The translations under genes and the position numbers were made by a program. The notes beneath the pieces are model-generated. The model was not told the origin of the DNA, made no database searches, and saw only the letters and a program-made list of their open reading frames with translations. This document shows positions 1 to 64,000 of a DNA stretch of 64,000 nucleotides, piece after piece. The stretch lies in IMG/VR virus record IMGVR_UViG_3300025313_000008, positions 1-64,000 of that record; one strand, given 5' to 3'. The DNA is from a virus. The stretch's first letter is position 1; the number at the start of each line of letters is the position of its first letter.

Positions 1-85
1 GTCCTTTCTTTATCTTAAGTGCCTGTATGATTTCTTCTTCTCTATGATAATGACCGCTAAACATGTAGATATCTTCTTTAACCAT
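1..85 (-). CDS. partial small hypothetical protein, 3' end beyond the window
   Basis: The first 28 codons of a minus-strand gene are visible, starting MVKEDIYMFSG and running off the left edge. The start codon lies 5 bases after the stop of the upstream gene, in line with the packed small-gene operon. No family is recognised. Confidence 0.5.
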   Translation of the reverse strand, partial: MVKEDIYMFSGHYHREEEIIQALKIKKG

Positions 86-90
86 TTTTT

Positions 91-264
91 TTATCCTCTA
101 AACTCCTTCTTTTCTTTTCTTTCCCATACTTTGATTTCTTTCGACATTAATTTGAGAGTTTGTTTTACATTACCGTTCATACTATGATTCATTATCATAT
201 ATTGACAAGCTCTACAATGAGATAGATGAGATTGTTGTGATGCTATTGCTACTTCGTCTTCCAT
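91..264 (-). CDS. small His/Cys-containing protein, 57 aa
   Basis: The start codon overlaps the stop of the upstream gene (TAATG), which supports translational coupling. The N-terminal third holds a possible metal site (HLSHCRAC) and the C-terminal third is strongly basic (WERKEKKEFRG). The function is unknown. It is one of the many micro-proteins of this region. Confidence 0.5.
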   Translation of the reverse strand: MEDEVAIASQQSHLSHCRACQYMIMNHSMNGNVKQTLKLMSKEIKVWERKEKKEFRG

Positions 265-500
265 TATTTTTTCTTCCTCTTGCTATCTAATGCATATGTA
301 TTATAGGTAAATCTTATTGTTCTCTTTCCATTGTGGAATATTTCTTTTCTCCACGGTTCCATTAACACTTCTTCAATTCCATTTTCTAGAGAAAAATCAT
401 CTGGATATACTCTTTTCTTTAGCATTTTATTTATGATTGATTTTGTATAACGTAATGTGTGCCTCATTGATTTTTCGCTAGCTTCTAATTTACAAGTCAT
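264..500 (-). CDS. basic hypothetical protein, 78 aa
   Basis: I chose the ATG at 500 because it forms an ATGA overlap with the stop of the upstream 30-codon gene. A TTG two codons earlier is possible. The protein is lysine/arginine-rich throughout and ends SKRKKK, so nucleic-acid binding is plausible. No family is recognised. Confidence 0.55.
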   Translation of the reverse strand: MTCKLEASEKSMRHTLRYTKSIINKMLKKRVYPDDFSLENGIEEVLMEPWRKEIFHNGKRTIRFTYNTYALDSKRKKK

Positions 501-589
501 TCGCAATACCCCATTTTTCTACAATACTCCCAATATTTTTTTATATATTGAAGATTTATTCCTATTTTGCCAATAGTGTAATATATCAT
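497..589 (-). CDS. micro-protein, 30 aa
   Basis: This 30-codon frame has an ATGA stop/start overlap at both ends, with the upstream gene at 586 and the downstream gene at 500. That arrangement is typical of real genes here and is the main support. The sequence has two Cys and several aromatic residues (YIKKYWEYCRKMGYC). The function is unknown. Confidence 0.45.
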   Translation of the reverse strand: MIYYTIGKIGINLQYIKKYWEYCRKMGYCE

Positions 590-819
590 TTTATAAACCT
601 CTTCCCAAATATCTTTTCTACTAACGTGGATTTTTGGTTCATTCTAAACTCCAAGTAATTTAAAAATGAATCAGTATGCATTGGTGGTTCATACATCCTT
701 CTTTGTGTTGGAGCATCTATTACATGTGCACCAAGTCTGTGTGTCCAAACTATGCCATTGCCGTCTTTTGTTGAATATGATTCTGCTATTGTGGGTCCTT
801 CTGCTAATTTCTTTTTCAT
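586..819 (-). CDS. hypothetical protein, 77 aa
   Basis: The ATG at 819 overlaps the upstream stop as ATGA and is preferred over an in-frame GTG at 828. The product begins MKKKLAEGPTIAESYS, has no membrane segment, and has a basic C-terminus. No family is recognised. Confidence 0.55.
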   Translation of the reverse strand: MKKKLAEGPTIAESYSTKDGNGIVWTHRLGAHVIDAPTQRRMYEPPMHTDSFLNYLEFRMNQKSTLVEKIFGKRFIK

Positions 820-1106
820 TTTCCACACGTCTCAAAATGTATCCGTTCTTCTTCACTCATGAACTCTTTTGGTACAGTAACAATACGGGCTTCTGTTTCA
901 GTTAATACAACATAGATAAAAATCACATTTTCGTCAATATCATATTCAACTTCATCTACCTTCCAGTTGTCTGCTTGAATTGTTACCAAATCGCCTTTTC
1001 TTGGTATAAATTTTAATTTTGGTTGACCTAATATCCTACATTCCCAATGAGGAATATGCATTGAGTTGTCATCCCAATATCTAGAACGAATCTCTATTTT
1101 ACTCAA
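816..1106 (-). CDS. small beta-rich protein with a PRKGD motif, 96 aa
   Basis: The TTG start overlaps the upstream stop (TTGA). The core reads KFIPRKGDLVTIQADNW followed by alternating hydrophobic strands. It resembles the PREGEVVEI segment of the protein at 14010-14237, so the two look like distant paralogues of a small beta-barrel family common in phage accessory operons. The function is unknown. Confidence 0.6.
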   Translation of the reverse strand: MSKIEIRSRYWDDNSMHIPHWECRILGQPKLKFIPRKGDLVTIQADNWKVDEVEYDIDENVIFIYVVLTETEARIVTVPKEFMSEEERIHFETCGK

Positions 1107-1240
1107 GTAAATCCTCTATTTATAAAATCAATTTTCTTTTGAATAAAATCTACTATTTCTTCTCTTGTCCATTTTTCACTAATTGATTGTTCAAATTCTT
1201 TTTTTAGTTCATCCAATACCATCTCAGATTCTGTTATCAT
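1103..1240 (-). CDS. micro-protein, 45 aa
   Basis: The ATG at 1240 opens a 45-residue frame whose stop overlaps the TTG start of the next gene (TTGA). The sequence is helical and charged, with Glu/Lys-rich stretches and the segment EKWTREEIVDFIQKK. The function is unknown. Confidence 0.5.
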   Translation of the reverse strand: MITESEMVLDELKKEFEQSISEKWTREEIVDFIQKKIDFINRGFT

Positions 1241-1272
1241 TATTATTCCTCTGTTAAATGGCTCATATAAAC

Positions 1273-1515
1273 CTAATCCACTTTATCCAATACTTCACGA
1301 ATTGTACTGGCATATTCTATATCTATTCTTTCCAAATTTGGCAATTCATCCTCAAATGTGCTTGCCCTACATATACATTGCTTATTATCGCATTGAATGG
1401 CATGATCTATTAGCCAATGAGTTATGTATCTATAACTTCTAAATAGTTCTATCTGATGTGGAGTGAGTTTTACATCGCGTACTATTTTGTTTCTTCTACT
1501 TTGTCTTTGGTTCAT
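1273..1515 (-). CDS. basic Cys-containing protein, 80 aa
   Basis: The start MNQRQSRRNK at 1515 directly follows the stop of the upstream zinc micro-protein. A longer upstream frame would overlap that gene almost entirely and is rejected. The middle contains a Cys cluster (CDNKQCIC) and the C-terminus is acidic. No family is recognised. Confidence 0.55.
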   Translation of the reverse strand: MNQRQSRRNKIVRDVKLTPHQIELFRSYRYITHWLIDHAIQCDNKQCICRASTFEDELPNLERIDIEYASTIREVLDKVD

Positions 1516-1516
1516 T

Positions 1517-1627
1517 TTAACACCTATGAACACGCATTGGACAACCGGCTTTATGTTCTTTACCAGTGCTACCAAAACAGTTACTATATTCTACCCCACA
1601 ATAATGACATATCATTGCTCTAACCAT
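1517..1627 (-). CDS. zinc micro-protein, 36 aa
   Basis: This 36-residue frame carries CHYC, further Cys at mid-length, and a C-terminal GCPMRVHRC. That is enough Cys/His for one zinc knuckle. It sits between two genes with only 1-2 bases to spare. The role is unknown; it is one of many zinc micro-proteins in this window. Confidence 0.55.
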   Translation of the reverse strand: MVRAMICHYCGVEYSNCFGSTGKEHKAGCPMRVHRC

Positions 1628-1628
1628 A

Positions 1629-1859
1629 TTACTTCACCATACTATCTAATACCCTACCTATAATCCTTTCGACATATTCGTTTAAATATATTTGACCATG
1701 ATAAATGTCGCCAGCAATATCGGCTTTAAACGTTACTATATCACCTTCAATCTCCTGCCTAATATTTCTAATCGCGAAGATTGTACCATTTGGAGTTTCA
1801 TGTATCTCTATATCTTTAGAATGATCTATTGTTGGTGTATAATAACCTTCTTCATTCAT
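1629..1859 (-). CDS. beta-rich hypothetical protein, 76 aa
   Basis: The ATG at 1859 is chosen because it overlaps the end of the upstream DnaJ-like zinc protein. Starting further upstream would overlap that protein by over 50 bases. The body alternates hydrophobic and charged residues (GDIVTFKADIAGDIYHGQI), which suggests a small beta-barrel. The function is unknown. Confidence 0.55.
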   Translation of the reverse strand: MNEEGYYTPTIDHSKDIEIHETPNGTIFAIRNIRQEIEGDIVTFKADIAGDIYHGQIYLNEYVERIIGRVLDSMVK

Positions 1860-2037
1860 ATAGCCATCCTCTACCATTACAGTGTCCACATACTTGTGAA
1901 TCATCTAATCTTTCTTCCCTTGTAAAATAGAATATTCCCTTACCTTTACATACTTCACACATTGGCAAAGTATACATATTGTCTAAGTAAATTTTTGGTT
2001 TTCCACCATGATACATCTCAACGTAATAATCATTCAT
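1852..2037 (-). CDS. DnaJ-type zinc protein, 61 aa
   Basis: Two CxxCxGxG-like repeats are visible (CEVCKGKG and CGHCNGRG), separated by about 19 residues. This matches one zinc centre of the DnaJ Cys-rich domain. There is no J domain. The ATG overlaps the upstream stop. The same motif recurs at 27916-30753 and in the prohead protease at 59816-61933, so the virus uses this fold repeatedly. The role is probably protein or nucleic-acid binding. Confidence 0.65.
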   Translation of the reverse strand: MNDYYVEMYHGGKPKIYLDNMYTLPMCEVCKGKGIFYFTREERLDDSQVCGHCNGRGWLYE

Positions 2038-2371
2038 ATTCCTTCATACACTCCCATTGTACATCATGCTGACATATCATTGGTTTTGGTGCTTCATCAC
2101 CCTTTACCATTAATATGAGACGCTCTGTATACATTATTTTATCACATTTCTTATCATGTTCTACTATTGCATAATAACCAGTTTTGGGTATTTTATCCCC
2201 GTTAAATACACGAATAATCTTTTCTGGAAAAAAGAATTTCCATTCCTTATAATGATTTCTTTTGAAGCATTTTTTATGATAATCATGCATTGTTATATCT
2301 TCTTCTAATCCAGCACTACATTGTTGTTGCCATGAAAATATCCTCTTTTTACAACCATTACATTTTTTCAT
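2030..2371 (-). CDS. LIM-like Cys/His-rich protein, 113 aa
   Basis: The N-terminus has CNGCKKRIFSWQQQC, then HDYHKKC, giving a C-x2-C ... C ... H-x2-H-x3-C spacing like a LIM or treble-clef zinc site. A second Cys/His group lies at the C-terminus (CQHDVQWEC). The start overlaps the upstream 37-aa gene as ATGA. It could be a DNA- or protein-interaction module. The function is unknown. Confidence 0.6.
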   Translation of the reverse strand: MKKCNGCKKRIFSWQQQCSAGLEEDITMHDYHKKCFKRNHYKEWKFFFPEKIIRVFNGDKIPKTGYYAIVEHDKKCDKIMYTERLILMVKGDEAPKPMICQHDVQWECMKEYE

Positions 2372-2481
2372 TCTTCCTCACAATATTTTTTATACTCTTT
2401 TGGATAATGTTCTATAGCCCATTGTCTTTCCTCGTCAGAACATATACATGTTATATTATCACAACCAAAACAGGGTTTCAT
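2368..2481 (-). CDS. Cys-rich micro-protein, 37 aa
   Basis: The frame begins MKPCFGCDNITCICSD, with five Cys in the first 14 residues, and ends KKYCEEE. The stop overlaps the next start as ATGA. It probably binds one metal ion. The role is unknown. Confidence 0.5.
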   Translation of the reverse strand: MKPCFGCDNITCICSDEERQWAIEHYPKEYKKYCEEE

Positions 2482-2485
2482 TTTT

Positions 2486-2683
2486 TTACACCCATTTAAT
2501 TTCCCCAAGGGATGTTAACGCAATTAACCATATAAACGTAAGGAGAATACTACTAATAATGAGAAATCCTAAAAGCTCTTCTTTCTTTGCATTAAGATTT
2601 AGAATTAGGAAGATGATATGAACACCAATAAATCCTATCCAACCTAATATTGTGATAACTAAGGAAGATGTTATTTCAATCAT
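2486..2683 (-). CDS. small membrane protein with two TM segments, 65 aa
   Basis: Two hydrophobic stretches of about 20 residues (roughly 8-28 and 38-60) flank a short charged loop (NLNAKKEE). The start overlaps the upstream stop as ATGA. A two-TM protein of this size in a virus could be holin-like or a membrane anchor, but nothing specific supports either. Confidence 0.6.
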   Translation of the reverse strand: MIEITSSLVITILGWIGFIGVHIIFLILNLNAKKEELLGFLIISSILLTFIWLIALTSLGEIKWV

Positions 2684-2823
2684 TTCCCCTTACCATCCAA
2701 CCAGCAATCACAACATACCTCATGTCTATCAGGTATAGTCCATAATTTATTACAACTTGGACACTTTTTTATCATTACATTACAACCGCAATCACATACT
2801 TGTCCTTCTACCCAATCACTCAT
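2680..2823 (-). CDS. Cys-rich zinc micro-protein, 47 aa
   Basis: Three Cys pairs are visible: CDCGC near residue 10, CPSC at 21, and CCDC near 37, with a His between. This could hold two zinc ions. It has ATGA overlaps on both sides. The function is unknown. Confidence 0.6.
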   Translation of the reverse strand: MSDWVEGQVCDCGCNVMIKKCPSCNKLWTIPDRHEVCCDCWLDGKGK

Positions 2824-2972
2824 TTTCGCTCTTCCTCTATCTTCACTAATTGGTTATAAAAATCTTTAGGATCTATATTTGCCATATAACGCTTGTAATA
2901 GTCTTCTCGCCTCATTGGATTACTCATATTTACTGGAATTGGTTCATCTAGAAATTCTTCATATGTTTGCAT
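2820..2972 (-). CDS. hypothetical micro-protein, 50 aa
   Basis: The ATG at 2972 opens a frame reading MQTYEEFLDEPIPVNMSNPM, then a basic Tyr-rich helix. The stop overlaps the next start (ATGA). No Cys and no membrane segment are present. The function is unknown. Confidence 0.5.
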   Translation of the reverse strand: MQTYEEFLDEPIPVNMSNPMRREDYYKRYMANIDPKDFYNQLVKIEEERK

Positions 2973-2974
2973 AT

Positions 2975-3181
2975 TTACCACCCATACGGCAAAAGCTTCT
3001 TATCAAATGGCAATGGATCTGGATTTATTATATGACAAAATTCATTAAATGTTACATTCCTATCTCTTTTCATTCTACTTAATAGCGTTTCTTGTCTTTC
3101 TATTGCTTCCTCTAATTCTTTGTACTTTATCTGTAATTCTTTTACTCTTGCCTTTTCTTTCTTGGTAAATTTAGTTTTCAT
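2975..3181 (-). CDS. coiled-coil protein, 68 aa
   Basis: Residues 3-45 form one amphipathic charged helix (KEKARVKELQIKYKELEEAI), followed by a Pro-rich tail. A short coiled-coil oligomerisation protein is likely. It is adjacent to a putative winged-helix regulator. Confidence 0.55.
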   Translation of the reverse strand: MKTKFTKKEKARVKELQIKYKELEEAIERQETLLSRMKRDRNVTFNEFCHIINPDPLPFDKKLLPYGW

Positions 3182-3540
3182 TAATATCGCTCATTCCTTA
3201 AAACTTTTATTGCATATTCCCTGTTTAACAAATAAAGTGGTTTCTTAACTGTAGTAATGCTTCTATCCGTATGTACTTTTATCTTTGGTAATCTTTTCAT
3301 TTCTAAAACTCCCTTTCTTACTAATTGGGATATTGAAGCATGGATTGTTAGATAATTGGATGGAAATCTCATATTTACTAAATCATATATTTCTTTCTTC
3401 AAATATCTTTTATTTGGACTATCTATCAGCGTTGTGAGTATTTTTCTATGTGTATTGCTTGGAGCAAACATGTTATCAGCATATGATGTTCCTTCTCCAC
3501 TTACCCGCCTATAAGTAGATCCACATGTAGGACATCTCAT
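3181..3540 (-). CDS. zinc-plus-winged-helix putative transcription regulator, 119 aa
   Basis: The N-terminus carries CPTC. Residues about 30-80 fit a winged helix: a helix ending in TTLIDSPNKRYLKKEIYDLV, a recognition-type helix, then ISQLVRKGVLEMKRLPK as the wing. This layout suggests a small viral DNA-binding regulator. Assignment is from pattern only; the CxxC has no obvious partner pair. Confidence 0.55.
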   Translation of the reverse strand: MRCPTCGSTYRRVSGEGTSYADNMFAPSNTHRKILTTLIDSPNKRYLKKEIYDLVNMRFPSNYLTIHASISQLVRKGVLEMKRLPKIKVHTDRSITTVKKPLYLLNREYAIKVLRNERY

Positions 3541-3755
3541 TTCTTTTCCTCTTTCTTAATGAAATAGCTCACTTCGGGTAAATTATCTGTTTCTAATATT
3601 CCTTCAAATTTCAAGTCTCCACCTTCAAAATACATTTTTGTTATTTCACCTATTTTCTTGTCATTCTTCATTATTGGTTTTCCTTCGATATTTTCTCCTA
3701 ATTCAAATGATTCATTGCCAATTTTAATAAACCCTTTCACGTTAACCTTTTTCAT
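3537..3755 (-). CDS. hypothetical protein, 72 aa
   Basis: A short beta-rich protein with alternating hydrophobic strands (KGFIKIGNESFELGENI) and a Lys/Glu tail. The start codon touches the stop of the upstream gene. No family is recognised. Confidence 0.5.
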   Translation of the reverse strand: MKKVNVKGFIKIGNESFELGENIEGKPIMKNDKKIGEITKMYFEGGDLKFEGILETDNLPEVSYFIKKEEKK

Positions 3756-4141
3756 TAATGATCACTTTCCATTGTAAGTATTTGATAAACTCCCACTTTC
3801 TTCATCCACCAACTTACTGCCTGCATGAACTCAGTTTCGGATATCTCTTTATCACTATCACTTGAACGATCATTATACCATGTTTCCAGATTAACGCCAT
3901 AATATTTATCATGATAATACTTCCAATTTTCTACTAATACTTGTGAATCTCTCCAATCATCTTTCAATACACGATAAAAAGATTTCTTCTCATCATTAAA
4001 GTCATATGTTTTAAAGTATTTGCCTACCTTTCCCTGTAATGTTTTTACAACATTTTGTTCTTCCTTATCATGTTTTTCTTTCTCTCGTCTATATGTAATC
4101 TCATTAGCTTTCACTATGATTTCATCTTCTTCTGTTGTCAT
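3755..4141 (-). CDS. hypothetical charged protein, 128 aa
   Basis: A long N-terminal charged helix (about residues 1-45) precedes an aromatic-rich region (ENWKYYHDKYYGVNLETWY). There are no Cys and no TM. It overlaps its neighbours by 1-4 bases, so it belongs to the operon that includes the terminase-like fragment at 4347-4670. Confidence 0.55.
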   Translation of the reverse strand: MTTEEDEIIVKANEITYRREKEKHDKEEQNVVKTLQGKVGKYFKTYDFNDEKKSFYRVLKDDWRDSQVLVENWKYYHDKYYGVNLETWYNDRSSDSDKEISETEFMQAVSWWMKKVGVYQILTMESDH

Positions 4142-4350
4142 GATTTAAACCTCACATGATCTCCAGCGAAAAAACAAAGTATTGTTGCTAATATTCCAAA
4201 TACACTAATACAAGCACCTATAGCAAAAATAAAAGCATGAACTATACTAGCGGTTATACTATTGGTAGATACTATTGATACCCACATCAATGTTCCTATT
4301 ATTGTAATTATCCCCGTAAATTGATAATCCTTAATTGGTACTTCTATCAT
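4138..4350 (-). CDS. small membrane protein with two TM segments, 70 aa
   Basis: Two hydrophobic segments (about residues 12-30 and 38-62) have a short loop between them and a basic C-terminus (DHVRFKS). The start overlaps the upstream stop as ATGA. It could be a membrane or lysis accessory protein; there is no family match. Confidence 0.55.
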   Translation of the reverse strand: MIEVPIKDYQFTGIITIIGTLMWVSIVSTNSITASIVHAFIFAIGACISVFGILATILCFFAGDHVRFKS

Positions 4351-4670
4351 TTTTCATTATCGCCCAAATATTCTTTAAGTATTTCAAACAATTTTAATGC
4401 TTCTTCTATCTCATAAAGAGATAATCGATATAAATCCTGATGTACATATCTTTTTGCTCTCTTTAAACGTTTTTGCATATCACCTATTGGATCTTTAAAT
4501 TCATCCAACCATAATTGAGTTAATGATTTTCCTTGTACATTATGATATTCTGCGTGATCTGTTGCAACATATATTATTGAACCTTTTTTTAACTTAATTT
4601 TTCCTATTTTGGGAATAGACAACAATGAATTTCTTGATATTCTTGAATGTGATATTTTCTTCTTTACCAT
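4347..4670 (-). CDS. terminase ATPase fragment-like protein, 107 aa
   Basis: Residues about 20-60 read IGKIKLKKGSIIYVATDHAE, then VQGKSLTQLWLDEFKD. They align almost without gaps to the large terminase at 5086-6924 (VGEISLKNGSVMYMVTDHNQ, then VEGKSLDHVMLDEAQ). The copy therefore spans the strands leading into Walker B, keeping LDE. It has no Walker A and no nuclease domain. The C-terminal half is a new charged helical region. It heads a small operon with its own TATA box. It may be a regulator or decoy of packaging, or a decayed duplication kept as a micro-gene. Confidence 0.7.
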   Translation of the reverse strand: MVKKKISHSRISRNSLLSIPKIGKIKLKKGSIIYVATDHAEYHNVQGKSLTQLWLDEFKDPIGDMQKRLKRAKRYVHQDLYRLSLYEIEEALKLFEILKEYLGDNEK

Positions 4671-4693
4671 TTCATTTATTGAGTTGGATAGAT

Positions 4694-4741
4694 AATATAT
4701 ACTAATGCTTTAGTATCATAAGACCACCGATCTTTATATAC
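4694..4741 (-). promoter_or_regulatory. two TATA-type promoters upstream of the 4670 gene
   Basis: Reading the minus strand, AGTATATATTATC lies about 27 bases before the ATG at 4670, the spacing of a leaderless archaeal transcript. A second, stronger box (TAGTATATAAAGATC) lies about 35 bases further upstream. The stretch 4671-4878 holds no convincing gene. Confidence 0.5.
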
Positions 4742-4878
4742 TATTGTGGTAATTTGATACTAAAATGTTAATGGGGTATTTGTATTATGGCACCCCTACC
4801 ACAACGAGAATTCCGAAACAGCGTTTCTATTCTGCTATTTCTTCACCCAAGGTTCTTTAGTAACATACGTAATATAAA

Positions 4879-5058
4879 CTATACTTCTATGTAATCTGCT
4901 ATTTTGTTTTGTGACATTCCACACTTTACGCATCTCTTATCAATGAAATAATGTGTTTTACTTCCATGTTTTCTCTTTTCACACGGCGCTAGTTCACCAC
5001 AATATTTACATGTAATACTTGGCGGATTATCTGAACAGAATAAATGTGTGTGATCCAA
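4879..5058 (-). CDS. zinc-ribbon protein with TTG start, 59 aa
   Basis: This frame follows the large terminase gene after 27 bases and has CKYC, then C, then CVKCG, with His residues between. That fits a zinc ribbon. The only reasonable start is TTG at 5058, since an in-frame stop lies upstream. The function is unknown. Confidence 0.5.
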   Translation of the reverse strand: MDHTHLFCSDNPPSITCKYCGELAPCEKRKHGSKTHYFIDKRCVKCGMSQNKIADYIEV

Positions 5059-5085
5059 TGTTATTATATTTACTTTTCCCTAATA

Positions 5086-6924
5086 TTAACCATTGTTCCC
5101 CACAGATACCCACGAATACGATTGGTGAATATCTAAACATTTTTTCGCCAAAATACAACTCACTAAACTGTCGGGAGGATGTGAAAATTTTTTCGACTTT
5201 TTTTGAGTGGCGTCTGCACTTACATCTTCGTCTGGCTTTTCAGGTAAATCAACTCTGACTAACTTAGTCCAGTCATTTAGAATAAAGTCTAATTTATCTC
5301 TACTATCCGGATGATTTGGTATCATAAATCTAGGTCTTGTATAGTCTTCTACAAGCGGATTATCTGGATGTGGCACATATTCTCCTAAAAAGTCTACAAA
5401 CTCCTGTATCATTGTGCTTTTATCTAGTGTTACTTTTGGTACTTCATCACCATGTTCGTCTATCTTTCTTGTGAACTCTAATAGTGGTTTTGTTTCATCG
5501 CCTATTGTTCTTGAACCATAGAATTTATTTTCTCCTACACCCGCATATAATTTACCAGTTAATCTATTGGCACTACCGCTTTGTATTGCCTTTATTTGGT
5601 TTGCTCCGTATCCAAGGTCTCCCATACCTATATCACATTTTGCTACTTTAAACATCCAATTAATATATTCGGCTTGATCCATTTGATTTTCTCCGGGTCT
5701 GGGCTCAAGGAGTGCTAATTGCACTCTATTGTAGTTTGTTTGTACTTTATCACCTTCTTTTATTCTCCATACTATAAAGATAGCGATAACAGTTTGTGAT
5801 GGGCTTCCAGAACCAAAATCAACTCCCATACAAATAGCTACTTGTTTTCCATATGTATCCTTGATATCTCCTATTTGCTCCGGCGTTAATAACTGCAGAT
5901 AAGGATATGGGTTCATACAAATTTCTATCATTTCTCGTGTAATTGGTCTTCTTTCTGCTTTGTAAAAACCACCCATTACATGTGATGTATAAAGTGAACG
6001 ACTCATGTGTTTTCTACGCCATTCTATCGAATATTGTGGATCTACATCATAGTCATTAATTGCTGATTCTATTGTAAGTGGAATAGTTGGAAATATTGTT
6101 TGTGGTAAATAATAGCCATGCCAGTGTACTGCCCTTGGGTTTGTTACTTCCCAATGTCCGCGCAATACTTCTTTCAAGTATTCGCCTATAATGAGTCCAT
6201 GCTTTTCTCTCTTTAGGTGGTCTTTGACTAATCCAAATTGTAGTTTTTCTCTCCAATTAAGGTCATCATATATCCACTTTCGTTGATCTGTTCTACGCCA
6301 TAATTCCTCATATGGTGATCCACTTTCTCCACCAATTCCTAATACAGTTACCTTACCCATTGTTTGTGACATTGTTAATGTTACCCTATCAAAGTTTTGT
6401 ATATCTTGGTATTGGGCTTCATCTAACATTACATGATCCAATGATTTACCTTCTACATGTCCATATTGGTTGTGGTCTGTTACCATATACATTACTGATC
6501 CGTTCTTTAGTGATATTTCCCCGACGTTACCAAGCTTATGTCTTGGAAATAGCTTTAAAATTGGATTTGGTTCAAACGTACCATATTGTAATTTCTGCCT
6601 TGAATAACCCGATCTAGATACATCGTCATATGTTACATAACATGATTGAAATCCTGCAAATGCAGTCGTTTCAAATGCTAGAATATCAGTAGTGTAAGTA
6701 GATTTGAATATCTGTCTTCCTCCAATAATCATCTTATTTGGGTTATTATCCCTATAAATGTCCTCCCAGAAAGGAGCAACTAAAAATGACCGAGGTCTGC
6801 CTTCTACAAGTGGTCTTGCTTCTTCTATCCACCTTAGCGGTTCTGTAGGTAAAACGGGTAAATCACTTATTTGTTTGATCTTTTCCGCTAGGATCTTCTC
6901 TATATCATCCATATCATAAGGCAT
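5086..6924 (-). CDS. terL: large terminase subunit (DNA-packaging ATPase/nuclease)
   Basis: The 612-residue length is normal for TerL. The P-loop is the variant GGRQIFKST near residue 68, as in many phage terminases where the classic GxxGxGK is altered. Walker B is VMLDEAQ near residue 168. A motif III-like segment (VTVLGIGGESG) follows. The C-terminal RNase H-like nuclease begins with MGVDFGSGSPSQT and continues with DIGMGDLGYGANQI, supplying the metal-binding Asp residues. The enzyme translocates viral DNA into the prohead and cuts it. The stop codon overlaps nothing downstream. The upstream small subunit ends at the start codon. Confidence 0.93.
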   Translation of the reverse strand: MPYDMDDIEKILAEKIKQISDLPVLPTEPLRWIEEARPLVEGRPRSFLVAPFWEDIYRDNNPNKMIIGGRQIFKSTYTTDILAFETTAFAGFQSCYVTYDDVSRSGYSRQKLQYGTFEPNPILKLFPRHKLGNVGEISLKNGSVMYMVTDHNQYGHVEGKSLDHVMLDEAQYQDIQNFDRVTLTMSQTMGKVTVLGIGGESGSPYEELWRRTDQRKWIYDDLNWREKLQFGLVKDHLKREKHGLIIGEYLKEVLRGHWEVTNPRAVHWHGYYLPQTIFPTIPLTIESAINDYDVDPQYSIEWRRKHMSRSLYTSHVMGGFYKAERRPITREMIEICMNPYPYLQLLTPEQIGDIKDTYGKQVAICMGVDFGSGSPSQTVIAIFIVWRIKEGDKVQTNYNRVQLALLEPRPGENQMDQAEYINWMFKVAKCDIGMGDLGYGANQIKAIQSGSANRLTGKLYAGVGENKFYGSRTIGDETKPLLEFTRKIDEHGDEVPKVTLDKSTMIQEFVDFLGEYVPHPDNPLVEDYTRPRFMIPNHPDSRDKLDFILNDWTKLVRVDLPEKPDEDVSADATQKKSKKFSHPPDSLVSCILAKKCLDIHQSYSWVSVGNNG

Positions 6925-7562
6925 TATTCTTCACCTTTTTCCTCTTCTTCTTTTTCTTGTAGTTTGTTGATAATGTTCTGCAGTTCGGGTTTATCATAGG
7001 TTTTAGTAGTGTTTTCTTTAATAAATTGTTTTAGTGACCATACCGTTTCTGTCTTATTGGCTAATTGTGTGTATTCCTTGGTTGCTTGCATTAAAATTCG
7101 TTCATTATTCTGTTTAACTGAATGATAAATTGATTCATTTTGTAGCCTTAATCTCATTACATCGGCTTCGGTTGGATCATTTTCTCCTTCTGTTGATATT
7201 GCATTAATTTCTACATTTCTAGCATTATAATTAGATTCGGCTATTGCAATCTCTTCACTACATCTTGTTCCAATTTTTTTAAATTCTTGTAATGCTTCAT
7301 GATGATCTACTATAAATTCGCCTGTTAATACCCTATTTTCAATGAAATCTCTACCCTCTTCGCGTATTCGCTGTATATCCCTTCCTATTGTTGCTTCAGA
7401 TATATTTAGATATTCATAGTTGTTATCCTTTAACCACTTTGATATAGATACCGCTTTCTTATATCCAGCATCTTGTAATTGCTTTACTAATGAAATACGC
7501 CTATTGATTTTTTCTTCATCTGTGAGGTTATTTCCATCATTGCCCGTGCCTGTTTCCATCAT
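6924..7562 (-). CDS. small terminase subunit-like protein
   Basis: The 212-residue protein sits directly upstream of TerL, with stop and start touching. The N-terminal part has a DNA-binding helix-turn-helix pattern (ISKWLKDNNYEYLNISEATI, then RDIQRIREEG). The middle and C-terminal parts are long charged helices suited to ring oligomerisation. Such proteins recognise the packaging site. Assignment rests on position and architecture, not on family sequence. The 770-base gap upstream would be a natural place for pac. Confidence 0.72.
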   Translation of the reverse strand: MMETGTGNDGNNLTDEEKINRRISLVKQLQDAGYKKAVSISKWLKDNNYEYLNISEATIGRDIQRIREEGRDFIENRVLTGEFIVDHHEALQEFKKIGTRCSEEIAIAESNYNARNVEINAISTEGENDPTEADVMRLRLQNESIYHSVKQNNERILMQATKEYTQLANKTETVWSLKQFIKENTTKTYDKPELQNIINKLQEKEEEEKGEE

Positions 7563-7832
7563 TAAACCATCACTATGTATTTACCATATAAGCATATATT
7601 ACCTTTTAGGCGTCACATGGGGTATTTTTTTGTGAATTATCTATTCATTAGCTTAGCCTAATTGTTATTAAGTAATTGCCGGTTTCTTAATAAAAAGTGT
7701 ATCGGAAGCAATCATGAATACCTGATTCTTTGCCAAAAACCTGATTGTTTAACAATAAAGTTATAGCCTATAGAGTTATTGCTTTAGTCTAGACTTTTAT
7801 GGACTTGTCGGCTTTGTCTTAGACAGATATCC

Positions 7833-7864
7833 AAAAAACGTTGATCTACTGAACAAGATCAACG
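7833..7864 (-). terminator. stem-loop followed by T-run
   Basis: On the minus strand CGTTGATCT pairs with AGATCAACG (9 bp, 8-base loop), followed directly by TTTTTT. It overlaps the last codons of the small gene at 7859-8017. The shape is that of an intrinsic terminator. In archaea the T-run alone may suffice. Confidence 0.55.
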
Positions 7865-8017
7865 AGCACTGAATCTGTAGTATTTACACCTTCTACATTG
7901 TCTTAGTTCTCTTTCAATGAATTCCTTCTTACTACCTTTGAAGCTCTTTCTTATGTATAATTGCTCTAGTGTTATTTCCACTATTCCCCCGCAAATTGGG
8001 CATACTCTCGTAATCAT
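7859..8017 (-). CDS. zinc-ribbon micro-protein, 52 aa
   Basis: The frame begins MITRVCPICGG and ends with CRRCKYYRFSAR, a classic two-knuckle zinc ribbon with about 32 residues between the pairs. The ATG is the first in frame. It is isolated between the small terminase and the 58-aa membrane protein. Its role is unknown. Confidence 0.6.
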   Translation of the reverse strand: MITRVCPICGGIVEITLEQLYIRKSFKGSKKEFIERELRQCRRCKYYRFSAR

Positions 8018-8061
8018 GTGTTACACTATAAGAGTATTTGGATAATGTAGTTATGTTATAC

Positions 8062-8073
8062 TAGTATATAAAG
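8062..8073 (+). promoter_or_regulatory. possible plus-strand TATA promoter
   Basis: The plus strand carries TAGTATATAAAGG in a region without plus-strand genes. A transcript from here would cover 8095-8200, which has a long-range complement (ATAGTGA at 8079 with TCACTAT at 8177, and ATTCC with GGAAT inside). The 5' arm of that stem lies before the expected start site, so an RNA gene is uncertain. Confidence 0.25.
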
Positions 8074-8232
8074 GATGTATAGTGAATCCATTCCTCTCAT
8101 TGGGATAAATCCTTTGCCAACTCTTTCGAAGTAGTGTCTTTCGATTCACAGTTGAAGTAAGAGTCTATGGAATTACTCACTATCGTTTATTATTATGCAT
8201 GTTCTCTATTATAAACTTTGTTATGATGTTAT

Positions 8233-8260
8233 ATCTGGAAAATACCCCGTTTTTCCAGAT
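8233..8260. repeat. perfect 10-bp inverted repeat
   Basis: ATCTGGAAAA and TTTTCCAGAT are separated by 8 bases (taccccgt). There is no coding sequence here. It lies between the zinc-ribbon gene at 7859 and a tandem repeat at 8269, and could be an operator, a packaging or origin element, or a hairpin. Confidence 0.6.
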
Positions 8261-8268
8261 TTAAGTTC

Positions 8269-8310
8269 ATTATGGTAAAAAACTATAATATTATGGTAAA
8301 TTACTATAAT
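8269..8310. repeat. two 21-bp tandem repeats
   Basis: Two adjacent head-to-tail copies of a 21-bp unit (ATTATGGTAAA-NN-ACTATAAT) lie exactly 21 bp apart and differ at only two positions. Two helical turns of spacing is typical of operators or iterons bound by a dimeric protein. It sits next to the inverted repeat at 8233 in the longest non-coding region of the left half. Confidence 0.6.
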
Positions 8311-8311
8311 A

Positions 8312-8330
8312 GAAAAAAAGAAAAAAAGGC
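8312..8330 (-). terminator. T-rich terminator after the 58-aa membrane protein
   Basis: Directly after the stop codon the minus strand reads GCCTTTTTTTCTTTTTTTC, a double T-tract as used by archaeal RNA polymerase for termination. Confidence 0.6.
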
Positions 8331-8507
8331 TTAGCCGAATATACGTTTACCTAGTGTAAAGCCAAGTCCTACTAATTGTGCTCCAATGAGTACAAACAAT
8401 GTATTAGCATCGCCTATTACTCCTGTAGCAGTTCCAATTACTCCTAACAAGGTTGTTGAACCTATTAGGGCTAATGGTACGTTGTCATTTGTTCCGTTTG
8501 TTGCCAT
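8331..8507 (-). CDS. small hydrophobic membrane protein, 58 aa
   Basis: The frame encodes two hydrophobic segments (about residues 11-30 and 36-52) with Gly/Ala-rich helices and a short basic end (GKRIFG). It is followed at once by a T-rich terminator, so it appears to be the last gene of its transcript. It resembles the 67-aa protein at 17868-18071 in size and style. A membrane or virion role is possible; the function is unknown. Confidence 0.6.
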   Translation of the reverse strand: MATNGTNDNVPLALIGSTTLLGVIGTATGVIGDANTLFVLIGAQLVGLGFTLGKRIFG

Positions 8508-8535
8508 TGTGAGTGTGTGTAATAGGAAGGGTAAT

Positions 8536-8769
8536 TTAAAGCTTTCTTATCACTGGTCTATGTAAAGCGTCATTTGCTATGTGTGTGTGCTTCAATACGC
8601 TAGCTTGGGCTTCTGTTTCTGTTTGCCATGATTTTCCACAATGATGAATACACCTATCATTTTTGTTATTATGACAATGAATAGCACAACCGCTTAGAAA
8701 ATTAGAACAGTCTTTTTTATCTTCAAAGTGCCTACAACTTACTTCATAATTCTTTTCTGCCATTAACAT
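8536..8769 (-). CDS. Cys/His-rich hypothetical protein, 77 aa
   Basis: Eight Cys and about ten His lie within 77 residues (CRHFEDKKDC, CAIHCHNNKNDRC, HHCGKSW). A metal-binding fold held by these residues is likely. A second ATG at 8763 is also a possible start. It lies just downstream of the SF2 helicase gene. The function is unknown. Confidence 0.55.
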   Translation of the reverse strand: MLMAEKNYEVSCRHFEDKKDCSNFLSGCAIHCHNNKNDRCIHHCGKSWQTETEAQASVLKHTHIANDALHRPVIRKL

Positions 8770-8793
8770 GGTTGGTTTTTACTATAATATAAA

Positions 8794-9954
8794 CTATTTT
8801 ACTGCTTCTTTAATCTTCTGAAATAATCCTTCTTCATGTGTTCCTTTAGCATAAACAACATATATCTTTGATAAAGTCTTACCTTCTGCCTTTCTTACCA
8901 CACGCCCGATACGTTGAACTATTGTGGTTTCATTCTTATTACTGGCGACTATGATTCCATGTCGTATATTTGGAACATCATAACCTAAATCAAGTGTATG
9001 AACTGTACCTATTACATGAAATGTTTTACCAAAGTTTTCAAGTATTTCTTTTCTCTTTTTCTTTCCCGTTTTTGCTGTAATGAATTCAAAACAATCACCC
9101 ATTATAGATTTCAATAATTCTAATGTTTGTATTCGCTCACAAAATACTATTGTTTGCTCATTGTTGAAGCTTTTTACCAATTCATATACTTTGTTTGCTT
9201 TTTCATGATTGTATTCCATAAGAAGCTTTCTTGCTTGAACTGCTTTGAACCACATTCCTGCCTCTCTTACACGTCCAAGCATTCTTTGTATATCTCGTGG
9301 ATTTGAAGTACCCATTGCATCGCTTAAATTCTTAATTGTGTTGCTGTATTGCGTATAAGCAATTTGACTTTCAGGTGAAAGACTAATGCTGTGATCTTCA
9401 ACTACAACTGGTGAAAGATAATCATTGCTAATAGCATCATTTAAATCTATTTCGCCTAAAACTGGACATGTTCGTAGAATTGTGCCAAATCTTTCATAGT
9501 TGAATTTATCCAAAGTAGCGGTTAAACATAACATATGTAAACCTTGATCATCAGCAATCTTCATTATTTCGCTAAATTTCTCAGCATAATCAGAAGCCAG
9601 ATGAACTTCATCGAAAACAATAAAGTCAAACTCATTGATAAGATGTAATTCATTGCTAATACTTTGATAAGTTGAAACGATTATTGATTGTTCTAGTTCT
9701 TTTTCAAGTGAATAATACGAACCAGCGACTAAACCATAGCCCTTTATTCGTTCAGTAGTTTGCTCTACCAATGTTATTCTAGGAGCAAGAAACAGTATTT
9801 TGGTTTCTTTTCGTTCTTGTAGGTATTGTTCCATGATTCCTATTGCTATTTCAGTTTTACCAGTTCCTGTTGCAAATAAGAAGGTTCCCCTTTTATTAGC
9901 ATTAAAGAATTTGTCTTTTGCATCAGTTTGATAGTCACGAAGGTTTACACTCAT
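8794..9954 (-). CDS. superfamily 2 DNA/RNA helicase
   Basis: The 386-residue protein has the helicase motifs in order: Q-motif-like LRDYQTDA, motif I ATGTGKTE near residue 29, motif Ia LAPRITLV, motif II DEVH near residue 117, motif III LTATL, then domain 2 with TIVFCER, GTVHTLDLGYDVPN and the arginine-finger motif QRIGRVVRK. The size and motifs fit UvsW/RadD-like helicases used in phage recombination and repair. The next gene downstream of its promoter, a SWIM zinc protein, precedes it with an overlapping stop/start, so the two may act together. Confidence 0.88.
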   Translation of the reverse strand: MSVNLRDYQTDAKDKFFNANKRGTFLFATGTGKTEIAIGIMEQYLQERKETKILFLAPRITLVEQTTERIKGYGLVAGSYYSLEKELEQSIIVSTYQSISNELHLINEFDFIVFDEVHLASDYAEKFSEIMKIADDQGLHMLCLTATLDKFNYERFGTILRTCPVLGEIDLNDAISNDYLSPVVVEDHSISLSPESQIAYTQYSNTIKNLSDAMGTSNPRDIQRMLGRVREAGMWFKAVQARKLLMEYNHEKANKVYELVKSFNNEQTIVFCERIQTLELLKSIMGDCFEFITAKTGKKKRKEILENFGKTFHVIGTVHTLDLGYDVPNIRHGIIVASNKNETTIVQRIGRVVRKAEGKTLSKIYVVYAKGTHEEGLFQKIKEAVK

Positions 9955-10199
9955 TTGTTTTTCGCCTCATAAAGTCTTATTGCTTCACAATGTTTACAAT
10001 CCTTACTCTTAGAAAACTTCCAACCAACACATTTACAATAAAGATCAAAACTATATTTCGATTGATCTGCTCGTTCAACTTCATATGAATTATCCCCTTT
10101 AGTTGAACTTACCAACCAATGATTTGAATCTAATTCTTGAATTAAATCTTTTTCAACTAAATCTTGTGCTTGTTTCGTTTGACTTTCGCTTAATGTCAT
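9951..10199 (-). CDS. SWIM-type zinc-finger protein, 82 aa
   Basis: The C-terminal half reads SFDLYCKCVGW, then CKHCEAIRLYE, the CxCx(n)CxH signature of SWIM domains. SWIM domains often accompany SWI2/SNF2 or other SF2 helicases, and the next gene of the operon is an SF2 helicase. The stop overlaps the helicase start by 4 bases. It is probably a DNA-binding partner of the helicase. A TATA box with the shared ACAAAC motif lies just upstream. Confidence 0.75.
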   Translation of the reverse strand: MTLSESQTKQAQDLVEKDLIQELDSNHWLVSSTKGDNSYEVERADQSKYSFDLYCKCVGWKFSKSKDCKHCEAIRLYEAKNK

Positions 10200-10218
10200 A
10201 CTATACCTTACCCCGTAG

Positions 10219-10242
10219 CGTATATAAACCCTTGTTTGTGTA
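10219..10242 (-). promoter_or_regulatory. class A promoter (ACAAAC...TTTATATAC)
   Basis: On the minus strand ACACAAACAAGGGTTTATATAC places a TATA box about 26 bases before the ATG at 10199. The same ACAAAC-TTTATAtAC element precedes the genes at 19554, 37559, 42158 and 57427, and a close variant precedes 57517. Confidence 0.6.
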
Positions 10243-10254
10243 AATTAACAACAA

Positions 10255-10851
10255 TCACCATATTTCTCTTAATGTATATAAATAAATATATTTTCCTTTA
10301 GTAGTTTCATATTTGGCTTCTCCATTTTTTAATGCTTTTTTTAATCTAATGGCATATGGCTTTAGTTTTCCATTGTAATATGATCTTATAGCTTTGTCAT
10401 GATATCTTCTTCCATTCCACATTATAACTCGGCTTTTTGCAGTTGTTCCTAAATTCTTAAAATGTGTTGCTTTGTAGATAGTGCCTTGATGATTAAATTC
10501 TGGATCTGCATATGATACAACTTTCTTTATGCCTGTATTATTCTTGAGCCATCTTAAACATTTGCCTATGAAGAATGATTCTGTGTTTTTAGGCGTATCA
10601 TCTATACAACAAAGTCTCCGTAGCTCAATAAGGTCTTCTTTCTTATTCACATACTTTTTCCAAGTATTAGCCATAGCTAACCAACCAAATACCATAGCTC
10701 CTATTAAATTACCATTACATTCTAACTTGAAACAATAAGTTGAAATTACACCGTTTATGTTTTTTGAATAATGCCATTTTTCTACAAAGTCCCGTATTTC
10801 ATTACGTTCACAAGGCGACACTACCATATTGCTAATACTTATTTTACTCAT
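10255..10851 (-). CDS. Mom-like DNA modification protein (GNAT fold)
   Basis: The 198-residue protein matches the phage Mu Mom family as I know it: ELRRLCCIDDTPKN, FFIGKCLRWL, VVSYADPEFNHQGTIYKATH, and a basic C-terminal region ending in GKYIYLYTLREIW. Mom proteins modify adenine in viral DNA so that host restriction enzymes cannot cut. The protein is likely cytoplasmic and acts on viral DNA before packaging. It is preceded by a 53-aa Cys-rich gene. Alone it is persuasive, but the exact chemistry cannot be read from sequence. Confidence 0.75.
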   Translation of the reverse strand: MSKISISNMVVSPCERNEIRDFVEKWHYSKNINGVISTYCFKLECNGNLIGAMVFGWLAMANTWKKYVNKKEDLIELRRLCCIDDTPKNTESFFIGKCLRWLKNNTGIKKVVSYADPEFNHQGTIYKATHFKNLGTTAKSRVIMWNGRRYHDKAIRSYYNGKLKPYAIRLKKALKNGEAKYETTKGKYIYLYTLREIW

Positions 10852-11005
10852 GTAATTTCCTATCTAATTCAAAACATTCACATGGTTCATTGATAATGTC
10901 AAATGAACAATCTTCTTGAACGCCTTTTATTTGTATTGTGTGTTGTGGCATGATTCTCATACAATCCTTATGTCTTTCTTTTATACAAAACCAACATTTA
11001 GTCAT
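10844..11005 (-). CDS. Cys-rich small protein, 53 aa
   Basis: The frame starts MTKCWFCIKERHKDC and ends DIINEPCECFELDRKLHE, giving a CxxC-x4-H-x2-C group plus two further Cys groups. Its stop lies just inside the start of the Mom-like gene. It might be a partner of the Mom-like protein, but no family is recognised. Confidence 0.5.
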   Translation of the reverse strand: MTKCWFCIKERHKDCMRIMPQHTIQIKGVQEDCSFDIINEPCECFELDRKLHE

Positions 11006-11067
11006 TTGGAACTATCACCCAATACGATGTACCATATCTACTAATTCTCTTATATTTCCATGGAAAT

Positions 11068-11313
11068 TTAAACTCCAATTATATATCCACCTTTCTTTAA
11101 TGTAATGTTTAAACCCAATGCTACTTTTTCTGATGCTATCAATTCATTGCCATTCTTATGAGCCCATCTTACTATCCATTCTTCTGAATTGAGATCATCT
11201 GTTAATATCAATATTTCGTCATTATTTTCCATTTTACGCATTTCTATTTCTATTTTAAATAAGTTCTCCGGCACAAAAAGTCCACGCAGATCTAGTTTTG
11301 TTTGTTCACTCAT
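11068..11313 (-). CDS. TusA/SirA-like protein lacking the catalytic cysteine, 81 aa
   Basis: The start at 11313 makes an ATGA overlap with the ParB-like gene. The sequence follows the TusA pattern: LDLRGLFVPENLFKIE where TusA has DLRGLxCPxP, then MENNDEILILTDDLNSEEWI (GD...V..DDP.A..DI), WAHKNGNEL, and a final LNITLKKGG strand. The Cys that carries persulfide in TusA is replaced by Val (FVPEN for xCPxP). The fold is therefore probably kept while sulfur transfer is lost. It may be a decoy or structural adaptor, or the host-like fold was recruited for binding. Confidence 0.65.
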   Translation of the reverse strand: MSEQTKLDLRGLFVPENLFKIEIEMRKMENNDEILILTDDLNSEEWIVRWAHKNGNELIASEKVALGLNITLKKGGYIIGV

Positions 11314-11954
11314 GCTACTTTCCACTCTTTTTTCTTTGATATTTGTTGACAATGGGGGCATATTAACTTTGTTTCATTTTTAATGTAGCTTTTACGGAGT
11401 ATTCTTGAATAACTAAGGTTTTTCAAATCTGTATAGGCTTTCTCTATACTTAGTTTTCCATTTCTTACTTTGCCTTGTATTTCATTATTAGCATGTTCCA
11501 TTATGTATACCGACTTTGATACTGTTAAACCATTTACTCCTATTGTTTTTCCTATTATATCACCTACATTTCCTCTTTTTATACCGTCGTAATCTTCACC
11601 GCCATAATGTCTTTTTCGTGCAAGTTCTTTTTCTATAACATACATTTGATACATTAACTCTACGCGTTGAAATGCATTTAAATGTCTTCTTCTTACATTG
11701 CAATTTATTACATATCTTTTTTCTTCTTCTTTTGTTGCAAATTCTTGTATTCTATATTTTACTTCTATTCCCAATTCTTGACAAATTTCATATCTTGTAT
11801 ATCCATCTAGTATGAATCCATCTCTATTGATTACAATCGGATCATGTTGTCCATGTAGCATTATATCTTCTTTTAATGCCATACGTTCTTCTTTTGTAGG
11901 TCTTGGAACCAAGACTAAATATTCTTCTTTTACTTTAATTATTATTTTTACCAT
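11310..11954 (-). CDS. ParB-like nuclease/partition domain protein, 214 aa
   Basis: Residues about 10-110 match the ParB N-terminal pattern: RPTKEERMALKEDIMLHGQH, DPIVINRDGFILDGYTRYEIC, and VINCNVRRRHLNAFQRVEL. A helix-turn-helix follows (IGKTIGVNGLTVSKSVYIME). The C-terminus has a single CPHC knuckle. Such proteins bind DNA in plasmid/phage partition or serve as transcriptional regulators. No ParA lies nearby, so a regulatory role is as likely as partition. Confidence 0.75.
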   Translation of the reverse strand: MVKIIIKVKEEYLVLVPRPTKEERMALKEDIMLHGQHDPIVINRDGFILDGYTRYEICQELGIEVKYRIQEFATKEEEKRYVINCNVRRRHLNAFQRVELMYQMYVIEKELARKRHYGGEDYDGIKRGNVGDIIGKTIGVNGLTVSKSVYIMEHANNEIQGKVRNGKLSIEKAYTDLKNLSYSRILRKSYIKNETKLICPHCQQISKKKEWKVA

Positions 11955-12210
11955 TTCCCTTTAACCTCTTTCTAATCATTGAGTATAATATAAACGATAC
12001 TTGAATAATTGATACTGTTTCAACTAAATCAACACCATAAAGAAGCCAATCTAATACAGGATTAACTCTAGAAACATGACCCCATTGTAAGTAAAGATCA
12101 AGATTCCATATCATATGAGGTATTTGAATTATCTGAATTATTGCAATAATGATTACTGAACCAAGTATCTTATTTTCGTACCAGTTCCAGAATCTAGTCC
12201 AACCGTTCAA
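11935..12210 (-). CDS. membrane protein with two or three TM segments, 91 aa
   Basis: Hydrophobic segments lie at about residues 16-36 and 57-78, with a possible short one between. The C-terminus is basic (RKRLKGNGKNNN). A TTG start overlaps the end of the upstream gene. The function is unknown. Confidence 0.5.
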   Translation of the reverse strand: MNGWTRFWNWYENKILGSVIIIAIIQIIQIPHMIWNLDLYLQWGHVSRVNPVLDWLLYGVDLVETVSIIQVSFILYSMIRKRLKGNGKNNN

Positions 12211-12658
12211 CCCAAACCTTGTCCAGTGGATCTTTCCACCACATATTTTGTTTTGTAAAGTCTGTAATTAATTTGTTATTCTTGTATAATTTCATACTTG
12301 CACCACTCATTTTATGTATTTCTGCACTTACCTTATCTGTACCATTTAATACATTCTTTCCTACAATCATTAAAACAATAACAACTTCATCGTCATATCC
12401 ACGCCATCCACATGATAAATATAATTGAATTTCATTTTCCTCTTCGCCCGGATTTGGACTAGTAGCATCCTTATAGACTTCACAATATTTGTATGGAAAT
12501 ATTTCAGAATTCCAATCAGGTGGAAGAGTCACTACTTTTCCTTTATAAAGTTCAACTAGTTTCCATCCATCAAGATGTTTTTTTATTCTTGGATCTATCT
12601 TATCCAAGTCTGCTTGTGTAAATTTCTCTTTAAATATAGAGAATGTTTGTTTAGTCAT
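12194..12658 (-). CDS. hypothetical protein, 154 aa
   Basis: A soluble mixed alpha/beta protein with an acidic middle section (ATSPNPGEEENEIQLYLSCG) and a Trp-rich C-terminus (MWWKDPLDKVWVERLD). It overlaps the zinc micro-gene upstream as ATGA. No family is recognised. Confidence 0.55.
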   Translation of the reverse strand: MTKQTFSIFKEKFTQADLDKIDPRIKKHLDGWKLVELYKGKVVTLPPDWNSEIFPYKYCEVYKDATSPNPGEEENEIQLYLSCGWRGYDDEVVIVLMIVGKNVLNGTDKVSAEIHKMSGASMKLYKNNKLITDFTKQNMWWKDPLDKVWVERLD

Positions 12659-12746
12659 CTTTTTCTACTTTCATTTGACAATGGAGACATATATTCTTAT
12701 AGGTAATAGTTGTTTCTTTTCCACATTCAGCACAATACTTAGTCAA
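12651..12746 (-). CDS. zinc-ribbon micro-protein, 31 aa
   Basis: A TTG-started frame carries CAECG and CLHC about 16 residues apart, the minimal zinc-ribbon layout. The stop overlaps the next start. The function is unknown. Confidence 0.5.
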   Translation of the reverse strand: MTKYCAECGKETTITYKNICLHCQMKVEKDD

Positions 12747-12752
12747 AGCTAA

Positions 12753-12875
12753 TCATCTTTTTTCCATTTTTTGAAAGTCTATTCTACATTGAGGATGTGT
12801 GTAATGAAGAGGTAGGCATGGTTCGTTACATACGAAGCAAATACCACCGCCTTTAGGAAGTTCATTAGTCATCAT
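12753..12875 (-). CDS. Cys/His micro-protein, 40 aa
   Basis: The frame begins MMTNELPKGGGICFVC and continues with C, H, H and C, fitting one zinc site. It overlaps the previous gene's stop as ATGATG. The function is unknown. Confidence 0.5.
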   Translation of the reverse strand: MMTNELPKGGGICFVCNEPCLPLHYTHPQCRIDFQKMEKR

Positions 12876-12985
12876 TGATCTCCACCAACTCTATAATTCA
12901 TTCTACGTTTGTGACATTTACACTCACAACTAACTGGCTTATGACAAAGACCGTGTATGTCATTATTACAATTTTCTGTAATCAT
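12872..12985 (-). CDS. Cys/His micro-protein, 37 aa
   Basis: Residues 6-25 contain CNNDIHGLCHK and CECKCHK, up to five Cys and three His in a short span. It heads a run of three overlapping micro-genes. The function is unknown. Confidence 0.5.
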   Translation of the reverse strand: MITENCNNDIHGLCHKPVSCECKCHKRRMNYRVGGDQ

Positions 12986-13040
12986 AAAAGTGTATAACAC
13001 TAATAGCATTTAAACATTAATATTTGAAAAAGATTTATAT

Positions 13041-13175
13041 TTACCAAGTTGATTCGGGATTATTAGAACATCCTTTATCAGAACAAGTCAAATGAGCACC
13101 ACAATTTCCACAAAACAAATGACAAGTTTGCATATTCCACATTTTTTTACCACATTGTGGACATTTCTCAGCCAA
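13041..13175 (-). CDS. zinc micro-protein, 44 aa
   Basis: A TTG start overlaps the upstream stop. The product has CPQCGKK, CHLFCGNCG and CSDKGC, seven Cys and two His, enough for two zinc sites in a ribbon/AN1-like layout. It ends just before a TATA-containing gap. The function is unknown. Confidence 0.55.
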   Translation of the reverse strand: MAEKCPQCGKKMWNMQTCHLFCGNCGAHLTCSDKGCSNNPESTW

Positions 13176-13449
13176 AGTGACCAAACCTATTTCTTCCTTC
13201 AATATCTTCTTCTTTCTCAGACATTTTTATTATTTGTGATAACATTGCCCTTCCTGCTAAATATTGCTTCCATGATTGAAGTGTTTCTAAACATTCACAA
13301 TCTGGACATTTGATTTTTTGTGTTTTTATCCATTCATCAACCAAACTGCCTTTTTTTATTCCTAATATTTTAACCGCGTCACAATTAGTACAACCTACTC
13401 TAGCTTCATAAACCGTGGGATCTGTATTCTTTTCGTGATTAAGTATCAT
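13168..13449 (-). CDS. zinc-ribbon protein, 93 aa
   Basis: CTNC near residue 20 and CPDCEC near residue 48 define a zinc ribbon. The remainder is helical and charged. It is directly coupled to the HicB-like gene (stop touches start), so it could be a partner or regulator of it. The function is unknown. Confidence 0.55.
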   Translation of the reverse strand: MILNHEKNTDPTVYEARVGCTNCDAVKILGIKKGSLVDEWIKTQKIKCPDCECLETLQSWKQYLAGRAMLSQIIKMSEKEEDIEGRNRFGHFG

Positions 13450-13673
13450 TATCTCTCTAACATTAAAGAATGAACTTCTAGTATATTAGTCCTTAATTCG
13501 TCCCAATTTCTGCCTTGTGTTACTGCATGTAATTCTGGACATTGGGCGATCATAAATCCATCTTCACCATGACTTATTTCATACATATATGTATCCATTT
13601 CCATTATATTTTCTGTTTCATTGTATTTTGCCGTACCCTTGGAAATGTAATAATACTCAGGAATTTTCTCCAT
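13449..13673 (-). CDS. HicB-like protein without HicA, 74 aa
   Basis: The C-terminal 45 residues follow the HicB RNase-H-like pattern: YEISHGEDGFMIAQCPELHA, then TQGRNWDELRTNILEVHSLM. HicB is the antitoxin of HicAB. No HicA-like partner with a basic dsRBD is visible on either side. Solitary HicB-fold proteins occur in viruses and may neutralise host HicA or act as regulators. Confidence 0.65.
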   Translation of the reverse strand: MEKIPEYYYISKGTAKYNETENIMEMDTYMYEISHGEDGFMIAQCPELHAVTQGRNWDELRTNILEVHSLMLER

Positions 13674-14007
13674 TTCCTAATACCGATTCTGCTTCTAAAA
13701 GGTTTTTTGCTTCAGTTTTACCATTATCTAAATCTATTACTTCTTTTACATCCATTAATCCTGTATTTTCTTTTTCTTGCTGTTCTTTAATAATGTAACG
13801 TGCAAGTTGTTCTTGAAGTGCTTTTACTTCTCCTTCTAACTTCCTAGATGTTTGCATGGATTTCCCTAATTCCATGTTACTTTTGTATAAACATTTCATA
13901 AGTTCTTTGTGTGAATGTCCCCTGTGTGTTGCTGTGCTTTTACCAAGAACTTTTTGATCCCACCCGCATACGCTGGATTTGATATTGCCGATAATAGAAC
14001 CAGCCAC
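13657..14007 (-). CDS. coiled-coil hypothetical protein, 116 aa
   Basis: The N-terminus is Gly/Lys-rich. Residues 35-85 form a long amphipathic helix (MELGKSMQTSRKLEGEVKAL) likely to make a coiled coil. No enzymatic motif is present. It overlaps the HicB-like gene by 17 bases. Confidence 0.5.
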   Translation of the reverse strand: MAGSIIGNIKSSVCGWDQKVLGKSTATHRGHSHKELMKCLYKSNMELGKSMQTSRKLEGEVKALQEQLARYIIKEQQEKENTGLMDVKEVIDLDNGKTEAKNLLEAESVLGNGENS

Positions 14008-14009
14008 AT

Positions 14010-14237
14010 TTAATCGCCTTTTTTACTTTTCTTTTTCTTTTCAGTTTTAGATAAATGAACCATTGTATCCACAACGCCTATAGTGCTTTTTAAGTCGATT
14101 CTGTGTTGAACCAAATCAACTACATATATTCCTGTTTTATCAACTGAAGCAATTTCTACAACTTCCCCTTCTCGTGGGATATAAGGGAGTCGTTGTTTGT
14201 TTTGTGGTTTTCCATCTATTACAAAAATCACAGCCAT
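14010..14237 (-). CDS. small beta-rich protein with a PREGE motif, 75 aa
   Basis: The segment RLPYIPREGEVVEIASVDK, followed by alternating strands, resembles the PRKGD protein at 816-1106. The C-terminus is a Lys/Ser tail. The TATA box GTTATATACTAG lies about 28 bases before the ATG, predicting a leaderless mRNA. The role is unknown. Confidence 0.6.
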   Translation of the reverse strand: MAVIFVIDGKPQNKQRLPYIPREGEVVEIASVDKTGIYVVDLVQHRIDLKSTIGVVDTMVHLSKTEKKKKSKKGD

Positions 14238-14270
14238 ATAAACCCTTAAACGTTCCTAGTATATAACTAA

Positions 14271-14399
14271 TTAGTTAAATGTAGAATCTATTGCATGATC
14301 AAAACATACATAATGAAATAAGCCACCTAAACCAACTCTATGAGTTGCTTTTTCATTGCAAAGTCTATTACAACACTTTATCTTTGATTTTTTCTTCAT
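14271..14399 (-). CDS. Cys/His micro-protein, 42 aa
   Basis: The frame encodes KCCNRLCNEKATHRVG, then HYVCFDHAID, a C-x3-C...H...C-x2-H arrangement like a single zinc finger. It lies 2 bases after the upstream gene's stop. The function is unknown. Confidence 0.5.
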   Translation of the reverse strand: MKKKSKIKCCNRLCNEKATHRVGLGGLFHYVCFDHAIDSTFN

Positions 14400-14401
14400 T
14401 T

Positions 14402-14677
14402 TTATCTACCATTATTACAATTTGGGTGTCTAGTTATGTGTTCATCGCAGTAATATTCGATGCATTCGTTACAGACATTTATTGCTCCTCGATTCCATTC
14501 TTTTTCACAAACTTTACAATAGACTTCTTTGATATGGTGTCTTGCACCTAATACATCATCTCTTGTTAGTTCTTCGGCTTTCTTTAATTGTCGTTTTTTA
14601 GTTAAATCTTCTCCTTTAAATCTTGGTTTGATGTTCCATTCATCTATTTCCCAATCTCGCCAGTCTTCACTACCCAT
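14402..14677 (-). CDS. B-box/RING-like zinc protein, 91 aa
   Basis: The ATG at 14677 overlaps the phosphatase stop (TAATG) and is preferred to one 33 bases upstream. The C-terminal half contains CKVCEKEW, CNECIEYYC, DEHITRHPNC: a cross-brace-type C2-C2-C-H-H-C pattern. Such domains bind proteins or nucleic acids. Translational coupling to the phosphatase suggests joint use. Confidence 0.6.
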   Translation of the reverse strand: MGSEDWRDWEIDEWNIKPRFKGEDLTKKRQLKKAEELTRDDVLGARHHIKEVYCKVCEKEWNRGAINVCNECIEYYCDEHITRHPNCNNGR

Positions 14678-15135
14678 TACTTGTTTAATGGATTGCTGAT
14701 ATTTAACCATTCTAATCTGTTCTGTGCTTGTGGTCTTTTTGATTTCACTAATGTAAACGCATCTTCTAATGTAAGTCCTAATCTAGTATGCATATACCAT
14801 GTCATAGCCAATGGACTTCGTTCCATACCAGCTCCACAGTGAACCAATAATCTTTCTTTTGCATCTATATGGTTTTGAATAATATGTGCTACTACGTCTA
14901 GTTGCACGGGCAAAGCTCTATCAACATATTCATGAATTAGATAATCCGTATCTTTTCCATCTTTATCTTTCATCATTATTTTTTCAAATCTTAATGTTAG
15001 AATAGGAATATGTAATATACTTAATGGTAATCTTTCAGGTCTAGTTTCTAAAACACATACTGCATTACCATCCCATACTAAAGCGTCTTCTAGATCACCT
15101 ATCCAGATGTCATGAATGATTTGATTTGCAGTCAT
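14677..15135 (-). CDS. dual-specificity protein phosphatase
   Basis: The 152-residue protein carries the P-loop HCGAGMERS at residues 99-107, the C-x5-R-S signature of cysteine phosphatases, with Cys100 and Arg106. An upstream Asp that could act as general acid lies near residue 70. The size equals a bare DSP catalytic domain. It would dephosphorylate Ser/Thr/Tyr in host proteins, or nucleotides/RNA 5' ends in some relatives. A viral phosphatase suggests manipulation of host signalling. TATA-like sequence precedes the start. Confidence 0.8.
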   Translation of the reverse strand: MTANQIIHDIWIGDLEDALVWDGNAVCVLETRPERLPLSILHIPILTLRFEKIMMKDKDGKDTDYLIHEYVDRALPVQLDVVAHIIQNHIDAKERLLVHCGAGMERSPLAMTWYMHTRLGLTLEDAFTLVKSKRPQAQNRLEWLNISNPLNK

Positions 15136-15234
15136 ATCAATAGAATGTATATATTATTACATATTTAAACTAATAGCAAGTGGGGAGTAAATTTCTAAGC
15201 ATGAAAGGTATAGGAACTCCCTTTACTTCGCTGT

Positions 15235-17232
15235 TTATTTATTCACTAACAGGTTTATAAATGTATCTGTTTCAAGTGCTTCTATTGAAAGATTGATACT
15301 GTTCTTTGTTGGTTCTGTAACGATTTTTGCTCCAACTTTTTCTAATACCTCATTAAATGTTATTTGGTTTGTTGCAAAGTTAGCTAAATAATCCCTTGCT
15401 AATTCTACATATTTGCCACCGCGAATTGCTATAGTGTCTCCTAATGCGGTTTCATTGAAATAGAATCTACATTCTCCATCTTTAACTGTTCCAAGTCCAA
15501 TAACTTTTTGGTTTACATCAATTACGCTTTTTACAACACATTTTAAATGATTTGGATTTATTGTGTAGTTTCTGCCAAAGCTATTAGGATGTTCTTCTGC
15601 AATCATTATTTTAAATGGTATTGGCGTACTTTTATCAAAATTAAAGTAGTTCAATGTTAGTAATAATGTGTCATCATAATCTTTGTTTATATAGAATAAT
15701 TCACTTGCTCCATTAGGTGCATCTGTAATATCCCCACTAAACAAAACGCTTCTATTGCCACTTCTGTAACTTGAATTCCAACCAATATGTCCACTGTTGA
15801 TAGCCATTGAATGTAAATCAAGATCAACTCTACGTGTTCCGTTATGGGTATCATATCTTCCATAATAATCGTCATCGTTTCTAGTTGCTTTATCAACTTT
15901 GACATTTTCCCAATATACACCAAATATCATATCCTTGCCAACTGTTATATAACTTCCACTAGGAATGTTTCCAGTAAATTGTTTTTCAGTTGCCGGTAAA
16001 GCATATGTTACATTTTCTGGAATATAGAATTCTTTTCCCTTTAAGTGCTTCAAATCTTTTGCTATTGATTTTAATACAACATCGTATACCTTTTTTGCAC
16101 CTTCAACGTTATCAAAATTCATTTCTGTAGCAAATGCCTTACCATTTCTTATTTTATACATTATGCTATTAGAATCTGACATGCGATAATTTAATGATTG
16201 TGCTAATCTAATCTTTCTAAAGATATTTACTCTATCTAGTTCTTCATTAAGTTTTACAGCACTTATTCTTCCTTCCCTTTTTAATATTCCCGTGATGTTG
16301 TTTAACAATGATTGTTTCATTGGTTTATGATATTTATCAGCCAAATGACTAATTCTATTGATTATTGCTCTCATTGCCTTATCATCAGATTTGAATGCGA
16401 GGAATAATGGTTTAAATCGTAAGAATATTTCTGCCAATCGTCTTATTCCAATACTTTTATCGTACTCAATGAATGAATCTACTATATCTACATCCGATGC
16501 TTTGATAGTTTCTATTGTCTTTTTATTTATAATTACAAGAGAATTTCCTGTAGTCTTGAATATTATTAATCTCAAAAATTCAAGAGGATCTTTTGGCATG
16601 ATATCCATTATAGTGTAAAGTCTGATTCTAACCTCTTTATTTCTAATTAATGAAACATCTTCTTCTGTTAAATCACAATATTTTGCAACTTCAATTACTT
16701 CGTCGAGACTCTTTAGAGCAATTCCACTACCAAGTATTTTTAATAGTTTTTCCTTTAATTGTTTTTTTGTGTACCCTTTAATTATGGTTAGTTTTATGCC
16801 GTCTTTGATTTCTGGCACATCTAGTTTTTCATTTGGTATGAAAACTGTGCTTTCATCATATACCCCCATTGCTTCATATCCATATGTTGTCATGTAATGG
16901 AATACTTGTTCTATCAATAATTGGAAATATGGTGCATCTCTGACTTTTTTCCATGATTTGTGAAAAGATGAATTCATCTGCTCTGGAGTAATACCAATTT
17001 CATCTGCTACTTTTTCAATTAAAAAACCTAATTCTCTTTCAGTATAATTTCCTGCTATTTCTCTCGAAAACATGAATCCATGATTTATTGTTTCCTCTGA
17101 AATATTCATTGATGGATTTTTCTTGTTTTGAGTACTTACAGGTATTGCTTTGAACAGTTTTAAAGTGCTATGAACAAGTGAGGAGTAAGTTTCACCATTG
17201 AAGTTTTTAGGAACTCCTTTTACTTCGCTCAT
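15235..17232 (-). CDS. large protein with TerD-like C-terminal half, 665 aa
   Basis: Residues about 1-380 are mostly helical, with the segment PLEFLRLIIFKTTGNSLVII. The C-terminal half contains RRVDLDLHSMAINSGHIGWN and VLFSGDITDAPNGASELFYI. These resemble the LDLS...HSGDxxdAP..ASE pattern of TerD-related beta-sandwich domains (Ca2+-binding stress proteins). I recall a similar helical-plus-TerD layout in some bacterial stress proteins. A host-response or virion-associated role is possible. It is flanked upstream by the tRNA-like gene on the opposite strand. Confidence 0.55.
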   Translation of the reverse strand: MSEVKGVPKNFNGETYSSLVHSTLKLFKAIPVSTQNKKNPSMNISEETINHGFMFSREIAGNYTERELGFLIEKVADEIGITPEQMNSSFHKSWKKVRDAPYFQLLIEQVFHYMTTYGYEAMGVYDESTVFIPNEKLDVPEIKDGIKLTIIKGYTKKQLKEKLLKILGSGIALKSLDEVIEVAKYCDLTEEDVSLIRNKEVRIRLYTIMDIMPKDPLEFLRLIIFKTTGNSLVIINKKTIETIKASDVDIVDSFIEYDKSIGIRRLAEIFLRFKPLFLAFKSDDKAMRAIINRISHLADKYHKPMKQSLLNNITGILKREGRISAVKLNEELDRVNIFRKIRLAQSLNYRMSDSNSIMYKIRNGKAFATEMNFDNVEGAKKVYDVVLKSIAKDLKHLKGKEFYIPENVTYALPATEKQFTGNIPSGSYITVGKDMIFGVYWENVKVDKATRNDDDYYGRYDTHNGTRRVDLDLHSMAINSGHIGWNSSYRSGNRSVLFSGDITDAPNGASELFYINKDYDDTLLLTLNYFNFDKSTPIPFKIMIAEEHPNSFGRNYTINPNHLKCVVKSVIDVNQKVIGLGTVKDGECRFYFNETALGDTIAIRGGKYVELARDYLANFATNQITFNEVLEKVGAKIVTEPTKNSINLSIEALETDTFINLLVNK

Positions 17233-17271
17233 TCCATAGGTTTATTAATCGCTTAATATATACTTTATGCT

Positions 17272-17342
17272 ATCGGTTTAGTTCAACGGTAGAACATTGG
17301 GCTCATACCCCAAGAACCATGGTTCGACTCCATGTTCCGGTA
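17272..17342 (+). tRNA. tRNA with CAU anticodon (Met or Ile2), imperfect acceptor stem
   Basis: The cloverleaf is clear. The D arm is GTTC-AACGGTA-GAAC. The anticodon stem TTGGG/CCCAA has loop CTCATAC and anticodon CAT at 17304-17306. The variable loop has 4 bases, and the T arm is CATGG-TTCGACT-CCATG. The acceptor strands TATCGG and CCGGTA pair, but the two positions next to the T stem are U-U mismatches. No CCA is encoded. It is on the plus strand, opposite to nearly all genes. It could be a working viral tRNA, or a decaying copy left by or used for integration. Confidence 0.65.
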
Positions 17343-17465
17343 TTACTTTATAAAACCATATCTCTTTAAACAATCCACACAAATTACCCCAAGAGCCGAT
17401 GCCTTTTCTTTTCTACATAGTCTACATGGTAAATCATAATCTGTTCTTTTGCCACTATCTTCCAA
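17343..17465 (-). CDS. zinc micro-protein, 40 aa
   Basis: The TTG-started frame encodes CRLCRKEKA and CVDC 13 residues later, one zinc ribbon. The stop codon abuts the tRNA end exactly, on the other strand. A TATA-like sequence (CCATATAAG) lies upstream. Without an ATG the start is uncertain. Confidence 0.45.
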   Translation of the reverse strand: MEDSGKRTDYDLPCRLCRKEKASALGVICVDCLKRYGFIK

Positions 17466-17581
17466 TACTTAGTTTAGCCTAATCAATAATATTAACTTAT
17501 ATGGTGATATGATAGAATAGACGGATGGTACTTACGCCCTATCAGCGAATATCCTATCTTATCACCAAAAATAAATTATAT

Positions 17582-17807
17582 TTACTCCTTTATAAGATTA
17601 TTGGTTTTGGGTTTAGAATATCTAAATTCTAACAAAAGAGCGATGAAGTTTTCAGGCAAATATATTGAAGGCGTGTATAGATGTTGACACTTTTTACACC
17701 ATTTTTCTATAGAAACTATATGTTGTTTCCTTAGTTTATCCACTTGGTGAAAATGATACGCTACAACGTGTTCTGCTAACTGGGATGTTCTTAGTCTTTT
17801 TCACCAT
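17582..17807 (-). pseudogene. possible frameshifted small zinc/HTH gene
   Basis: A TATA box (TTTATATATGG) lies about 25 bases before the ATG at 17807, as for functional genes here. The ATG frame reads only 23 codons, whereas the adjacent frame stays open for about 72 codons. That frame encodes RLRTSQLAEHVVAYHFHQ, then WCKKCQHLYTP. The switch would occur at GTGAAAAAG, an A5 run. It may be a decayed gene, a sequencing error in the homopolymer, or +1 recoding. The remaining 17466-17581 and 17808-17867 hold only promoter-like AT-rich sequence. Confidence 0.4.
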
Positions 17808-17867
17808 AGTTACTAAAACAACGCCATATATAAATGTAAAAAAAAGGTAAATGAGCTACTTGCGGAT

Positions 17868-18071
17868 TTATAGATCTCCGTTTTCGTAGGCTCTGTTTGT
17901 TTGTTTAATACCTATTACAGTCAAAATGACAAATATTGCAGTTGTAACTATACCTGTTGCATCGTCATTATAATTTCCTGCTAATACTGGGGCTACTGTT
18001 TGCACAATTCCACCAACTGCACCGACTGTTAGGACTCCTAAGCTTTTTAGGGCTACTTTCCAATTAACCAT
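17868..18071 (-). CDS. small membrane or secreted protein, 67 aa
   Basis: Residues 1-27 resemble a signal or anchor segment (WKVALKSLGVLTVGAVGGIV). A second hydrophobic segment lies at 40-55. It is similar in size to the 58-aa membrane protein at 8331. A virion membrane, holin-like or pilin-like role cannot be told apart. Confidence 0.55.
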   Translation of the reverse strand: MVNWKVALKSLGVLTVGAVGGIVQTVAPVLAGNYNDDATGIVTTAIFVILTVIGIKQTNRAYENGDL

Positions 18072-18118
18072 AGACCTGACTTCTTAGACGTAGTATTTAA
18101 ACATAAACCTACGCTTGG

Positions 18119-18355
18119 CTAGTCATGGCACTCATTTGACCATTCGCCATCTGTTATAACTTCGTCACATTCTCTACAATATGCCTTAATTTTCTTATCT
18201 TCTATCTTTAAAACCACAAGATTTATACCTTTATGACATATTTTACCACATTTTGTTATGCCTCCACAATGTTTTGGTGGAACATACCATCCATTAAAAC
18301 CAAGATTACCACTTAATGTATAATGTGGTTGTGTTGCTGATGTTGTGCTACTCAT
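18119..18355 (-). CDS. Cys/His-rich zinc protein, 78 aa
   Basis: HCGGITKCGKICHKG and YCRECDEVI form two metal-binding groups, with strands between. The start overlaps the upstream gene's stop by 4 bases. The function is unknown. Confidence 0.55.
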   Translation of the reverse strand: MSSTTSATQPHYTLSGNLGFNGWYVPPKHCGGITKCGKICHKGINLVVLKIEDKKIKAYCRECDEVITDGEWSNECHD

Positions 18356-18666
18356 ACTCCCACCAACATATTTGTAACTCTTTCGAATATACTAACCATA
18401 TATTGCCCAGTCATCATGTCCATTATTCTATCTGCTATTCCGTTTTGAAATACATAATCTACTCCTTCTTTTAACACTCTTTCTTCTACTACATCAATTA
18501 TCTTAAAGACCGTTTGATTTGCAATTTGTGTAGTATTTTCTCCCGAATCTATTCCACTTAATACATCCGGCATGATGCCTTTAACTTCATTAGGAACCAT
18601 AAAATTCCATAAACTAAATGCGTTGTCGGGTGTTGGGTTTCTTATTATTGTGTTAAAATCAATCAT
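18352..18666 (-). CDS. hypothetical protein, 104 aa
   Basis: The ATG at 18666 sits across the upstream stop (ATGATTGA) and is preferred to a TTG slightly upstream. The protein is soluble and mostly helical, with IIDVVEERVLKEGVDYVFQ in the middle. No family is recognised. Confidence 0.5.
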   Translation of the reverse strand: MIDFNTIIRNPTPDNAFSLWNFMVPNEVKGIMPDVLSGIDSGENTTQIANQTVFKIIDVVEERVLKEGVDYVFQNGIADRIMDMMTGQYMVSIFERVTNMLVGV

Positions 18667-18973
18667 CTTTTTTACCAAACTCCTTATTTTCTCTCATATA
18701 AGCCAATTCTACCTCAGACATAGTACGAGCACCAAGATAATCCAAAGTATATTGAAGTAAAACAATATGAGAACCACCTGAATGATGTTGACAATTAGTC
18801 CAATGAGACATTTCATCTGCTATTTTTTGTGCTTTTTTGCATTCTTCTTTTGTAAATGGTTTAGTTTCGTTTGCTAACCACAATGCATATGTATGAAACC
18901 AATTCTCTTTTGGTAAATGAGCCATTATTGATTTGGCATTACCAACTAATCCTTTATACAAAGTTTCAGTCAT
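18659..18973 (-). CDS. hypothetical helical protein, 104 aa
   Basis: A mostly helical protein with a His cluster (HWTNCQHHSGGSH) that could bind metal. The start overlaps the upstream 42-aa membrane gene as ATGA. The function is unknown. Confidence 0.5.
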   Translation of the reverse strand: MTETLYKGLVGNAKSIMAHLPKENWFHTYALWLANETKPFTKEECKKAQKIADEMSHWTNCQHHSGGSHIVLLQYTLDYLGARTMSEVELAYMRENKEFGKKDD

Positions 18974-19098
18974 GGATTAATTCCTCCCATTTGCGTGACT
19001 TTGATACTTCCATATACTATTGCTCCTAGTATAATACCTAATAAAAGTGTAAACTTTAAATCAATTTGTTCATTACTTACTTTCGGCTTTCCATTCAT
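18970..19098 (-). CDS. single-TM micro-protein, 42 aa
   Basis: The frame has a polar N-terminus, then one hydrophobic segment (FTLLLGIILGAIVYGSI), then a short tail. The stop overlaps the next start as ATGA. It may be a membrane micro-protein. Confidence 0.5.
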   Translation of the reverse strand: MNGKPKVSNEQIDLKFTLLLGIILGAIVYGSIKVTQMGGINP

Positions 19099-19107
19099 TA
19101 TAATAAG

Positions 19108-19554
19108 TTAGTGAATAGGTAATATATACCTATAATATTCTCCACTAATTACCTGATTTGCCATGTAGTCCCACAGTCTTTTATACTTAATCTTAAATCC
19201 TTTCTTATGTTTACTTGTTCTATGGTGTGCTAATTCATGGCACATTAATTCTATTAGTGCAAGATTTCCATATATTTCATGCCTTTCATTATGTCCAACA
19301 TATTTTGTTGTATAAACCTCTTGTTCTAACAAAGTCTTCTGCTTGATAACTACTCTATGTGGTTTTGCATTTGAAAAATATGCGTAGCATCCACTCATGT
19401 TACCTCGTCCTTTTCTAAGCAATCTGCTATTTTCTTTACTAAATGCAATTATTGTAGTTGGCGTAATCTTCATAATATCATTTGGAAACTTCTCTTTGAG
19501 TATTATAGCCGTTTTGAAACAAATGGCAATTCCTTTATTGATTTTATTGTTCAT
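19108..19554 (-). CDS. SprT-like zinc metalloprotease, 148 aa
   Basis: The motif MCHELAHHRTSKHKKGFK gives HExxH plus a downstream His, as in SprT/WSS1-type proteases that digest DNA-crosslinked proteins. The preceding helix (YGNLALIELM) fits the family. The start MNNKINK at 19554 is chosen because a class A TATA box sits 27 bases before it. Longer in-frame starts would place the promoter inside the gene. It may clear DNA-protein crosslinks during viral replication, or cleave host proteins. Confidence 0.7.
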   Translation of the reverse strand: MNNKINKGIAICFKTAIILKEKFPNDIMKITPTTIIAFSKENSRLLRKGRGNMSGCYAYFSNAKPHRVVIKQKTLLEQEVYTTKYVGHNERHEIYGNLALIELMCHELAHHRTSKHKKGFKIKYKRLWDYMANQVISGEYYRYILPIH

Positions 19555-19574
19555 ACATATCTTATATACTATGC

Positions 19575-19592
19575 GGTATATAAATGTTTGTT
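19575..19592 (-). promoter_or_regulatory. class A promoter of the SprT-like gene
   Basis: The minus strand reads AACAAACATTTATATACC, matching the shared ACAAAC-TTTATATAC element. The box centre is 27 bases from the ATG at 19554. Confidence 0.6.
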
Positions 19593-19599
19593 GATACAA

Positions 19600-19818
19600 A
19601 ATGTGTGGCTGGATAGTTACTCCAGTCCTCTTGTCTTTGTTAAGGTTTTATTTGTCATCCAAGTGTGCAAACTCACACCACCACACATATTATATATTGT
19701 TGCAGAGCCTAATAAATTTACTTCGGATAAGGACACCGCATCTGACACGCAGATCTCTGACTCTCTCACAACATAGGTTATGTGTAGTTGCTTATAAAAA
19801 TAAAAAATGAAAGAAGAC
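19600..19818. other. non-coding stretch with T-rich terminator and small hairpins
   Basis: No frame on either strand looks real. Next to the stop of the gene at 19819 the minus strand has TTTTTTATTTTTATAAG, a probable terminator. A perfect small hairpin (ATCTG-ACACG-CAGAT) lies near 19740-19755. The region is less AT-rich than its surroundings, and a short RNA cannot be excluded. Confidence 0.35.
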
Positions 19819-20073
19819 TTAAATTAGTCCTTCTTTTTCGTATTTGGCTCTTTTGACTTCATAATCTGCAAGTTGTTTTCTTCGTGTTTCAAGATTCTTA
19901 TCAATACCTTTTAGGGCTTTGTTAATGAATGCTTCATTAAGACCTTTTCCTAAATATGATTCAGTTTTTACGCGTTCTTTTTCTAGGCTTGCAATATTTT
20001 CTTTAATGAATTTAATCTGCAGATCTATTTGCTTTCGAGTCCCCTCTTTTGCTCTTTCTGAGTGCTTTGCCAT
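19819..20073 (-). CDS. coiled-coil protein, 84 aa
   Basis: The ATG at 20073 (MAKHSERAKEG) is preferred because a TATA box (GTTATATACTA) lies about 28 bases upstream. A TTG three codons earlier is possible. Nearly the whole protein is a basic amphipathic helix (IKFIKENIASLEKERVKTES). It may form a DNA-binding or scaffolding coiled coil. Confidence 0.55.
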   Translation of the reverse strand: MAKHSERAKEGTRKQIDLQIKFIKENIASLEKERVKTESYLGKGLNEAFINKALKGIDKNLETRRKQLADYEVKRAKYEKEGLI

Positions 20074-20106
20074 AATAAGCAATGGATGTAATTAGTATAT
20101 AACTTT

Positions 20107-20349
20107 TTAAAGCTTTCTTCGTCCTGTTCCTCTTCCAGTAGACACATATCTACCTTTTGAAGATGTTTTACTGCCCTTTTTCTTTTTCAAGTCCTTTACT
20201 TTTACTTGTCTGGTTCCTCTATCCACAGATACTGTTCCTTCGTCATCTGCTTTATCAAGTGATTTGTCTAAGAATTTTTTGAATTCTTTACCAGTCCAAT
20301 TTTCGGGGTTTTCAGGTAATTTGCTCTTTTTGGTTCCTCTATTTGCCAT
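20107..20349 (-). CDS. highly basic low-complexity protein, 80 aa
   Basis: Lys/Arg-rich throughout, ending with GRYVSTGRGTGRRKL, and with the Gly-rich GSKTSSKG. It is likely a nucleic-acid-binding or DNA-condensing protein. A TATA box (TTTATATAAGG) precedes it. No defined domain is recognised. Confidence 0.55.
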   Translation of the reverse strand: MANRGTKKSKLPENPENWTGKEFKKFLDKSLDKADDEGTVSVDRGTRQVKVKDLKKKKGSKTSSKGRYVSTGRGTGRRKL

Positions 20350-20371
20350 ACTATCCTATAACACACCATCC

Positions 20372-20554
20372 TTATATAAATTTAAAAAAATGAAATTTGC
20401 AGATCTTACATCTGCTCACGATTAGCCCTTTTGTGTTCTTTATTTCATACACTTGGTGGCTATGTCCTCGTGCTTTTCTTCGCACATACCGACGATATCG
20501 TAAAATTTGTCGTTTTTTACGAGTATCAGTATATGGTACTCTTGTATAAGGCAT
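20372..20554 (-). CDS. basic protein with C-terminal zinc knuckle, 60 aa
   Basis: The first 35 residues are very basic (RKKRQILRYRRYVRRKARGH). The end carries CKICKFH, preceded by a beta hairpin. Together these suggest a small DNA- or RNA-binding protein. Confidence 0.55.
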   Translation of the reverse strand: MPYTRVPYTDTRKKRQILRYRRYVRRKARGHSHQVYEIKNTKGLIVSRCKICKFHFFKFI

Positions 20555-20621
20555 TATGTATGACTCATACTTTTCACATAATTACTATACAGTGGTTCTA
20601 TTTAAATTACGTGTTCTTAAA

Positions 20622-20760
20622 GTGGCTCAGTTATCGAACAATTTATACAGCCTTCATCGCCACAACACGTTTGATAAAGATACCACGTTGCTCTTTATCA
20701 GATCATCGGGCTATTAACCCTCGGAAATCTCCCCCTTCTTGAAACCGTCTGTCCTACCAC
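20622..20760 (-). ncRNA. candidate structured RNA downstream of the prim-pol gene
   Basis: This gap has no credible frame and is richer in G+C than its surroundings. On the minus strand it holds a perfect 8-bp hairpin (TGATAAAG / CTTTATCA, 13-base loop, 20672-20700), a GGG/CCC hairpin inside AGAT/ATCT, and terminal complements (GTGG with CCAC, CAG with CTG). A TATA box at 20783-20793 would start transcription near 20762. No known RNA family is recognised. Confidence 0.4.
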
Positions 20761-20778
20761 GACATATTATATAACGTA

Positions 20779-21762
20779 TTACTTGTATATAATTGTAATG
20801 TTATGGTTTTTATGATCTGTTACTTCAGGCTTAAGAATTACTTTTCTTCCACAATTCTCACATTTAAAATTGAGAGAGGATAATTTTATTTTATTGTGTT
20901 CACATAAGTCTTCTATATCTTTCCAAAAAGTGTCATCGTATTTCAATTTTACTTCTTTTAAATCAAATTCCTCTAAAAATTCTTTAAATCTGATTTTACT
21001 AACATCCGCGTTCATTACACTTTGTACTTTTTGTTTTATTACAACTTCAGGTAATGGTGGAAATACCAATGTTTGATTAAAATGACTTAGATGATATAAT
21101 AGTTCATCTTCCTTTAAACCAAAACTATGTCTCATTGCTACTCCAAGCGTATACACACTGTAATCTCTTTCTCCTTCTTTTACACCTTTTAAAATTTCAA
21201 CAACTCCTTTCTTTATACGTTCTGGATTGAACCCATGATTCGATAAACTATTAATGAAGCCATCCAAATCTATATCCTGTATATCCAATGTGCTTGAAAT
21301 TATTTTATATTCTTTACCAGTCTCTGGATTGATTGAACCCGGAATTAATACGTAAGTTCCTTGTGATTGAATATCTATGCGTTGACCTTTATCATTTTTT
21401 AACCTCAAACTTGTTTCAGGTAATTTTCCCTTTGGTTTAACACATACATGATATCCTTTTCCAGTTTCAACTATCAATGTTTCTTTTTTTCTTTTTTCCC
21501 AGTCATCAAAAACTTTTGATAACTCACGATCATCAAGGTCTATAACTACTAAATTACCCGATGACGTACCACAAATAACTGCTCCATTTTGTCCTTCTTT
21601 AATTTCCATATTACATTTTTCAGTTTGAAATATCTTCCAACCGGGCTTACCAGTTTGTGGGTTTATTGGCATATTTGTTTCATCTGGAAGTTTAGACTTT
21701 GGTTTAAGTGGTATTACATTTAGTCCTTTTTCCCTGTAAAGTTTTACAAACCCCTGTATCAT
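20779..21762 (-). CDS. prim-pol (archaeo-eukaryotic primase-like) protein, 327 aa
   Basis: The N-terminal 200 residues match the bifunctional primase-polymerase pattern: a metal-binding LVVIDLDDR near residue 75, the conserved TGKGYHVCVKPKG, then RIDIQSQGTYVLIPGSI. A helical middle domain (YTLGVAMRHSFGLKEDELLY) resembles the C-terminal domain that follows AEP cores. The C-terminus adds a CENCG knuckle with no obvious second pair. It probably makes primers for viral replication together with the MCM helicase at 35592. The gene is flanked on both sides by structured non-coding segments. Confidence 0.82.
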   Translation of the reverse strand: MIQGFVKLYREKGLNVIPLKPKSKLPDETNMPINPQTGKPGWKIFQTEKCNMEIKEGQNGAVICGTSSGNLVVIDLDDRELSKVFDDWEKRKKETLIVETGKGYHVCVKPKGKLPETSLRLKNDKGQRIDIQSQGTYVLIPGSINPETGKEYKIISSTLDIQDIDLDGFINSLSNHGFNPERIKKGVVEILKGVKEGERDYSVYTLGVAMRHSFGLKEDELLYHLSHFNQTLVFPPLPEVVIKQKVQSVMNADVSKIRFKEFLEEFDLKEVKLKYDDTFWKDIEDLCEHNKIKLSSLNFKCENCGRKVILKPEVTDHKNHNITIIYK

Positions 21763-21804
21763 ATTACTACATTTATGTTAAGCCTTAATATAAATTGATA
21801 GGGC

Positions 21805-21900
21805 TCCACGGACAGAGGCACCTATCTGACAATGAAATCACGGAAAAATTTCTAAACCGTTGTCCAGTGGTCAGATGCTTTGCATGACAGCATTTGCAAC
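21805..21900 (-). ncRNA. candidate structured RNA upstream of the prim-pol gene
   Basis: There is no frame here. On the minus strand GATAGG/CCTATC encloses a CTC/GAG stem, ATCTGAC/GTCAGAT spans an ACGG/CCGT hairpin, and ATGCT/AGCAT forms another hairpin. A TATA box (CATTTATATTACG) at 21919-21930 predicts a start near 21900. It shares a loose GGACA-ACGGTTT-AGAA string with the element at 20622-20760. It could instead be a leader or an origin structure. Confidence 0.35.
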
Positions 21901-21935
21901 ATAAGTAATTGTTAATTACGTAATATAAATGATAA

Positions 21936-22121
21936 CTATTCATTAGTTAGTTTTGCGTCTACCAAAAAGTCCTTTGTTGTTAGGTATGTCCTTGCTATAT
22001 TCCATCTACTACTCCATGTAAAATTATCTAATAATACGTAACATGTTTTGCACATCATAGTAGTCCAAGATTCGCCTCTGCCTTTACGATGAACCCCTTC
22101 ACAAAGCCTACAACGTGTCAT
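21936..22121 (-). CDS. zinc-ribbon protein, 61 aa
   Basis: CRLCEGVHRKGRG and CKTCYVLL form a zinc ribbon about 18 residues apart, followed by a helical C-terminus. Two TATA-like boxes lie upstream around a GGGGTCCCGCC block. The role is unknown. Confidence 0.55.
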   Translation of the reverse strand: MTRCRLCEGVHRKGRGESWTTMMCKTCYVLLDNFTWSSRWNIARTYLTTKDFLVDAKLTNE

Positions 22122-22167
22122 ACCCAGCTATATAAAGGCGGGACCCCACATATAAATGTACCGAAAT

Positions 22168-22998
22168 CTAATTTTTTATTACTGATTTTTCCCATCCATA
22201 CGCTAAATCTGGAATTAGAACTTGATAATATTTACTAAATCCATCTTCACCATAAAGTTCTATTAGTGCTTTGATATCATCATTTGTTATTTGTATATCT
22301 TTCAAGTTTTTTGAACGTACATCAAATTGTGGAAGCATAATTGATTTAAAATCATTTCTAGTTGTATCACTCCAATGACCTAGTCCCATTGCATGAGCAA
22401 ATTCATGCTGAACAACTATTCTAATTGCTTCATCAGAAATTGGTTCTGACGTAAACATTGATTTACCTAATTTTACTTCATATGAACCATCAGCATTTTT
22501 TGTCATGTTGGTAAAATCTAATTGACCTAAATTTATTTCATTTGTTGGTGCAAATGTGAAAATATCTATAAATGAAAATTTATGAGTTGAACTTCTATAA
22601 TCAAAAGATGTGTATCCTTGTGCCATACCTAAATCACTTTCCATTGGATTTAAATTCTCGGCATCAAATACTATCAATACATTACATTGGGGGAAATCTG
22701 TTGGTTTTTTATCAAAGTGAGTAGAATTATGTATGAATTCATATGTAAAATCCCAATTACCTCCATTGGCTTCTTTTTCCAGTTGTTTAGACCATTCACT
22801 TATCCATTTTACGGTTTTTTTATAAAGTCCTCTTTTTGCAAAATCTACTTGTGGGTTTTCGGCTTCAAATACACAAACATTGGGGTTATTGGATTCGATC
22901 CTTATTTTCATGTATTCTGTATAATCCGCATATGCTAAATTTGAACCTAATAGTCCTATAATTAACAAAAGCACTAATACTGGTGCTATTTTTTGCAT
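22168..22998 (-). CDS. secreted matrixin-like metalloprotease
   Basis: Residues 1-24 are a signal peptide (PVLVLLLIIGLLGSNLAYA). The zinc site HEFAHAMGLGH lies at residues 198-208, the metzincin HExxHxxGxxH motif, followed by a plausible Met-turn (SIMLPQFD). The 276-residue size fits a single matrixin catalytic domain. Export implies action on the host surface or on structures outside the cell, for example S-layer degradation at entry or release. Two TATA boxes precede the gene. Similar extracellular matrixins are common in Nitrososphaeria as I recall, so the gene may come from the host. Confidence 0.8.
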   Translation of the reverse strand: MQKIAPVLVLLLIIGLLGSNLAYADYTEYMKIRIESNNPNVCVFEAENPQVDFAKRGLYKKTVKWISEWSKQLEKEANGGNWDFTYEFIHNSTHFDKKPTDFPQCNVLIVFDAENLNPMESDLGMAQGYTSFDYRSSTHKFSFIDIFTFAPTNEINLGQLDFTNMTKNADGSYEVKLGKSMFTSEPISDEAIRIVVQHEFAHAMGLGHWSDTTRNDFKSIMLPQFDVRSKNLKDIQITNDDIKALIELYGEDGFSKYYQVLIPDLAYGWEKSVIKN

Positions 22999-23104
22999 AT
23001 TTTATATAACCTTTTCTCATATATTAATAGATAAAAGGTGTTTTATCAGACCGTATCTAGAATGTCCGAATGGCTTTTCAACCGTCATTATTTCTATATA
23101 TATA

Positions 23105-23542
23105 CTACTTATAAACCTTTCTTCTTATCTTATTCGTATACCAATCTTTTCGCCATTCTGCCCACGTTGATGCCTGTAACCCATAATACTTAGCCATAAA
23201 AGCTTCTGGAGTCATTATTTCCCCATTTAATTTCCATGGTTCAACCTTGACTAAACACGTTCTATCCTTTTTAAATGGTTCTACAACCAAACAAAAGAAC
23301 TTTTTACTACATTCTTCTAATTCGTTTCTTTCATCTGGAGCAATATAGTCTTCTTTCGCCGTGTTTTTGCATTGTGCGTAAAGTGCTATTGAATTATTTG
23401 CCCATCGTGGAGGAATTGATCTAACGTCAGCAACTCCTTTAGATGCATATGATCTTACATTATCAAAGTGATGATAAAGACAATAATACAGCCATTCATA
23501 TTCAAAAGATGCACCTTTCTTATATTGCCAATTTCTACCCAT
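23105..23542 (-). CDS. Holliday-junction-resolvase-like nuclease, 145 aa
   Basis: The sequence follows archaeal Hjc: KGASFEYEWLYYCLYHH (Glu of motif I), SYASKGVADVRSIPP (Asp), and YAQCKNT (Q-x-K of the PD-(D/E)xK core). The length is near the 130-150 of Hjc. It would resolve replication and recombination junctions before packaging. It stands alone with its own AT-rich promoter region. Confidence 0.72.
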   Translation of the reverse strand: MGRNWQYKKGASFEYEWLYYCLYHHFDNVRSYASKGVADVRSIPPRWANNSIALYAQCKNTAKEDYIAPDERNELEECSKKFFCLVVEPFKKDRTCLVKVEPWKLNGEIMTPEAFMAKYYGLQASTWAEWRKDWYTNKIRRKVYK

Positions 23543-23574
23543 ATTATATCTACATTAAGGTGTAATTTAAATGA

Positions 23575-26500
23575 TTAGTATTTTTTACCACACATTTGGC
23601 ATTTGCCATTTATTTTTTCGGTAATAACTTTGCAATTTGGACAATCTACATAACTAGGATCTTCTTCTAATGATCTCATCCATTGTTGGTGTCCCTTTTT
23701 ACCACTTCCTTTTCCACCTTCTTTTGCTTCTTTTACAGTATGTTGATAATCTGAATCAAATACATGTCCGGAAGGAACAAATACGTGTCCAGAATAATCT
23801 GTATGTTTATCTTTTGTAGTACCGCAAAATGCACATTTATTCGGATTTAATGCTTCTGTTATTCCATGTTTAGTTTTAAGATGATTTTTCATATCAGAAT
23901 ACATAGAACCTCCCGTATATTCATATTCTAAAATATCAAATCCTTTGGAACATATATTACATTTATAATAACCTCGAGTTTCACCATGATAAGCATCGGG
24001 TGGATCATAACTATAATATTTATCTTCCCAATCTTCTTCATTCTCTTTTGCTTTATGGTATCCAGCATATTCATATTCATCTGGACTTGAAGTTTTCCCT
24101 GATATATAGTCTTTTTCTGCTTTATCTAAATAATTTTGTATTCCTTGGTTCTTCCAGCCTACGTGTGCCTTATCTTTTCTTTTTGGATCTTTACTCGCAT
24201 ATGGTTTTCTACCACTTCCTACACCTCCTTCTTCCGCCAGATTCTGTCTAAACCAATCAGGTAGTTCATTCCATTCTGAATTTACTAGTTGATCTATTTG
24301 TTGCATAGATACAAGAGGATCTGAACTATCACCAAAATATCCAGCATCCATAACTAAATCTCTTCTTGAACTTTGACCCATTGATTTCCAAGTAATTTCT
24401 GTTATTTTAACTTCATTTGCATTAGATTCTAATGAAGTATCTGGATCTCTTAAGAATGCCATTATTGCTCTTTGTCTTTCTCCTATATTCATATCTTTCC
24501 ATTGCCTATCTGGATATTTATCATCCCACCATTTATGTGCTTGATACATTGTTGATAGTTCTACTTCTATCGCTTTGACTTCCTTACCAAAATCTCCCCA
24601 CATATATCTTGCTTCATTGGGTAAGTCTTCCCAATTTCTATATACCAATGGATTTATAGCACTACCTATATCTGCACCCATACCAAATCCTATGTTCTTT
24701 AATTCTTCTGCTTTTTCTTCATATGATGCACCTTTCCACCATGTTTTATCAACTTCTCCATAAAATCCTTTTTGTATTCTACCAAATGGATATTGTTTGT
24801 AATATTGATATTCTATCTTAGGTGGAGTTTTTTCTATTATTTCTTCTTGACTAATATCTTGTCCATTTGCTTCTGGTTCACTATATCCCCTTACACTATC
24901 CATTATATTTTTTCCCGTAGGAGCATCTAATGGATCTGTAAATTGATTATAAATAGAATCTAACTCAATAGCTTTTTTTTTGTATGATTCATTTCCTAAA
25001 GCAAATCTTACTTGTTCCTGTTCTGTTGGATTAAGAGAAGAAAAACTTCTCCATCCTACATTATCGATACCTAATAATTCACCTTGTTTATCTCCTTCTA
25101 ATTTTCCCCATTCTGAAATTATTATAGCATCATCATAGGCATCTTCTTTTGCGTAAGATTCACCAGCATTTTCTTTTCTTTCTTGTTCTTTAAATTCGTT
25201 CCATGTATTGGTTATTATAGCTTTATGGTCTTCTGTCATTCCTTCATATGGTATAAGTTTACCTTTTTCAACTAAATCCTTTGCTACTCCCCAACTCCAA
25301 TTAGTTCTTTCACGATAATCAACATTTTCGAGTCTAGCATCTATCCAGCTTCTTAATCTAGCATCTCTAGTTTTTGCTATAGTTTGTGGATCTCCTCTTG
25401 GTCTTCCCTCATACGGTCTTCCGTCATAAACTGATACATAGTTATCTATTGGGAAATAGTCTGTTTGTGGATCATATCCTGCTCCTGTTTGGCTGTAAAT
25501 AGATCCTATTTCGGATGCACCATAAGGATATTCTCCACCTAAGTAGTGTGCATTAATGGCACTTCCGCCAGAAAAGTATTCAGTTCTTACTGACCATTTT
25601 GAGTTAGGATGTTTTTCTTGTAAGTGTAATTTCATTATTGGTGCTTTATATCTTACTCCAAGACCTTCTATATCACCTCCATTAGTTGGAAATCCCTTCA
25701 AACTTGTTACAATGTCTTTCTTTTTCTGATAATAACCTTCAGTTGGATCTCCCATATCCTGTAAGATTTTACTCTTAATTGTATCAAATTTCTTTTGGTT
25801 TTTTGGTTTATCAACCAATGGTTCAGGCATTGTTGGTGTTATTGGTTCTTCTCTTGGTTTTGGTGTTGGTATATCATCTTCTTCTCTCTGTCCTGTATAA
25901 TAATCTTGATAATCTTTCGTTAATTTTTGTGCATCTTCTCTTTTATTTAATTCTTTTTCTGCGTCAGTTCTTTGATCCTTACTTGAATATGGATCATCTA
26001 AAATCTTATTTAAATCAGAATTTGATTTACTTGATAATCCTCCATCTCCAGTTCCGACACCTTTACTTGTAAATTGTCCACCTTGATCTCTTGGATGTTC
26101 TTCTTCTTTAAAGTTATCTGCTTCACCAATGGGCTCATTGGGGGCTAATAACTGTAGTAATATTGCAATATCTTCTTCTTCATCTTCGCCTTCTTTTTCC
26201 TCTTCTAATTCGTTATCTAGTAGTCTATCTAAAAGTTTAATATCTTTTGGATCATTTACTTCTTCATTTGCCTTTGTTTCCGAATCAAGTCCTTTTTGTG
26301 GTTCCTCATATTCTGTAGGAAAAGTTTTATCTAACCAACCTTTTACATCAGATTTTATATGTGATTCACCTATTTCTTTTAGCTTACTAGTTCTTTCTGC
26401 TTTAGTCATTGTACCCCATTGTATAGGAGTAACTTTTGTGTATCCTCTACCTAATCTTGTTTGTAAGTTGTGTGGAAGACTTTCCCATGCAAATTCAGAG

Positions 26501-27909
26501 TGACTTACTTTATATTCTGGCACTTTAACTTCTTCAACTTGTTCATATATTTCATATAATTCTCCTCCTAAAAATGTAACATCGTTTACATTTACTTTTA
26601 TTCCATCTTCATATTCGTTATGAACTCCATCTACTCTTACAAAGAATGAATTGTCATCTATCAATGGAATTGCTCCAACTTTTCCCGTTTTTCCTGCGTA
26701 ATCTCCTTTGTTAATCTTAACCTTTCTTCCTTGTCTTTCTGGCTCGAACTCATTCGCTTTTTTATCCAATTCATCCCATATATTAGCTGGTGGCTGTGTT
26801 CCTGCTGGGGGTCCTGATACACTTATAGTTGATTCTTCATCACCAAATTCTTTCTTAAGTTGTTGATGTATTTTCTTTTCTTCCTCTTTTGGTTGTTCAC
26901 CCATTAATTCATGTTCTCTTTTTATCATTTCTTCTGGAGTATGACCATCTATAGCCTCCCCTTTTGGTTTGTCTTTTGGATTCATGGTATTGCCATAGTC
27001 ATTCATAAGGTCTTCTATCCACTTATATTCTTTATCTGTTAATTGAGATACTGATTTACCAAATTCTTCTTGTGCCATGATTTCCCATGCTTGATCATTC
27101 ATTTCTTTATTGCTTTTGTAGAAATCTCTTTCTATTGCTATGGATTCATCACTTGCACTTTCTCTAAATAATTCATTCATTTTTATTTTAAGTGCTTCCT
27201 TATGAGCATCAGGCAATTCTTCCCAATCCAGATTTGCCTCAGATATAACAATTCCTTGATGAAATCCTAATGAACCTAACATTTGCTCTCGCATTCCTGT
27301 ATCCATTTTTCTCCACATAAATATATATGTCTCTCCTTTTTCTGTTGCATGTGATTCAAACAAAGTTGGTTCTTCATCAAGCATTGCATTAAACTTTTTA
27401 GTTATTGTATCTTGTTGTTCCCAACTAAGTTCATTCCAATGAGTACTATAACCTTTTAATCCCCATTGCCATTCAGCATCCTTCCATCCTTCTTCTTCCC
27501 ACCATTCTTTTGCTGTTGGATTCTTTTCATTTGCATATGATTCTTCGTTTTTTGGATGTCTTTGTTCATATTCAAAGTCAGCTTGATCATTTAAGCTATA
27601 TTCACGAACTAGGTGGTCTTCGTATTTCTCTCCATGTGTTTTTGCTTCTGTTGGTGAAGAAAACTCTTTTTTACATGTGTTGCACCACCAACCTCTACCT
27701 TCGCTTTTCACATCGCTTCCAATATAAGTTTCATTAATGTCTTCTTGTCCTTTTTGATATTCATATGGAGTAGAAGGATCTTTTTCTGCCTTCATTCTTA
27801 TTCTTGCTCTTTCTAATTCCTCTGGATCATAGTCACTTTGAGTCTGTGATTCTGGCTTGTCGCCTTCCGTATAATCCCATCTTCCTTCGTCTGATTCATA
27901 TTCTGTCAT
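23575..27909 (-). CDS. giant multidomain zinc-finger polyvalent-type protein, 1444 aa
   Basis: Domains in order: a C2H2-like finger at 76-99; Trp/Leu helical modules near 156, 199-245, 472-510, 933-970, 1057-1110, 1136-1155 and 1173-1222; a KOW-like segment at 395-450 (VKINKGDYAGKTGKVGAI); the phage linker HPRDQGGQFTSKG at 605; an LPD29-like domain at 720-830 (KWSVRTEYFSGGSAINA); linkers GGVGSGRK at 1228 and GGKGSGKK at 1398; and zinc modules at 1317-1348, 1359 and 1423-1441. Repeated Glu-Ala or ESxAxE junctions separate the modules. LPD29 is known from large polyvalent proteins of phages and conjugative elements. I infer a virion-packaged, possibly protease-processed set of effectors. Confidence 0.7.
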   Translation of the reverse strand: MTEYESDEGRWDYTEGDKPESQTQSDYDPEELERARIRMKAEKDPSTPYEYQKGQEDINETYIGSDVKSEGRGWWCNTCKKEFSSPTEAKTHGEKYEDHLVREYSLNDQADFEYEQRHPKNEESYANEKNPTAKEWWEEEGWKDAEWQWGLKGYSTHWNELSWEQQDTITKKFNAMLDEEPTLFESHATEKGETYIFMWRKMDTGMREQMLGSLGFHQGIVISEANLDWEELPDAHKEALKIKMNELFRESASDESIAIERDFYKSNKEMNDQAWEIMAQEEFGKSVSQLTDKEYKWIEDLMNDYGNTMNPKDKPKGEAIDGHTPEEMIKREHELMGEQPKEEEKKIHQQLKKEFGDEESTISVSGPPAGTQPPANIWDELDKKANEFEPERQGRKVKINKGDYAGKTGKVGAIPLIDDNSFFVRVDGVHNEYEDGIKVNVNDVTFLGGELYEIYEQVEEVKVPEYKVSHSEFAWESLPHNLQTRLGRGYTKVTPIQWGTMTKAERTSKLKEIGESHIKSDVKGWLDKTFPTEYEEPQKGLDSETKANEEVNDPKDIKLLDRLLDNELEEEKEGEDEEEDIAILLQLLAPNEPIGEADNFKEEEHPRDQGGQFTSKGVGTGDGGLSSKSNSDLNKILDDPYSSKDQRTDAEKELNKREDAQKLTKDYQDYYTGQREEDDIPTPKPREEPITPTMPEPLVDKPKNQKKFDTIKSKILQDMGDPTEGYYQKKKDIVTSLKGFPTNGGDIEGLGVRYKAPIMKLHLQEKHPNSKWSVRTEYFSGGSAINAHYLGGEYPYGASEIGSIYSQTGAGYDPQTDYFPIDNYVSVYDGRPYEGRPRGDPQTIAKTRDARLRSWIDARLENVDYRERTNWSWGVAKDLVEKGKLIPYEGMTEDHKAIITNTWNEFKEQERKENAGESYAKEDAYDDAIIISEWGKLEGDKQGELLGIDNVGWRSFSSLNPTEQEQVRFALGNESYKKKAIELDSIYNQFTDPLDAPTGKNIMDSVRGYSEPEANGQDISQEEIIEKTPPKIEYQYYKQYPFGRIQKGFYGEVDKTWWKGASYEEKAEELKNIGFGMGADIGSAINPLVYRNWEDLPNEARYMWGDFGKEVKAIEVELSTMYQAHKWWDDKYPDRQWKDMNIGERQRAIMAFLRDPDTSLESNANEVKITEITWKSMGQSSRRDLVMDAGYFGDSSDPLVSMQQIDQLVNSEWNELPDWFRQNLAEEGGVGSGRKPYASKDPKRKDKAHVGWKNQGIQNYLDKAEKDYISGKTSSPDEYEYAGYHKAKENEEDWEDKYYSYDPPDAYHGETRGYYKCNICSKGFDILEYEYTGGSMYSDMKNHLKTKHGITEALNPNKCAFCGTTKDKHTDYSGHVFVPSGHVFDSDYQHTVKEAKEGGKGSGKKGHQQWMRSLEEDPSYVDCPNCKVITEKINGKCQMCGKKY

Positions 27910-27915
27910 TATTTA

Positions 27916-30753
27916 TCACCTTGGATTACTTGTGGTTTGGTTAACCCAAGCATTAACACCTTCATCATAATCACTCGCTGTTTTATCATCATCTTTTTTT
28001 CTTCCACTTCCGGGTCCTCCTTCATCAACTGCCACATCGCCATGTTCTTCTAGTCTATGATTTTCCATTTTATCAACATTAATTAATTTTCCACATTCGG
28101 GACATTCTTTTGTATATTGTCCACTAATTTCATTTGCTCTTGTTTCATTGATATACGCACCTTCGTCTTGTAAAGCTCTAACTGCCTCTTTTCTATCTAT
28201 TCCATTATCCAATAGAAATTGTAAAGCACCTTCTGCGTCTTGTGGTGCATCTTCTCCAAATTGTTTGTTCCAAACATCAAGTAAATGATCTGCTCTTGCT
28301 TCATTGCCTTTCATATATTTTGTTCTATCAGTTCCGGGTTCAATACCAGTACCATTACATCTATTACATTTGGGTCCACGACCACTATCATAATCTGTCG
28401 GGTACATTCCCACTCCACTACACTGTTTACATGAATATTCATATCCAACCGGTACTCCTAAATGACTACCATCAGGTAAAAAATTCCCAGCTTCATCTGC
28501 ACCATCACGATTAGATATATCATCACCATGCTGAAGTCTCCAAACATAATTGTTCCAATACCATTCACCGCTATATTCATCCATTACTGGATTCTTTGCT
28601 CCTAATGCTCTAACTTCTTCTTCTGTGTAAGTTTTATAAAAAGCTTCATCTGGAATTGCTTCCCCTGCTTTTGATTCAGGACCAAACCAAATTCCCATTT
28701 GTTCTAATTCTTCTGGCGATTTGTTGCCATATTTTTTCTTAAGTTTTGCTCTTATGCCCATCATTCCTTGAATAAACTCATCATTGCTTAAATCATCCTT
28801 ATCTGCTTCTTCAAACTTACTTTTTGGCATAGTTACTGTAGTAGAAAATCCCATATCGTGATGTCCTGTTTCATTTTCATGCTTGCTTGCTCCACTTGCG
28901 TCTTCAAATTGTGCTCCACAATTATCACATTGCCACTTGGCTTCTGTTGCTATTGATTCAATTATACTCCCTGTTGAAATACCCCGATTGTTTAACTCTT
29001 TCCTACATGCGTTAATTTCGCCCGTTAGAGCCCAAAGACCTCCTTGTGTTTTAAGTGTTGGTAATTTATCTTCAGCTCTTTGAAGTCGTCTTTGTAGTTC
29101 TTCTGTGCTTAAACTAGAATAATCAGATTCCTCTGCTTTTGCTTCATTTCCCAAACCACATTTTGGACATGACCTACCAATAGGATTTCCATATTCGTCT
29201 TTTTTTGTGGTTACTTTCTTGTTACCACATCTAGGACAAGCCCAATTATAATCAAACTCTTCTTTTGCTTCAAATGTAATTCCATGATCAAGTAGATGAT
29301 CACCAACAGATTTTCCATATGGTAGTTTTACACCACATTTACTGCAAGTCCATTCGTCATATGCTTCATTTAAAAATTGTTGATAAGCTTTACTTTGGCT
29401 GTAACCTTTTCCTATTCTTTCTCCACTTTCACAATCAATCTCATATCCCTCCCAATCAAAACATTGTTGGCTCACAACGTGAACTGGATCTCCTTCTACA
29501 ACTGGTCTATCTTTTGCTTCATTACCAACTTTTGATCTAATATAATCTAACATTTCGTCATGGTTTGCTCCTTTTACTTGTTTCAAAATGTTTGCTGGTA
29601 AATGTACATTTTCATCCCAACCACCAAGCGAACCAATTACATTATAATCTTCTTTACCATGCTTTTCAATATATTTATCAAGTGCTTGTTTATGTGAATC
29701 ATTTAAACTTGAACTTCCACCAACACTTGAAAATTTTCCATCGTCTGCGTGGTTTGGATTTGCTTCAGAATAAAAGTCAGAACCTAAAGAATCAAAATCG
29801 GTATCTGCCATTGCTCCTTGAATTCCAGTTTGTGTGTATTGGCTTGGAATATGAACACCATGTTCTTGTTCCATGTGCCAATCTAATGTTTCTGGTTCCT
29901 TAATTTTTTCCTTACAAAAAGGGCATTCATCATCTAATCCTTGTTCATTAGCTTTTTTTTTATAGTCGGGTGAATCGTGGTATTTTTCTATATCATAAAA
30001 GTCTCTATATGCTTCATTAATCTCTTTTTCTTCATCATCTTTTACCGGTTTATCCATAATTCCTTTATGTAAAGCATACAAATCTTCATCATTATCTATT
30101 ACCAAATCTTCTTCTTTTGCATATGCTTCTGAAGCATCTTTCTTAAGTTGTGGAGATAAGTTATACCAATCTAAATTAGCTAATGTATATGCACTGCCTT
30201 GATTAATGCCAAGAGATTCAAATAATTGTGCTTTCTTTTCTTTTTCTATTATTCCCCATGATTCTCCTAAACTGTCTACTTTTCTTATATTATCAAATGA
30301 ACCTTCTTTACTTGAATCTTTATCTTCATATCCACAAACTGTACAATATTTTCCAGATTTACTTCCATATAATGTATGTCTATCACAACTTGGACAATCT
30401 CCAATAGGATCTCCTTCTTTTCCTTCTTTTTTTAGTCTTTCTTTCCTTGCTTTATCATCGCGCCAATCATGACCAAATTGCTGTTTGTATTGATAATCAT
30501 CCATACTATCTTCGTTTGCATTTGCTTCACTTGATATTACTCCATTACCTAAACATCTTGGACAATCTTCGGTTTCGCCGTTAGAAGATACGCTACCTGA
30601 GCCATGACATGAAGGACATGTTTTTTCTTCTGCCTTTTTTAAACAAAATACTTCTGAATAAATATTGTTCATTGCTTCATGAGCTTGTGCTACATGATCT
30701 TTATATTCTTCTTCAATTTCAAACTCTTTTCCGCAAACTCCACATTCAATCAT
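27916..30753 (-). CDS. multidomain zinc-finger polyvalent-type protein, 945 aa
   Basis: Zinc modules in order: C2H2 at 4-25; DnaJ-type CPSCHGSG/CPRCLGNG at 46-71; ribbons at 120-140; C2H2-like at 277-298; CSKC...H at 470-490; ribbon at 506-532; CDNCG...H at 609-631; DnaJ-type CKQCSGVG/CNRCNGTG at 775-803; and C2H2 at 884-904. A Trp/Leu module lies at 165-205. Linkers NPNHADDGKFSSVGG (332) and GGPGSGRK (912) are typical of phage head-associated proteins. Glu-Ala junctions such as SSEANANE, LNEAYDEW, FEAKEEF and GNEAKAEE precede most zinc modules. The start overlaps the stop of the upstream gene by 8 bases. Confidence 0.7.
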   Translation of the reverse strand: MIECGVCGKEFEIEEEYKDHVAQAHEAMNNIYSEVFCLKKAEEKTCPSCHGSGSVSSNGETEDCPRCLGNGVISSEANANEDSMDDYQYKQQFGHDWRDDKARKERLKKEGKEGDPIGDCPSCDRHTLYGSKSGKYCTVCGYEDKDSSKEGSFDNIRKVDSLGESWGIIEKEKKAQLFESLGINQGSAYTLANLDWYNLSPQLKKDASEAYAKEEDLVIDNDEDLYALHKGIMDKPVKDDEEKEINEAYRDFYDIEKYHDSPDYKKKANEQGLDDECPFCKEKIKEPETLDWHMEQEHGVHIPSQYTQTGIQGAMADTDFDSLGSDFYSEANPNHADDGKFSSVGGSSSLNDSHKQALDKYIEKHGKEDYNVIGSLGGWDENVHLPANILKQVKGANHDEMLDYIRSKVGNEAKDRPVVEGDPVHVVSQQCFDWEGYEIDCESGERIGKGYSQSKAYQQFLNEAYDEWTCSKCGVKLPYGKSVGDHLLDHGITFEAKEEFDYNWACPRCGNKKVTTKKDEYGNPIGRSCPKCGLGNEAKAEESDYSSLSTEELQRRLQRAEDKLPTLKTQGGLWALTGEINACRKELNNRGISTGSIIESIATEAKWQCDNCGAQFEDASGASKHENETGHHDMGFSTTVTMPKSKFEEADKDDLSNDEFIQGMMGIRAKLKKKYGNKSPEELEQMGIWFGPESKAGEAIPDEAFYKTYTEEEVRALGAKNPVMDEYSGEWYWNNYVWRLQHGDDISNRDGADEAGNFLPDGSHLGVPVGYEYSCKQCSGVGMYPTDYDSGRGPKCNRCNGTGIEPGTDRTKYMKGNEARADHLLDVWNKQFGEDAPQDAEGALQFLLDNGIDRKEAVRALQDEGAYINETRANEISGQYTKECPECGKLINVDKMENHRLEEHGDVAVDEGGPGSGRKKDDDKTASDYDEGVNAWVNQTTSNPR

Positions 30754-32371
30754 AATTCACACCTGTAGTATTCTTTTTGGCTTCACCGGCATATAGCCTC
30801 ATTTCACCAATCTCGGCTTGATTACATTCAGATAGCCTTTTTCCAAACAAAGTATTTGCTACTCTGTCGTCATCTGAAACTTCAACGCCTCTTATTTTGC
30901 TTATGGCGTCTTCGTATTCTAAACCATGATTAATAAATAGTTCTCTTGCTATTTTATCTTCGTGATAACCGTTAAGTTTTCTGTTGTAGATTACTTCATC
31001 AACAGTTTCTGTTACTACAGGTACATCTAATGCACCTTCCATGATATCTGCTAGTGATTCTCCACCTTTTGTTTTATTACCTATATAGGATGATAAAGTT
31101 CTTGCTTCACTAGCTTTTATATTATCTTTTTCATCAATATTATATTCTTGTGCTTCTACTTCTATTACACTCATATCTACTTCATTAAGTAAGTCTGGCA
31201 CTTTTTTGTTTGAATGTGATTCTAATCCATATTTGTTAATTTGTGCATTTGCTATTTTCATTGCTCTATCCCTTGAATATTCTGGATTTTCTCTTTGAAT
31301 CGCATCTGCCATTTCTGTATGTTTGCCTGTGTGTTCTTCTTCTGAAATATCTTCTTCTGCTACTTTATCGCCAAAGTAAGTATCAAAGTCATTATGTTCA
31401 TGTGGATGCTCTGGATCATAATGTTGATGTATTGGTTTCTCTTCTTTTACTTGTTCATCATATTCATCTGGCTGTGTTTCCCCTGCACCAAGTTTTAACA
31501 ATGTCTTAAATAAAAGTGGTCTATTAACAGAATCTAATATTCTTAATGTTCTTGGATGTAATTCACTTGCAGTAACTTTTTGTGCTACTTCATTTGCATA
31601 AATATCTCTATTGGTTTGACTCTTTTCTACATCTTTGGTTGATTCCCATCCGTATTTATTTAGAATTTCTTCTTCAACTTCAATTAAAAGACTTGCTTCT
31701 GAGGCAGGTCTTCCTTCTTGTTCATATGGTGTTCTTGTTCCTTTTCTGAATAATTTATTGTCATAAAAATAATGATTTGGATTATCGTCATATTCCTTTC
31801 TTCCTTTTGGAAGTTTTGGTGTTGTTATTGTAGGACCTTCTTCTTGTGGAAATGTTTGCCTTGCAGATTCCCCTCTTATCACTCGTCTCGCCCAACTTAA
31901 ATTATCTTTTGTTAAATCTGGATCAATATCAAGTGATCTGAAATAAGCTTCTTGGCTTTCTGTTTCACTTTCCTCATTGTCATGGTTCACTTTTCTGTGA
32001 ACTCTAAAGTCTTCTTCTGCAGTAAATGTTTCCTCACAATCCTTACATTTGTATCTATTGTCTCCATCTACTTCATATACATTTGCTCCATAAGAATCAC
32101 TAAAGTATCCCATTTCATGCAATCTATTAGAAACATAGAATTGAACTGTTGGAGGAAGTGAATAATAACTCATATTTTCGTATGAGCTACTTTTCAAATC
32201 CTTTTGGTATACATTTTTTGTGTTATTAGAAATGTTTGTCTCTGTCCCCACATTCTGACCTAAAATTGTGGTTCTTGTCTCCGGACTTAATTCGTTCCAA
32301 AGTTCACCTTCACTTACCATCTCTAAGGATGGCGTATCATTGCTGATATCACTATATGAAGGGTCAGACAT
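30746..32371 (-). CDS. multidomain polyvalent-type protein with C2H2 finger, 541 aa
   Basis: It opens with Trp/Leu modules (GELWNELSPETRTTILG near 22 and YYSLPPTVQFYVSNRL near 69), then a C2H2 finger at 109-130. The segment MADAIQRENPEYSRDRAMKI near 354 fits a helical motif often seen near cleavage or linker sites of phage head proteins. It ends GEAKKNTTGVNYD. It is the first gene of the three-gene polyprotein operon. A promoter similar to that of the major capsid gene drives it, which supports late expression and virion association. Confidence 0.62.
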   Translation of the reverse strand: MSDPSYSDISNDTPSLEMVSEGELWNELSPETRTTILGQNVGTETNISNNTKNVYQKDLKSSSYENMSYYSLPPTVQFYVSNRLHEMGYFSDSYGANVYEVDGDNRYKCKDCEETFTAEEDFRVHRKVNHDNEESETESQEAYFRSLDIDPDLTKDNLSWARRVIRGESARQTFPQEEGPTITTPKLPKGRKEYDDNPNHYFYDNKLFRKGTRTPYEQEGRPASEASLLIEVEEEILNKYGWESTKDVEKSQTNRDIYANEVAQKVTASELHPRTLRILDSVNRPLLFKTLLKLGAGETQPDEYDEQVKEEKPIHQHYDPEHPHEHNDFDTYFGDKVAEEDISEEEHTGKHTEMADAIQRENPEYSRDRAMKIANAQINKYGLESHSNKKVPDLLNEVDMSVIEVEAQEYNIDEKDNIKASEARTLSSYIGNKTKGGESLADIMEGALDVPVVTETVDEVIYNRKLNGYHEDKIARELFINHGLEYEDAISKIRGVEVSDDDRVANTLFGKRLSECNQAEIGEMRLYAGEAKKNTTGVNYD

Positions 32372-32392
32372 AAATTTAATTAGATTTTCTAC

Positions 32393-32405
32393 TTTATAAG
32401 CATAT
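32393..32405 (-). promoter_or_regulatory. class B (late-type) promoter
   Basis: The minus strand reads TATGCTTATAAAG, with the TATA centre 26 bases before the ATG at 32371, followed by ATTAAATTT at the start site. The major capsid gene has the same combination (AATGCTTATAAAGG plus AAATTTAATTAGT). The similarity suggests shared timing. Confidence 0.55.
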
Positions 32406-32438
32406 ACTAAAATTATTGCAATATAAGCATTTCTATAC

Positions 32439-33089
32439 CTAAATATTAGTTGTAATCAATACTTCTGGATATTTACCACTTACCACATATTCGCTTTTTA
32501 CCAATTTGTTTCTAAACCCCGATTTAAGCATTGTTTTGTTCTCTTTACGTGTTGTAATTATGAATTTTCCTTTCATGTTCTTACAAAGTTCTATGACTTC
32601 TTCATCGTACTTTCTTACACTTTCCCTATTAAAACATGAAAATTTCTGTAGATAATAGCTTTTGTTCCATGGTGGATCAATAAGAAAGAACGTATATTCG
32701 TCATCCCAATGCTTCATACAATCAACAAAATCGTCATTAGATATAAATGCTGATGATAGGAACTCTTTGTATAACCATACGCGAATAAAATTTGATTTGT
32801 CGTTTAAAACTGCCGTTTGAATTCTAAATCCATCTTTTCTTTTTAATGCTTCTTGATAAACCTTGGCTGTTCCAGCAAATGGTTCTACATAAGTGATACA
32901 TGGCGATGGTATCATTTGTGCTATTTTTCTTGCCGTACCAGCCAGACCCGGATAACCAGCCCATCGCTTTTTGTCGTCTATCCTTGGTAAGTGTATTGAT
33001 TTTTGACCTAACCTATTAGTTATTGTAATTGGTATATATTCACCAATTTTTTCGGATTTTGTTTTTATTCCCCTCCACTTAGAATTCAT
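32439..33089 (-). CDS. D12-class DNA adenine methyltransferase (Dam-like)
   Basis: The SAM-binding motif is YVEPFAGTAKVY and the catalytic motif is FFLIDPPW, in the order I then IV seen in D12/Dam enzymes. The N-terminus (KRWAGYPGLAGTARKIAQMI) fits the family's substrate loop. At 216 residues it is slightly short but complete. It methylates adenine in viral DNA, most likely to avoid host restriction, and complements the Mom-like protein at 10255. Confidence 0.82.
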   Translation of the reverse strand: MNSKWRGIKTKSEKIGEYIPITITNRLGQKSIHLPRIDDKKRWAGYPGLAGTARKIAQMIPSPCITYVEPFAGTAKVYQEALKRKDGFRIQTAVLNDKSNFIRVWLYKEFLSSAFISNDDFVDCMKHWDDEYTFFLIDPPWNKSYYLQKFSCFNRESVRKYDEEVIELCKNMKGKFIITTRKENKTMLKSGFRNKLVKSEYVVSGKYPEVLITTNI

Positions 33090-33498
33090 ATCGCTTCACA
33101 AAATAGTCAAACAGCCCTTGATATTCCTTTATTGGATGTACTTTAGTTTCCATTAGTGAAATTATCTTAAAGTCCTCGTTAATCATTAATACTGGAGCAC
33201 CTTCCATAAGTGCTCTTATAGCCATACGAATGTCTTTTGTAACTAAAACCCAACCACTTTCTTTTACCCATCGAATAAGCAATCTATCATCAGTTCCACG
33301 TTTGAACTTCTTTTTACTATTCATTATCTTATATTGTGGAAACATTTCAATATCTTCATTGGACATTGCGGTGTTTTCATCAATAAGAAATCCTTTTGGT
33401 TTCCAACCAAGTCTAAAATTCTTTTGAATCCTAGTTTCGCCCGGTCTTAATTTGCCTCCAGCATAAAATATATCTTTTTTACCGAATCCTAAGACCAT
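33079..33498 (-). CDS. PIN-like (DUF5615/Mut7-C type) putative RNase, 139 aa
   Basis: GFLIDENTAMSNEDI supplies the first acidic residue. KRGTDDRLLIRWVKESGWVL and TKDIRMAIRALMEGAPVLMI follow the PIN-like order of Asp residues. It would be a small RNase or DNA-structure nuclease. It sits between the Cas4-like nuclease and the methylase with short overlaps. Assignment is from motif order only. Confidence 0.62.
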   Translation of the reverse strand: MVLGFGKKDIFYAGGKLRPGETRIQKNFRLGWKPKGFLIDENTAMSNEDIEMFPQYKIMNSKKKFKRGTDDRLLIRWVKESGWVLVTKDIRMAIRALMEGAPVLMINEDFKIISLMETKVHPIKEYQGLFDYFVKRYEF

Positions 33499-34247
33499 GG
33501 TGGTATCAACTCTTTTGGTGGATCACATATCTTTCTAAATGGACAATATTTACAATATTTAGTAATAACCCTATCCGGCTCTACTAATTGTTTTATTTTA
33601 TCTAATCTATCTGTTACCCATAATCTAATTTCATCTACTGGCTTTAAATCAAATACAAATGGCAATGGATCTTTAAATGAAGTCGCCTTATCCAAGTAAA
33701 GAAGAACGCCTTTTTTTGCTTGTACACCATCACAAATATAGTTCAATAGTTTATAGATATTAAGTTGATTTACATAGCTTTCATCTGGCTCTGTTAATTC
33801 TTTCTTTTCATAAGAACCGCCGTTTCTGTAGTTTATCTTTAATGATGACCATGTTTTCTTATCTGCTATAACTAATTCCCCTTCCCATTCAATCAAATCA
33901 TCTGCCGTTCCTGTAACACAATCAAACAAATTATAATCATTAATATCCTTTACATCTATTGGTTTCATAGTCCTTATATTGGCACTAAACTTAACCTCAT
34001 TTTTTCTTGATAATGGTGTTTCTCTATGTAGAAGCTGACCAACATAGAAATTAGCAATGGATTCTGCACTAAGTGGTTCTGGCTTTTCCCTAAACTCGTA
34101 CCAACTCTTTCTCATACATGCCCCTGTAATATGTGAAGCATGAACTGTCCTGCTACGCTTTTCTCCACCAACTACTAACTGTTTCTGTGTTTCTTTGAAT
34201 CTTCTTATTACTTCTTCCCCTAGTCTTTTATCTTCTAATGATTCCAT
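33489..34247 (-). CDS. Cas4/RecB-like Fe-S exonuclease
   Basis: The start at 34247 overlaps the upstream stop (TAATG). The PD-(D/E)xK core is visible as TGTADDLIEWEGELVIADKK. A first Cys lies in GACMRKSW, and three more in the C-terminal CKYCPFRKIC. This is the four-Cys [4Fe-4S] layout of Cas4-type exonucleases. Such enzymes in viruses process DNA ends for recombination or replication. There is no CRISPR locus here, so adaptation is not implied. About 252 residues, a normal size. Confidence 0.82.
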   Translation of the reverse strand: MESLEDKRLGEEVIRRFKETQKQLVVGGEKRSRTVHASHITGACMRKSWYEFREKPEPLSAESIANFYVGQLLHRETPLSRKNEVKFSANIRTMKPIDVKDINDYNLFDCVTGTADDLIEWEGELVIADKKTWSSLKINYRNGGSYEKKELTEPDESYVNQLNIYKLLNYICDGVQAKKGVLLYLDKATSFKDPLPFVFDLKPVDEIRLWVTDRLDKIKQLVEPDRVITKYCKYCPFRKICDPPKELIPPWS

Positions 34248-34423
34248 TATGGATGCCTCCTTGGATCTGTCCATGGTATATGATCTTCTTTCAATTTCTT
34301 TATCCATATCTTCTTTACATCTCTTTCTGGATAGTATTCAGTATGAGTCACTTCATATTCAAAACTAGGTTTACCCACAATCAATATTTTTTTATCTTCA
34401 TCTATATATATTTCAACTGTCAT
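34247..34423 (-). CDS. hypothetical protein, 58 aa
   Basis: The frame begins MTVEIYIDEDKKILIVGKPS, beta-rich, then has a basic helix. The stop overlaps the Cas4-like start as TAATG, and the start touches the upstream stop. The role is unknown; the tight coupling suggests a link with the nuclease. Confidence 0.5.
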   Translation of the reverse strand: MTVEIYIDEDKKILIVGKPSFEYEVTHTEYYPERDVKKIWIKKLKEDHIPWTDPRRHP

Positions 34424-34672
34424 TTACCATAACCCCGATTTATATTTATCATATCTATTATCCAATAAACTATATGATACTGGATCTTTATTCCATCTTT
34501 CTGGCATTTCTGTTTCACAATCCCACCAAATATGTAAACCAGTATCTTCAGTAACTGTTCCTCCTTTCTTTAAAATTTCTTGTACTTCTGGAATAAAATC
34601 TATTAATCTATTACGACCAAAATGAACTGAACCGTCATACACATGAACATTAAATTCTCCTTCACAAACCAT
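34424..34672 (-). CDS. hypothetical protein, 82 aa
   Basis: A soluble mixed protein with FNVHVYDGSVHFGRNRL, then the Trp-rich GLHIWWDCETEMPERW. No motif was recognised. It lies one base downstream of the P-loop kinase gene. Confidence 0.5.
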   Translation of the reverse strand: MVCEGEFNVHVYDGSVHFGRNRLIDFIPEVQEILKKGGTVTEDTGLHIWWDCETEMPERWNKDPVSYSLLDNRYDKYKSGLW

Positions 34673-34673
34673 A

Positions 34674-35288
34674 TTATTTCCTCGTAATGAAGTACTCCTG
34701 CTTCTTTCCTAATAGATTCAATACAAGCCCTGTAATATAGTTAACAGTTTCATTATTGCCAAGTCTTTCTTCATATTGCACTTGCTCTCTCTTTAAGAAT
34801 TCCTTAACCTTATTATCTATTAGTTTTGCTCCATTAAAGCTTTCTTGTCTTCCTATTTTCAGATATGGTTTTACCCTCTTTATGTAAAAATTCAAATTAT
34901 TATATTTTTTGAACTCCCTCATTACCATGGCATGATATAACTCATCAAGTGGATCTTGATATACACTGCTTAATAAAATTGGAGAATCAGTAACCATTAC
35001 ATCTACTTTACCATTAAGTCTAAATTGTCTTTTTGCCTGTTCAGTAAAGATATCCAAATCATTTCTTTGAATGTGAAGCCTTTCCTCCCATACCAAATCC
35101 TTTGCATATTCTGATACATATTCAGCATTAATATTATGGTGTTTCAATAAAGTAAACACTCCAGTTGCACATGTGCTTTTTCCAGCTCCTGCTCCTGCAA
35201 ACAAATTTACACATATTGTAGGTGTTTTAGCCGTATATCTTTTTTTAATGTATTCTGCTCTTTCTTTCTTGGTCAATCTCTTTCTCAT
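34674..35288 (-). CDS. P-loop kinase/ATPase of the NadR/Ttd14 type
   Basis: Walker A is FAGAGAGKST near residue 31. The segment EYVSEYAKDLVWEERLHI and the following VMVTDSPILLSSVY match the NadR-type (AAA_28) nucleotide kinase pattern, in which the Asp of the DSP motif is catalytic. In NadR this domain phosphorylates nicotinamide riboside. The adenylyltransferase domain is absent. Co-occurrence with a NAMPT at 39286 suggests a role in NAD supply, although the family also includes kinases of other substrates. Confidence 0.65.
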   Translation of the reverse strand: MRKRLTKKERAEYIKKRYTAKTPTICVNLFAGAGAGKSTCATGVFTLLKHHNINAEYVSEYAKDLVWEERLHIQRNDLDIFTEQAKRQFRLNGKVDVMVTDSPILLSSVYQDPLDELYHAMVMREFKKYNNLNFYIKRVKPYLKIGRQESFNGAKLIDNKVKEFLKREQVQYEERLGNNETVNYITGLVLNLLGKKQEYFITRK

Positions 35289-35560
35289 TTGTTATCCTCT
35301 CTAAATTTTTCAATCTTATGTTTTAATCCCTCTTTTTTAAGATATTCAGGGTTAACATCATACATTATTGCTCCTTTATCATATGCCGTCCATTTTATTG
35401 CACCTTTGTGTAATTTTTCAATTCCAGCCATTACTTTTTTACACCTATGACATCTAATAAAAATCTCTTCTCCCACTTCATGTCCATTTTCCTTTACCTC
35501 TTCATTATAATCTTCTGGACTCCAATCGTGGTCTAATAAACACTTTAATCTTCCAAACAT
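35285..35560 (-). CDS. zinc-binding protein, 91 aa
   Basis: A Cys/His group (CLLDHDW, then RCHRCKK) with a helical C-terminus. The stop/start overlap with the kinase gene suggests coupling. The pattern resembles small DUF1660-like phage proteins (HDW...CxxC), but the match is loose. The function is unknown. Confidence 0.5.
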   Translation of the reverse strand: MFGRLKCLLDHDWSPEDYNEEVKENGHEVGEEIFIRCHRCKKVMAGIEKLHKGAIKWTAYDKGAIMYDVNPEYLKKEGLKHKIEKFREDNK

Positions 35561-35591
35561 TGTATATCTAACATCCTATCCCTTATATTAA

Positions 35592-37568
35592 CTAAACCAA
35601 TGTAACCTCATTACTTGGTTGTTGTACTGATATTACTCCATTTTTGGTTAGTTGGCTAATATATATTCTTGCTTCTTCAGCCGATTTCCATTTGCCACTA
35701 GATACCATTTGTGTTACTATATCATCTACAAATACACAACCTTCCTCAACAATTTTCTTCATTTCATGATATAATACTCTAAATGCTACGTCTTTTGATG
35801 TTCTACCCATATCTTTTAATAAACCTGTTTGACTAAGTTTATCTGCTTCTGCAAGCGTAAGACCAAAAGTTGCTAATTCCTTTTTATAGAATTCAACAGC
35901 CATATCAGCATATTCTTCCGTTACCTCTTCTTGAAGATCCAGTTTTGCAAACGCCTCAGCCTTTCTTTTTGATACAACAATTCGTCTATTATCTATCAAT
36001 GAATTTTTCTTATATTTGCCTCTCTCTGAAAATGCTAATGATAATTTATATATAGCTTTTTCTGACATTGTTGGTTCTAATAATCGAGCATAATTTAAAA
36101 ACTCGTTTAATTCTTCTTCGCTTAATGTATTTTCAGGTCTTTTTTCATTGGCATCGTTTAATATAAACTTGGCAAGTTCAAAATCCTTTTGTGCGTCAGG
36201 TATATCATATAATCTTATTACTATGTCAAATCTTGAAACAACCCTATCTGTTAATCCTAGATTTTCCAGTATAGATAATCTATCGTTCCATTCTGCGAAT
36301 ACAGGGTTGGTACAAGCTATTATGGTTGTACTACATGGAAAGGTTGGATTTCCATATCCTGTGATCGGTCTTGAATATTCTTCGTTTTCCATTGCAGTTA
36401 ATATCATATCATAAATCACTTTATCTCCTTTTTCAAATTCATCAAGAAATACGTGTCCTCCATTATATTTTACCAAAACTCCTGCTCCTAATGCCTTTTT
36501 ACCATCTGGCGTATCAACAACACCAAAAAATAATCCAAACTTACTAGCAGATGGAATACTTGTTAAACATCCTTTACGAGATACAGCTTTAATGAATTTT
36601 GAAGTAGAAGACTTGGCTGAACCCGGCGGACCGACTATAAGTACATGAATTCTTCCACGCTTATTTTCTGTTTTATTTCCACCAACTAATGCCAATAAAA
36701 GAGCCATTTTTTGATCACTATTGCCAGTAATGTAGTAAGCAAAACTTCTAACCAGTAAATCTCTTAATTTTCCTTCCTTAGCCAATTTTTTATATTCTTC
36801 TATTTTTTCGGGTGTTGGTAATTTATCCTTTGGTTTTTCTATGCTTGTTACGCTTACTGCATCTATTATTATTTTACTTACTTCAGTATTCTTCATTGGT
36901 ATTGATTTAAACATTCCTGTAACTCTTATGTATTCATTCATTTTAAATTGTTTTGTTTGTTCACGATGAAGCTTTACTGTAAATGTTCTATCGTCTATAT
37001 CAAGTGTTATATCTTTTCCATCTTTTACATAAATGCTTTTTATTGTTTCTGATTCTGAATTTCCTATCCTTGTTAAACGTTCTTCACATATAGGGCATTC
37101 CGGTCTTTCTTCATAAATATCAAATGAATATTCTTGTCCATCTCTACAACCTTTACATATAAAAAGTGCTTGAATTGCTTCAGCATATTCTTGTCCAACT
37201 GAAGAAACTTGACAATCAAAAGTAATAATTTTTCTTTCATGTTCTTCTGCACTGATGTTTTGGATAGTAATATCCACTGGTATTTCTATAAATAAATCTA
37301 TTCGTTGATATTCCTTTACGGTTTTTGATATTTCACTTAATTGTTCATCATTAAAATTACATTTAATATATGCCTTTATCAGTGCTTTTCTAATCACATT
37401 TCTAAAATTACCTTTTGTTTCGCCAAGTACATTATTTAAAAATTCATTGTCCTTTAATGATATCTTGAAAACTGTTGTAGGAGTTAACGATTCTATATCT
37501 TCTAATCTCGTTGAAAGAAAATATTCAGATAATTCTTTTTCTAGCGTTAAAACTGTCATTATAGTCAC
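35592..37568 (-). CDS. mcm: archaeal MCM replicative helicase
   Basis: The 658-residue protein has an OB/zinc N-terminal domain with Cys at 138, 141, 158 and 161. The AAA+ core has Walker A GPPGSAKS (313-320), Walker B VFLDEFEK (373-380) and the arginine finger SRFD (445-448). A C-terminal winged-helix segment ends the protein (SQLTKNGVISVQ). It unwinds DNA ahead of the viral fork as a hexamer. The class A TATA box is 27 bases before the fourth codon (ATG at 37559), so translation may begin there. Virus-encoded MCMs are known in archaeal elements. Confidence 0.93.
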   Translation of the reverse strand: MTIMTVLTLEKELSEYFLSTRLEDIESLTPTTVFKISLKDNEFLNNVLGETKGNFRNVIRKALIKAYIKCNFNDEQLSEISKTVKEYQRIDLFIEIPVDITIQNISAEEHERKIITFDCQVSSVGQEYAEAIQALFICKGCRDGQEYSFDIYEERPECPICEERLTRIGNSESETIKSIYVKDGKDITLDIDDRTFTVKLHREQTKQFKMNEYIRVTGMFKSIPMKNTEVSKIIIDAVSVTSIEKPKDKLPTPEKIEEYKKLAKEGKLRDLLVRSFAYYITGNSDQKMALLLALVGGNKTENKRGRIHVLIVGPPGSAKSSTSKFIKAVSRKGCLTSIPSASKFGLFFGVVDTPDGKKALGAGVLVKYNGGHVFLDEFEKGDKVIYDMILTAMENEEYSRPITGYGNPTFPCSTTIIACTNPVFAEWNDRLSILENLGLTDRVVSRFDIVIRLYDIPDAQKDFELAKFILNDANEKRPENTLSEEELNEFLNYARLLEPTMSEKAIYKLSLAFSERGKYKKNSLIDNRRIVVSKRKAEAFAKLDLQEEVTEEYADMAVEFYKKELATFGLTLAEADKLSQTGLLKDMGRTSKDVAFRVLYHEMKKIVEEGCVFVDDIVTQMVSSGKWKSAEEARIYISQLTKNGVISVQQPSNEVTLV

Positions 37569-37581
37569 TTGTATTTAACTG

Positions 37582-37598
37582 TATTATAAACGTTTGTG
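37582..37598 (-). promoter_or_regulatory. class A promoter of the MCM gene
   Basis: The minus strand reads CACAAACGTTTATAATA, with the shared ACAAACGTTTATA element. The TATA centre is about 27 bases from the ATG at 37559, which argues for that start over 37568 if the mRNA is leaderless. Confidence 0.55.
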
Positions 37599-37628
37599 AA
37601 TTAAGTAAATTTAAAGTTAAATAAAAAT

Positions 37629-37889
37629 TTAACTTGCAATTTGTTCTGAATGATAAAGTCTTTCATGTTCTTTATTTCCCTTATCTTTTTGATAGTAACC
37701 TTCACAATAAAGACATTTTGCATATGCGTCTTTTCCTAAAAATCGTTGTTTGTCTTTGTCTCTCCAACAATTACATGGTTCACCAGTTGCTGGATCTATT
37801 GGTGGTTGTGGTATACCTGTCCATGGCTTCCATGCCAAGGTCTTATCACAATTTCTACACTTTGGAGGCTCTCGCTTCACTTGGATCAT
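37629..37889 (-). CDS. zinc-finger protein, 86 aa
   Basis: CRNCDKTL, CNCW and CLYCEGYYQKDKG, followed by H-x4-H, give at least two metal sites, the last a C2H2-like finger. The ATG overlaps the upstream gene by about 35 bases. A GTG three codons later shortens the overlap. The function is unknown. Confidence 0.55.
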   Translation of the reverse strand: MIQVKREPPKCRNCDKTLAWKPWTGIPQPPIDPATGEPCNCWRDKDKQRFLGKDAYAKCLYCEGYYQKDKGNKEHERLYHSEQIAS

Positions 37890-38301
37890 CCCATAAACCT
37901 AATGCTTTGAGTACTTCCTCCTTTGATGCCATATCTATTTCATGACTTCTTTTAGGGTTCCACAAATTTGGAAATTTATCTGCATAAAAATCATAAACTG
38001 CCCACTTTGCCTGACCAAGGGCTTCTTTTTGATACCAATCCTTTATACCTCTTTTTTTGGAAGCTTGATGTATAGCACCCATTAATCTAATGGCGATCTT
38101 CTCAGATGGAATAGCAATATCCAAAACACAATTTGGAGCACTTGCACCATCAATCTTTAAATTCTTTACTACATATTCTTGTTTAACTAAAGCCACTCCC
38201 AATCTATCTCTCAAAATCCTAGCACATCTAACTTGTTCTCGGCGATATTCAGTATTTCCCTGTTCGCCCATGTTTCTTAATATCCAGTTACTGTTTCCCA
38301 T
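37855..38301 (-). CDS. putative PD-(D/E)xK-like endonuclease, 148 aa
   Basis: The start MGNSNWILRN at 38301 avoids a 37-base overlap. The core reads CVLDIAIPSEKIAIRLMGAI, then KEALGQAKWAVYDF. This resembles small Vsr/DUF559-type nucleases in the order D...E-x-K followed by a helix with Arg/Lys. The match is weak because the second acidic position is displaced. It sits amid replication genes. Confidence 0.45.
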   Translation of the reverse strand: MGNSNWILRNMGEQGNTEYRREQVRCARILRDRLGVALVKQEYVVKNLKIDGASAPNCVLDIAIPSEKIAIRLMGAIHQASKKRGIKDWYQKEALGQAKWAVYDFYADKFPNLWNPKRSHEIDMASKEEVLKALGLWDDPSEARASKV

Positions 38302-38327
38302 TTTATCACCATAAGTAAAAAATAAAT

Positions 38328-38579
38328 TTAAGCCTTTACCCCCAACACATATGGTTTGTTCCAATATGGCGATTTACACCTTGGGTTAGGGCAATTTTTA
38401 GGCTCAACTGTTTCAACACCAATAATCTTTCCTACATTATTTCTCTCTACAACCGCTCTTAAAAACCACTCATAGTTACAGGTTCTGCAAGAACGTTTTG
38501 GCGTTTGTAGGTAATTAAACTTGCTCCCCATGAAAGTTGTATATACTTTACTGAATATATACTTATAGCCACTTAGCAT
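38328..38579 (-). CDS. zinc-ribbon-like protein, 83 aa
   Basis: CRTCNYEWFLR and CPNPRC form a ribbon with a beta hairpin between (VVERNNVGKIIGVETVEPKN). The resemblance to small archaeal rubredoxin-like ribbons is superficial. It overlaps the phosphoesterase gene by 7 bases. The function is unknown. Confidence 0.55.
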   Translation of the reverse strand: MLSGYKYIFSKVYTTFMGSKFNYLQTPKRSCRTCNYEWFLRAVVERNNVGKIIGVETVEPKNCPNPRCKSPYWNKPYVLGVKA

Positions 38580-39238
38580 TTTATGACTACTGGTTCGTTA
38601 ACCAAATTGTAATTTTCATTCACTACAGAACAGTTTATAAATGTAGTATCCTTTTTCTTGAGAATTCCATATCCTTCATGGATGTGTCCAAATATGTTAT
38701 ATTTTGGCTTGTTTCTTTCAATTTTTACTAGTAATAACTCATCGCCTACATGTTCGTTGGGATTAAATCCTGTTTCTGCCACTTTATCCAATATGCCTTT
38801 TGGTGGACAATGAGTTAACAATATATCTGCATTTCTTGGCATCCCTTTCCATGCTCCCTTCATGTCATATCTAGGCTTACCAAATGCAAAATAGTTATAA
38901 ACTTCACTATTCCATGGCGTATAAGGCGAACCCCAAATTTTTATTCCTTCTACTTCTACAGTATTATTTAACAGATAATAGGCATTAGTAAATATCTTAT
39001 ATCCAAGTGCTTTATCCTTTCCTAATGATATATCATGATTACCAGCTATTACTATCTTATATGGATGTGGTTGTTTTCCAAACCAATCATTAAGATCCAT
39101 TAATACGTCTATTTCTCCCGACATTGTTAAATCCCCCGCATGTAATAATATATCACCATCTGGAACGTTTACATGATGATGAAACCCATGTGTATCAGAT
39201 AAACAAACTATCTTAGTCAATTTTGTGTACTTCCACAT
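38573..39238 (-). CDS. calcineurin-like metallophosphoesterase
   Basis: All signature motifs occur in order: SDTHG near 14, HAGDLT near 34, AGNHD near 65, LLTHCPPKG near 145, and GHIHEGYG near 190. The 221-residue size is standard. The substrate could be a cyclic or signalling nucleotide, or a phosphorylated protein. A viral phosphoesterase can destroy defence second messengers, which is an inference only. It overlaps a zinc micro-gene and follows NAMPT. Confidence 0.85.
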   Translation of the reverse strand: MWKYTKLTKIVCLSDTHGFHHHVNVPDGDILLHAGDLTMSGEIDVLMDLNDWFGKQPHPYKIVIAGNHDISLGKDKALGYKIFTNAYYLLNNTVEVEGIKIWGSPYTPWNSEVYNYFAFGKPRYDMKGAWKGMPRNADILLTHCPPKGILDKVAETGFNPNEHVGDELLLVKIERNKPKYNIFGHIHEGYGILKKKDTTFINCSVVNENYNLVNEPVVIKC

Positions 39239-39308
39239 ATCCAGAGCACTTCAAACAATGAAGCACTTCGTCTTTCCACTCTGTATTACACTGTGGGCAT
39301 CTTTTCAT
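39213..39308 (-). CDS. zinc-ribbon micro-protein, 31 aa
   Basis: The frame encodes CPQC and CLKC 14 residues apart, a minimal ribbon, between NAMPT and the phosphoesterase and overlapping both by about 25 bases. The overlap makes this less certain than most micro-genes here. Confidence 0.4.
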   Translation of the reverse strand: MKRCPQCNTEWKDEVLHCLKCSGYVEVHKID

Positions 39309-40668
39309 GTAAATATTTCCCCTCAAAATTCTTTATATTTGCTTTTACTAGTTCTGATAATATTATTTTTTCTTGTGATGTATTTTGTTCAAGTGCTAAT
39401 TCTCTAATATCACTCCATTTTTGTCTTAATAATTTAGGACGCGTTGAATGCTCATCCATTTCATAAACTGTTTGATAAAGTCCTTTACTAGAATAATCTA
39501 CAACTAAATTACCATTCTCTTTTATAATATTAACACAGCCGGGAATTGATCTCTTAAACGGATTTGATATTGTTAGCTTCATTCTGTCTTTTCCGTTTGA
39601 ATATGCAGTTTTCATGGCATGACCTAGATAATCTCTATCTAAATCATTATAATAACCAGCTCCTATTCCATAACTCATAAATTCAAGTGGTATTCCTTTT
39701 TCCTTTAATATCTTATCATATTCTTTTACCTTTTCAAATGACATTCCTTCTCCTATTATCATTGATACATTTTTGAACTCCCAAAACTTCACTAATCCAT
39801 AAATCTGTATAGTTTGGCTTAATACATCACCTGAATCAGGTCTTAATACAACATGGACTCCTTGTTTTTCTGCGTGTTCTAATACATCTCGCATCATTTC
39901 ATGAATGAAACGACTTGGATCATATGTATCAATTACAAGTGCCACTATATTGTGACCTTTTTCTTTTACTTGATCAATAGCATGAATAAATCCTTGTTTT
40001 TCACTATCAAACTGTTGTATAGTTTTATGTGCTGTTGCTGGAATGCTTCCTAATTTTGCCGTAGGACAATGATATTGACCATGAAAATCATCTGTTCCTG
40101 TTAAGAACATATTCCATGCTGTAGTAGCCCAATATGCGTCTTCCAATGAACGATGCCCTCTAAATCCAAAGCTATGAAATCTATGTAATGGCAATTTATT
40201 TTCTACCAAATAATTCTTCATTTCAAGTGCTCTCGTTGCACATGCACTAGGAAAATATGAATGTAAAAATATTCCTTCCCACCATGTTACTAGTTCACCA
40301 AAACCTTCATCTGTATTGGTTATTTGAGCGAATGGCGTTCCTTGTGGAACCCATGTACCATCTGGAACTGCTTCTACTTGAAGTGGTATCCAACCATGAA
40401 GTTTATCTATAACATTCATCCACATATCAACAGGGAACTTCATACCCATTTTTCTAGCACATTCGTCTGCTTCCATAACCATCGACTCTTGAATCTTTTG
40501 ATTTAACAGATTTATAACAATTTCGTTAAATCCATATAGTATCATTGGTCTTGATCTGTTGTAAATATGTGATATTTCATAATCTTGATTTTCTTTGAGA
40601 TACCAGTGACTAAGATTATAACAGTCAGTTAATACCAATGGATTAAAACGTATATCATTAATAGTCAT
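39286..40668 (-). CDS. nadV: nicotinamide phosphoribosyltransferase (NAMPT/NadV)
   Basis: The enzyme joins nicotinamide and PRPP to form NMN. Recognisable family blocks are FHSFGFRGHRSLEDAYWATT, VVLRPDSGDVLSQTIQ, SYGIGAGYYNDLDRDYLGHA and KLTISNPFKRSIPG. The 460-residue length matches NadV. Phage NadV genes support NAD salvage during infection and can rescue NAD emptied by host defences, as known for bacterial phages. Here the likely next step is by the host NMN adenylyltransferase, since none is seen. The start overlaps the upstream 84-aa gene. Confidence 0.92.
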   Translation of the reverse strand: MTINDIRFNPLVLTDCYNLSHWYLKENQDYEISHIYNRSRPMILYGFNEIVINLLNQKIQESMVMEADECARKMGMKFPVDMWMNVIDKLHGWIPLQVEAVPDGTWVPQGTPFAQITNTDEGFGELVTWWEGIFLHSYFPSACATRALEMKNYLVENKLPLHRFHSFGFRGHRSLEDAYWATTAWNMFLTGTDDFHGQYHCPTAKLGSIPATAHKTIQQFDSEKQGFIHAIDQVKEKGHNIVALVIDTYDPSRFIHEMMRDVLEHAEKQGVHVVLRPDSGDVLSQTIQIYGLVKFWEFKNVSMIIGEGMSFEKVKEYDKILKEKGIPLEFMSYGIGAGYYNDLDRDYLGHAMKTAYSNGKDRMKLTISNPFKRSIPGCVNIIKENGNLVVDYSSKGLYQTVYEMDEHSTRPKLLRQKWSDIRELALEQNTSQEKIILSELVKANIKNFEGKYLHEKMPTV

Positions 40669-40912
40669 TTGCTGGTCTTCCTATATGTAGTCCTTGTTTA
40701 GCTAATACTTGAACAATTTGTGGTTCTATACCTGAACCTACTTCCAATCTTATCAACATTTCCATGTAGTCTTGTCCTTTAATTTCTTTTGCCCTTACAT
40801 ACATAATATCTCCTATCTTGGAACCGCCAAAATATACTGAAGCGTCTATTGAAACAGAACCAGAAGTATTTGTTATTACTTCTTTCTTCTTTTTGCCGAA
40901 TATTTTAACCAA
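40658..40912 (-). CDS. hypothetical protein, 84 aa
   Basis: The N-terminus is basic (KIFGKKKKEV). The remainder is beta-rich, with GSVSIDASVYFGGSKIGDIM. It overlaps NAMPT and the next gene by 8-11 bases. No family is recognised. Confidence 0.5.
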   Translation of the reverse strand: MVKIFGKKKKEVITNTSGSVSIDASVYFGGSKIGDIMYVRAKEIKGQDYMEMLIRLEVGSGIEPQIVQVLAKQGLHIGRPANDY

Positions 40913-41159
40913 AGTGTTGACCCGCTTTATCGTTTTTATTAGTTTGTTTACTAATTCTAATCTTTTCTAACGCTTCAAGTGCTATTTTCATCAAATCTGG
41001 AACGTCTTTGTCCTTGCTTTTGACTGTCACATTTGCGTTTCTGTTGTATTCACTTGTACTATCATTAAGAGAAATATTTACTTCATTTCTTGCGTTTATT
41101 TCTTCTTCGTCATCGGTTTTTTCTATATTAACATGAACTTCGTCGTCTCCTTCTCCCAT
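40905..41159 (-). CDS. hypothetical acidic protein, 84 aa
   Basis: The N-terminal half is acidic and Asn-rich (DDEVHVNIEKTDDEEEINAR). The C-terminal half has a helix (LMKIALEALEKIRISKQ). No domain is recognised. It lies one base from its upstream neighbour. Confidence 0.5.
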   Translation of the reverse strand: MGEGDDEVHVNIEKTDDEEEINARNEVNISLNDSTSEYNRNANVTVKSKDKDVPDLMKIALEALEKIRISKQTNKNDKAGQHFG

Positions 41160-41417
41160 TTATTTCTCCTCCTTTTTTTCTTTTTGTACGAAATTTAAGT
41201 TTTTTAATTCAACTGGCGGAAGTCCTGCTTCTTTCATACCATTGACATATTGTAGTGTTTTTTTTATTGCCATTTCTATTGCAAGATCCTCGTCATTAGA
41301 TTGATATTTGAATCCTAATTGCCATCTTCCGGTTGCATTTTGATGATGTTCAACCTTTATCCTATACTCATTGAAAAAATTATGGATTTCTCCACGTTGA
41401 GTTTGATTTCCACTCAT
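41160..41417 (-). CDS. hypothetical protein, 85 aa
   Basis: A beta-alpha-type small protein (WQLGFKYQSNDEDLAIEMAI) with a Lys/Glu tail. The ATG overlaps the upstream stop as ATGA. No family is recognised. Confidence 0.5.
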   Translation of the reverse strand: MSGNQTQRGEIHNFFNEYRIKVEHHQNATGRWQLGFKYQSNDEDLAIEMAIKKTLQYVNGMKEAGLPPVELKNLNFVQKEKKEEK

Positions 41418-41578
41418 TCGTCAACACCTATTAATTTGAATAGTGTAAAACCATTTTCTTCTAATGCTTCTTTCACTCGCCTATCAAATGCCACTTGTTC
41501 ATAGTATGGCACATTTGCCTTAGTACGTACTTTCCATTCCCCATTTTTGTTTTGTCGTAAATCTATACTATACTTCAT
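41414..41578 (-). CDS. hypothetical protein, 54 aa
   Basis: The frame reads MKYSIDLRQNKNGEWKVRTK, then an amphipathic helix and FTLFKLIGVDE. It overlaps both neighbours at stop/start codons. Its layout resembles the 85-aa protein that follows, so the pair may be related. The function is unknown. Confidence 0.5.
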   Translation of the reverse strand: MKYSIDLRQNKNGEWKVRTKANVPYYEQVAFDRRVKEALEENGFTLFKLIGVDE

Positions 41579-42002
41579 CTAATACCACGTACTTTTGATC
41601 TTTATCTTTCTTCTCTATATTAATGATTCGATTCTCAGTTGGACATTCGGGGTTCTTTGTAAAGTCATCTAATTTTCTTATACTCCATTCTGCTCCACCT
41701 TCCCCACATTGTGGTTCTATTAGTTTTACTAGAATAGCATTGAATTCAAATCCTTTGCAGTTTCTCCAATCTTTGAATATTTTTACATGGGTCCCAGATT
41801 TAAAAACTGTTTCCTTTAGTCTTTCCTTATATGTAACATTTCTTGGTTTTGATCTTAATCTGTATCCGCAACATGGACACCATAATCCTTCCCAATTCAT
41901 ATAAAGTTCACAAATCTGACATCGTCTTTGTCCAGAAGCATATCTTCCTATGCCTCTTGGTTTTGATGCTTTATGTCTTACACAAACGCCTTTACAAGTC
42001 AT
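41568..42002 (-). CDS. thaumarchaeal-type Cys-rich protein, 144 aa
   Basis: The N-terminal 55 residues (MTCKGVCVRHKASKPRGIGR, RRCQICELYMNWEGLWCPCC, GYRLRSKPRN) closely match a Cys-rich family I recall as abundant in Thaumarchaeota. It contains about eight Cys, probably two zinc sites with basic flanks. The C-terminal part is beta-rich and may be virus-specific. The family is probably DNA-binding. It is the best single clue to the host. Confidence 0.72.
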   Translation of the reverse strand: MTCKGVCVRHKASKPRGIGRYASGQRRCQICELYMNWEGLWCPCCGYRLRSKPRNVTYKERLKETVFKSGTHVKIFKDWRNCKGFEFNAILVKLIEPQCGEGGAEWSIRKLDDFTKNPECPTENRIINIEKKDKDQKYVVLDEV

Positions 42003-42005
42003 GAT

Positions 42006-42158
42006 TTATTTCTCCAAATCCTCTAAATAATACTTAGCCGTTATTAAATCAGCTTCAGATTTAGTTTGATATGTTGTTTTTCTGTCAAAGTTTTGTTCTG
42101 ATATTGCTAGATTAGAGTATATTTCCGCACTTTTTAAATAATATTCTATACGCTTCAT
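42006..42158 (-). CDS. hypothetical helical protein, 50 aa
   Basis: The ATG at 42158 lies 28 bases from the centre of a class A TATA box, so it opens a leaderless mRNA. The product is a charged, Tyr-rich helix (KRIEYYLKSAEIYSNLAISE). It is followed by the thaumarchaeal-type Cys-rich gene. The function is unknown. Confidence 0.55.
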   Translation of the reverse strand: MKRIEYYLKSAEIYSNLAISEQNFDRKTTYQTKSEADLITAKYYLEDLEK

Positions 42159-42180
42159 TAACAAGTCCTATATACCCTAG

Positions 42181-42200
42181 TGTATATAAACGTTTGTTTA
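42181..42200 (-). promoter_or_regulatory. class A promoter upstream of 42158
   Basis: The minus strand reads TAAACAAACGTTTATATACA, the best copy of the shared ACAAACGTTTATATAC element. It overlaps the last codons of radA, so the transcript continues the replication block. Confidence 0.6.
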
Positions 42201-43397
42201 TGCACTCGCGTCTTCGACTCCTTTATTAGTAAGTTCTAATATGGCTTCAGATTTTGCGTGATTTGGTGAATCTATTATGATAGCTACTACCTTTTTACCA
42301 CTTTTCTTTAGATATATCCTATGCGTAGATGTGTGTGATAATACTGTTCCACCTGATGCCTTTATTGGATCGCCAAAACCAGTAGGTGATTGTAATACTT
42401 GGTTTGTTACGATACCAACTATATTGTATGTTTCACAAAGTCGTGATACATGCTTTATGTGTCTCTTTAGTTTCTCTTGTCTTTCACCTATTTCTCCTCT
42501 TCCAAAATAATCAAGCCTAAATGTTGCTGTAATAGAATCTATTATCAAAAGTCTTACTGGAGGTTGCCCTTCTTGATTTATATATGAACCTAATTCTTGA
42601 CCAACTAAAAGCTGATGTCCAGCATTTGCAACTTTAATCAATATTATATTATCAAAAAACTTCATAGCTTTTTCGCGTTCCTCGTCATTAAGTGGTTGTT
42701 TTGGATCTTTTCTTTTTTCTTCCATTTTAGTTTGTTCTTTTGTTTGAACCAAACCGCGTTCATATATGAGTTGTTCTATCCTATCAGGTCTAAACGTGCC
42801 TTCAGTATCAACATAAATAACACGACAAGGCTTTCCTATTTCAGATAACCCGCCAACTGTTAATGTTTTTACATCACATGTTGGACATCTTTCTATTTTT
42901 TGATCCTCAAATACCTCATGACATTTAAAACATTTTCTCTTGTAAGGAAGTTGTGCCATAATGGTTGCCATAAAGCAAAACTGAGTTTTTCCAGCTCCAA
43001 ACTCTCCATATAGTTCAGTTATAGCACTACTTTCAAATCCACCACTCATCATTTCATCAAATCCATTTACTCCACTACTTAATGTATATCTTGTTGATGT
43101 CATATAATTATAAAATTCTCTTCCTGTAAATACTGCTTTTGCTACAACTCCTTTATCACGCAAGTATGTTCGTGCATCTTCTATCATTTTTGTTGTATCA
43201 CTAGAATCCATATCAAGTAATACGCCTAATTCTTTGGGTCCTCTTATTATTAAATCAGTTGCATCTAATATTCCTGCTTCTTGTAATTTCTTTAATTTAA
43301 CAGGTCCAATTCCTTCTATATCTGCCAAATTAAAGCTAAGTGCTTCATCAACTTCCTTTAAGCTTTGTTCTATTTCTTCTTTTTTTCTAGGTGCCAA
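42198..43397 (-). CDS. radA: RadA/Rad51-type recombinase with zinc-ribbon insertion
   Basis: The N-terminal helix-hairpin-helix (IEGIGPVKLKKLQEAGILDA) and ATPase core (Walker A GEFGAGKT at 131-138, then RVIYVDTEGTFRPDRIEQL, Walker B LLIIDSITATFR, and GIVTNQV) are typical of archaeal RadA. Between Walker A and the DTEGTF strand sits an extra stretch with Cys at 156, 159, 171 and 174, a zinc ribbon absent from ordinary RadA. Total length 399 exceeds the usual 320-350. It performs strand exchange in repair and genome replication. Confidence 0.9.
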   Translation of the reverse strand: MAPRKKEEIEQSLKEVDEALSFNLADIEGIGPVKLKKLQEAGILDATDLIIRGPKELGVLLDMDSSDTTKMIEDARTYLRDKGVVAKAVFTGREFYNYMTSTRYTLSSGVNGFDEMMSGGFESSAITELYGEFGAGKTQFCFMATIMAQLPYKRKCFKCHEVFEDQKIERCPTCDVKTLTVGGLSEIGKPCRVIYVDTEGTFRPDRIEQLIYERGLVQTKEQTKMEEKRKDPKQPLNDEEREKAMKFFDNIILIKVANAGHQLLVGQELGSYINQEGQPPVRLLIIDSITATFRLDYFGRGEIGERQEKLKRHIKHVSRLCETYNIVGIVTNQVLQSPTGFGDPIKASGGTVLSHTSTHRIYLKKSGKKVVAIIIDSPNHAKSEAILELTNKGVEDASA

Positions 43398-43647
43398 ATT
43401 CAGTTACCTCTCTTGGTTTTCTTCCTAATACAAGATAAAACCCATCATCTTCAAATTCCATAATCACTTCTATTCTTTTGTTTTTCATTTCTGGGTCTTT
43501 GTCCTCTATTGCCATTATCATTACATTCATGTATGCTTTAAACTTTGCTAACTGTTCTAGATTACGTTCATTTGATCCAAATGAAGAATTGGCATCATCA
43601 AATGTATCAATCTTGTCACCAAGTTTTATTGTTGTTTTTACATTCAT
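43387..43647 (-). CDS. hypothetical protein, 86 aa
   Basis: Alpha/beta, with a central helix (NLEQLAKFKAYMNVMIMAIE) between strands. It overlaps the recombinase start by 11 bases, so the two are co-translated. It may be an accessory factor of RadA. No family is recognised. Confidence 0.5.
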   Translation of the reverse strand: MNVKTTIKLGDKIDTFDDANSSFGSNERNLEQLAKFKAYMNVMIMAIEDKDPEMKNKRIEVIMEFEDDGFYLVLGRKPREVTEFGT

Positions 43648-44075
43648 TTTGTGTCATCTTTTATTAAATTTCTCAAATCTTCTTTTATTAAATCGTATGT
43701 TATATTTACTACTTGACCAATTCCCGGTGCGTTTCCTTTCAATGTTGGAAAATGACTAACTATCATTCCAGATAACAAATGTTTTATTGCTATTGCTCTT
43801 TTAACTCCTTTTTCCATTCTTTCCATTTGTTCTTCTGTAAATAATGATTCTGCCTCAGCATCAGTATATTCTTTCACTTCTTTAGTTGGCACTTCTTTAT
43901 CAAAGTCAGTCACGTCTAAATCTAGTAATTTCTGTATCTTATTTATCTGTTTCTTCGCCTTTTCTGGATCTCCTGCTTCTTGACCTTTCTTTATCTTCCA
44001 TTGTTTCTTTAAGTCAAGCCATTGTTTATCTTTTTCTTCTTGTGATAACTCAGTCATGTTACACATAGTTACCAA
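43644..44075 (-). CDS. hypothetical charged helical protein, 143 aa
   Basis: Helical and charged, with Glu/Lys-rich N- and C-terminal parts and the segment LLSGMIVSHFPTLKGNAPGI. Several ATGs near the start are possible. A TATA box (TTTATATTACCC) lies 22-31 bases upstream of them. No family is recognised. Confidence 0.5.
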   Translation of the reverse strand: MVTMCNMTELSQEEKDKQWLDLKKQWKIKKGQEAGDPEKAKKQINKIQKLLDLDVTDFDKEVPTKEVKEYTDAEAESLFTEEQMERMEKGVKRAIAIKHLLSGMIVSHFPTLKGNAPGIGQVVNITYDLIKEDLRNLIKDDTK

Positions 44076-44094
44076 AAAGGGTAATATAAATGAA

Positions 44095-44385
44095 CTACTT
44101 TTTCTTTAGTTCATCTACTTGTTTTTTAAGTGCTTCGTTTTCCTTTGTTAATCTACTTACCTCTCGCATGTAAAGATTTAGCTTTTGACCTATGTTTTTG
44201 ATTGCTTCAATAGAACCTGTTTTTGCATTTTCGTGTTCTAAGATAACATTGCTCATTAAGTTATTTATATATGCCATAAATGCTTGATCTTCAGTCATTT
44301 GTTGCTCTGGCTGTGGTGGAGTTTTTGGTTCTGTTCCTTTAGGTTCAGGCATTGATACCGATTTTGCACCTTTATTCTTACTCAT
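44095..44385 (-). CDS. coiled-coil protein, 96 aa
   Basis: A Pro/Lys-rich N-terminal 30 residues precede a long helix ending in a leucine-rich coiled coil (VSRLTKENEALKKQVDELKK). It lies in the tail-gene block directly after the fibre, so a fibre chaperone or small virion protein is possible. Confidence 0.55.
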   Translation of the reverse strand: MSKNKGAKSVSMPEPKGTEPKTPPQPEQQMTEDQAFMAYINNLMSNVILEHENAKTGSIEAIKNIGQKLNLYMREVSRLTKENEALKKQVDELKKK

Positions 44386-44387
44386 TA

Positions 44388-44636
44388 CTATTCACCCCCG
44401 ACAAATTGAACTGAGTTTCCTATTGTCGCTTCTAATATTTCACTTCTTCTTTCTTCCGTTATTGGAATTCCAGTAAATATATCTATAGGTAAAGAACCAT
44501 CTTCATTCTTTCTGATAGATATTAAAGCATTAATATATTGATTTATTTGTTGTTCAGCATCTACTTTTTCCTTTAAACTTACATACAATTTACCAATTAA
44601 TTGTTCAAGAACTTCATCGCTTATTGCCATAGCCAC
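44388..44636 (-). CDS. hypothetical protein next to the fibre gene, 82 aa
   Basis: Helical N-terminal half (DEVLEQLIGKLYVSLKEKVD), then a Pro/Gly-containing region (IDIFTGIPITEERR). Located between the fibre and the coiled-coil gene. A virion or assembly role is inferred from position only. Confidence 0.5.
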   Translation of the reverse strand: MAMAISDEVLEQLIGKLYVSLKEKVDAEQQINQYINALISIRKNEDGSLPIDIFTGIPITEERRSEILEATIGNSVQFVGGE

Positions 44637-44662
44637 ATTACCATATTCTTCTATATAACCTA

Positions 44663-47600
44663 TTAGCCTACTATTCCCATCCCTCTTAATATAGAAGATA
44701 ACAAGTTTAATGTTGATTGTAATCCAGCCAAAGTAGCTGGAGCACTTGGCATTGTGGTTATTGATTGTGGTGTTCTACCTCTAAATCCTATTTGTCCACC
44801 ATCTTGATTCAAGTTTCCACTTATGTTAAATGTTGCTTGTGTAAATGTTTTAGTTCCAGTTATAGTTTGTGTACTGTTTAAGTTTACTGCTGTTCCTGTT
44901 ATAGCTGTAGGTTGTATAGAACCAGCAACAAATCCGACAGCACTGTTGAATAATACTCCATTATTAAATGTGTTTATACCAGTCCATGTATTTGTTCCGC
45001 TCAATGATACTCCTCCTACACTTGCCACTAATGTTTGAACTGCTTGCGATGTCATCACAGATGTATTATTATTAGTAGAAGAATTAGTAGTAATGTTATT
45101 TATTTGTGCTCCAAACTGTAATTGTAAACTATTACCATATATTACATTCCACCTATTACCAAATTCTCCCAAATCACTTAGATTAGAACTAATAAGATCA
45201 GTTACAAATCTTCCGCCAACAGAAATACCATCAGCAATAGAATTTCCAATAAATATCGCTGGTGCAATTAAACTAACAGATGCACCGTTGAATGTATGAG
45301 AACCAGTCCATGTAAAGTTAGCTGTTGTATCAATACCACCACCAACCAATGAATCAACATAGCCTTTTGTAGTTAAAGTTGTTGAAGCATCTCCTCCTAC
45401 TGTTGCTCCACTGTTTATCACTTTAAATCCATTCATATTTAAATTTACAAACGAATCATTCTCTACACTTCCTATTGAAAATTTAGGAACAGCGTTCACA
45501 TTATAATCGTAAGAATCACCAGCACCAATATTGAAACTTTGACCACTAGGACCTCCAATCCAACTTTGACCAAAAGCATTAGTCCATGAAGTAAAATTCT
45601 GTAATGAGTTACTTGCCAAATTTACAATAGATGTAGCTGGAAATGTTGACCAAGTTGATACGTCTATTCCTGCTATTGCTGAATTTAATGTTTGTAGGTT
45701 TACCGCATCTAAATTATTGAGAGGATTAGAAACATTAGTTATTTGTTTATTACGTACATTTAAATCAGTTATTCCTAATTCCATAAGAGGAGTAGGATTA
45801 CCACTAATAATCCATCTAAAAGCATCGGTTGAACTACCCAACTGGAAATTTTGTAGTCCAGCATTTACAAAAAATGCATGTCCTCCACTAGAAGTCCATC
45901 CTAAATAATTAGTTATTGTATTAAACGCCATATTAAGCGGTTGTGTTGCAGTGTGATCACCCAAGTTATCTGCTCCACCGGCACTTAATGTTGTTAAGTT
46001 TACATTTGTATTTCCAGATCTAAATATTACGTCATTTCCCACTAATCTGTCTTCGCCATTAAGCATTCCTGTTGTTCCATTTGCGTGATTTGCACCTAAA
46101 ATAAATGCACCGTCTGCTATAATGCTTGGATTTGTTATAAATGTATTTGTTTTCATATGAAATGATGCAGTGTTTAAAGTTGCTATAGAAGTAAGATTAA
46201 CTTGCCAATCATAAAACTTACCTAATGGAACACTCCATTGTAATTTAGTGTTCCCTGCATTTACAGCTGAACCATATTCTCCAAATCCTATTACACCACT
46301 ATCTACAGCATATCGTAATACATCCAAATTAAAGATATTAAATGTACCCATATTAAGATCTGCATCTGCAGTAAATCCAATAAAAGAAGTGCCAAATGCA
46401 TTTGTTAAGTTTCTAATAAATCCACCAGTTCCTACCATTATATCTAATGAACCTCCATTATTTACTTGTCTTATCATTCCATCTACCATTCCACTAGTAC
46501 CTAATGTATGAGTTAGTAATTCAAATTGATTTGCTCGTATTCTTGGATCAGAGAATACAAAATTCATTGTTAATAATCCTTCTTCTAAACTCATGAATTC
46601 TGTATCGTTTTCTCTGAAACTAAAACTCTTAAAAAAAGGAACGTTGAACTCTAATCTATTTGCATCAGTAGAGCCAGCTATTGCAAATTGATTTCCTCCT
46701 ACTATGCCATTATTAGAACTAAAATTAATCATATCAACATTATGTATATTCTGAGTTTGTAAATTAAGATCAGTAGACATTTTCATTCCACCACCGTTTG
46801 TTGTATTATGTCCTAAGCCATCCAATACAAACATATCTAATTGAGTGTATGAAGGTGCAGGTCCCCTTACTCTAAAGTTCATAGTTTGCGGATTACCAGT
46901 TCCAAAAGGAGGATTTACACCAGCTAGAAATTCTAATCCAAATCCAGCTAAATCAATTATACTTCCTGCATTTGGAAAAAATATTCCTTGAACATTGAAT
47001 ATATTATTAGTATACATATCAAGTCCATCTTGTCTAAATTCATATTTTAGATCACTATTAGTTTGTCCAGTATTTTCAAACCATAGTTTAACAGTTTTTA
47101 ATTTTGGCACATTAATATTGATTCCAGAATTACCACCACTGATTCTTCTTTGTCCATGATCAATAGATGAAACAAACCCACCAAATGCGTCAAATTGAGC
47201 TTGATCTAGATTAATAATATCATTTGTAACCATATCCAAATTTACATTTGATTTATTAACATTCAACCTCATTTCCATGTTTGCATTTACTCCATTATCT
47301 ACGTAAAATGCATGATGAGAACCAGCACCTGTTACAGAATAATATAATCTTGCATTCGATGTTTCACTTGTTATGTGAGCTGTAAATGAAGGGCTATCTG
47401 TAAACCCAAGAAATCTTACATCTTTTATATTAAAGTCATGCATGAGTAAATCAAAAGTATCTAATGTCATGTGTGGAAACCCACCAATATACCATCTATA
47501 TTGTTGTGATGGTGGAACATTTGCTTCTATTCCCGTTCCAGAAGTTGAAAGTCCCTTTACTGTTGCATCAGTAGGAAAACTAAATCCTCCAGCTGGGGCA

Positions 47601-48799
47601 AATCTTAATTTATCTAAATTAAAAAGATCATATGTATTAGCATCATGATCAACTTGCCATGGAGTATCTTGACCAGCTCCAGCCGGTGCTATTATCTGTG
47701 CATGATAAGTTACTCCTCCATCAGCCGTAACAAATTGTATTAAAGTTTGTGAATTTACAGCAGAATCTATTTGTGTTAATATTGAAGCACCGTTTTTAAC
47801 TGAAGCCGGTAATGCAGTCAAAGTACGACTTCCTGTTCCATCTTGAACCAGTAACACATAAAATTTAAATCCATTTGATGAAGGTGGTGGACTACTAAAC
47901 GTTAATGATATATTTCCTATCATTCTTATTCTCTTATAATGACCGTTTGCTTGATTTAATGATAAACCAACAGCTCCAGACTGATCTCCTAAATCCTCTT
48001 TGGGATATAATATAGGAAAATCAAAAACATTTCCAGCTCCACCACTTGTAACACTTGATAAAACTGGCACCCATCCACCATCAGAAGTTACATTGCTTGC
48101 TCCTTGATATTGAAGAATTACTATTGCATTTTCTATTATATTAAAAGAAGAATCTAAATCCAAATTTCCAGTATTAGCATCGGTTGTTATTGCTCTTCTA
48201 AGCCTTATTGTTTGACCATTCTGTGCTCTTAATAACACTATTTGTCCGTTGTTTTTTGCATTATCTATAAAATGAATTTCATATGGCGTTGCTACACCTT
48301 CTACAATAATTGAAGCTGAACCAGCGTTTAAATGACCTCTGCCAGTTTGTGTATATAACGTTCCATCAACTTTTGCGTTTCCATTTATGCTACCGTTTAA
48401 ATTTTCGTTATTAGTAAATGTTCCGCTTATCGAATTTGGTTTAAGTGTTAAAACACCTGTAGTAGAAGTAAGTATATCTATATCTCCTATTATTGCTGTC
48501 GCACCAGAAGTTCCACCAGTAATTGTTTCATTTATCGCAAATTCCATGTTTGGTACTAGCGTTTTATAATTTAACTTATTTATTACACCAGTATCTTTGG
48601 TTAATCTAATTACATTAGGAATAAATGTAGCAGTTCCTGTAGTTGGTAACGAACCACCAATACTAGAGCTTAATTTTCCACCTCCTCTTCCTCCCGAATT
48701 TAGTGGAAATGCTTTGGCAAACTGCTCTTCTCTTATTTTTGCTACTTCTTCCTTTAACGCTCTTATTGCGTGATCTGCTGTATCATTATCATAGCTCAT
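44663..48799 (-). CDS. tail fibre protein, 1378 aa
   Basis: Long, Gly/Asn/Thr/Ser-rich and almost Cys-free, as in phage fibres. At least eight repeats of an I-x-N-[VL]-x2-[IL]-x-[FY] unit punctuate the chain (for example NIFNVQGIFF, NIHNVDMINF, NIFNLDVLRY, NIKDVRFLGF). This suggests a repetitive trimeric beta-structured shaft. The C-terminus carries QTITGTKTFTQATFNI and QDGGQIGFRG, like fibre tips. It probably binds the host surface. It is the largest tail gene and lies at the end of the morphogenesis block. Confidence 0.8.
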   Translation of the reverse strand: MSYDNDTADHAIRALKEEVAKIREEQFAKAFPLNSGGRGGGKLSSSIGGSLPTTGTATFIPNVIRLTKDTGVINKLNYKTLVPNMEFAINETITGGTSGATAIIGDIDILTSTTGVLTLKPNSISGTFTNNENLNGSINGNAKVDGTLYTQTGRGHLNAGSASIIVEGVATPYEIHFIDNAKNNGQIVLLRAQNGQTIRLRRAITTDANTGNLDLDSSFNIIENAIVILQYQGASNVTSDGGWVPVLSSVTSGGAGNVFDFPILYPKEDLGDQSGAVGLSLNQANGHYKRIRMIGNISLTFSSPPPSSNGFKFYVLLVQDGTGSRTLTALPASVKNGASILTQIDSAVNSQTLIQFVTADGGVTYHAQIIAPAGAGQDTPWQVDHDANTYDLFNLDKLRFAPAGGFSFPTDATVKGLSTSGTGIEANVPPSQQYRWYIGGFPHMTLDTFDLLMHDFNIKDVRFLGFTDSPSFTAHITSETSNARLYYSVTGAGSHHAFYVDNGVNANMEMRLNVNKSNVNLDMVTNDIINLDQAQFDAFGGFVSSIDHGQRRISGGNSGININVPKLKTVKLWFENTGQTNSDLKYEFRQDGLDMYTNNIFNVQGIFFPNAGSIIDLAGFGLEFLAGVNPPFGTGNPQTMNFRVRGPAPSYTQLDMFVLDGLGHNTTNGGGMKMSTDLNLQTQNIHNVDMINFSSNNGIVGGNQFAIAGSTDANRLEFNVPFFKSFSFRENDTEFMSLEEGLLTMNFVFSDPRIRANQFELLTHTLGTSGMVDGMIRQVNNGGSLDIMVGTGGFIRNLTNAFGTSFIGFTADADLNMGTFNIFNLDVLRYAVDSGVIGFGEYGSAVNAGNTKLQWSVPLGKFYDWQVNLTSIATLNTASFHMKTNTFITNPSIIADGAFILGANHANGTTGMLNGEDRLVGNDVIFRSGNTNVNLTTLSAGGADNLGDHTATQPLNMAFNTITNYLGWTSSGGHAFFVNAGLQNFQLGSSTDAFRWIISGNPTPLMELGITDLNVRNKQITNVSNPLNNLDAVNLQTLNSAIAGIDVSTWSTFPATSIVNLASNSLQNFTSWTNAFGQSWIGGPSGQSFNIGAGDSYDYNVNAVPKFSIGSVENDSFVNLNMNGFKVINSGATVGGDASTTLTTKGYVDSLVGGGIDTTANFTWTGSHTFNGASVSLIAPAIFIGNSIADGISVGGRFVTDLISSNLSDLGEFGNRWNVIYGNSLQLQFGAQINNITTNSSTNNNTSVMTSQAVQTLVASVGGVSLSGTNTWTGINTFNNGVLFNSAVGFVAGSIQPTAITGTAVNLNSTQTITGTKTFTQATFNISGNLNQDGGQIGFRGRTPQSITTMPSAPATLAGLQSTLNLLSSILRGMGIVG

Positions 48800-48802
48800 T
48801 TA

Positions 48803-51800
48803 TTACACCTCCTCTTCAAAAACAAACTTTCGTTTGCCTGTAATATGTACCATATATCCATCATTATCTATAACATGTTTTACTTCACTGCATATAAGGT
48901 CTTGAGTACCGCCGGGAACTCTACTTCCACTTGCAACAAACTTTTCACCAAATCTTAATCTTACATCTCCGTGACCTTGCATAAACCAAACTTGTTCAAC
49001 AAATTTCTTTCTTTCCCTTGATGCTTGTGATTTTATTTTTAAGTTTAAGTAATCAACTTCAGATGCATCGTGGTCTAATATTGCTCTTGAATTAGAACCT
49101 AATGTTTGAAGTGATTTATTGTTTGAAGTTGTATATAGTTGTTTTTTAAAATGAAGTTCATCTATTGCCAATCTAGCATTATTAATAAGTAAATCATTTG
49201 GTTGATGTTCTTCGCCCGGCAATCCTTGAGAAATAATAAAAGGAAATATTGATCCTGCAACTTGTTCTGATATACTTTTTACATAATCGGGAAACTGACT
49301 TGCAACATATAGTCCTTCGTTATTGTACCCTGCTTCATAAAATATTCCAATAGCTTTTACAAACCTCCAGTCAAATTCCAATCCTGACCATTCTTTCTCT
49401 TTTAACAACCAATCTGTTTCCAAAACAATACCAAATAATTTAAGATATTCGTCATACCTTCCATGATGTAATTGTCCTGCTGAATTTTCACCAAATGACA
49501 AATCAAATACATCATATTGTCCGTTTCTTGATATCTTAATTGGTGTGTACCAAATTCTATCAAAAATATCTACAGCCCAACAAACCATAGGCATATCTGC
49601 ATAACCAAGAACCAAACCTCCAGTAATTGAGCCATATAATGATAATCTTGCTTTAAAATGAATTGTTTGTATTCTACCCAAGTCTTCACTATCAAGACCT
49701 CTATTCCATCCATATTCTCCTTTATGGTTTAATGTTAAATTATTAGTATCTATAACAGGATTTTTATATACATCACCAACATCTCTTGAAAATGTAGGTA
49801 TTTTCATATATGGAAATTGCATAAACCACCATGCTCCTAAACTAGTATAATTTTTCTTATCTCCTCCTGTTTCACCGGTGAAGTGAAAATTACTTTCAAA
49901 TGGGTTCCAATCAAATCTTAACTCAAATGCTTGACCCGGAATTCCAGATGCTCCTTCTACTAATTTAATATCTTTACAAATATGTAATGGAGATTGCCTT
50001 GTTGCACTACCGAATGTTTGTATATCAAATAAAAATGAAATTGCTGTACCAACAATGGGTCCAAGTGCAGTGACTATAAAAAAAACCCCAACTGTTGTTA
50101 GTCCATTTACTATTTGTTGCCATATTGAATTATCTACACCGCCGGGTGCAATATCCAAAACATTCCAAAACTTTTCCCACTGATTTGTGTCGTTTTTCCA
50201 TACTAACATAACTCCAGTTGCTTGATGACAAATAACCTCACCATGTTCTGGAGATTTGCTGAATTCCCAATCACTAACTGAATCATTTGGATTAAAATCT
50301 GGACCGACATATTCTGCTATTTTATTATCTTGTCCACTAAATATTCCTGTAGGATTTTCTGAAACCAAATATCTTGCACCAAGATAACATTCTTTGTCTG
50401 GTGGTGGTGCATCTAGAGTTTTTATTACGTCTTTTCCTACTACTTGCTCATATTGATTATCAGCTTCTATTCTGTCAAAGTTTGCTCTTACATAATTCCA
50501 ATCTGGAACAACTCCTTGATATCCTGCTGTTTCAAAATTATCTTCTTGTTGATTATCACCAATACCAAACAATGTTCCTGCTCTCATTGCTTCAAAATCA
50601 GCAGTCCATGGAGTATAACTAAAGAATCGTGTTCTTCCACCTCTTCCTATAGTTATTGCATTAGAATCAAATAACGGATGATTAAGTCCTCTCAAAAATG
50701 TTTGTCCTGTGTCAGCCCAATAACTTGTTCCAAAAGGTGCTGGTTTATATATTGATAGATTAGTTGGATTATTTGGTACATCTTGAATTGCTTTGTAAAA
50801 TCTATCGACTGGACTTGGACCTGAATCTGGTTGAACTATTATATCGTCTTTTTTATAACTTGCATATTTATTATAATCTGGAATTGTTACAAAATCTTCT
50901 TCCCAATATGCTTCTTTAAGAGGATCAGTTGTAGGATTTCTATTTATGTTTCCTGTTGTTTGTATTGCTTTAAAAAATCTTATTTCATCTAAAAACGGAT
51001 CAAGAATTCGTACTTCACTTTGATTTGTTCCTAATGTTCCATCATAATATTGTGTGGTTGCATCCCATTCAGGTCTTATTTTTGCATGTTCCCATAAAGA
51101 AGAAAATTTTGCATTTTCCATAGGTAGTGTTCCACCAACTGGATTACCTTCCATCACAACATGGTTTTTAAACTTAATCAAATCGACATTGATTGTTTTA
51201 TCTTTTTCTGTACCCGAAACAAATTCAAAAAGAAGTGGATCTATTATTACTCCTCTATCAACAGTTCCTTCTTCTTCTGCTTTTATTGTTACTGCTTTTG
51301 TTGAAAGAACAAGTGGTTCATAATCAAAAAAGAAATCTCTAAAAACACCGCCTGCAATACTTGGTAAAGACTGTGATTTTGCTATAATTCTAAATAAATC
51401 ATGTGTTGAGGTTGGTGCTAATGGTCGCCATTCTTGACTTAATGATTCTGCATCAGGTAACTTTATAGTTTCATTTATTCCAACAGGATGTATTAATTGA
51501 GTATTAGTTTCACCTTTTATTGTATTATAGGCAGTTATTCTTCTTACAAATGCTTCTTGTGGGGTTTTAAATGGAAAAGTTATTCTTTCTGAATCCAAAG
51601 TTTCTCTTGTATGATATTCAGTAGAAATTAATGTTATCTTAAGTGTTTCTCCCGTTAATGCATCATCTATTAGTGTAGGTTGTCCTATAAAAAATCTAAA
51701 CAGTCTTCCTTCTTCTTCATATACGCCATCCTTATCTCTATCTTGTTTTATTCTTGCTTGTATAATGTAATTATCTTTTGCACCTTCATTTATTAATATT

Positions 51801-52021
51801 GGTTCTTTTCTTACAAATGTTCCATCTGGTGGAATTCTTAAAGTAATAATCCCACTATTTTGTAACTCATTACCTGTGTTAGTTAGCTCTATTCTAGCCC
51901 TAAATGGTTGTAAATTGCCATTAATCACTTGACCTTCAGTAATTGGAGTTGGTGCTTCAAAGTCTTTATCTAATAAGATTATTTCTTCTTGATAAAACGC
52001 GTTTGTACTTATAAAACTCAT
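48803..52021 (-). CDS. large tail/baseplate protein, 1072 aa
   Basis: Beta-rich and aromatic, without enzymatic motifs. A hydrophobic stretch of about 35 residues near residue 640 (VGVFFIVTALGPIVGTAISF) could insert in a membrane during DNA delivery. It lies upstream of the fibre and downstream of the distal-tail candidate, the usual position of hub or receptor-binding baseplate proteins. Confidence 0.62.
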   Translation of the reverse strand: MSFISTNAFYQEEIILLDKDFEAPTPITEGQVINGNLQPFRARIELTNTGNELQNSGIITLRIPPDGTFVRKEPILINEGAKDNYIIQARIKQDRDKDGVYEEEGRLFRFFIGQPTLIDDALTGETLKITLISTEYHTRETLDSERITFPFKTPQEAFVRRITAYNTIKGETNTQLIHPVGINETIKLPDAESLSQEWRPLAPTSTHDLFRIIAKSQSLPSIAGGVFRDFFFDYEPLVLSTKAVTIKAEEEGTVDRGVIIDPLLFEFVSGTEKDKTINVDLIKFKNHVVMEGNPVGGTLPMENAKFSSLWEHAKIRPEWDATTQYYDGTLGTNQSEVRILDPFLDEIRFFKAIQTTGNINRNPTTDPLKEAYWEEDFVTIPDYNKYASYKKDDIIVQPDSGPSPVDRFYKAIQDVPNNPTNLSIYKPAPFGTSYWADTGQTFLRGLNHPLFDSNAITIGRGGRTRFFSYTPWTADFEAMRAGTLFGIGDNQQEDNFETAGYQGVVPDWNYVRANFDRIEADNQYEQVVGKDVIKTLDAPPPDKECYLGARYLVSENPTGIFSGQDNKIAEYVGPDFNPNDSVSDWEFSKSPEHGEVICHQATGVMLVWKNDTNQWEKFWNVLDIAPGGVDNSIWQQIVNGLTTVGVFFIVTALGPIVGTAISFLFDIQTFGSATRQSPLHICKDIKLVEGASGIPGQAFELRFDWNPFESNFHFTGETGGDKKNYTSLGAWWFMQFPYMKIPTFSRDVGDVYKNPVIDTNNLTLNHKGEYGWNRGLDSEDLGRIQTIHFKARLSLYGSITGGLVLGYADMPMVCWAVDIFDRIWYTPIKISRNGQYDVFDLSFGENSAGQLHHGRYDEYLKLFGIVLETDWLLKEKEWSGLEFDWRFVKAIGIFYEAGYNNEGLYVASQFPDYVKSISEQVAGSIFPFIISQGLPGEEHQPNDLLINNARLAIDELHFKKQLYTTSNNKSLQTLGSNSRAILDHDASEVDYLNLKIKSQASRERKKFVEQVWFMQGHGDVRLRFGEKFVASGSRVPGGTQDLICSEVKHVIDNDGYMVHITGKRKFVFEEEV

Positions 52022-52032
52022 ATTTTATCACC

Positions 52033-52557
52033 TCATTGCACTCCTATGGTTCCACCAGAAGTTAAAACCAGTTCAAAATCAAAGTTTTTAGGTTTACCTC
52101 CTACTCTTGAAATTGATAATTTTTTTATAGTAAGTCCAAATCCATCTGTAGGATCATAATTAAATGGTGTTGAAACAGTGTTGGAAGCTTTAAATCCAAA
52201 TTTACCATATTGATGATATTGTCCTTCTAATTGTAATAGTTCTGCAAAACCCTGTATTTTTAATATATCAAAACTGGCATCTCTAAAACGTCCTCTAAAT
52301 ACAAGCGTAAGACCTTGTAACCCGTTATCCTGTTTATTAACCACTCTTTTTCCGGCTGGATTTGACACTGGTGAATCTTTTATGTTATTTTCATATACAA
52401 GTGAAACAGATTCCAACAATTCTTCTGGCAAAGTAAATTGTAATTTTTGATTAGGAGGTAGATTATTTGGATCAAAGTATGTGCTTGGAACTGTGTGATT
52501 AATGTCGTTCCATTTTTTTGTTGCCTCTGTTCTAAAGAAAAGTAATGCATCTGCCAT
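52033..52557 (-). CDS. putative distal tail/tail accessory protein, 174 aa
   Basis: The start MADALLFFRT at 52557 directly follows the upstream stop. Beta-rich with KLQFTLPEELLESVSLVYEN and a hydrophilic C-terminus (FDFELVLTSGG). Position between the presumed tape-measure and the baseplate protein suggests a distal-tail or hub-adaptor component. Confidence 0.55.
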   Translation of the reverse strand: MADALLFFRTEATKKWNDINHTVPSTYFDPNNLPPNQKLQFTLPEELLESVSLVYENNIKDSPVSNPAGKRVVNKQDNGLQGLTLVFRGRFRDASFDILKIQGFAELLQLEGQYHQYGKFGFKASNTVSTPFNYDPTDGFGLTIKKLSISRVGGKPKNFDFELVLTSGGTIGVQ

Positions 52558-52559
52558 TT

Positions 52560-53486
52560 TTAAGCACCACCAACATTCCAATTCTGGAATTGAACAACTC
52601 TATCTCTTTGTCTTGTAGTATTAGATACTTCAGGGGGTCCTGATTGTAATTCAACGTCTGAAGTAAAGAACACTCTTCCTGCTCTTCTATCTAACATATG
52701 ATCTAATTCTGCAATTTCTTTAACTTGATCTTTTACAGTTTTTCTTACATCGTAAGGTCCTCCATCTCCATATAGCTTAACAACTTCTTGAAAAATTTGG
52801 TCTGCCATTTCAATAACAGCAAGTGCTATTAATCCATATATTCCGCCTTTTCCTATAAGTCCTTTTAATTTTCCTATTCCAAACCCAACTGGATCTGCGT
52901 TAATTTGTAAAGCTTGTGAAAAATCATTTTGTACTTTACTTAACATTGCCTTCTGTTCTGCTAATTGATCTCTAATTTCTTTTTCTATTTTCTTTTGTTC
53001 TTTCTTTTGTTGTTCTGCTAGCTTTACTGCTTCTTCTAATTGTGCCTGTAATCTTATAATAGTTCCCATTGGAGATTTTTCTTGTCCTGTTCCAAATGCA
53101 GTTCTTCCAGTCTTTAATCTACCAGTAAATGGATCTCTTCCACCCATTCCTTCAAATCCGCCCGCTTCTGATTCTTCAAAGTCTTCTTCACCGCCTATAT
53201 TACCTAATGCAGTTCTGTGTTCTGCTAATTGATTTACTTCTGTGATTGTTCTTTTAATTCGCGTTCTTGCTTTTTCTGCCTTCTCTGCTTCTTTTTCTAT
53301 TTGTTCTACTTTCTTAACAGCGTCATTTAATAATTGATCTTCTTTACTTTGTAAACTTGAGGCTTTTTCAGAATTGGCTTCTGCCTTTTTAGCTAACTCT
53401 TCCAATCTACTAGCATCTTCTTCCATTTGCCTAATATCGGCTTCAGAAAGTGGCTTATCTAAATTAATGTCCTTTTCTACTGGCAT
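52560..53486 (-). CDS. short tape-measure-like protein, 308 aa
   Basis: The N-terminal 200 residues are a charged coiled coil (KKVEQIEKEAEKAEKARTRI and similar) with Gly-rich breaks. Then comes a hydrophobic Gly-rich segment (LIGKGGIYGLIALAVIEMAD) as in tape-measure C-terminal domains. No other tape-measure candidate exists among the tail genes. A 308-residue ruler at about 1.5 angstrom per residue implies a tail near 45 nm or less. Confidence 0.55.
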   Translation of the reverse strand: MPVEKDINLDKPLSEADIRQMEEDASRLEELAKKAEANSEKASSLQSKEDQLLNDAVKKVEQIEKEAEKAEKARTRIKRTITEVNQLAEHRTALGNIGGEEDFEESEAGGFEGMGGRDPFTGRLKTGRTAFGTGQEKSPMGTIIRLQAQLEEAVKLAEQQKKEQKKIEKEIRDQLAEQKAMLSKVQNDFSQALQINADPVGFGIGKLKGLIGKGGIYGLIALAVIEMADQIFQEVVKLYGDGGPYDVRKTVKDQVKEIAELDHMLDRRAGRVFFTSDVELQSGPPEVSNTTRQRDRVVQFQNWNVGGA

Positions 53487-53764
53487 ATCTCCTCAATCTC
53501 TTCTTCATTTATTCCAAATTTGCAATTATAGCAAATTACATTACTATTATCAACAGTTAAAAATCCTAAATATGTTTCACCGCAATCATGACAGCTTGGT
53601 GCTTTTGTTTTACTTGCATCATAAAGTTGCTGTACTCTTTGTTTTATCTTGTATTTTCTATTTGCCCTTGCTAAAGCTTCTTTCCCTTCAGATGTTTTTC
53701 TATACCTCTTTTGTCCTTCATAAATAACATTCTTTACTTCATATTCATCATTAAGACTCTTCAT
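53477..53764 (-). CDS. zinc protein in the tail block, 95 aa
   Basis: A basic N-terminal helix is followed by CHDCGETYLGFLTVDNSNVI and CYNCK, a zinc ribbon, then an acidic tail (NEEEIEEICQ). It resembles an HNH/treble-clef scaffold without the catalytic His. It overlaps the tape-measure-like gene by 10 bases. Position suggests an assembly factor. Confidence 0.6.
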   Translation of the reverse strand: MKSLNDEYEVKNVIYEGQKRYRKTSEGKEALARANRKYKIKQRVQQLYDASKTKAPSCHDCGETYLGFLTVDNSNVICYNCKFGINEEEIEEICQ

Positions 53765-53800
53765 AACTAATATAACCGCTCTGGACTATATTAGCATATT

Positions 53801-54289
53801 TTATTGTGCAAAAACATGGGCTTTCCACTCTTCTACGTCTTCATTTAGTTTCAGTTGAACTTCAGGTATCTTTTCATTAACAACATTTTTTATAATGTAA
53901 AGTGATTTTAATCCACTTACTATATGTCCTTTTGAGAATAATCTTCTTCCATCTTGAATCCAACTTAACAGTTGTTTAAATCTAGGTCTAATCCAGTGAT
54001 CTTTAGTTCCGTATTCCCGTGCTATTGCCACATCAAAACCTGATTCTGAAAAATAATAATTCTGTAAAGTTACTATTACTTTATCTCTTTCAATTTTAGA
54101 TGTTATAATTTTGGTGTTCATCCATATCTTTTGAGAGAAGTTAGCATTTCTCATTCTGTTTTGAATTTCATCTATAATCAATTCATTAACCCATCTTTCT
54201 GCACTTCTTAGTAAGACAAAATCAATATTATCTCTTATATGAAATATTTTATTCTTATACTTTTGTGCATCTTCTACTGATGGTATCAA
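53801..54289 (-). CDS. HK97 gp10-like tail completion protein, 162 aa
   Basis: The segment REYGTKDHWIRPRFKQLLSW followed by FSKGHIVSGLKSLYIIKNVV matches the gp10-like neck/tail completion family (EYGTxxH...P...G). The TTG start overlaps the upstream stop (TTGA). It would connect the tail to the head. Confidence 0.68.
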   Translation of the reverse strand: MIPSVEDAQKYKNKIFHIRDNIDFVLLRSAERWVNELIIDEIQNRMRNANFSQKIWMNTKIITSKIERDKVIVTLQNYYFSESGFDVAIAREYGTKDHWIRPRFKQLLSWIQDGRRLFSKGHIVSGLKSLYIIKNVVNEKIPEVQLKLNEDVEEWKAHVFAQ

Positions 54290-54828
54290 GGTGCATCGCT
54301 ATTTATTGTTCTTCTTACTTCAGATATACTTATTACTTCTCCGGAAACCGGTATACTTACAGTACCACCACTTGCTCCCAAAGTAACGGGACCAAACTTA
54401 TTTGGATCTAAAACAAATTTAAAATGTAAGAATTTTTCTGTTGTATCTCCAGCGGGACCGCTTTGTGCTTCAAGTGTTGTAACAAATATTATTTGAATTG
54501 GCTCATATAACTCGTTTTTAAGCATCCAATAAGAAACTGTCTTTTTATCCGAAGATGTGTCTGGATTTGCTTTATTATATTCATCATCTATTAAATCAGA
54601 AGTAAGTTTTAGATTCATATCAAATGTATGACCATGTCCAGCTGGATCTAATACTTTTATACCGGCATCATCATAATGTGGATCTCTTAACCAATTAAAT
54701 GTAACACTGGCTGTTTGTCTTTCTTTTAATCTAAGGTAATTAGCTGGATTATTTGGATCTTGAAATTGAATAAACCCTTTAAATGCACGAGTTCTTAATC
54801 CCTGCAAGTTAAAATCAATTATAGCCAT
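54286..54828 (-). CDS. putative tail tube protein, 180 aa
   Basis: Beta-rich, with FNLQGLRTRAFKGFIQFQDP, DMNLKLTSDLIDD and HFKFVLDPNKFGPVTL. Length and position (after connector and terminator, before the ruler) fit a major tail tube protein. Evidence is mainly positional. Confidence 0.5.
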   Translation of the reverse strand: MAIIDFNLQGLRTRAFKGFIQFQDPNNPANYLRLKERQTASVTFNWLRDPHYDDAGIKVLDPAGHGHTFDMNLKLTSDLIDDEYNKANPDTSSDKKTVSYWMLKNELYEPIQIIFVTTLEAQSGPAGDTTEKFLHFKFVLDPNKFGPVTLGASGGTVSIPVSGEVISISEVRRTINSDAP

Positions 54829-54868
54829 AACCTACATTCCTCTTTATCGTTTAAAAACATATATTTTT

Positions 54869-55690
54869 TTACCATGTTCCCACCACGAAAAACTGTGTTG
54901 TAACCTTCTCAACTTCACCATAACTACTAGTTCTTGTGCTTGTTCCTACTAAAAATAGCACATTTTTTGGCACTCCGTTTCTTACTAGTTTTCCCTTAAA
55001 TTCTTCCCTTGCTGTATGTAGTTGATCTACAAGAACATCTATATCTGGAGTAGATTCATAGGTTATATTCAAATCTCCTTCCCTTAGTTCCCTTGGATCA
55101 TATTGAACTTGCCCTGTATCTATACTATGTTGATCAACAGTTACACCTGATACATCACTTATTGAAAGAGGTTGAATTGAAAGAGGTCCTGAAAGTGGAG
55201 AACCAGATCCATCACTATCCAATTCAAATGAATTATATGCACCAACAATTCCATCCCCTGTAGTGGATAAAATCTGTCTAAAAGTAAATCGTAATGTGCT
55301 TGTACTACCATAAATTGCACTATCAGTAGTTGAGGTATTCCAACTCTTTTGTTCAAAAAATATTTTTCCCGGTGGTGGTATATCAGCATTTTCCAATAAC
55401 GTTAAAATTTCATCTTCCGTTACTAATCTATCGGCTTCTTCAAATTCTTCTTCTCTTGTATACTTTAGTAACAGTTTTATTTCAAATGTTGTATCTACCG
55501 TAGTTTTTTGAACATCTGACGTAGTTGATGGCGAACCAACCCTTCTTACTTCCACGCTTGGATAATCTGGAAACTTTTGTTCTTGAGTGAAGAACCTTAA
55601 TAGCTTGTATGGATATGTTCCAGTTTTTAATATAGTTACTACCTGATCTTGAGTAAGTGTATCCGCCTGAAAATTGCCTGAAGCACTCAT
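54869..55690 (-). CDS. putative tail terminator/neck protein, 273 aa
   Basis: The N-terminal third resembles tail-terminator-like proteins (YPSVEVRRVGSPSTTSDVQK). The rest is a beta-rich Ser/Thr-rich extension (SGSPLSGPLSIQPLSISDVS). A strand segment (TYESTPDIDVLVDQLH) follows. It lies 3 bases from the connector gene. The family assignment is uncertain. Confidence 0.5.
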   Translation of the reverse strand: MSASGNFQADTLTQDQVVTILKTGTYPYKLLRFFTQEQKFPDYPSVEVRRVGSPSTTSDVQKTTVDTTFEIKLLLKYTREEEFEEADRLVTEDEILTLLENADIPPPGKIFFEQKSWNTSTTDSAIYGSTSTLRFTFRQILSTTGDGIVGAYNSFELDSDGSGSPLSGPLSIQPLSISDVSGVTVDQHSIDTGQVQYDPRELREGDLNITYESTPDIDVLVDQLHTAREEFKGKLVRNGVPKNVLFLVGTSTRTSSYGEVEKVTTQFFVVGTW

Positions 55691-55692
55691 GT

Positions 55693-56316
55693 TTAAATCA
55701 CCGTAAAGTTAATCTCTTTGAAATTTTTTCTATCTGTTATAATTATAATAGCCGGTTCATTAACTATTGATGAAGCTGGTATTGTAAATGTTATACCTGA
55801 AAATGCTCCATTCTCATCTGTTAATGCTTGTGCTGGAATAGTTGTTACTTGTATCCCGTCAACAGTAATTCTTAACAAAGCATTGGGTAGCCATCTGCTT
55901 CCTTCTATTGTTACAACCTGACTTGGAGGACCAAGAGCTGGATCTAATACAATTAATGGTATTTGTCTAAATGGCACATTTCTTGTATATCCAAATCGTC
56001 TATCAAGATAATTATCTAAGTTTTTTATTGCCGTATCCCAAACCAGTGGTTTTTCCGAAGTTTGTAATCTAAATTTACCTATAACCAAATCTGTTGCTAT
56101 TGCTTTAAGTTCTTCATCTATTGATGGTTCCCCGTCAACAGTTAAAGGAAGTATGATATCATTACCGTTGAAATCAGTAGTTCCTAATTTATTCCTAATC
56201 CTATTATTTACAAGATCGTCTACTTCCTGTATATAGAGATACATTTCGTCTTTTAAAGTATCATCATTTAATCTTAATTTTTCCTTTACACTTTCCCACT
56301 CTATTAAACGTGCCAC
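55693..56316 (-). CDS. head-tail connector with an Ig-like domain, 207 aa
   Basis: Residues 1-105 follow the gp6-like connector/adaptor pattern (MYLYIQEVDDLVNNRIRNK, DEELKAIATDLVIGKFRLQT). Residues 110-207 form an IPT/Ig-like beta-sandwich (SQVVTIEGSRWLPNALLRIT, NGAFSGITFTIP). Fused Ig-like domains are common on phage virion surfaces but less so on connectors. A GTG start is used (MARLIEWESV). The promoter region 56317-56365 holds a TATA-like box. Confidence 0.65.
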   Translation of the reverse strand: MARLIEWESVKEKLRLNDDTLKDEMYLYIQEVDDLVNNRIRNKLGTTDFNGNDIILPLTVDGEPSIDEELKAIATDLVIGKFRLQTSEKPLVWDTAIKNLDNYLDRRFGYTRNVPFRQIPLIVLDPALGPPSQVVTIEGSRWLPNALLRITVDGIQVTTIPAQALTDENGAFSGITFTIPASSIVNEPAIIIITDRKNFKEINFTVI

Positions 56317-56365
56317 ATTATAGATACATCTTACTAGTATTTAATTATAAATAAAAAGAAAGTGG

Positions 56366-57427
56366 CTAAATAGCCACTGGAATAGGTACTTTACCTGTAT
56401 AATCAGTTGTTATTAATTCGAAGTTTTGTAGTATTTCTGCATGTGATTCATTAATCTCTTCCTTTCTGTTTTTGCTCTTTTTGATGGTTTCCATATTGCT
56501 TCCTACGTAAGTGGATGCCATATAGATGCCATAAAGGGTTCCATCCCAATCCATTTTACCATTAAGAGTTTTGTCTGACTTGGTAAACAATCGTTTCCAG
56601 ATTGCTTTTTGCATGTATTGTGGGATAGGCAAGGCGTTGATTCTCTTTTTTGCTTGTTTCTTAGTTACTTCGATTTCACGGAGTTTAAAGACTTTCTCAG
56701 GTAGAACATCTAGGCTTTCTAGGATTGCTCCAATGTGTTTGTTGATTTCTCTTGCAATTTCTGTGTTTGTTTTCATATGTCTTAGTTTGATTTCTGACGT
56801 TGAATTGTTAGAAATCATTCCATTACCACATATTATAACTACTGCTCCACCATAGAATCTTAGTGATTTATCACCATTATTCTTATTGATGTAGCTTACA
56901 GTTTTTGCTATTTCTGAACCTTTAGTCACTGCATTTAACAATTTATAGATGCCATTAACGCCTTCAAATTTGACAGTTTTCTCAAATCTGATTCCTTCAG
57001 CAGTTAATCTATCTTCGATTGTTTTTTGAATGAATTCTTGATCTACTGACATATATTTGTTGGAAGTAAATCTAGTTACTATTCCGCCTTTATGCAGTAT
57101 TTGGAATTTCTTTGTTGGTGACTTTGGATATTTGTTTTGGATGTATTTGTTATGTGTTTCTATTCCTTCACCTTTTCTCAAAGTAGCCCTAATTTGTGGT
57201 ACTAATTTGGATTTACGAACTTTAATGAAGGTTAAGAATTTACTGAATGGTCTTCCTTGAAGTACGTATTTTGTTCCAGAGTTTTTTGGACTTAGAACTA
57301 TTTGCGGTACATCAATAATTTTTCCGTAGTGATTGACTTTTACCATCTCTAAAGAAGGCATGTAATCTTTCTTTCTGATTACGTCAACAACTGAATTTTT
57401 TTCGTCTTGTATTGCTTCTACGTTCAT
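56366..57427 (-). CDS. DUF932-like phage/plasmid protein, 353 aa
   Basis: The segment FYGGAVVIICGNGMISNNST followed by KLRHMKTNTEIAREINKHIG matches the C-x-N-G-M...H core of DUF932 proteins, found in phages and plasmids. The N-terminus and C-terminus fit the family loosely. The function is unknown; roles in DNA metabolism are proposed for relatives. A class A promoter directly precedes it, and it is divergently paired with the zinc gene at 57517, inside the capsid block. Confidence 0.7.
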   Translation of the reverse strand: MNVEAIQDEKNSVVDVIRKKDYMPSLEMVKVNHYGKIIDVPQIVLSPKNSGTKYVLQGRPFSKFLTFIKVRKSKLVPQIRATLRKGEGIETHNKYIQNKYPKSPTKKFQILHKGGIVTRFTSNKYMSVDQEFIQKTIEDRLTAEGIRFEKTVKFEGVNGIYKLLNAVTKGSEIAKTVSYINKNNGDKSLRFYGGAVVIICGNGMISNNSTSEIKLRHMKTNTEIAREINKHIGAILESLDVLPEKVFKLREIEVTKKQAKKRINALPIPQYMQKAIWKRLFTKSDKTLNGKMDWDGTLYGIYMASTYVGSNMETIKKSKNRKEEINESHAEILQNFELITTDYTGKVPIPVAI

Positions 57428-57447
57428 GCTATATCTATATACTAGAC

Positions 57448-57464
57448 GGTATATAAAGGTTTGT
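57448..57464 (-). promoter_or_regulatory. class A promoter of the DUF932-like gene
   Basis: The minus strand reads ACAAACCTTTATATACC, with the TATA centre 27 bases from the ATG at 57427. Confidence 0.6.
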
Positions 57465-57480
57465 TTTTAATCCCTGCGAC

Positions 57481-57496
57481 ACAAGCACTTATATAC
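57481..57496 (+). promoter_or_regulatory. class A-like promoter, plus strand
   Basis: The plus strand reads ACAAGCACTTATATAC, 25 bases before the ATG at 57517. The start-proximal part (GGATAAGGTATAGTATG) also resembles that of the SWIM gene at 10199. Together with 57448-57464 it forms a back-to-back divergent promoter of about 90 bases. Confidence 0.6.
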
Positions 57497-57516
57497 TATA
57501 TGGGATAAGGTATAGT

Positions 57517-57903
57517 ATGAAACAAATACTTAGTGAAGAAACCTGTAATAACAGGCATTTTTACAAATGTGTTATCAAGGATAACAAATGTGTAAATTGT
57601 GATAGATCCTATGTTAAAGAAGGAACCATTATAAAGTCCGAATGTAATGATTGTGGTAAAGTTACAAACATTATAGTCGAACATGTATGGCATGAGGGTT
57701 ATTATAGGGGATCTTGCCAAGAATGTTTAGATAACCACAAAGCAATCTCTGAATTATATGGAGACTTTACTGGAGCTTGTGAAACATTAGATGGTGATGC
57801 AATTAGAGTAATGGAAGAAAAATCACTTGATAAGATAGTCAAGCTTCCTACAAGCCAATTAAAAACATTCTTAAGATCCATGAATAGTTCTATAGAGCGA
57901 TAA
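57517..57903 (+). CDS. zinc-ribbon regulator-like protein, 128 aa
   Basis: It is the only convincing plus-strand protein gene. Cys pairs CVNC, CNDCG and CQEC with nearby His (EHVWHEGYYRG) can hold two zinc ions. The C-terminus is helical (LDKIVKLPTSQLKTFLRSMN). Its divergent promoter with the DUF932-like gene suggests a regulator of its own region. No family is recognised. Confidence 0.72.
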   Translation: MKQILSEETCNNRHFYKCVIKDNKCVNCDRSYVKEGTIIKSECNDCGKVTNIIVEHVWHEGYYRGSCQECLDNHKAISELYGDFTGACETLDGDAIRVMEEKSLDKIVKLPTSQLKTFLRSMNSSIER

Positions 57904-57958
57904 TCTATAGAATCCCCTTTGTTTTAAAATAAAAAAAAAAGAAAAATAAGTGTGATTC
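57904..57958 (-). terminator. T-rich terminator of the capsid gene (bidirectional gap)
   Basis: The minus strand after the capsid stop carries TATTTTTCTTTTTTTTTTATTTT, a long T-tract suited to archaeal termination. The plus strand has CCCCTTTGTTTT after the zinc gene. The two converging genes probably both end here. Confidence 0.6.
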
Positions 57959-59728
57959 TTATAGGTGTGACAATCTTACTGTTGCTTCTACGTTCTTAAC
58001 TACTGCAGAGATTTTCTGAGTTCCAGTCAAATGAATCAACTGTCTCTCGTTCCTTCGCTGAGCTTCCATTGTTAAGTCTCTTCCTGAAACTAAACCAAAT
58101 GCTACATTTGGAATAAACATTACAGATCTTTTTCCACCAACGAAAGTTGTTGGAGCTATTGCAGATGATCTCACTAGATTTGTTCCAGCGATTCTTTCTA
58201 CAGTTGCTTCTGTAATTATTGCAGGTCTAGAGAATCCAATGTATGAATCCAGATCTGGATCTAATGTTAAGTCACGAATTCCTTTACCGCTAGTGTATGT
58301 GATTAAGTTTGAATCGTCTAAACCTTCATCTTGAATTACTCCCTTTGCAGAAAGTAATCCTCTGTAGGTTAAAACTCCTAAACCACCGGCATCAGCTACT
58401 ATTTGAGTTCCTGTATTACCATCGACCCATCTACCAGCTTTTGTACCACCACCTTTTGCCTTTCGAACAGTTGCTGAACCTGAAGAACCTGCATCGAGGT
58501 TGTAAGCTCGAGTCAAAACTTCTACTGATTCATCATTTATGCTCTCAAGTGCAAATGAACGGTTTGCTGAAGCAATAATATCAATCGGACTTTCCTCAGT
58601 TTGTTGATAACCGATATCTATCCTTGTACCTCTTGGATCTGTCTCTGTTCCAGCACTTCTTATGATTGGTGAAGATAATGGAACTGCTACAGCCGGATCA
58701 GTGTCTCCTTCAACGATATCGCTGAAAGTTACTGGTCCAAAGTCGTAGAAGAATGCTTCTCGTGTTCCCGGAGGCAAAACTTTTGTCTCTGTGAATTGAC
58801 GAATTGGAGTTACTACTTTTCCACTAGGTAATACTAGAACTTGTTCTGACATGATTCTCATAAAGTCTCCGTCAGCTGGTCCTGCTACTGAAATTGTTAC
58901 TGCTTCTCCGCCATAAGTCTTACCCACTTCTGTTTTTGGAACTGGGAATTTTAACTCATTGCCGTTGGCATCAAATTTCTTGTAGAATTGCTTACCGTAA
59001 TTCTCATAGATTTTCTCCTTGTTAATGTGCCAGATAAATGCTGGACTTACATTCTCTTCTCTTTGAACCGCTCTGAACCATGCAGAGGGTTTTGATATTT
59101 CTGCCTCGACAGCACTGGTCTTAGAACCATTTGCATAGACTCCTTGTGGAGTGTTTACTAATGCTCTTGGTTTTGAAGACTCTTTTGCTTGTCTAATTCG
59201 TGCATCCAAATCAGCTTCTTTAGCTAGTAATTCTTTAGCACGTACTCGCATTTCGGCTTGTTCTAGTTTTCTCAAAGCTTCGGCTTTTGCAATTTTATAT
59301 GCATAAGTTCCGTTTCTTCGAGCCTCGCTAGTTTTGTCAGCATTTGATCCAGTTAATTTAGTTGGATCTACTGCTGGTTCGCTACCGTCTTGTCCTGTAA
59401 TCAAATCGGTTATTACACCTTTCTCATTGTCATCTGGAAGTTCTGATCCTTCAACAAGATCAACATCGATCCCGTCTACTGTTTCAGCCTCTCCAGTTGC
59501 AGATGAAGCTTTTGCTACTGGTTCAGGTATTGAACGCTTACTTGCGTCACCTAAGTCAGATTTTTCACATTTTCGAGTATGTGCGTTCCAAATTTGACCA
59601 TCCGGACAATTTGCACCACCAGCAGTTCCGTCTGCACCATTATCTGGTACTCCGCTTGCTGGAAGTTTTCCTGTTGGCTCTATTTGATCGCTAACATCCT
59701 CTGTTGCTTTTCTAACCTTTGTAGGCAT
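57959..59728 (-). CDS. major capsid protein (HK97-type candidate), 589 aa
   Basis: The start MPTKVRKATED at 59728 is preferred: a class B TATA box lies 30 bases upstream, inside a longer frame that would otherwise start at 59764. The N-terminal 190 residues are a disordered, then helical scaffold-like region containing CPDGQIWNAHTRKCEKSD and a long helix (KLEQAEMRVRAKELLAKEAD), as in the delta domain of HK97-type capsids. The rest is a mixed beta fold with no enzyme motif. The gene follows the prohead protease, as usual. Maturation cleavage could occur at LLAKE/ADLD or SAVE/AEIS. Confidence 0.75.
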   Translation of the reverse strand: MPTKVRKATEDVSDQIEPTGKLPASGVPDNGADGTAGGANCPDGQIWNAHTRKCEKSDLGDASKRSIPEPVAKASSATGEAETVDGIDVDLVEGSELPDDNEKGVITDLITGQDGSEPAVDPTKLTGSNADKTSEARRNGTYAYKIAKAEALRKLEQAEMRVRAKELLAKEADLDARIRQAKESSKPRALVNTPQGVYANGSKTSAVEAEISKPSAWFRAVQREENVSPAFIWHINKEKIYENYGKQFYKKFDANGNELKFPVPKTEVGKTYGGEAVTISVAGPADGDFMRIMSEQVLVLPSGKVVTPIRQFTETKVLPPGTREAFFYDFGPVTFSDIVEGDTDPAVAVPLSSPIIRSAGTETDPRGTRIDIGYQQTEESPIDIIASANRSFALESINDESVEVLTRAYNLDAGSSGSATVRKAKGGGTKAGRWVDGNTGTQIVADAGGLGVLTYRGLLSAKGVIQDEGLDDSNLITYTSGKGIRDLTLDPDLDSYIGFSRPAIITEATVERIAGTNLVRSSAIAPTTFVGGKRSVMFIPNVAFGLVSGRDLTMEAQRRNERQLIHLTGTQKISAVVKNVEATVRLSHL

Positions 59729-59752
59729 ACTAATTAAATTTAAGCATAATTC

Positions 59753-59766
59753 CTTTATAAGCATTT
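59753..59766 (-). promoter_or_regulatory. class B promoter of the capsid gene
   Basis: The minus strand reads AATGCTTATAAAGG, 30 bases before the ATG at 59728, with AAATTTAATTAGT at the start site. A second TATA-like run (AATATATACTTATT) lies just upstream. It closely resembles the promoter at 32393-32405. Confidence 0.6.
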
Positions 59767-59815
59767 AATAAGTATATATTAGGGGTGTTTTTAGTGTAAT
59801 TTTTCGTGCCTATTT

Positions 59816-61933
59816 TTATGCAGTTGTTGAATTATAATTAAATGGTGTTGAAGTTGTAGTTGCCATTACATCGGTTGTAGTAAATGTAATATTGCCTGTT
59901 TCCGATGAAGTTAAATATGGTATAGCTAATGATTCTGCTATTATTGTTTGTTTCGCCCTTTTCTTTAAGTTTGCTTCTACTGCTTCAATAGTTGCTATTG
60001 GAAAACCGGGGTGATATACTAATGAAACTTCTCTAAATTCTGCTCCTCTAATAAGTGTATAACATTCTTGATCACAAACTTGTGGAGAATCAGAATCATA
60101 CCAAATTCCTAATGATACCGCCATTTGTGCATCATCTACTTCCCTTTGGAAGAATTTGTCTATAATTACTCCTTCATAATAAAGTGTTAATTCTTCGGCT
60201 ACCCATTTTAGTTTAACCCATCCTATTTGGTAATCTTCATTTTTTTCAAGAGAACCTCTCATTTTTTCGTCTAATCTATCTAATTCTTCTTCTGCTCCCG
60301 CTACATTGCTATGATTTAATAAAAGTGGCAATGTTTTACCGTCACCTTTTGCTAATTCTTCAGGGAGATAAATACGATTATTTAAAGAAACTCCAGCATA
60401 TGCTAATACACCTTTTATTTTCTTTCCTTTTTGTTCAATAGTTGGTATTCCAAATAAAAGACCAACTCCTTCATGTGCAGGTCTCTTTAATTTTAATATA
60501 TTTATTTTTCTTTGAACCCAACCTTCAAACTGTTTCACTGATTTAGGACATACTAGGCACTCTAAGCTTTTTTTTTCAAATGGGTTTTCGGAATCCTTTT
60601 TCTTTTCGAATGGATTATCTGCCTTTTTCTCAAATGGGTTCTCTTTCTTTGGTTCTTGAGGCTGAGTTGATTGTTGTGGTTGTTGATTTAATGGTGGACT
60701 TGAACCCTGCGGTTGCTGTGTTTGATTTGGTGGTTGATTTGGCATTTGGGTTGGTGTTTGTTGTAATCCAGATTCATTTGGTTGCACACCATCTACATTG
60801 CCGTCTCCTCCACAACGTGGACAATCTTTTAAACCTAAATGTTCAACGGTTACTTTACCAGTACCTTTACAAAAATCACAATTACCTATATCATTTTCTG
60901 AAGCTTTTTTTTTAACTTCAGTATAAACAGTTTTAAATTTTAATATTCCTTTCTCTTTCATAATTATTTTTTCAACAGCAATAACTTCTTCAACTGGTTC
61001 CTTTTGTTCTATTGGTTCCTCTTTTGGTTTGTCTACGTTTTGAGTTATATTTCCTTGTGGAGTATTAATAGTTGGAATTTCTGTTGTTTCTGCTGGTTTT
61101 TGAACTGGCAGTTCTTCTTCGTGTACTTCAAAAATGTTATACTTTTTATATTTACCATTTGATTCTTTTATTATAATACTTTCACTAGTTGGATTTAATT
61201 GAGGTGTACTTGTTGCAGTTGTTGGTTGTGGCATTGATGATTGTGGGTTTGGAACTATATCACCTTGTTCCTCAGCATCTTTAACATAATAATCATCATC
61301 TAATTCTAATACATCTTCGTCTGCTTCTTTCCAAAATTTGTTATCATACTCCAAATCATTGTCTTCTGCTTCTCCAGCCCTTGGAATGTAAATTTTTCCA
61401 TCATATTCTATTGATTCTACTTTATTATATGATTCACCATTATATTCAAGACTTTGATGATCTTCTCTCCTTTTGTCTTTATTTTCATCTTCATTTTCTA
61501 TATGTTTTGAACCATTTAGTTTTCCATATGCATTGGTTTTCTTAATATCTGAATCTTGACTAACTTCTGAACTTCCTTGATGTCCTACATTTGCTGGTTC
61601 TGCTTGATCTTGTGGATTTGCTGATGGTTCTGCCTTATCCTGTGCTGGATTTGCTGGCGATAATTCACCTTGTCCAGAAGCAAATGGATTTTCTGCTTCT
61701 CTTGAAGAACCTTGTGGAGATGTTAAATCTTGTGGATCTTCTGTTTTTACATCATCGGCATTTGGTGAAGTTAAAGATTGAGTTTGTTCTGGAACTTCTG
61801 CCTCATTTTGTTTTCTATCAATAGTTGCTACATAAGCGTCTGCCCTTTCTTTTGGCAATCCCTTACTTTGTTGAACTGATTTTGAGGCGTCCTCAAATTT
61901 ATCATAAGTTTGATCCCCCATCTTGATAGGCAT
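59816..61933 (-). CDS. prohead protease with long disordered, zinc-containing N-terminus, 705 aa
   Basis: The C-terminal 220 residues match HK97/T4-type prohead proteases: His in LPLLLNHS (about residue 541), Ser in MAVSLGIW (about 607), and the closing EFREVSLVYHPGFPIA. The N-terminal 470 residues are Gln/Pro/Glu-rich, with an Ala/Asn-rich repeat section, a DnaJ-type zinc module (CDFCKGTG/CPRCGGDG) and a tandem NPFEKK repeat near 440. A scaffold role for this extension is likely, although it is usually C-terminal in relatives. It cleaves scaffold and capsid proteins, and possibly the polyvalent proteins. Confidence 0.82.
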   Translation of the reverse strand: MPIKMGDQTYDKFEDASKSVQQSKGLPKERADAYVATIDRKQNEAEVPEQTQSLTSPNADDVKTEDPQDLTSPQGSSREAENPFASGQGELSPANPAQDKAEPSANPQDQAEPANVGHQGSSEVSQDSDIKKTNAYGKLNGSKHIENEDENKDKRREDHQSLEYNGESYNKVESIEYDGKIYIPRAGEAEDNDLEYDNKFWKEADEDVLELDDDYYVKDAEEQGDIVPNPQSSMPQPTTATSTPQLNPTSESIIIKESNGKYKKYNIFEVHEEELPVQKPAETTEIPTINTPQGNITQNVDKPKEEPIEQKEPVEEVIAVEKIIMKEKGILKFKTVYTEVKKKASENDIGNCDFCKGTGKVTVEHLGLKDCPRCGGDGNVDGVQPNESGLQQTPTQMPNQPPNQTQQPQGSSPPLNQQPQQSTQPQEPKKENPFEKKADNPFEKKKDSENPFEKKSLECLVCPKSVKQFEGWVQRKINILKLKRPAHEGVGLLFGIPTIEQKGKKIKGVLAYAGVSLNNRIYLPEELAKGDGKTLPLLLNHSNVAGAEEELDRLDEKMRGSLEKNEDYQIGWVKLKWVAEELTLYYEGVIIDKFFQREVDDAQMAVSLGIWYDSDSPQVCDQECYTLIRGAEFREVSLVYHPGFPIATIEAVEANLKKRAKQTIIAESLAIPYLTSSETGNITFTTTDVMATTTSTPFNYNSTTA

Positions 61934-61935
61934 AT

Positions 61936-62178
61936 CTAAATTACCTCTTCGTCATTTAAAAGCTTTCTTTTTTTCCTTTCTTCAATCATATCCATTTCAG
62001 CCTCATTTGATACAAATCCCTTACAATTACACTCTATTCTATCGGGCTTTCTTTTGACTATTTTAAGGCATCTTACGTCTATGTGGCTAGAATACTTGTG
62101 TTTACATCTAAAACATGTTCGAGATGAGCGAGGCGGTCTTTTCCACCATTTTTCTGTCTCTTTTACCTTTTTAACCAT
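61936..62178 (-). CDS. zinc protein, 80 aa
   Basis: The start at 62178 overlaps the upstream stop. CFRCKHKYSSHIDVRCLK and CNCKG supply Cys and His for one or two zinc sites, between two basic regions (WWKRPPRSS and ERKKRK). It sits immediately upstream of the protease, hence may be an assembly factor. Confidence 0.55.
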   Translation of the reverse strand: MVKKVKETEKWWKRPPRSSRTCFRCKHKYSSHIDVRCLKIVKRKPDRIECNCKGFVSNEAEMDMIEERKKRKLLNDEEVI

Positions 62179-62383
62179 TTTGAGCACCATAAATATACAC
62201 TTTTTCGCCTTTCAAACTCTTTGCAAATTCTCTAGCTTCTTCCGCAGTATTAGTGTGTTTTACAACGGTTACTCTATTTCCTATATCTGAATATTCATCA
62301 TATGTACAAACATTGAATCCTTTCTTTGGTGTTGTTCTTAATTGTTCCTTGATAACTAATTCTATGTAACTTTCATCTGTCAT
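62171..62383 (-). CDS. hypothetical protein, 70 aa
   Basis: The ATGA at 62383 overlaps the stop of the RelA/SpoT-domain gene, so the two are probably translationally coupled. The product MTDESYIELVIKEQLRTT, with strands GNRVTVVKHTN and GEKVYIYG, is a small alpha/beta protein. Direct coupling to a putative alarmone synthetase makes a partner or immunity role worth testing. No family is recognised. Confidence 0.5.
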   Translation of the reverse strand: MTDESYIELVIKEQLRTTPKKGFNVCTYDEYSDIGNRVTVVKHTNTAEEAREFAKSLKGEKVYIYGAQNG

Positions 62384-64000
62384 TGTAAGCACCCTATTAT
62401 AACCAATTCTGGTGGACATTCTGGCGGATTTGCTTTTTTACCACTATCCAAATCATAGAAATAATCCGACATCTTATAAGAATAATCTGTTATAATGTTC
62501 ATATTTTCTTTTAAATATTCCTTCATTTCATTATCAAATGGTTTATAAAATTCATGAGCCCAATCTGCCCATTTTTGCTGATTTGGCGTTCTTACCTGAA
62601 CTTCAGAAACTAATCCTTGTTTATCAATAATTGATAAGTGAACGCTTCTATATCCTCCTTTTGAGTTTTCTAAATATTTTTCTTCATTTACAATATTATA
62701 ATTTTCTTTCATATGATTGACTGTTTTATTTACATCATTTAGATTTTCTAATACTAGTCTAACTGCTGATATATCATTTAAATCAGATACATCTTTATAC
62801 AAATTAGGTCTTCTTGCTAATTTTTCTATCATACTGTAAGTTGTTTTCACTCTTCCTGTTACATCTGCATTAGGAAATTCTTGTTTCAAACTGTCAATAA
62901 CCTCTTTGACTCTTTTTTGATGTTTATCTTGTAGTTTTTCTGATTTGATCGCTTGTTTGGTTGCTGTTTCATGATCAAATTTATCTGGAAATGTGTTCGT
63001 AATATCCCTAATTGCATCTGTTCTTTCAATTTGTCTTGAATCATCTATCTTCACCTTTGTTGGTTTTCCCTTTTTTTCTTCTGGCTTCCTTCCTCTTCCC
63101 CTTGTATCCCATCCTTTCTTCGCTCCTTCTGGCGTTCCTGTTTCCTTCGACTGATCTTTTTTTTTTCTCATATCTTTGAATCTTGGTGCTCCTATTACTT
63201 TTTTTGCTGGATTTACAAATACTTGTTCGGACTGAACCCTCATTCCATCAGAAGTCAAAGCCTCAGATACTTTTTTATCTTCGTCTTCCCCTAATACTGG
63301 TTCCCAACCTTCTTCTTTTGGTTCTTCTGGATTAAACAGTTTTTCTACCCTTCCTTGTGGTTCATCAGGTGTAGTATTGTCGAAAACATTGGTATTATCT
63401 TGATTTTGTTTGTCTAATTCAGCATTAAATTGATCTTCTGATACCATTGGTGGTTGATTTATAGGCTCATTTTGATGTCGCTGTCCTTCCAATTCTGCCT
63501 CATATTCCTCCTTAGTTACAATCTCATTTTCCAATTCAACGTTTGGTTGAGTTTCATCTGAATCTGGAGTTTGATCAAATCTTAAATCTGGAACTTCATT
63601 ACCTTGTTCATCAGTTAAGTCTGTATAATTTACTCCTGTTTCTGGATCTACATGTAATTGGTCTGGATCTATCTCATTTGGATCTACTCCTTGATCAATA
63701 TTTTGTCCTTGTGATGGGTCTGCATTTGGCACTGGTATATCTTTCTGTGTTGGTTGAACTTGCTGTACGTCTTCTGGCTTTACGATCATTCCATCATCAT
63801 GAGGAACAGTTCCTATTGGATCTTCTCTAGTTGGATTTTGTAAGCTATTAGTTTCATCAGGTCTTACATTTAATCCACTTTGATCTATTGGTGGATCGCC
63901 CGGCGTTGGTAATGTAGAATAATCATCATTTCCTGTTAATTCAGCTTGTTTTAATCTATATTGATCAGATTGTCCTATTGCTGGTTCAACAGCATTTCCA
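62380..64000 (-). CDS. virion-region protein with C-terminal RelA/SpoT synthetase domain (5' truncated)
   Basis: The frame is open to the right edge, so the N-terminus is missing; 539 residues are visible. The first 300 are Gln/Pro/Asp/Glu-rich and disordered, with a phage-type motif TPEGAKKGWDTRGRGRKPEE near 290. The C-terminal 230 residues match the RelA/SpoT nucleotidyltransferase fold: GRVKTTYSMIEKL (R-x-K...S...K), SDLNDISAVRLVLENL (D...R), GGYRSVHLSI, SEVQVRTPNQQKWADWAHE. All catalytic positions appear kept and there is no HD hydrolase domain. It could make (p)ppGpp-type alarmones or pyrophosphorylate tRNA, as toxic SAS enzymes do. Gene order suggests a portal or MuF-like minor head protein. 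Confidence 0.78.
   Translation of the reverse strand, partial: GNAVEPAIGQSDQYRLKQAELTGNDDYSTLPTPGDPPIDQSGLNVRPDETNSLQNPTREDPIGTVPHDDGMIVKPEDVQQVQPTQKDIPVPNADPSQGQNIDQGVDPNEIDPDQLHVDPETGVNYTDLTDEQGNEVPDLRFDQTPDSDETQPNVELENEIVTKEEYEAELEGQRHQNEPINQPPMVSEDQFNAELDKQNQDNTNVFDNTTPDEPQGRVEKLFNPEEPKEEGWEPVLGEDEDKKVSEALTSDGMRVQSEQVFVNPAKKVIGAPRFKDMRKKKDQSKETGTPEGAKKGWDTRGRGRKPEEKKGKPTKVKIDDSRQIERTDAIRDITNTFPDKFDHETATKQAIKSEKLQDKHQKRVKEVIDSLKQEFPNADVTGRVKTTYSMIEKLARRPNLYKDVSDLNDISAVRLVLENLNDVNKTVNHMKENYNIVNEEKYLENSKGGYRSVHLSIIDKQGLVSEVQVRTPNQQKWADWAHEFYKPFDNEMKEYLKENMNIITDYSYKMSDYFYDLDSGKKANPPECPPELVIIGCLQ

Follow-up and report, generated by a model that had tools for sequence, protein, structure and literature searches.

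A short gene near terL that repeats the Walker B segment of the large terminase subunit

Why would a virus that encodes a complete packaging ATPase also carry, a few hundred bases away, a small gene that repeats only a part of it? The question is raised by a micro-gene at positions 4347-4670 (minus strand; ATG at 4670, stop ending at 4347; 107 aa) of the window, the 64,000 nucleotides of DNA analysed here, which are bases 1-64000 of a 98,399-base IMG/VR virus record. The gene for the large terminase subunit, TerL (612 aa), lies on the same strand at 5086-6924. It is identified by a match to PHROG 675 (5e-26) and by an AlphaFold model (pLDDT 82) with PDB fold matches to Sf6 gp2, T4 gp17, D6E and P74-26 TerL, as well as to the terminase in the Avs3 complex (8dgc). 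Directly upstream of terL, with a 1-nt overlap, 6924-7562 (minus strand) encodes a putative TerS of 212 aa, so named from its position, with a weak HTH match.

A preliminary description of this DNA, made by reading the sequence, had proposed that the 107-residue protein repeats a segment of TerL up to its Walker B motif. This is borne out: BLASTP aligns the two proteins with E = 2e-11 and 38% identity over 61 aa (TerL residues 109-169), and the Smith-Waterman score of 112 stands far above those of 2000 shuffles (mean 32, sd 4.4, maximum 53; z = 18). Chance similarity, the outcome that would have undone the proposal, is thereby ruled out. The core of the alignment is ungapped, with 19 of 36 residues identical between micro-protein residues 22-57 and TerL 134-169, and the Walker B HMM profile matches the micro-protein at 4e-12. 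When the minus-strand ORFs of the window were compared down to a length of 45 aa, micro-gene and terL emerged as the sole paralogous pair, and a search of the whole 98-kb record matched these two genes only. True paralogy to TerL is thus supported by comparison of the sequences.

What has been kept, and what lost? Residues 3-57 of the micro-protein are homologous to TerL 109-169 (encoded at 6418-6600, minus strand), a segment that runs through the connector between alpha2 and beta3 and takes in the Walker B strand. On the TerL model, the matching region includes what comes after a helix at 101-117, two strands (136-139 and 144-149) and, at 164-167, the Walker B strand; residues 118-167 fall between alpha2 and the end of that strand. 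Set against 24 related TerLs, the micro-protein has kept twelve conserved positions (G23, L27, S31, Y34, T37, D38, Y42, G47, K48, S49, D56 and E57), so that the pattern G..L...S..Y..TD...Y....GKS and the DE found throughout these TerLs are retained, while two invariant residues are altered (N29K and E46Q). Walker B survives with its catalytic glutamate, LWLDE being aligned to VMLDE of TerL, and the AQYQD motif that follows DE is gone. Walker A has no counterpart, since the alignment begins downstream of the GGRQIFKST of TerL (residues 68-76), and the C-terminal RNase H-like nuclease is missing, the protein ending at 107 aa with a tail that matches no TerL region. The alignment thus agrees with the earlier view of a fragment that has Walker B and neither Walker A nor nuclease. 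From the established requirements of such ATPases, ATP hydrolysis by the micro-protein would not be expected.

The remainder, residues 58-107, is predicted to be rich in helices, and these last 50 residues have no relative in the window, in the related loci or in Pfam. A stand-alone structure prediction of the micro-protein is of low confidence (pLDDT 46.5). The candidate domain DUF5886 (Pfam PF19233) was rejected: it scored 20.1 bits against a curated cut-off of 36.5, and the match faded to E = 0.068 when the N-terminal half was used alone. Sequence matches in the PDB were likewise set aside as below cut-off or at chance level.

How is the micro-gene placed with respect to terL? The preliminary description had it next to terL in the same operon direction. 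The minus strand is indeed shared, but the micro-gene does not belong directly to the terL transcription unit: about 415 bp lie between the two genes, with a 59-aa cysteine-rich ORF (4879-5058, minus strand; missing from the sister virus described below) and a promoter-like region. The micro-gene instead heads a minus-strand chain of small overlapping genes. An ATGA overlap joins its stop to the start of the gene behind it, and overlaps of this sort recur further along the chain. The gene that comes next (4138-4350, minus strand) encodes a 70-aa hydrophobic protein, probably with two transmembrane helices, and its size and hydropathy allow a guess that it is holin-like.

The TATA box attributed to the micro-gene was also found. 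The TATA-like element TATATAAAG lies upstream of it, at the centre of an imperfect inverted repeat (4709-4764, no strand assigned) that has the symmetric, operator-like form TTTAGTATCA-N5-CCAC ... GTGG-N5-TGATACTAAA around this element. Each half-site is exact in the window, and nothing else in its 64 kb comes within two mismatches of the site; across the 98-kb record the paired 10-mers, and with them the full repeat, are found a single time. When the window was taken as 1162 overlapping stretches of 110 bp, 4 of them held a perfect 10-bp inverted repeat of this type. The sister virus has one half-site with one mismatch. A regulated archaeal promoter would be the natural reading of 4709-4764.

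When did the duplication take place? Across the 36 codons of the ungapped core, the first, second and third codon positions of the micro-gene and its own terL are identical in 22, 30 and 20 cases, respectively. Since only 20 of 36 third positions agree, the duplication is old and not recent, which settles the alternative of a recent or ancient origin that the preliminary description had left to pairwise comparison. The micro-protein is no closer to its own TerL than to related TerLs. In a tree of 36 columns, which does not resolve the order within the group, it falls with TerLs from its own clade of viruses (support 90/94, which is not strong), and a grouping with its own TerL pair only gives an AU p of 0.11 on the same number of columns.

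The micro-gene is present in four assemblies that represent only two virus lineages: the window and three further IMG/VR contigs, which rules out an assembly artefact. Contig 3300025155_000003 matches the window at 99.95% identity, while the other two (3300025167_000008 and 3300025174_000013) form a sister lineage with a TerL that is 75% identical. The copies of the two lineages are identical at 323 of 324 nucleotides, the single difference being synonymous, and none of 29 four-fold sites in the micro-gene has changed, as against 63 of 151 in TerL. This might be taken for strong conservation, but the identity is not confined to the gene. It covers a near-identical stretch at 4307-4764 (minus strand; about 3 differences in ~457 bp) whose edges lie at the border of the promoter repeat (~4764) and inside the next gene (~4307), whereas the genes around it are just 74-90% identical to those of the sister virus. 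Since the copies are near-identical while the TerLs flanking them are 75% identical, a cassette of ~450 bp must have been exchanged recently. The identity of 323 of 324 therefore says nothing about selection, and conservation as proof of function was dropped. A second patch, at about 1790-2190 of the window, is also near-identical to the sister virus (97-100% per 100 bp), and the two patches together mark mosaic exchange between the two lineages.

Beyond these two lineages, no short form was found. A profile search covered all ORFs of 27 viral and 8 genome loci, whole records, 250 Nitrosopumilaceae genomes and 9 further viral contigs, and all other TerL matches, in 33 further viral contigs and 13 of the 250 genomes, were long TerL frames. 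These measured at least 461 aa, with some truncated at the ends of contigs, apart from a single frame of 383 aa in a host genome. No wider family of short forms turned up in phage records, in plasmids or, with the short protein as the query, in genome contigs. The nearest viruses that lack the micro-gene (L026-L030; TerL ~52% identical) have different genes beside terL, so that synteny cannot separate loss from gain. The search of relatives that the preliminary description had proposed thus gave a mixed answer, the gene being kept in the sister virus by way of a recently exchanged cassette and absent from the next relatives, where its neighbours differ as well.

As to the host, Nitrosopumilales genomes encode relatives of this TerL at 45-52% identity, and the TerL family shared with that order indicates a virus of ammonia-oxidising archaea. 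The virus carries MCM and Rad51/RadA-type genes. Elsewhere in the window, a 469-aa protein with a RelA/SpoT domain (Pfam PF04607, E = 7e-19) is encoded at 62380-63789 (minus strand), near large, probably structural genes, and a 460-aa ORF at 39286-40668 (minus strand) was recognised by eye as resembling nicotinamide phosphoribosyltransferase. Several Nitrosopumilales contigs (L015-L022) hold intact TerS-TerL pairs whose neighbours are ordinary chromosomal genes or toxin-antitoxin genes; head or tail genes were not evident in the flanking sequence covered. These lone pairs may be satellites or relics; a lone pair of this type in NitKor-E1 has been called enigmatic (PMC6563490).

Is the micro-gene a functional gene at all? 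Its frame is intact over 107 codons despite far-diverged third codon positions, and second positions have been better kept than third. In a simulation of neutral decay by point mutation, with indels ignored, the frame stayed open in 0.15-0.5% of runs at 0.3-0.4 substitutions per site (about 0.5% at 0.3). The open frame, the ATGA overlap and the promoter-like region with its TATA element in a unique symmetric repeat together argue that the micro-gene is probably functional.

What, then, might it do? The preliminary description had offered binding or poisoning of terminase, regulation of packaging or a decoy role, each of which stays a proposal. The reading that we tentatively favour, and put at somewhat short of an even chance, is that the micro-gene is an accessory ("moron"-like) gene that arose from an old partial duplication of terL, took over a TerL segment adjoining the subunit interface of the ATPase and acts on a terminase, with the target left unspecified. 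In favour of an action on terminase are the homology to TerL, the occurrence of only long frames elsewhere, the placement of the micro-protein in the TerL tree with its own clade, the kept frame, the ATGA overlaps and the promoter repeat. Counted against it are the restriction to two lineages together with the recent exchange, the low-confidence structure prediction, the two altered invariant residues, the loss of AQYQD and a similarity to its own TerL that is no higher than to related TerLs. The putative separate promoter suggests that the micro-protein would be made at another time than TerL, as is the case with morons.

A more specific form of the favoured reading is possible, if doubtful: that the virus has made a piece of its own packaging ATPase over into a free-standing protein, under separate regulation, which inhibits or regulates terminase motors by mimicking a subunit interface. 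On the favoured reading, the micro-protein would be a partial mimic of a TerL subunit, unable to hydrolyse ATP, that docks on TerL or a partner of TerL and thereby blocks or tunes assembly or firing of the packaging motor. In P74-26 TerL, a trans-acting arginine, R139, lies between alpha2 and beta3, and in Sf6 a lysine at a comparable place might serve as the trans-acting residue (PMC5727402). The stretch retained in the micro-protein spans the R139 interval, a match at the level of the interval and not of the residue, and the invariant GKS loop of the TerL family lies in the interval from alpha2 to Walker B and has been kept. The fragment could thus sit at the active site of a neighbouring subunit, occupying it without supplying one of its own; docked where TerL subunits touch, it could spoil the assembly of the ring or its firing. 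Possible targets would be the virus's own TerL, the TerL of a co-infecting virus or the terminase of a satellite; an external target is conceivable since lone TerS-TerL pairs exist in Nitrosopumilales contigs.

On the other hand, TerL might have provided no more than raw material. The micro-gene could have been exapted to a role outside the terminase, as a small DNA- or protein-binding factor that, for example, regulates the operator of its own operon. Richness in lysine, the half or so of the protein that is unrelated to TerL, a position as first gene behind the unique symmetric repeat and the loss of AQYQD and of E46, invariant in TerL, would all fit such a role. However, domain searches of the micro-protein found no HTH or other DNA-binding family, and the twelve positions that every aligned TerL conserves are retained, among them the DE of Walker B. 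We regard exaptation as unlikely, if not markedly so.

It is rather improbable that the micro-gene is simply a relic, left when a second terL or a tandem duplication of terL was mostly deleted, and open by luck while doing nothing. That only a fragment is left, narrowly distributed, partly stripped of conserved TerL residues and with no confident fold, is what a relic would look like, but the rarity with which so diverged a frame stays open in the decay simulation, the ATGA overlap with the next gene and the symmetric promoter repeat all speak against it. Finally, a variant of the favoured reading in which the protein poisons the lone Nitrosopumilales TerS-TerL pairs, or occupies an Avs3-type sensor of TerL without activating it, is quite unlikely: the existence of such pairs in several contigs, the NitKor-E1 precedent (PMC6563490) and the match of the TerL model to the terminase of the Avs3 complex are in its favour, but the micro-protein is no closer to host-encoded TerLs than to viral ones, and so small a fragment may escape Avs recognition.

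The stakes differ accordingly. Should the micro-protein bind a terminase, nature would have made an inhibitor or regulator of a packaging motor out of the motor itself, which would offer a tool with which to dissect subunit coordination and an example of virus-virus or virus-satellite competition in ammonia-oxidising archaea, of which little is known experimentally. If it is a relic only, it would be a minor curiosity of terL evolution.

How does the micro-gene compare with known systems? In accord with the preliminary description, a limited literature search found no description of a free-standing partial paralogue of the TerL ATPase. A related idea is seen in T4, where internal starts give rise to shortened gp17 products, but these have no gene of their own. 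The interference proteins of SaPIs are encoded by satellites and act on the small subunit or the capsid; to our knowledge, none is a fragment of TerL. They are likened to the micro-protein by description and not by sequence, being small proteins directed at a competitor's machinery for packaging or assembly (PMC5052747). NitKor-E1 (PMC6563490) shares the host order and has terminase genes outside a full virus context, but it carries full-length TerL and TerS, unlike the Walker B fragment of the micro-gene. Within the TerL family itself (PHROG 675; T4 gp17, Sf6 gp2 and P74-26), the micro-protein derives its residues 3-57 from the ATPase segment through the DE of Walker B; it differs in having no Walker A, post-Walker B motif or nuclease, and in having an unrelated tail and a separate promoter-like region. 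Similar in design, again by description and not by sequence, is Tab of Pseudomonas phage JBD26, a moron whose 83-aa product blocks tail assembly of invading phages by targeting the tape measure protein (PMC10884400). Tab has a promoter of its own and, unlike the micro-gene, sits between terS and terL on the opposite strand; it resembles no protein of known function. The two share a small product and a site at the terminase genes, and perhaps also a promoter of their own, and Tab thus sets a precedent for interference by a gene so placed and so designed.
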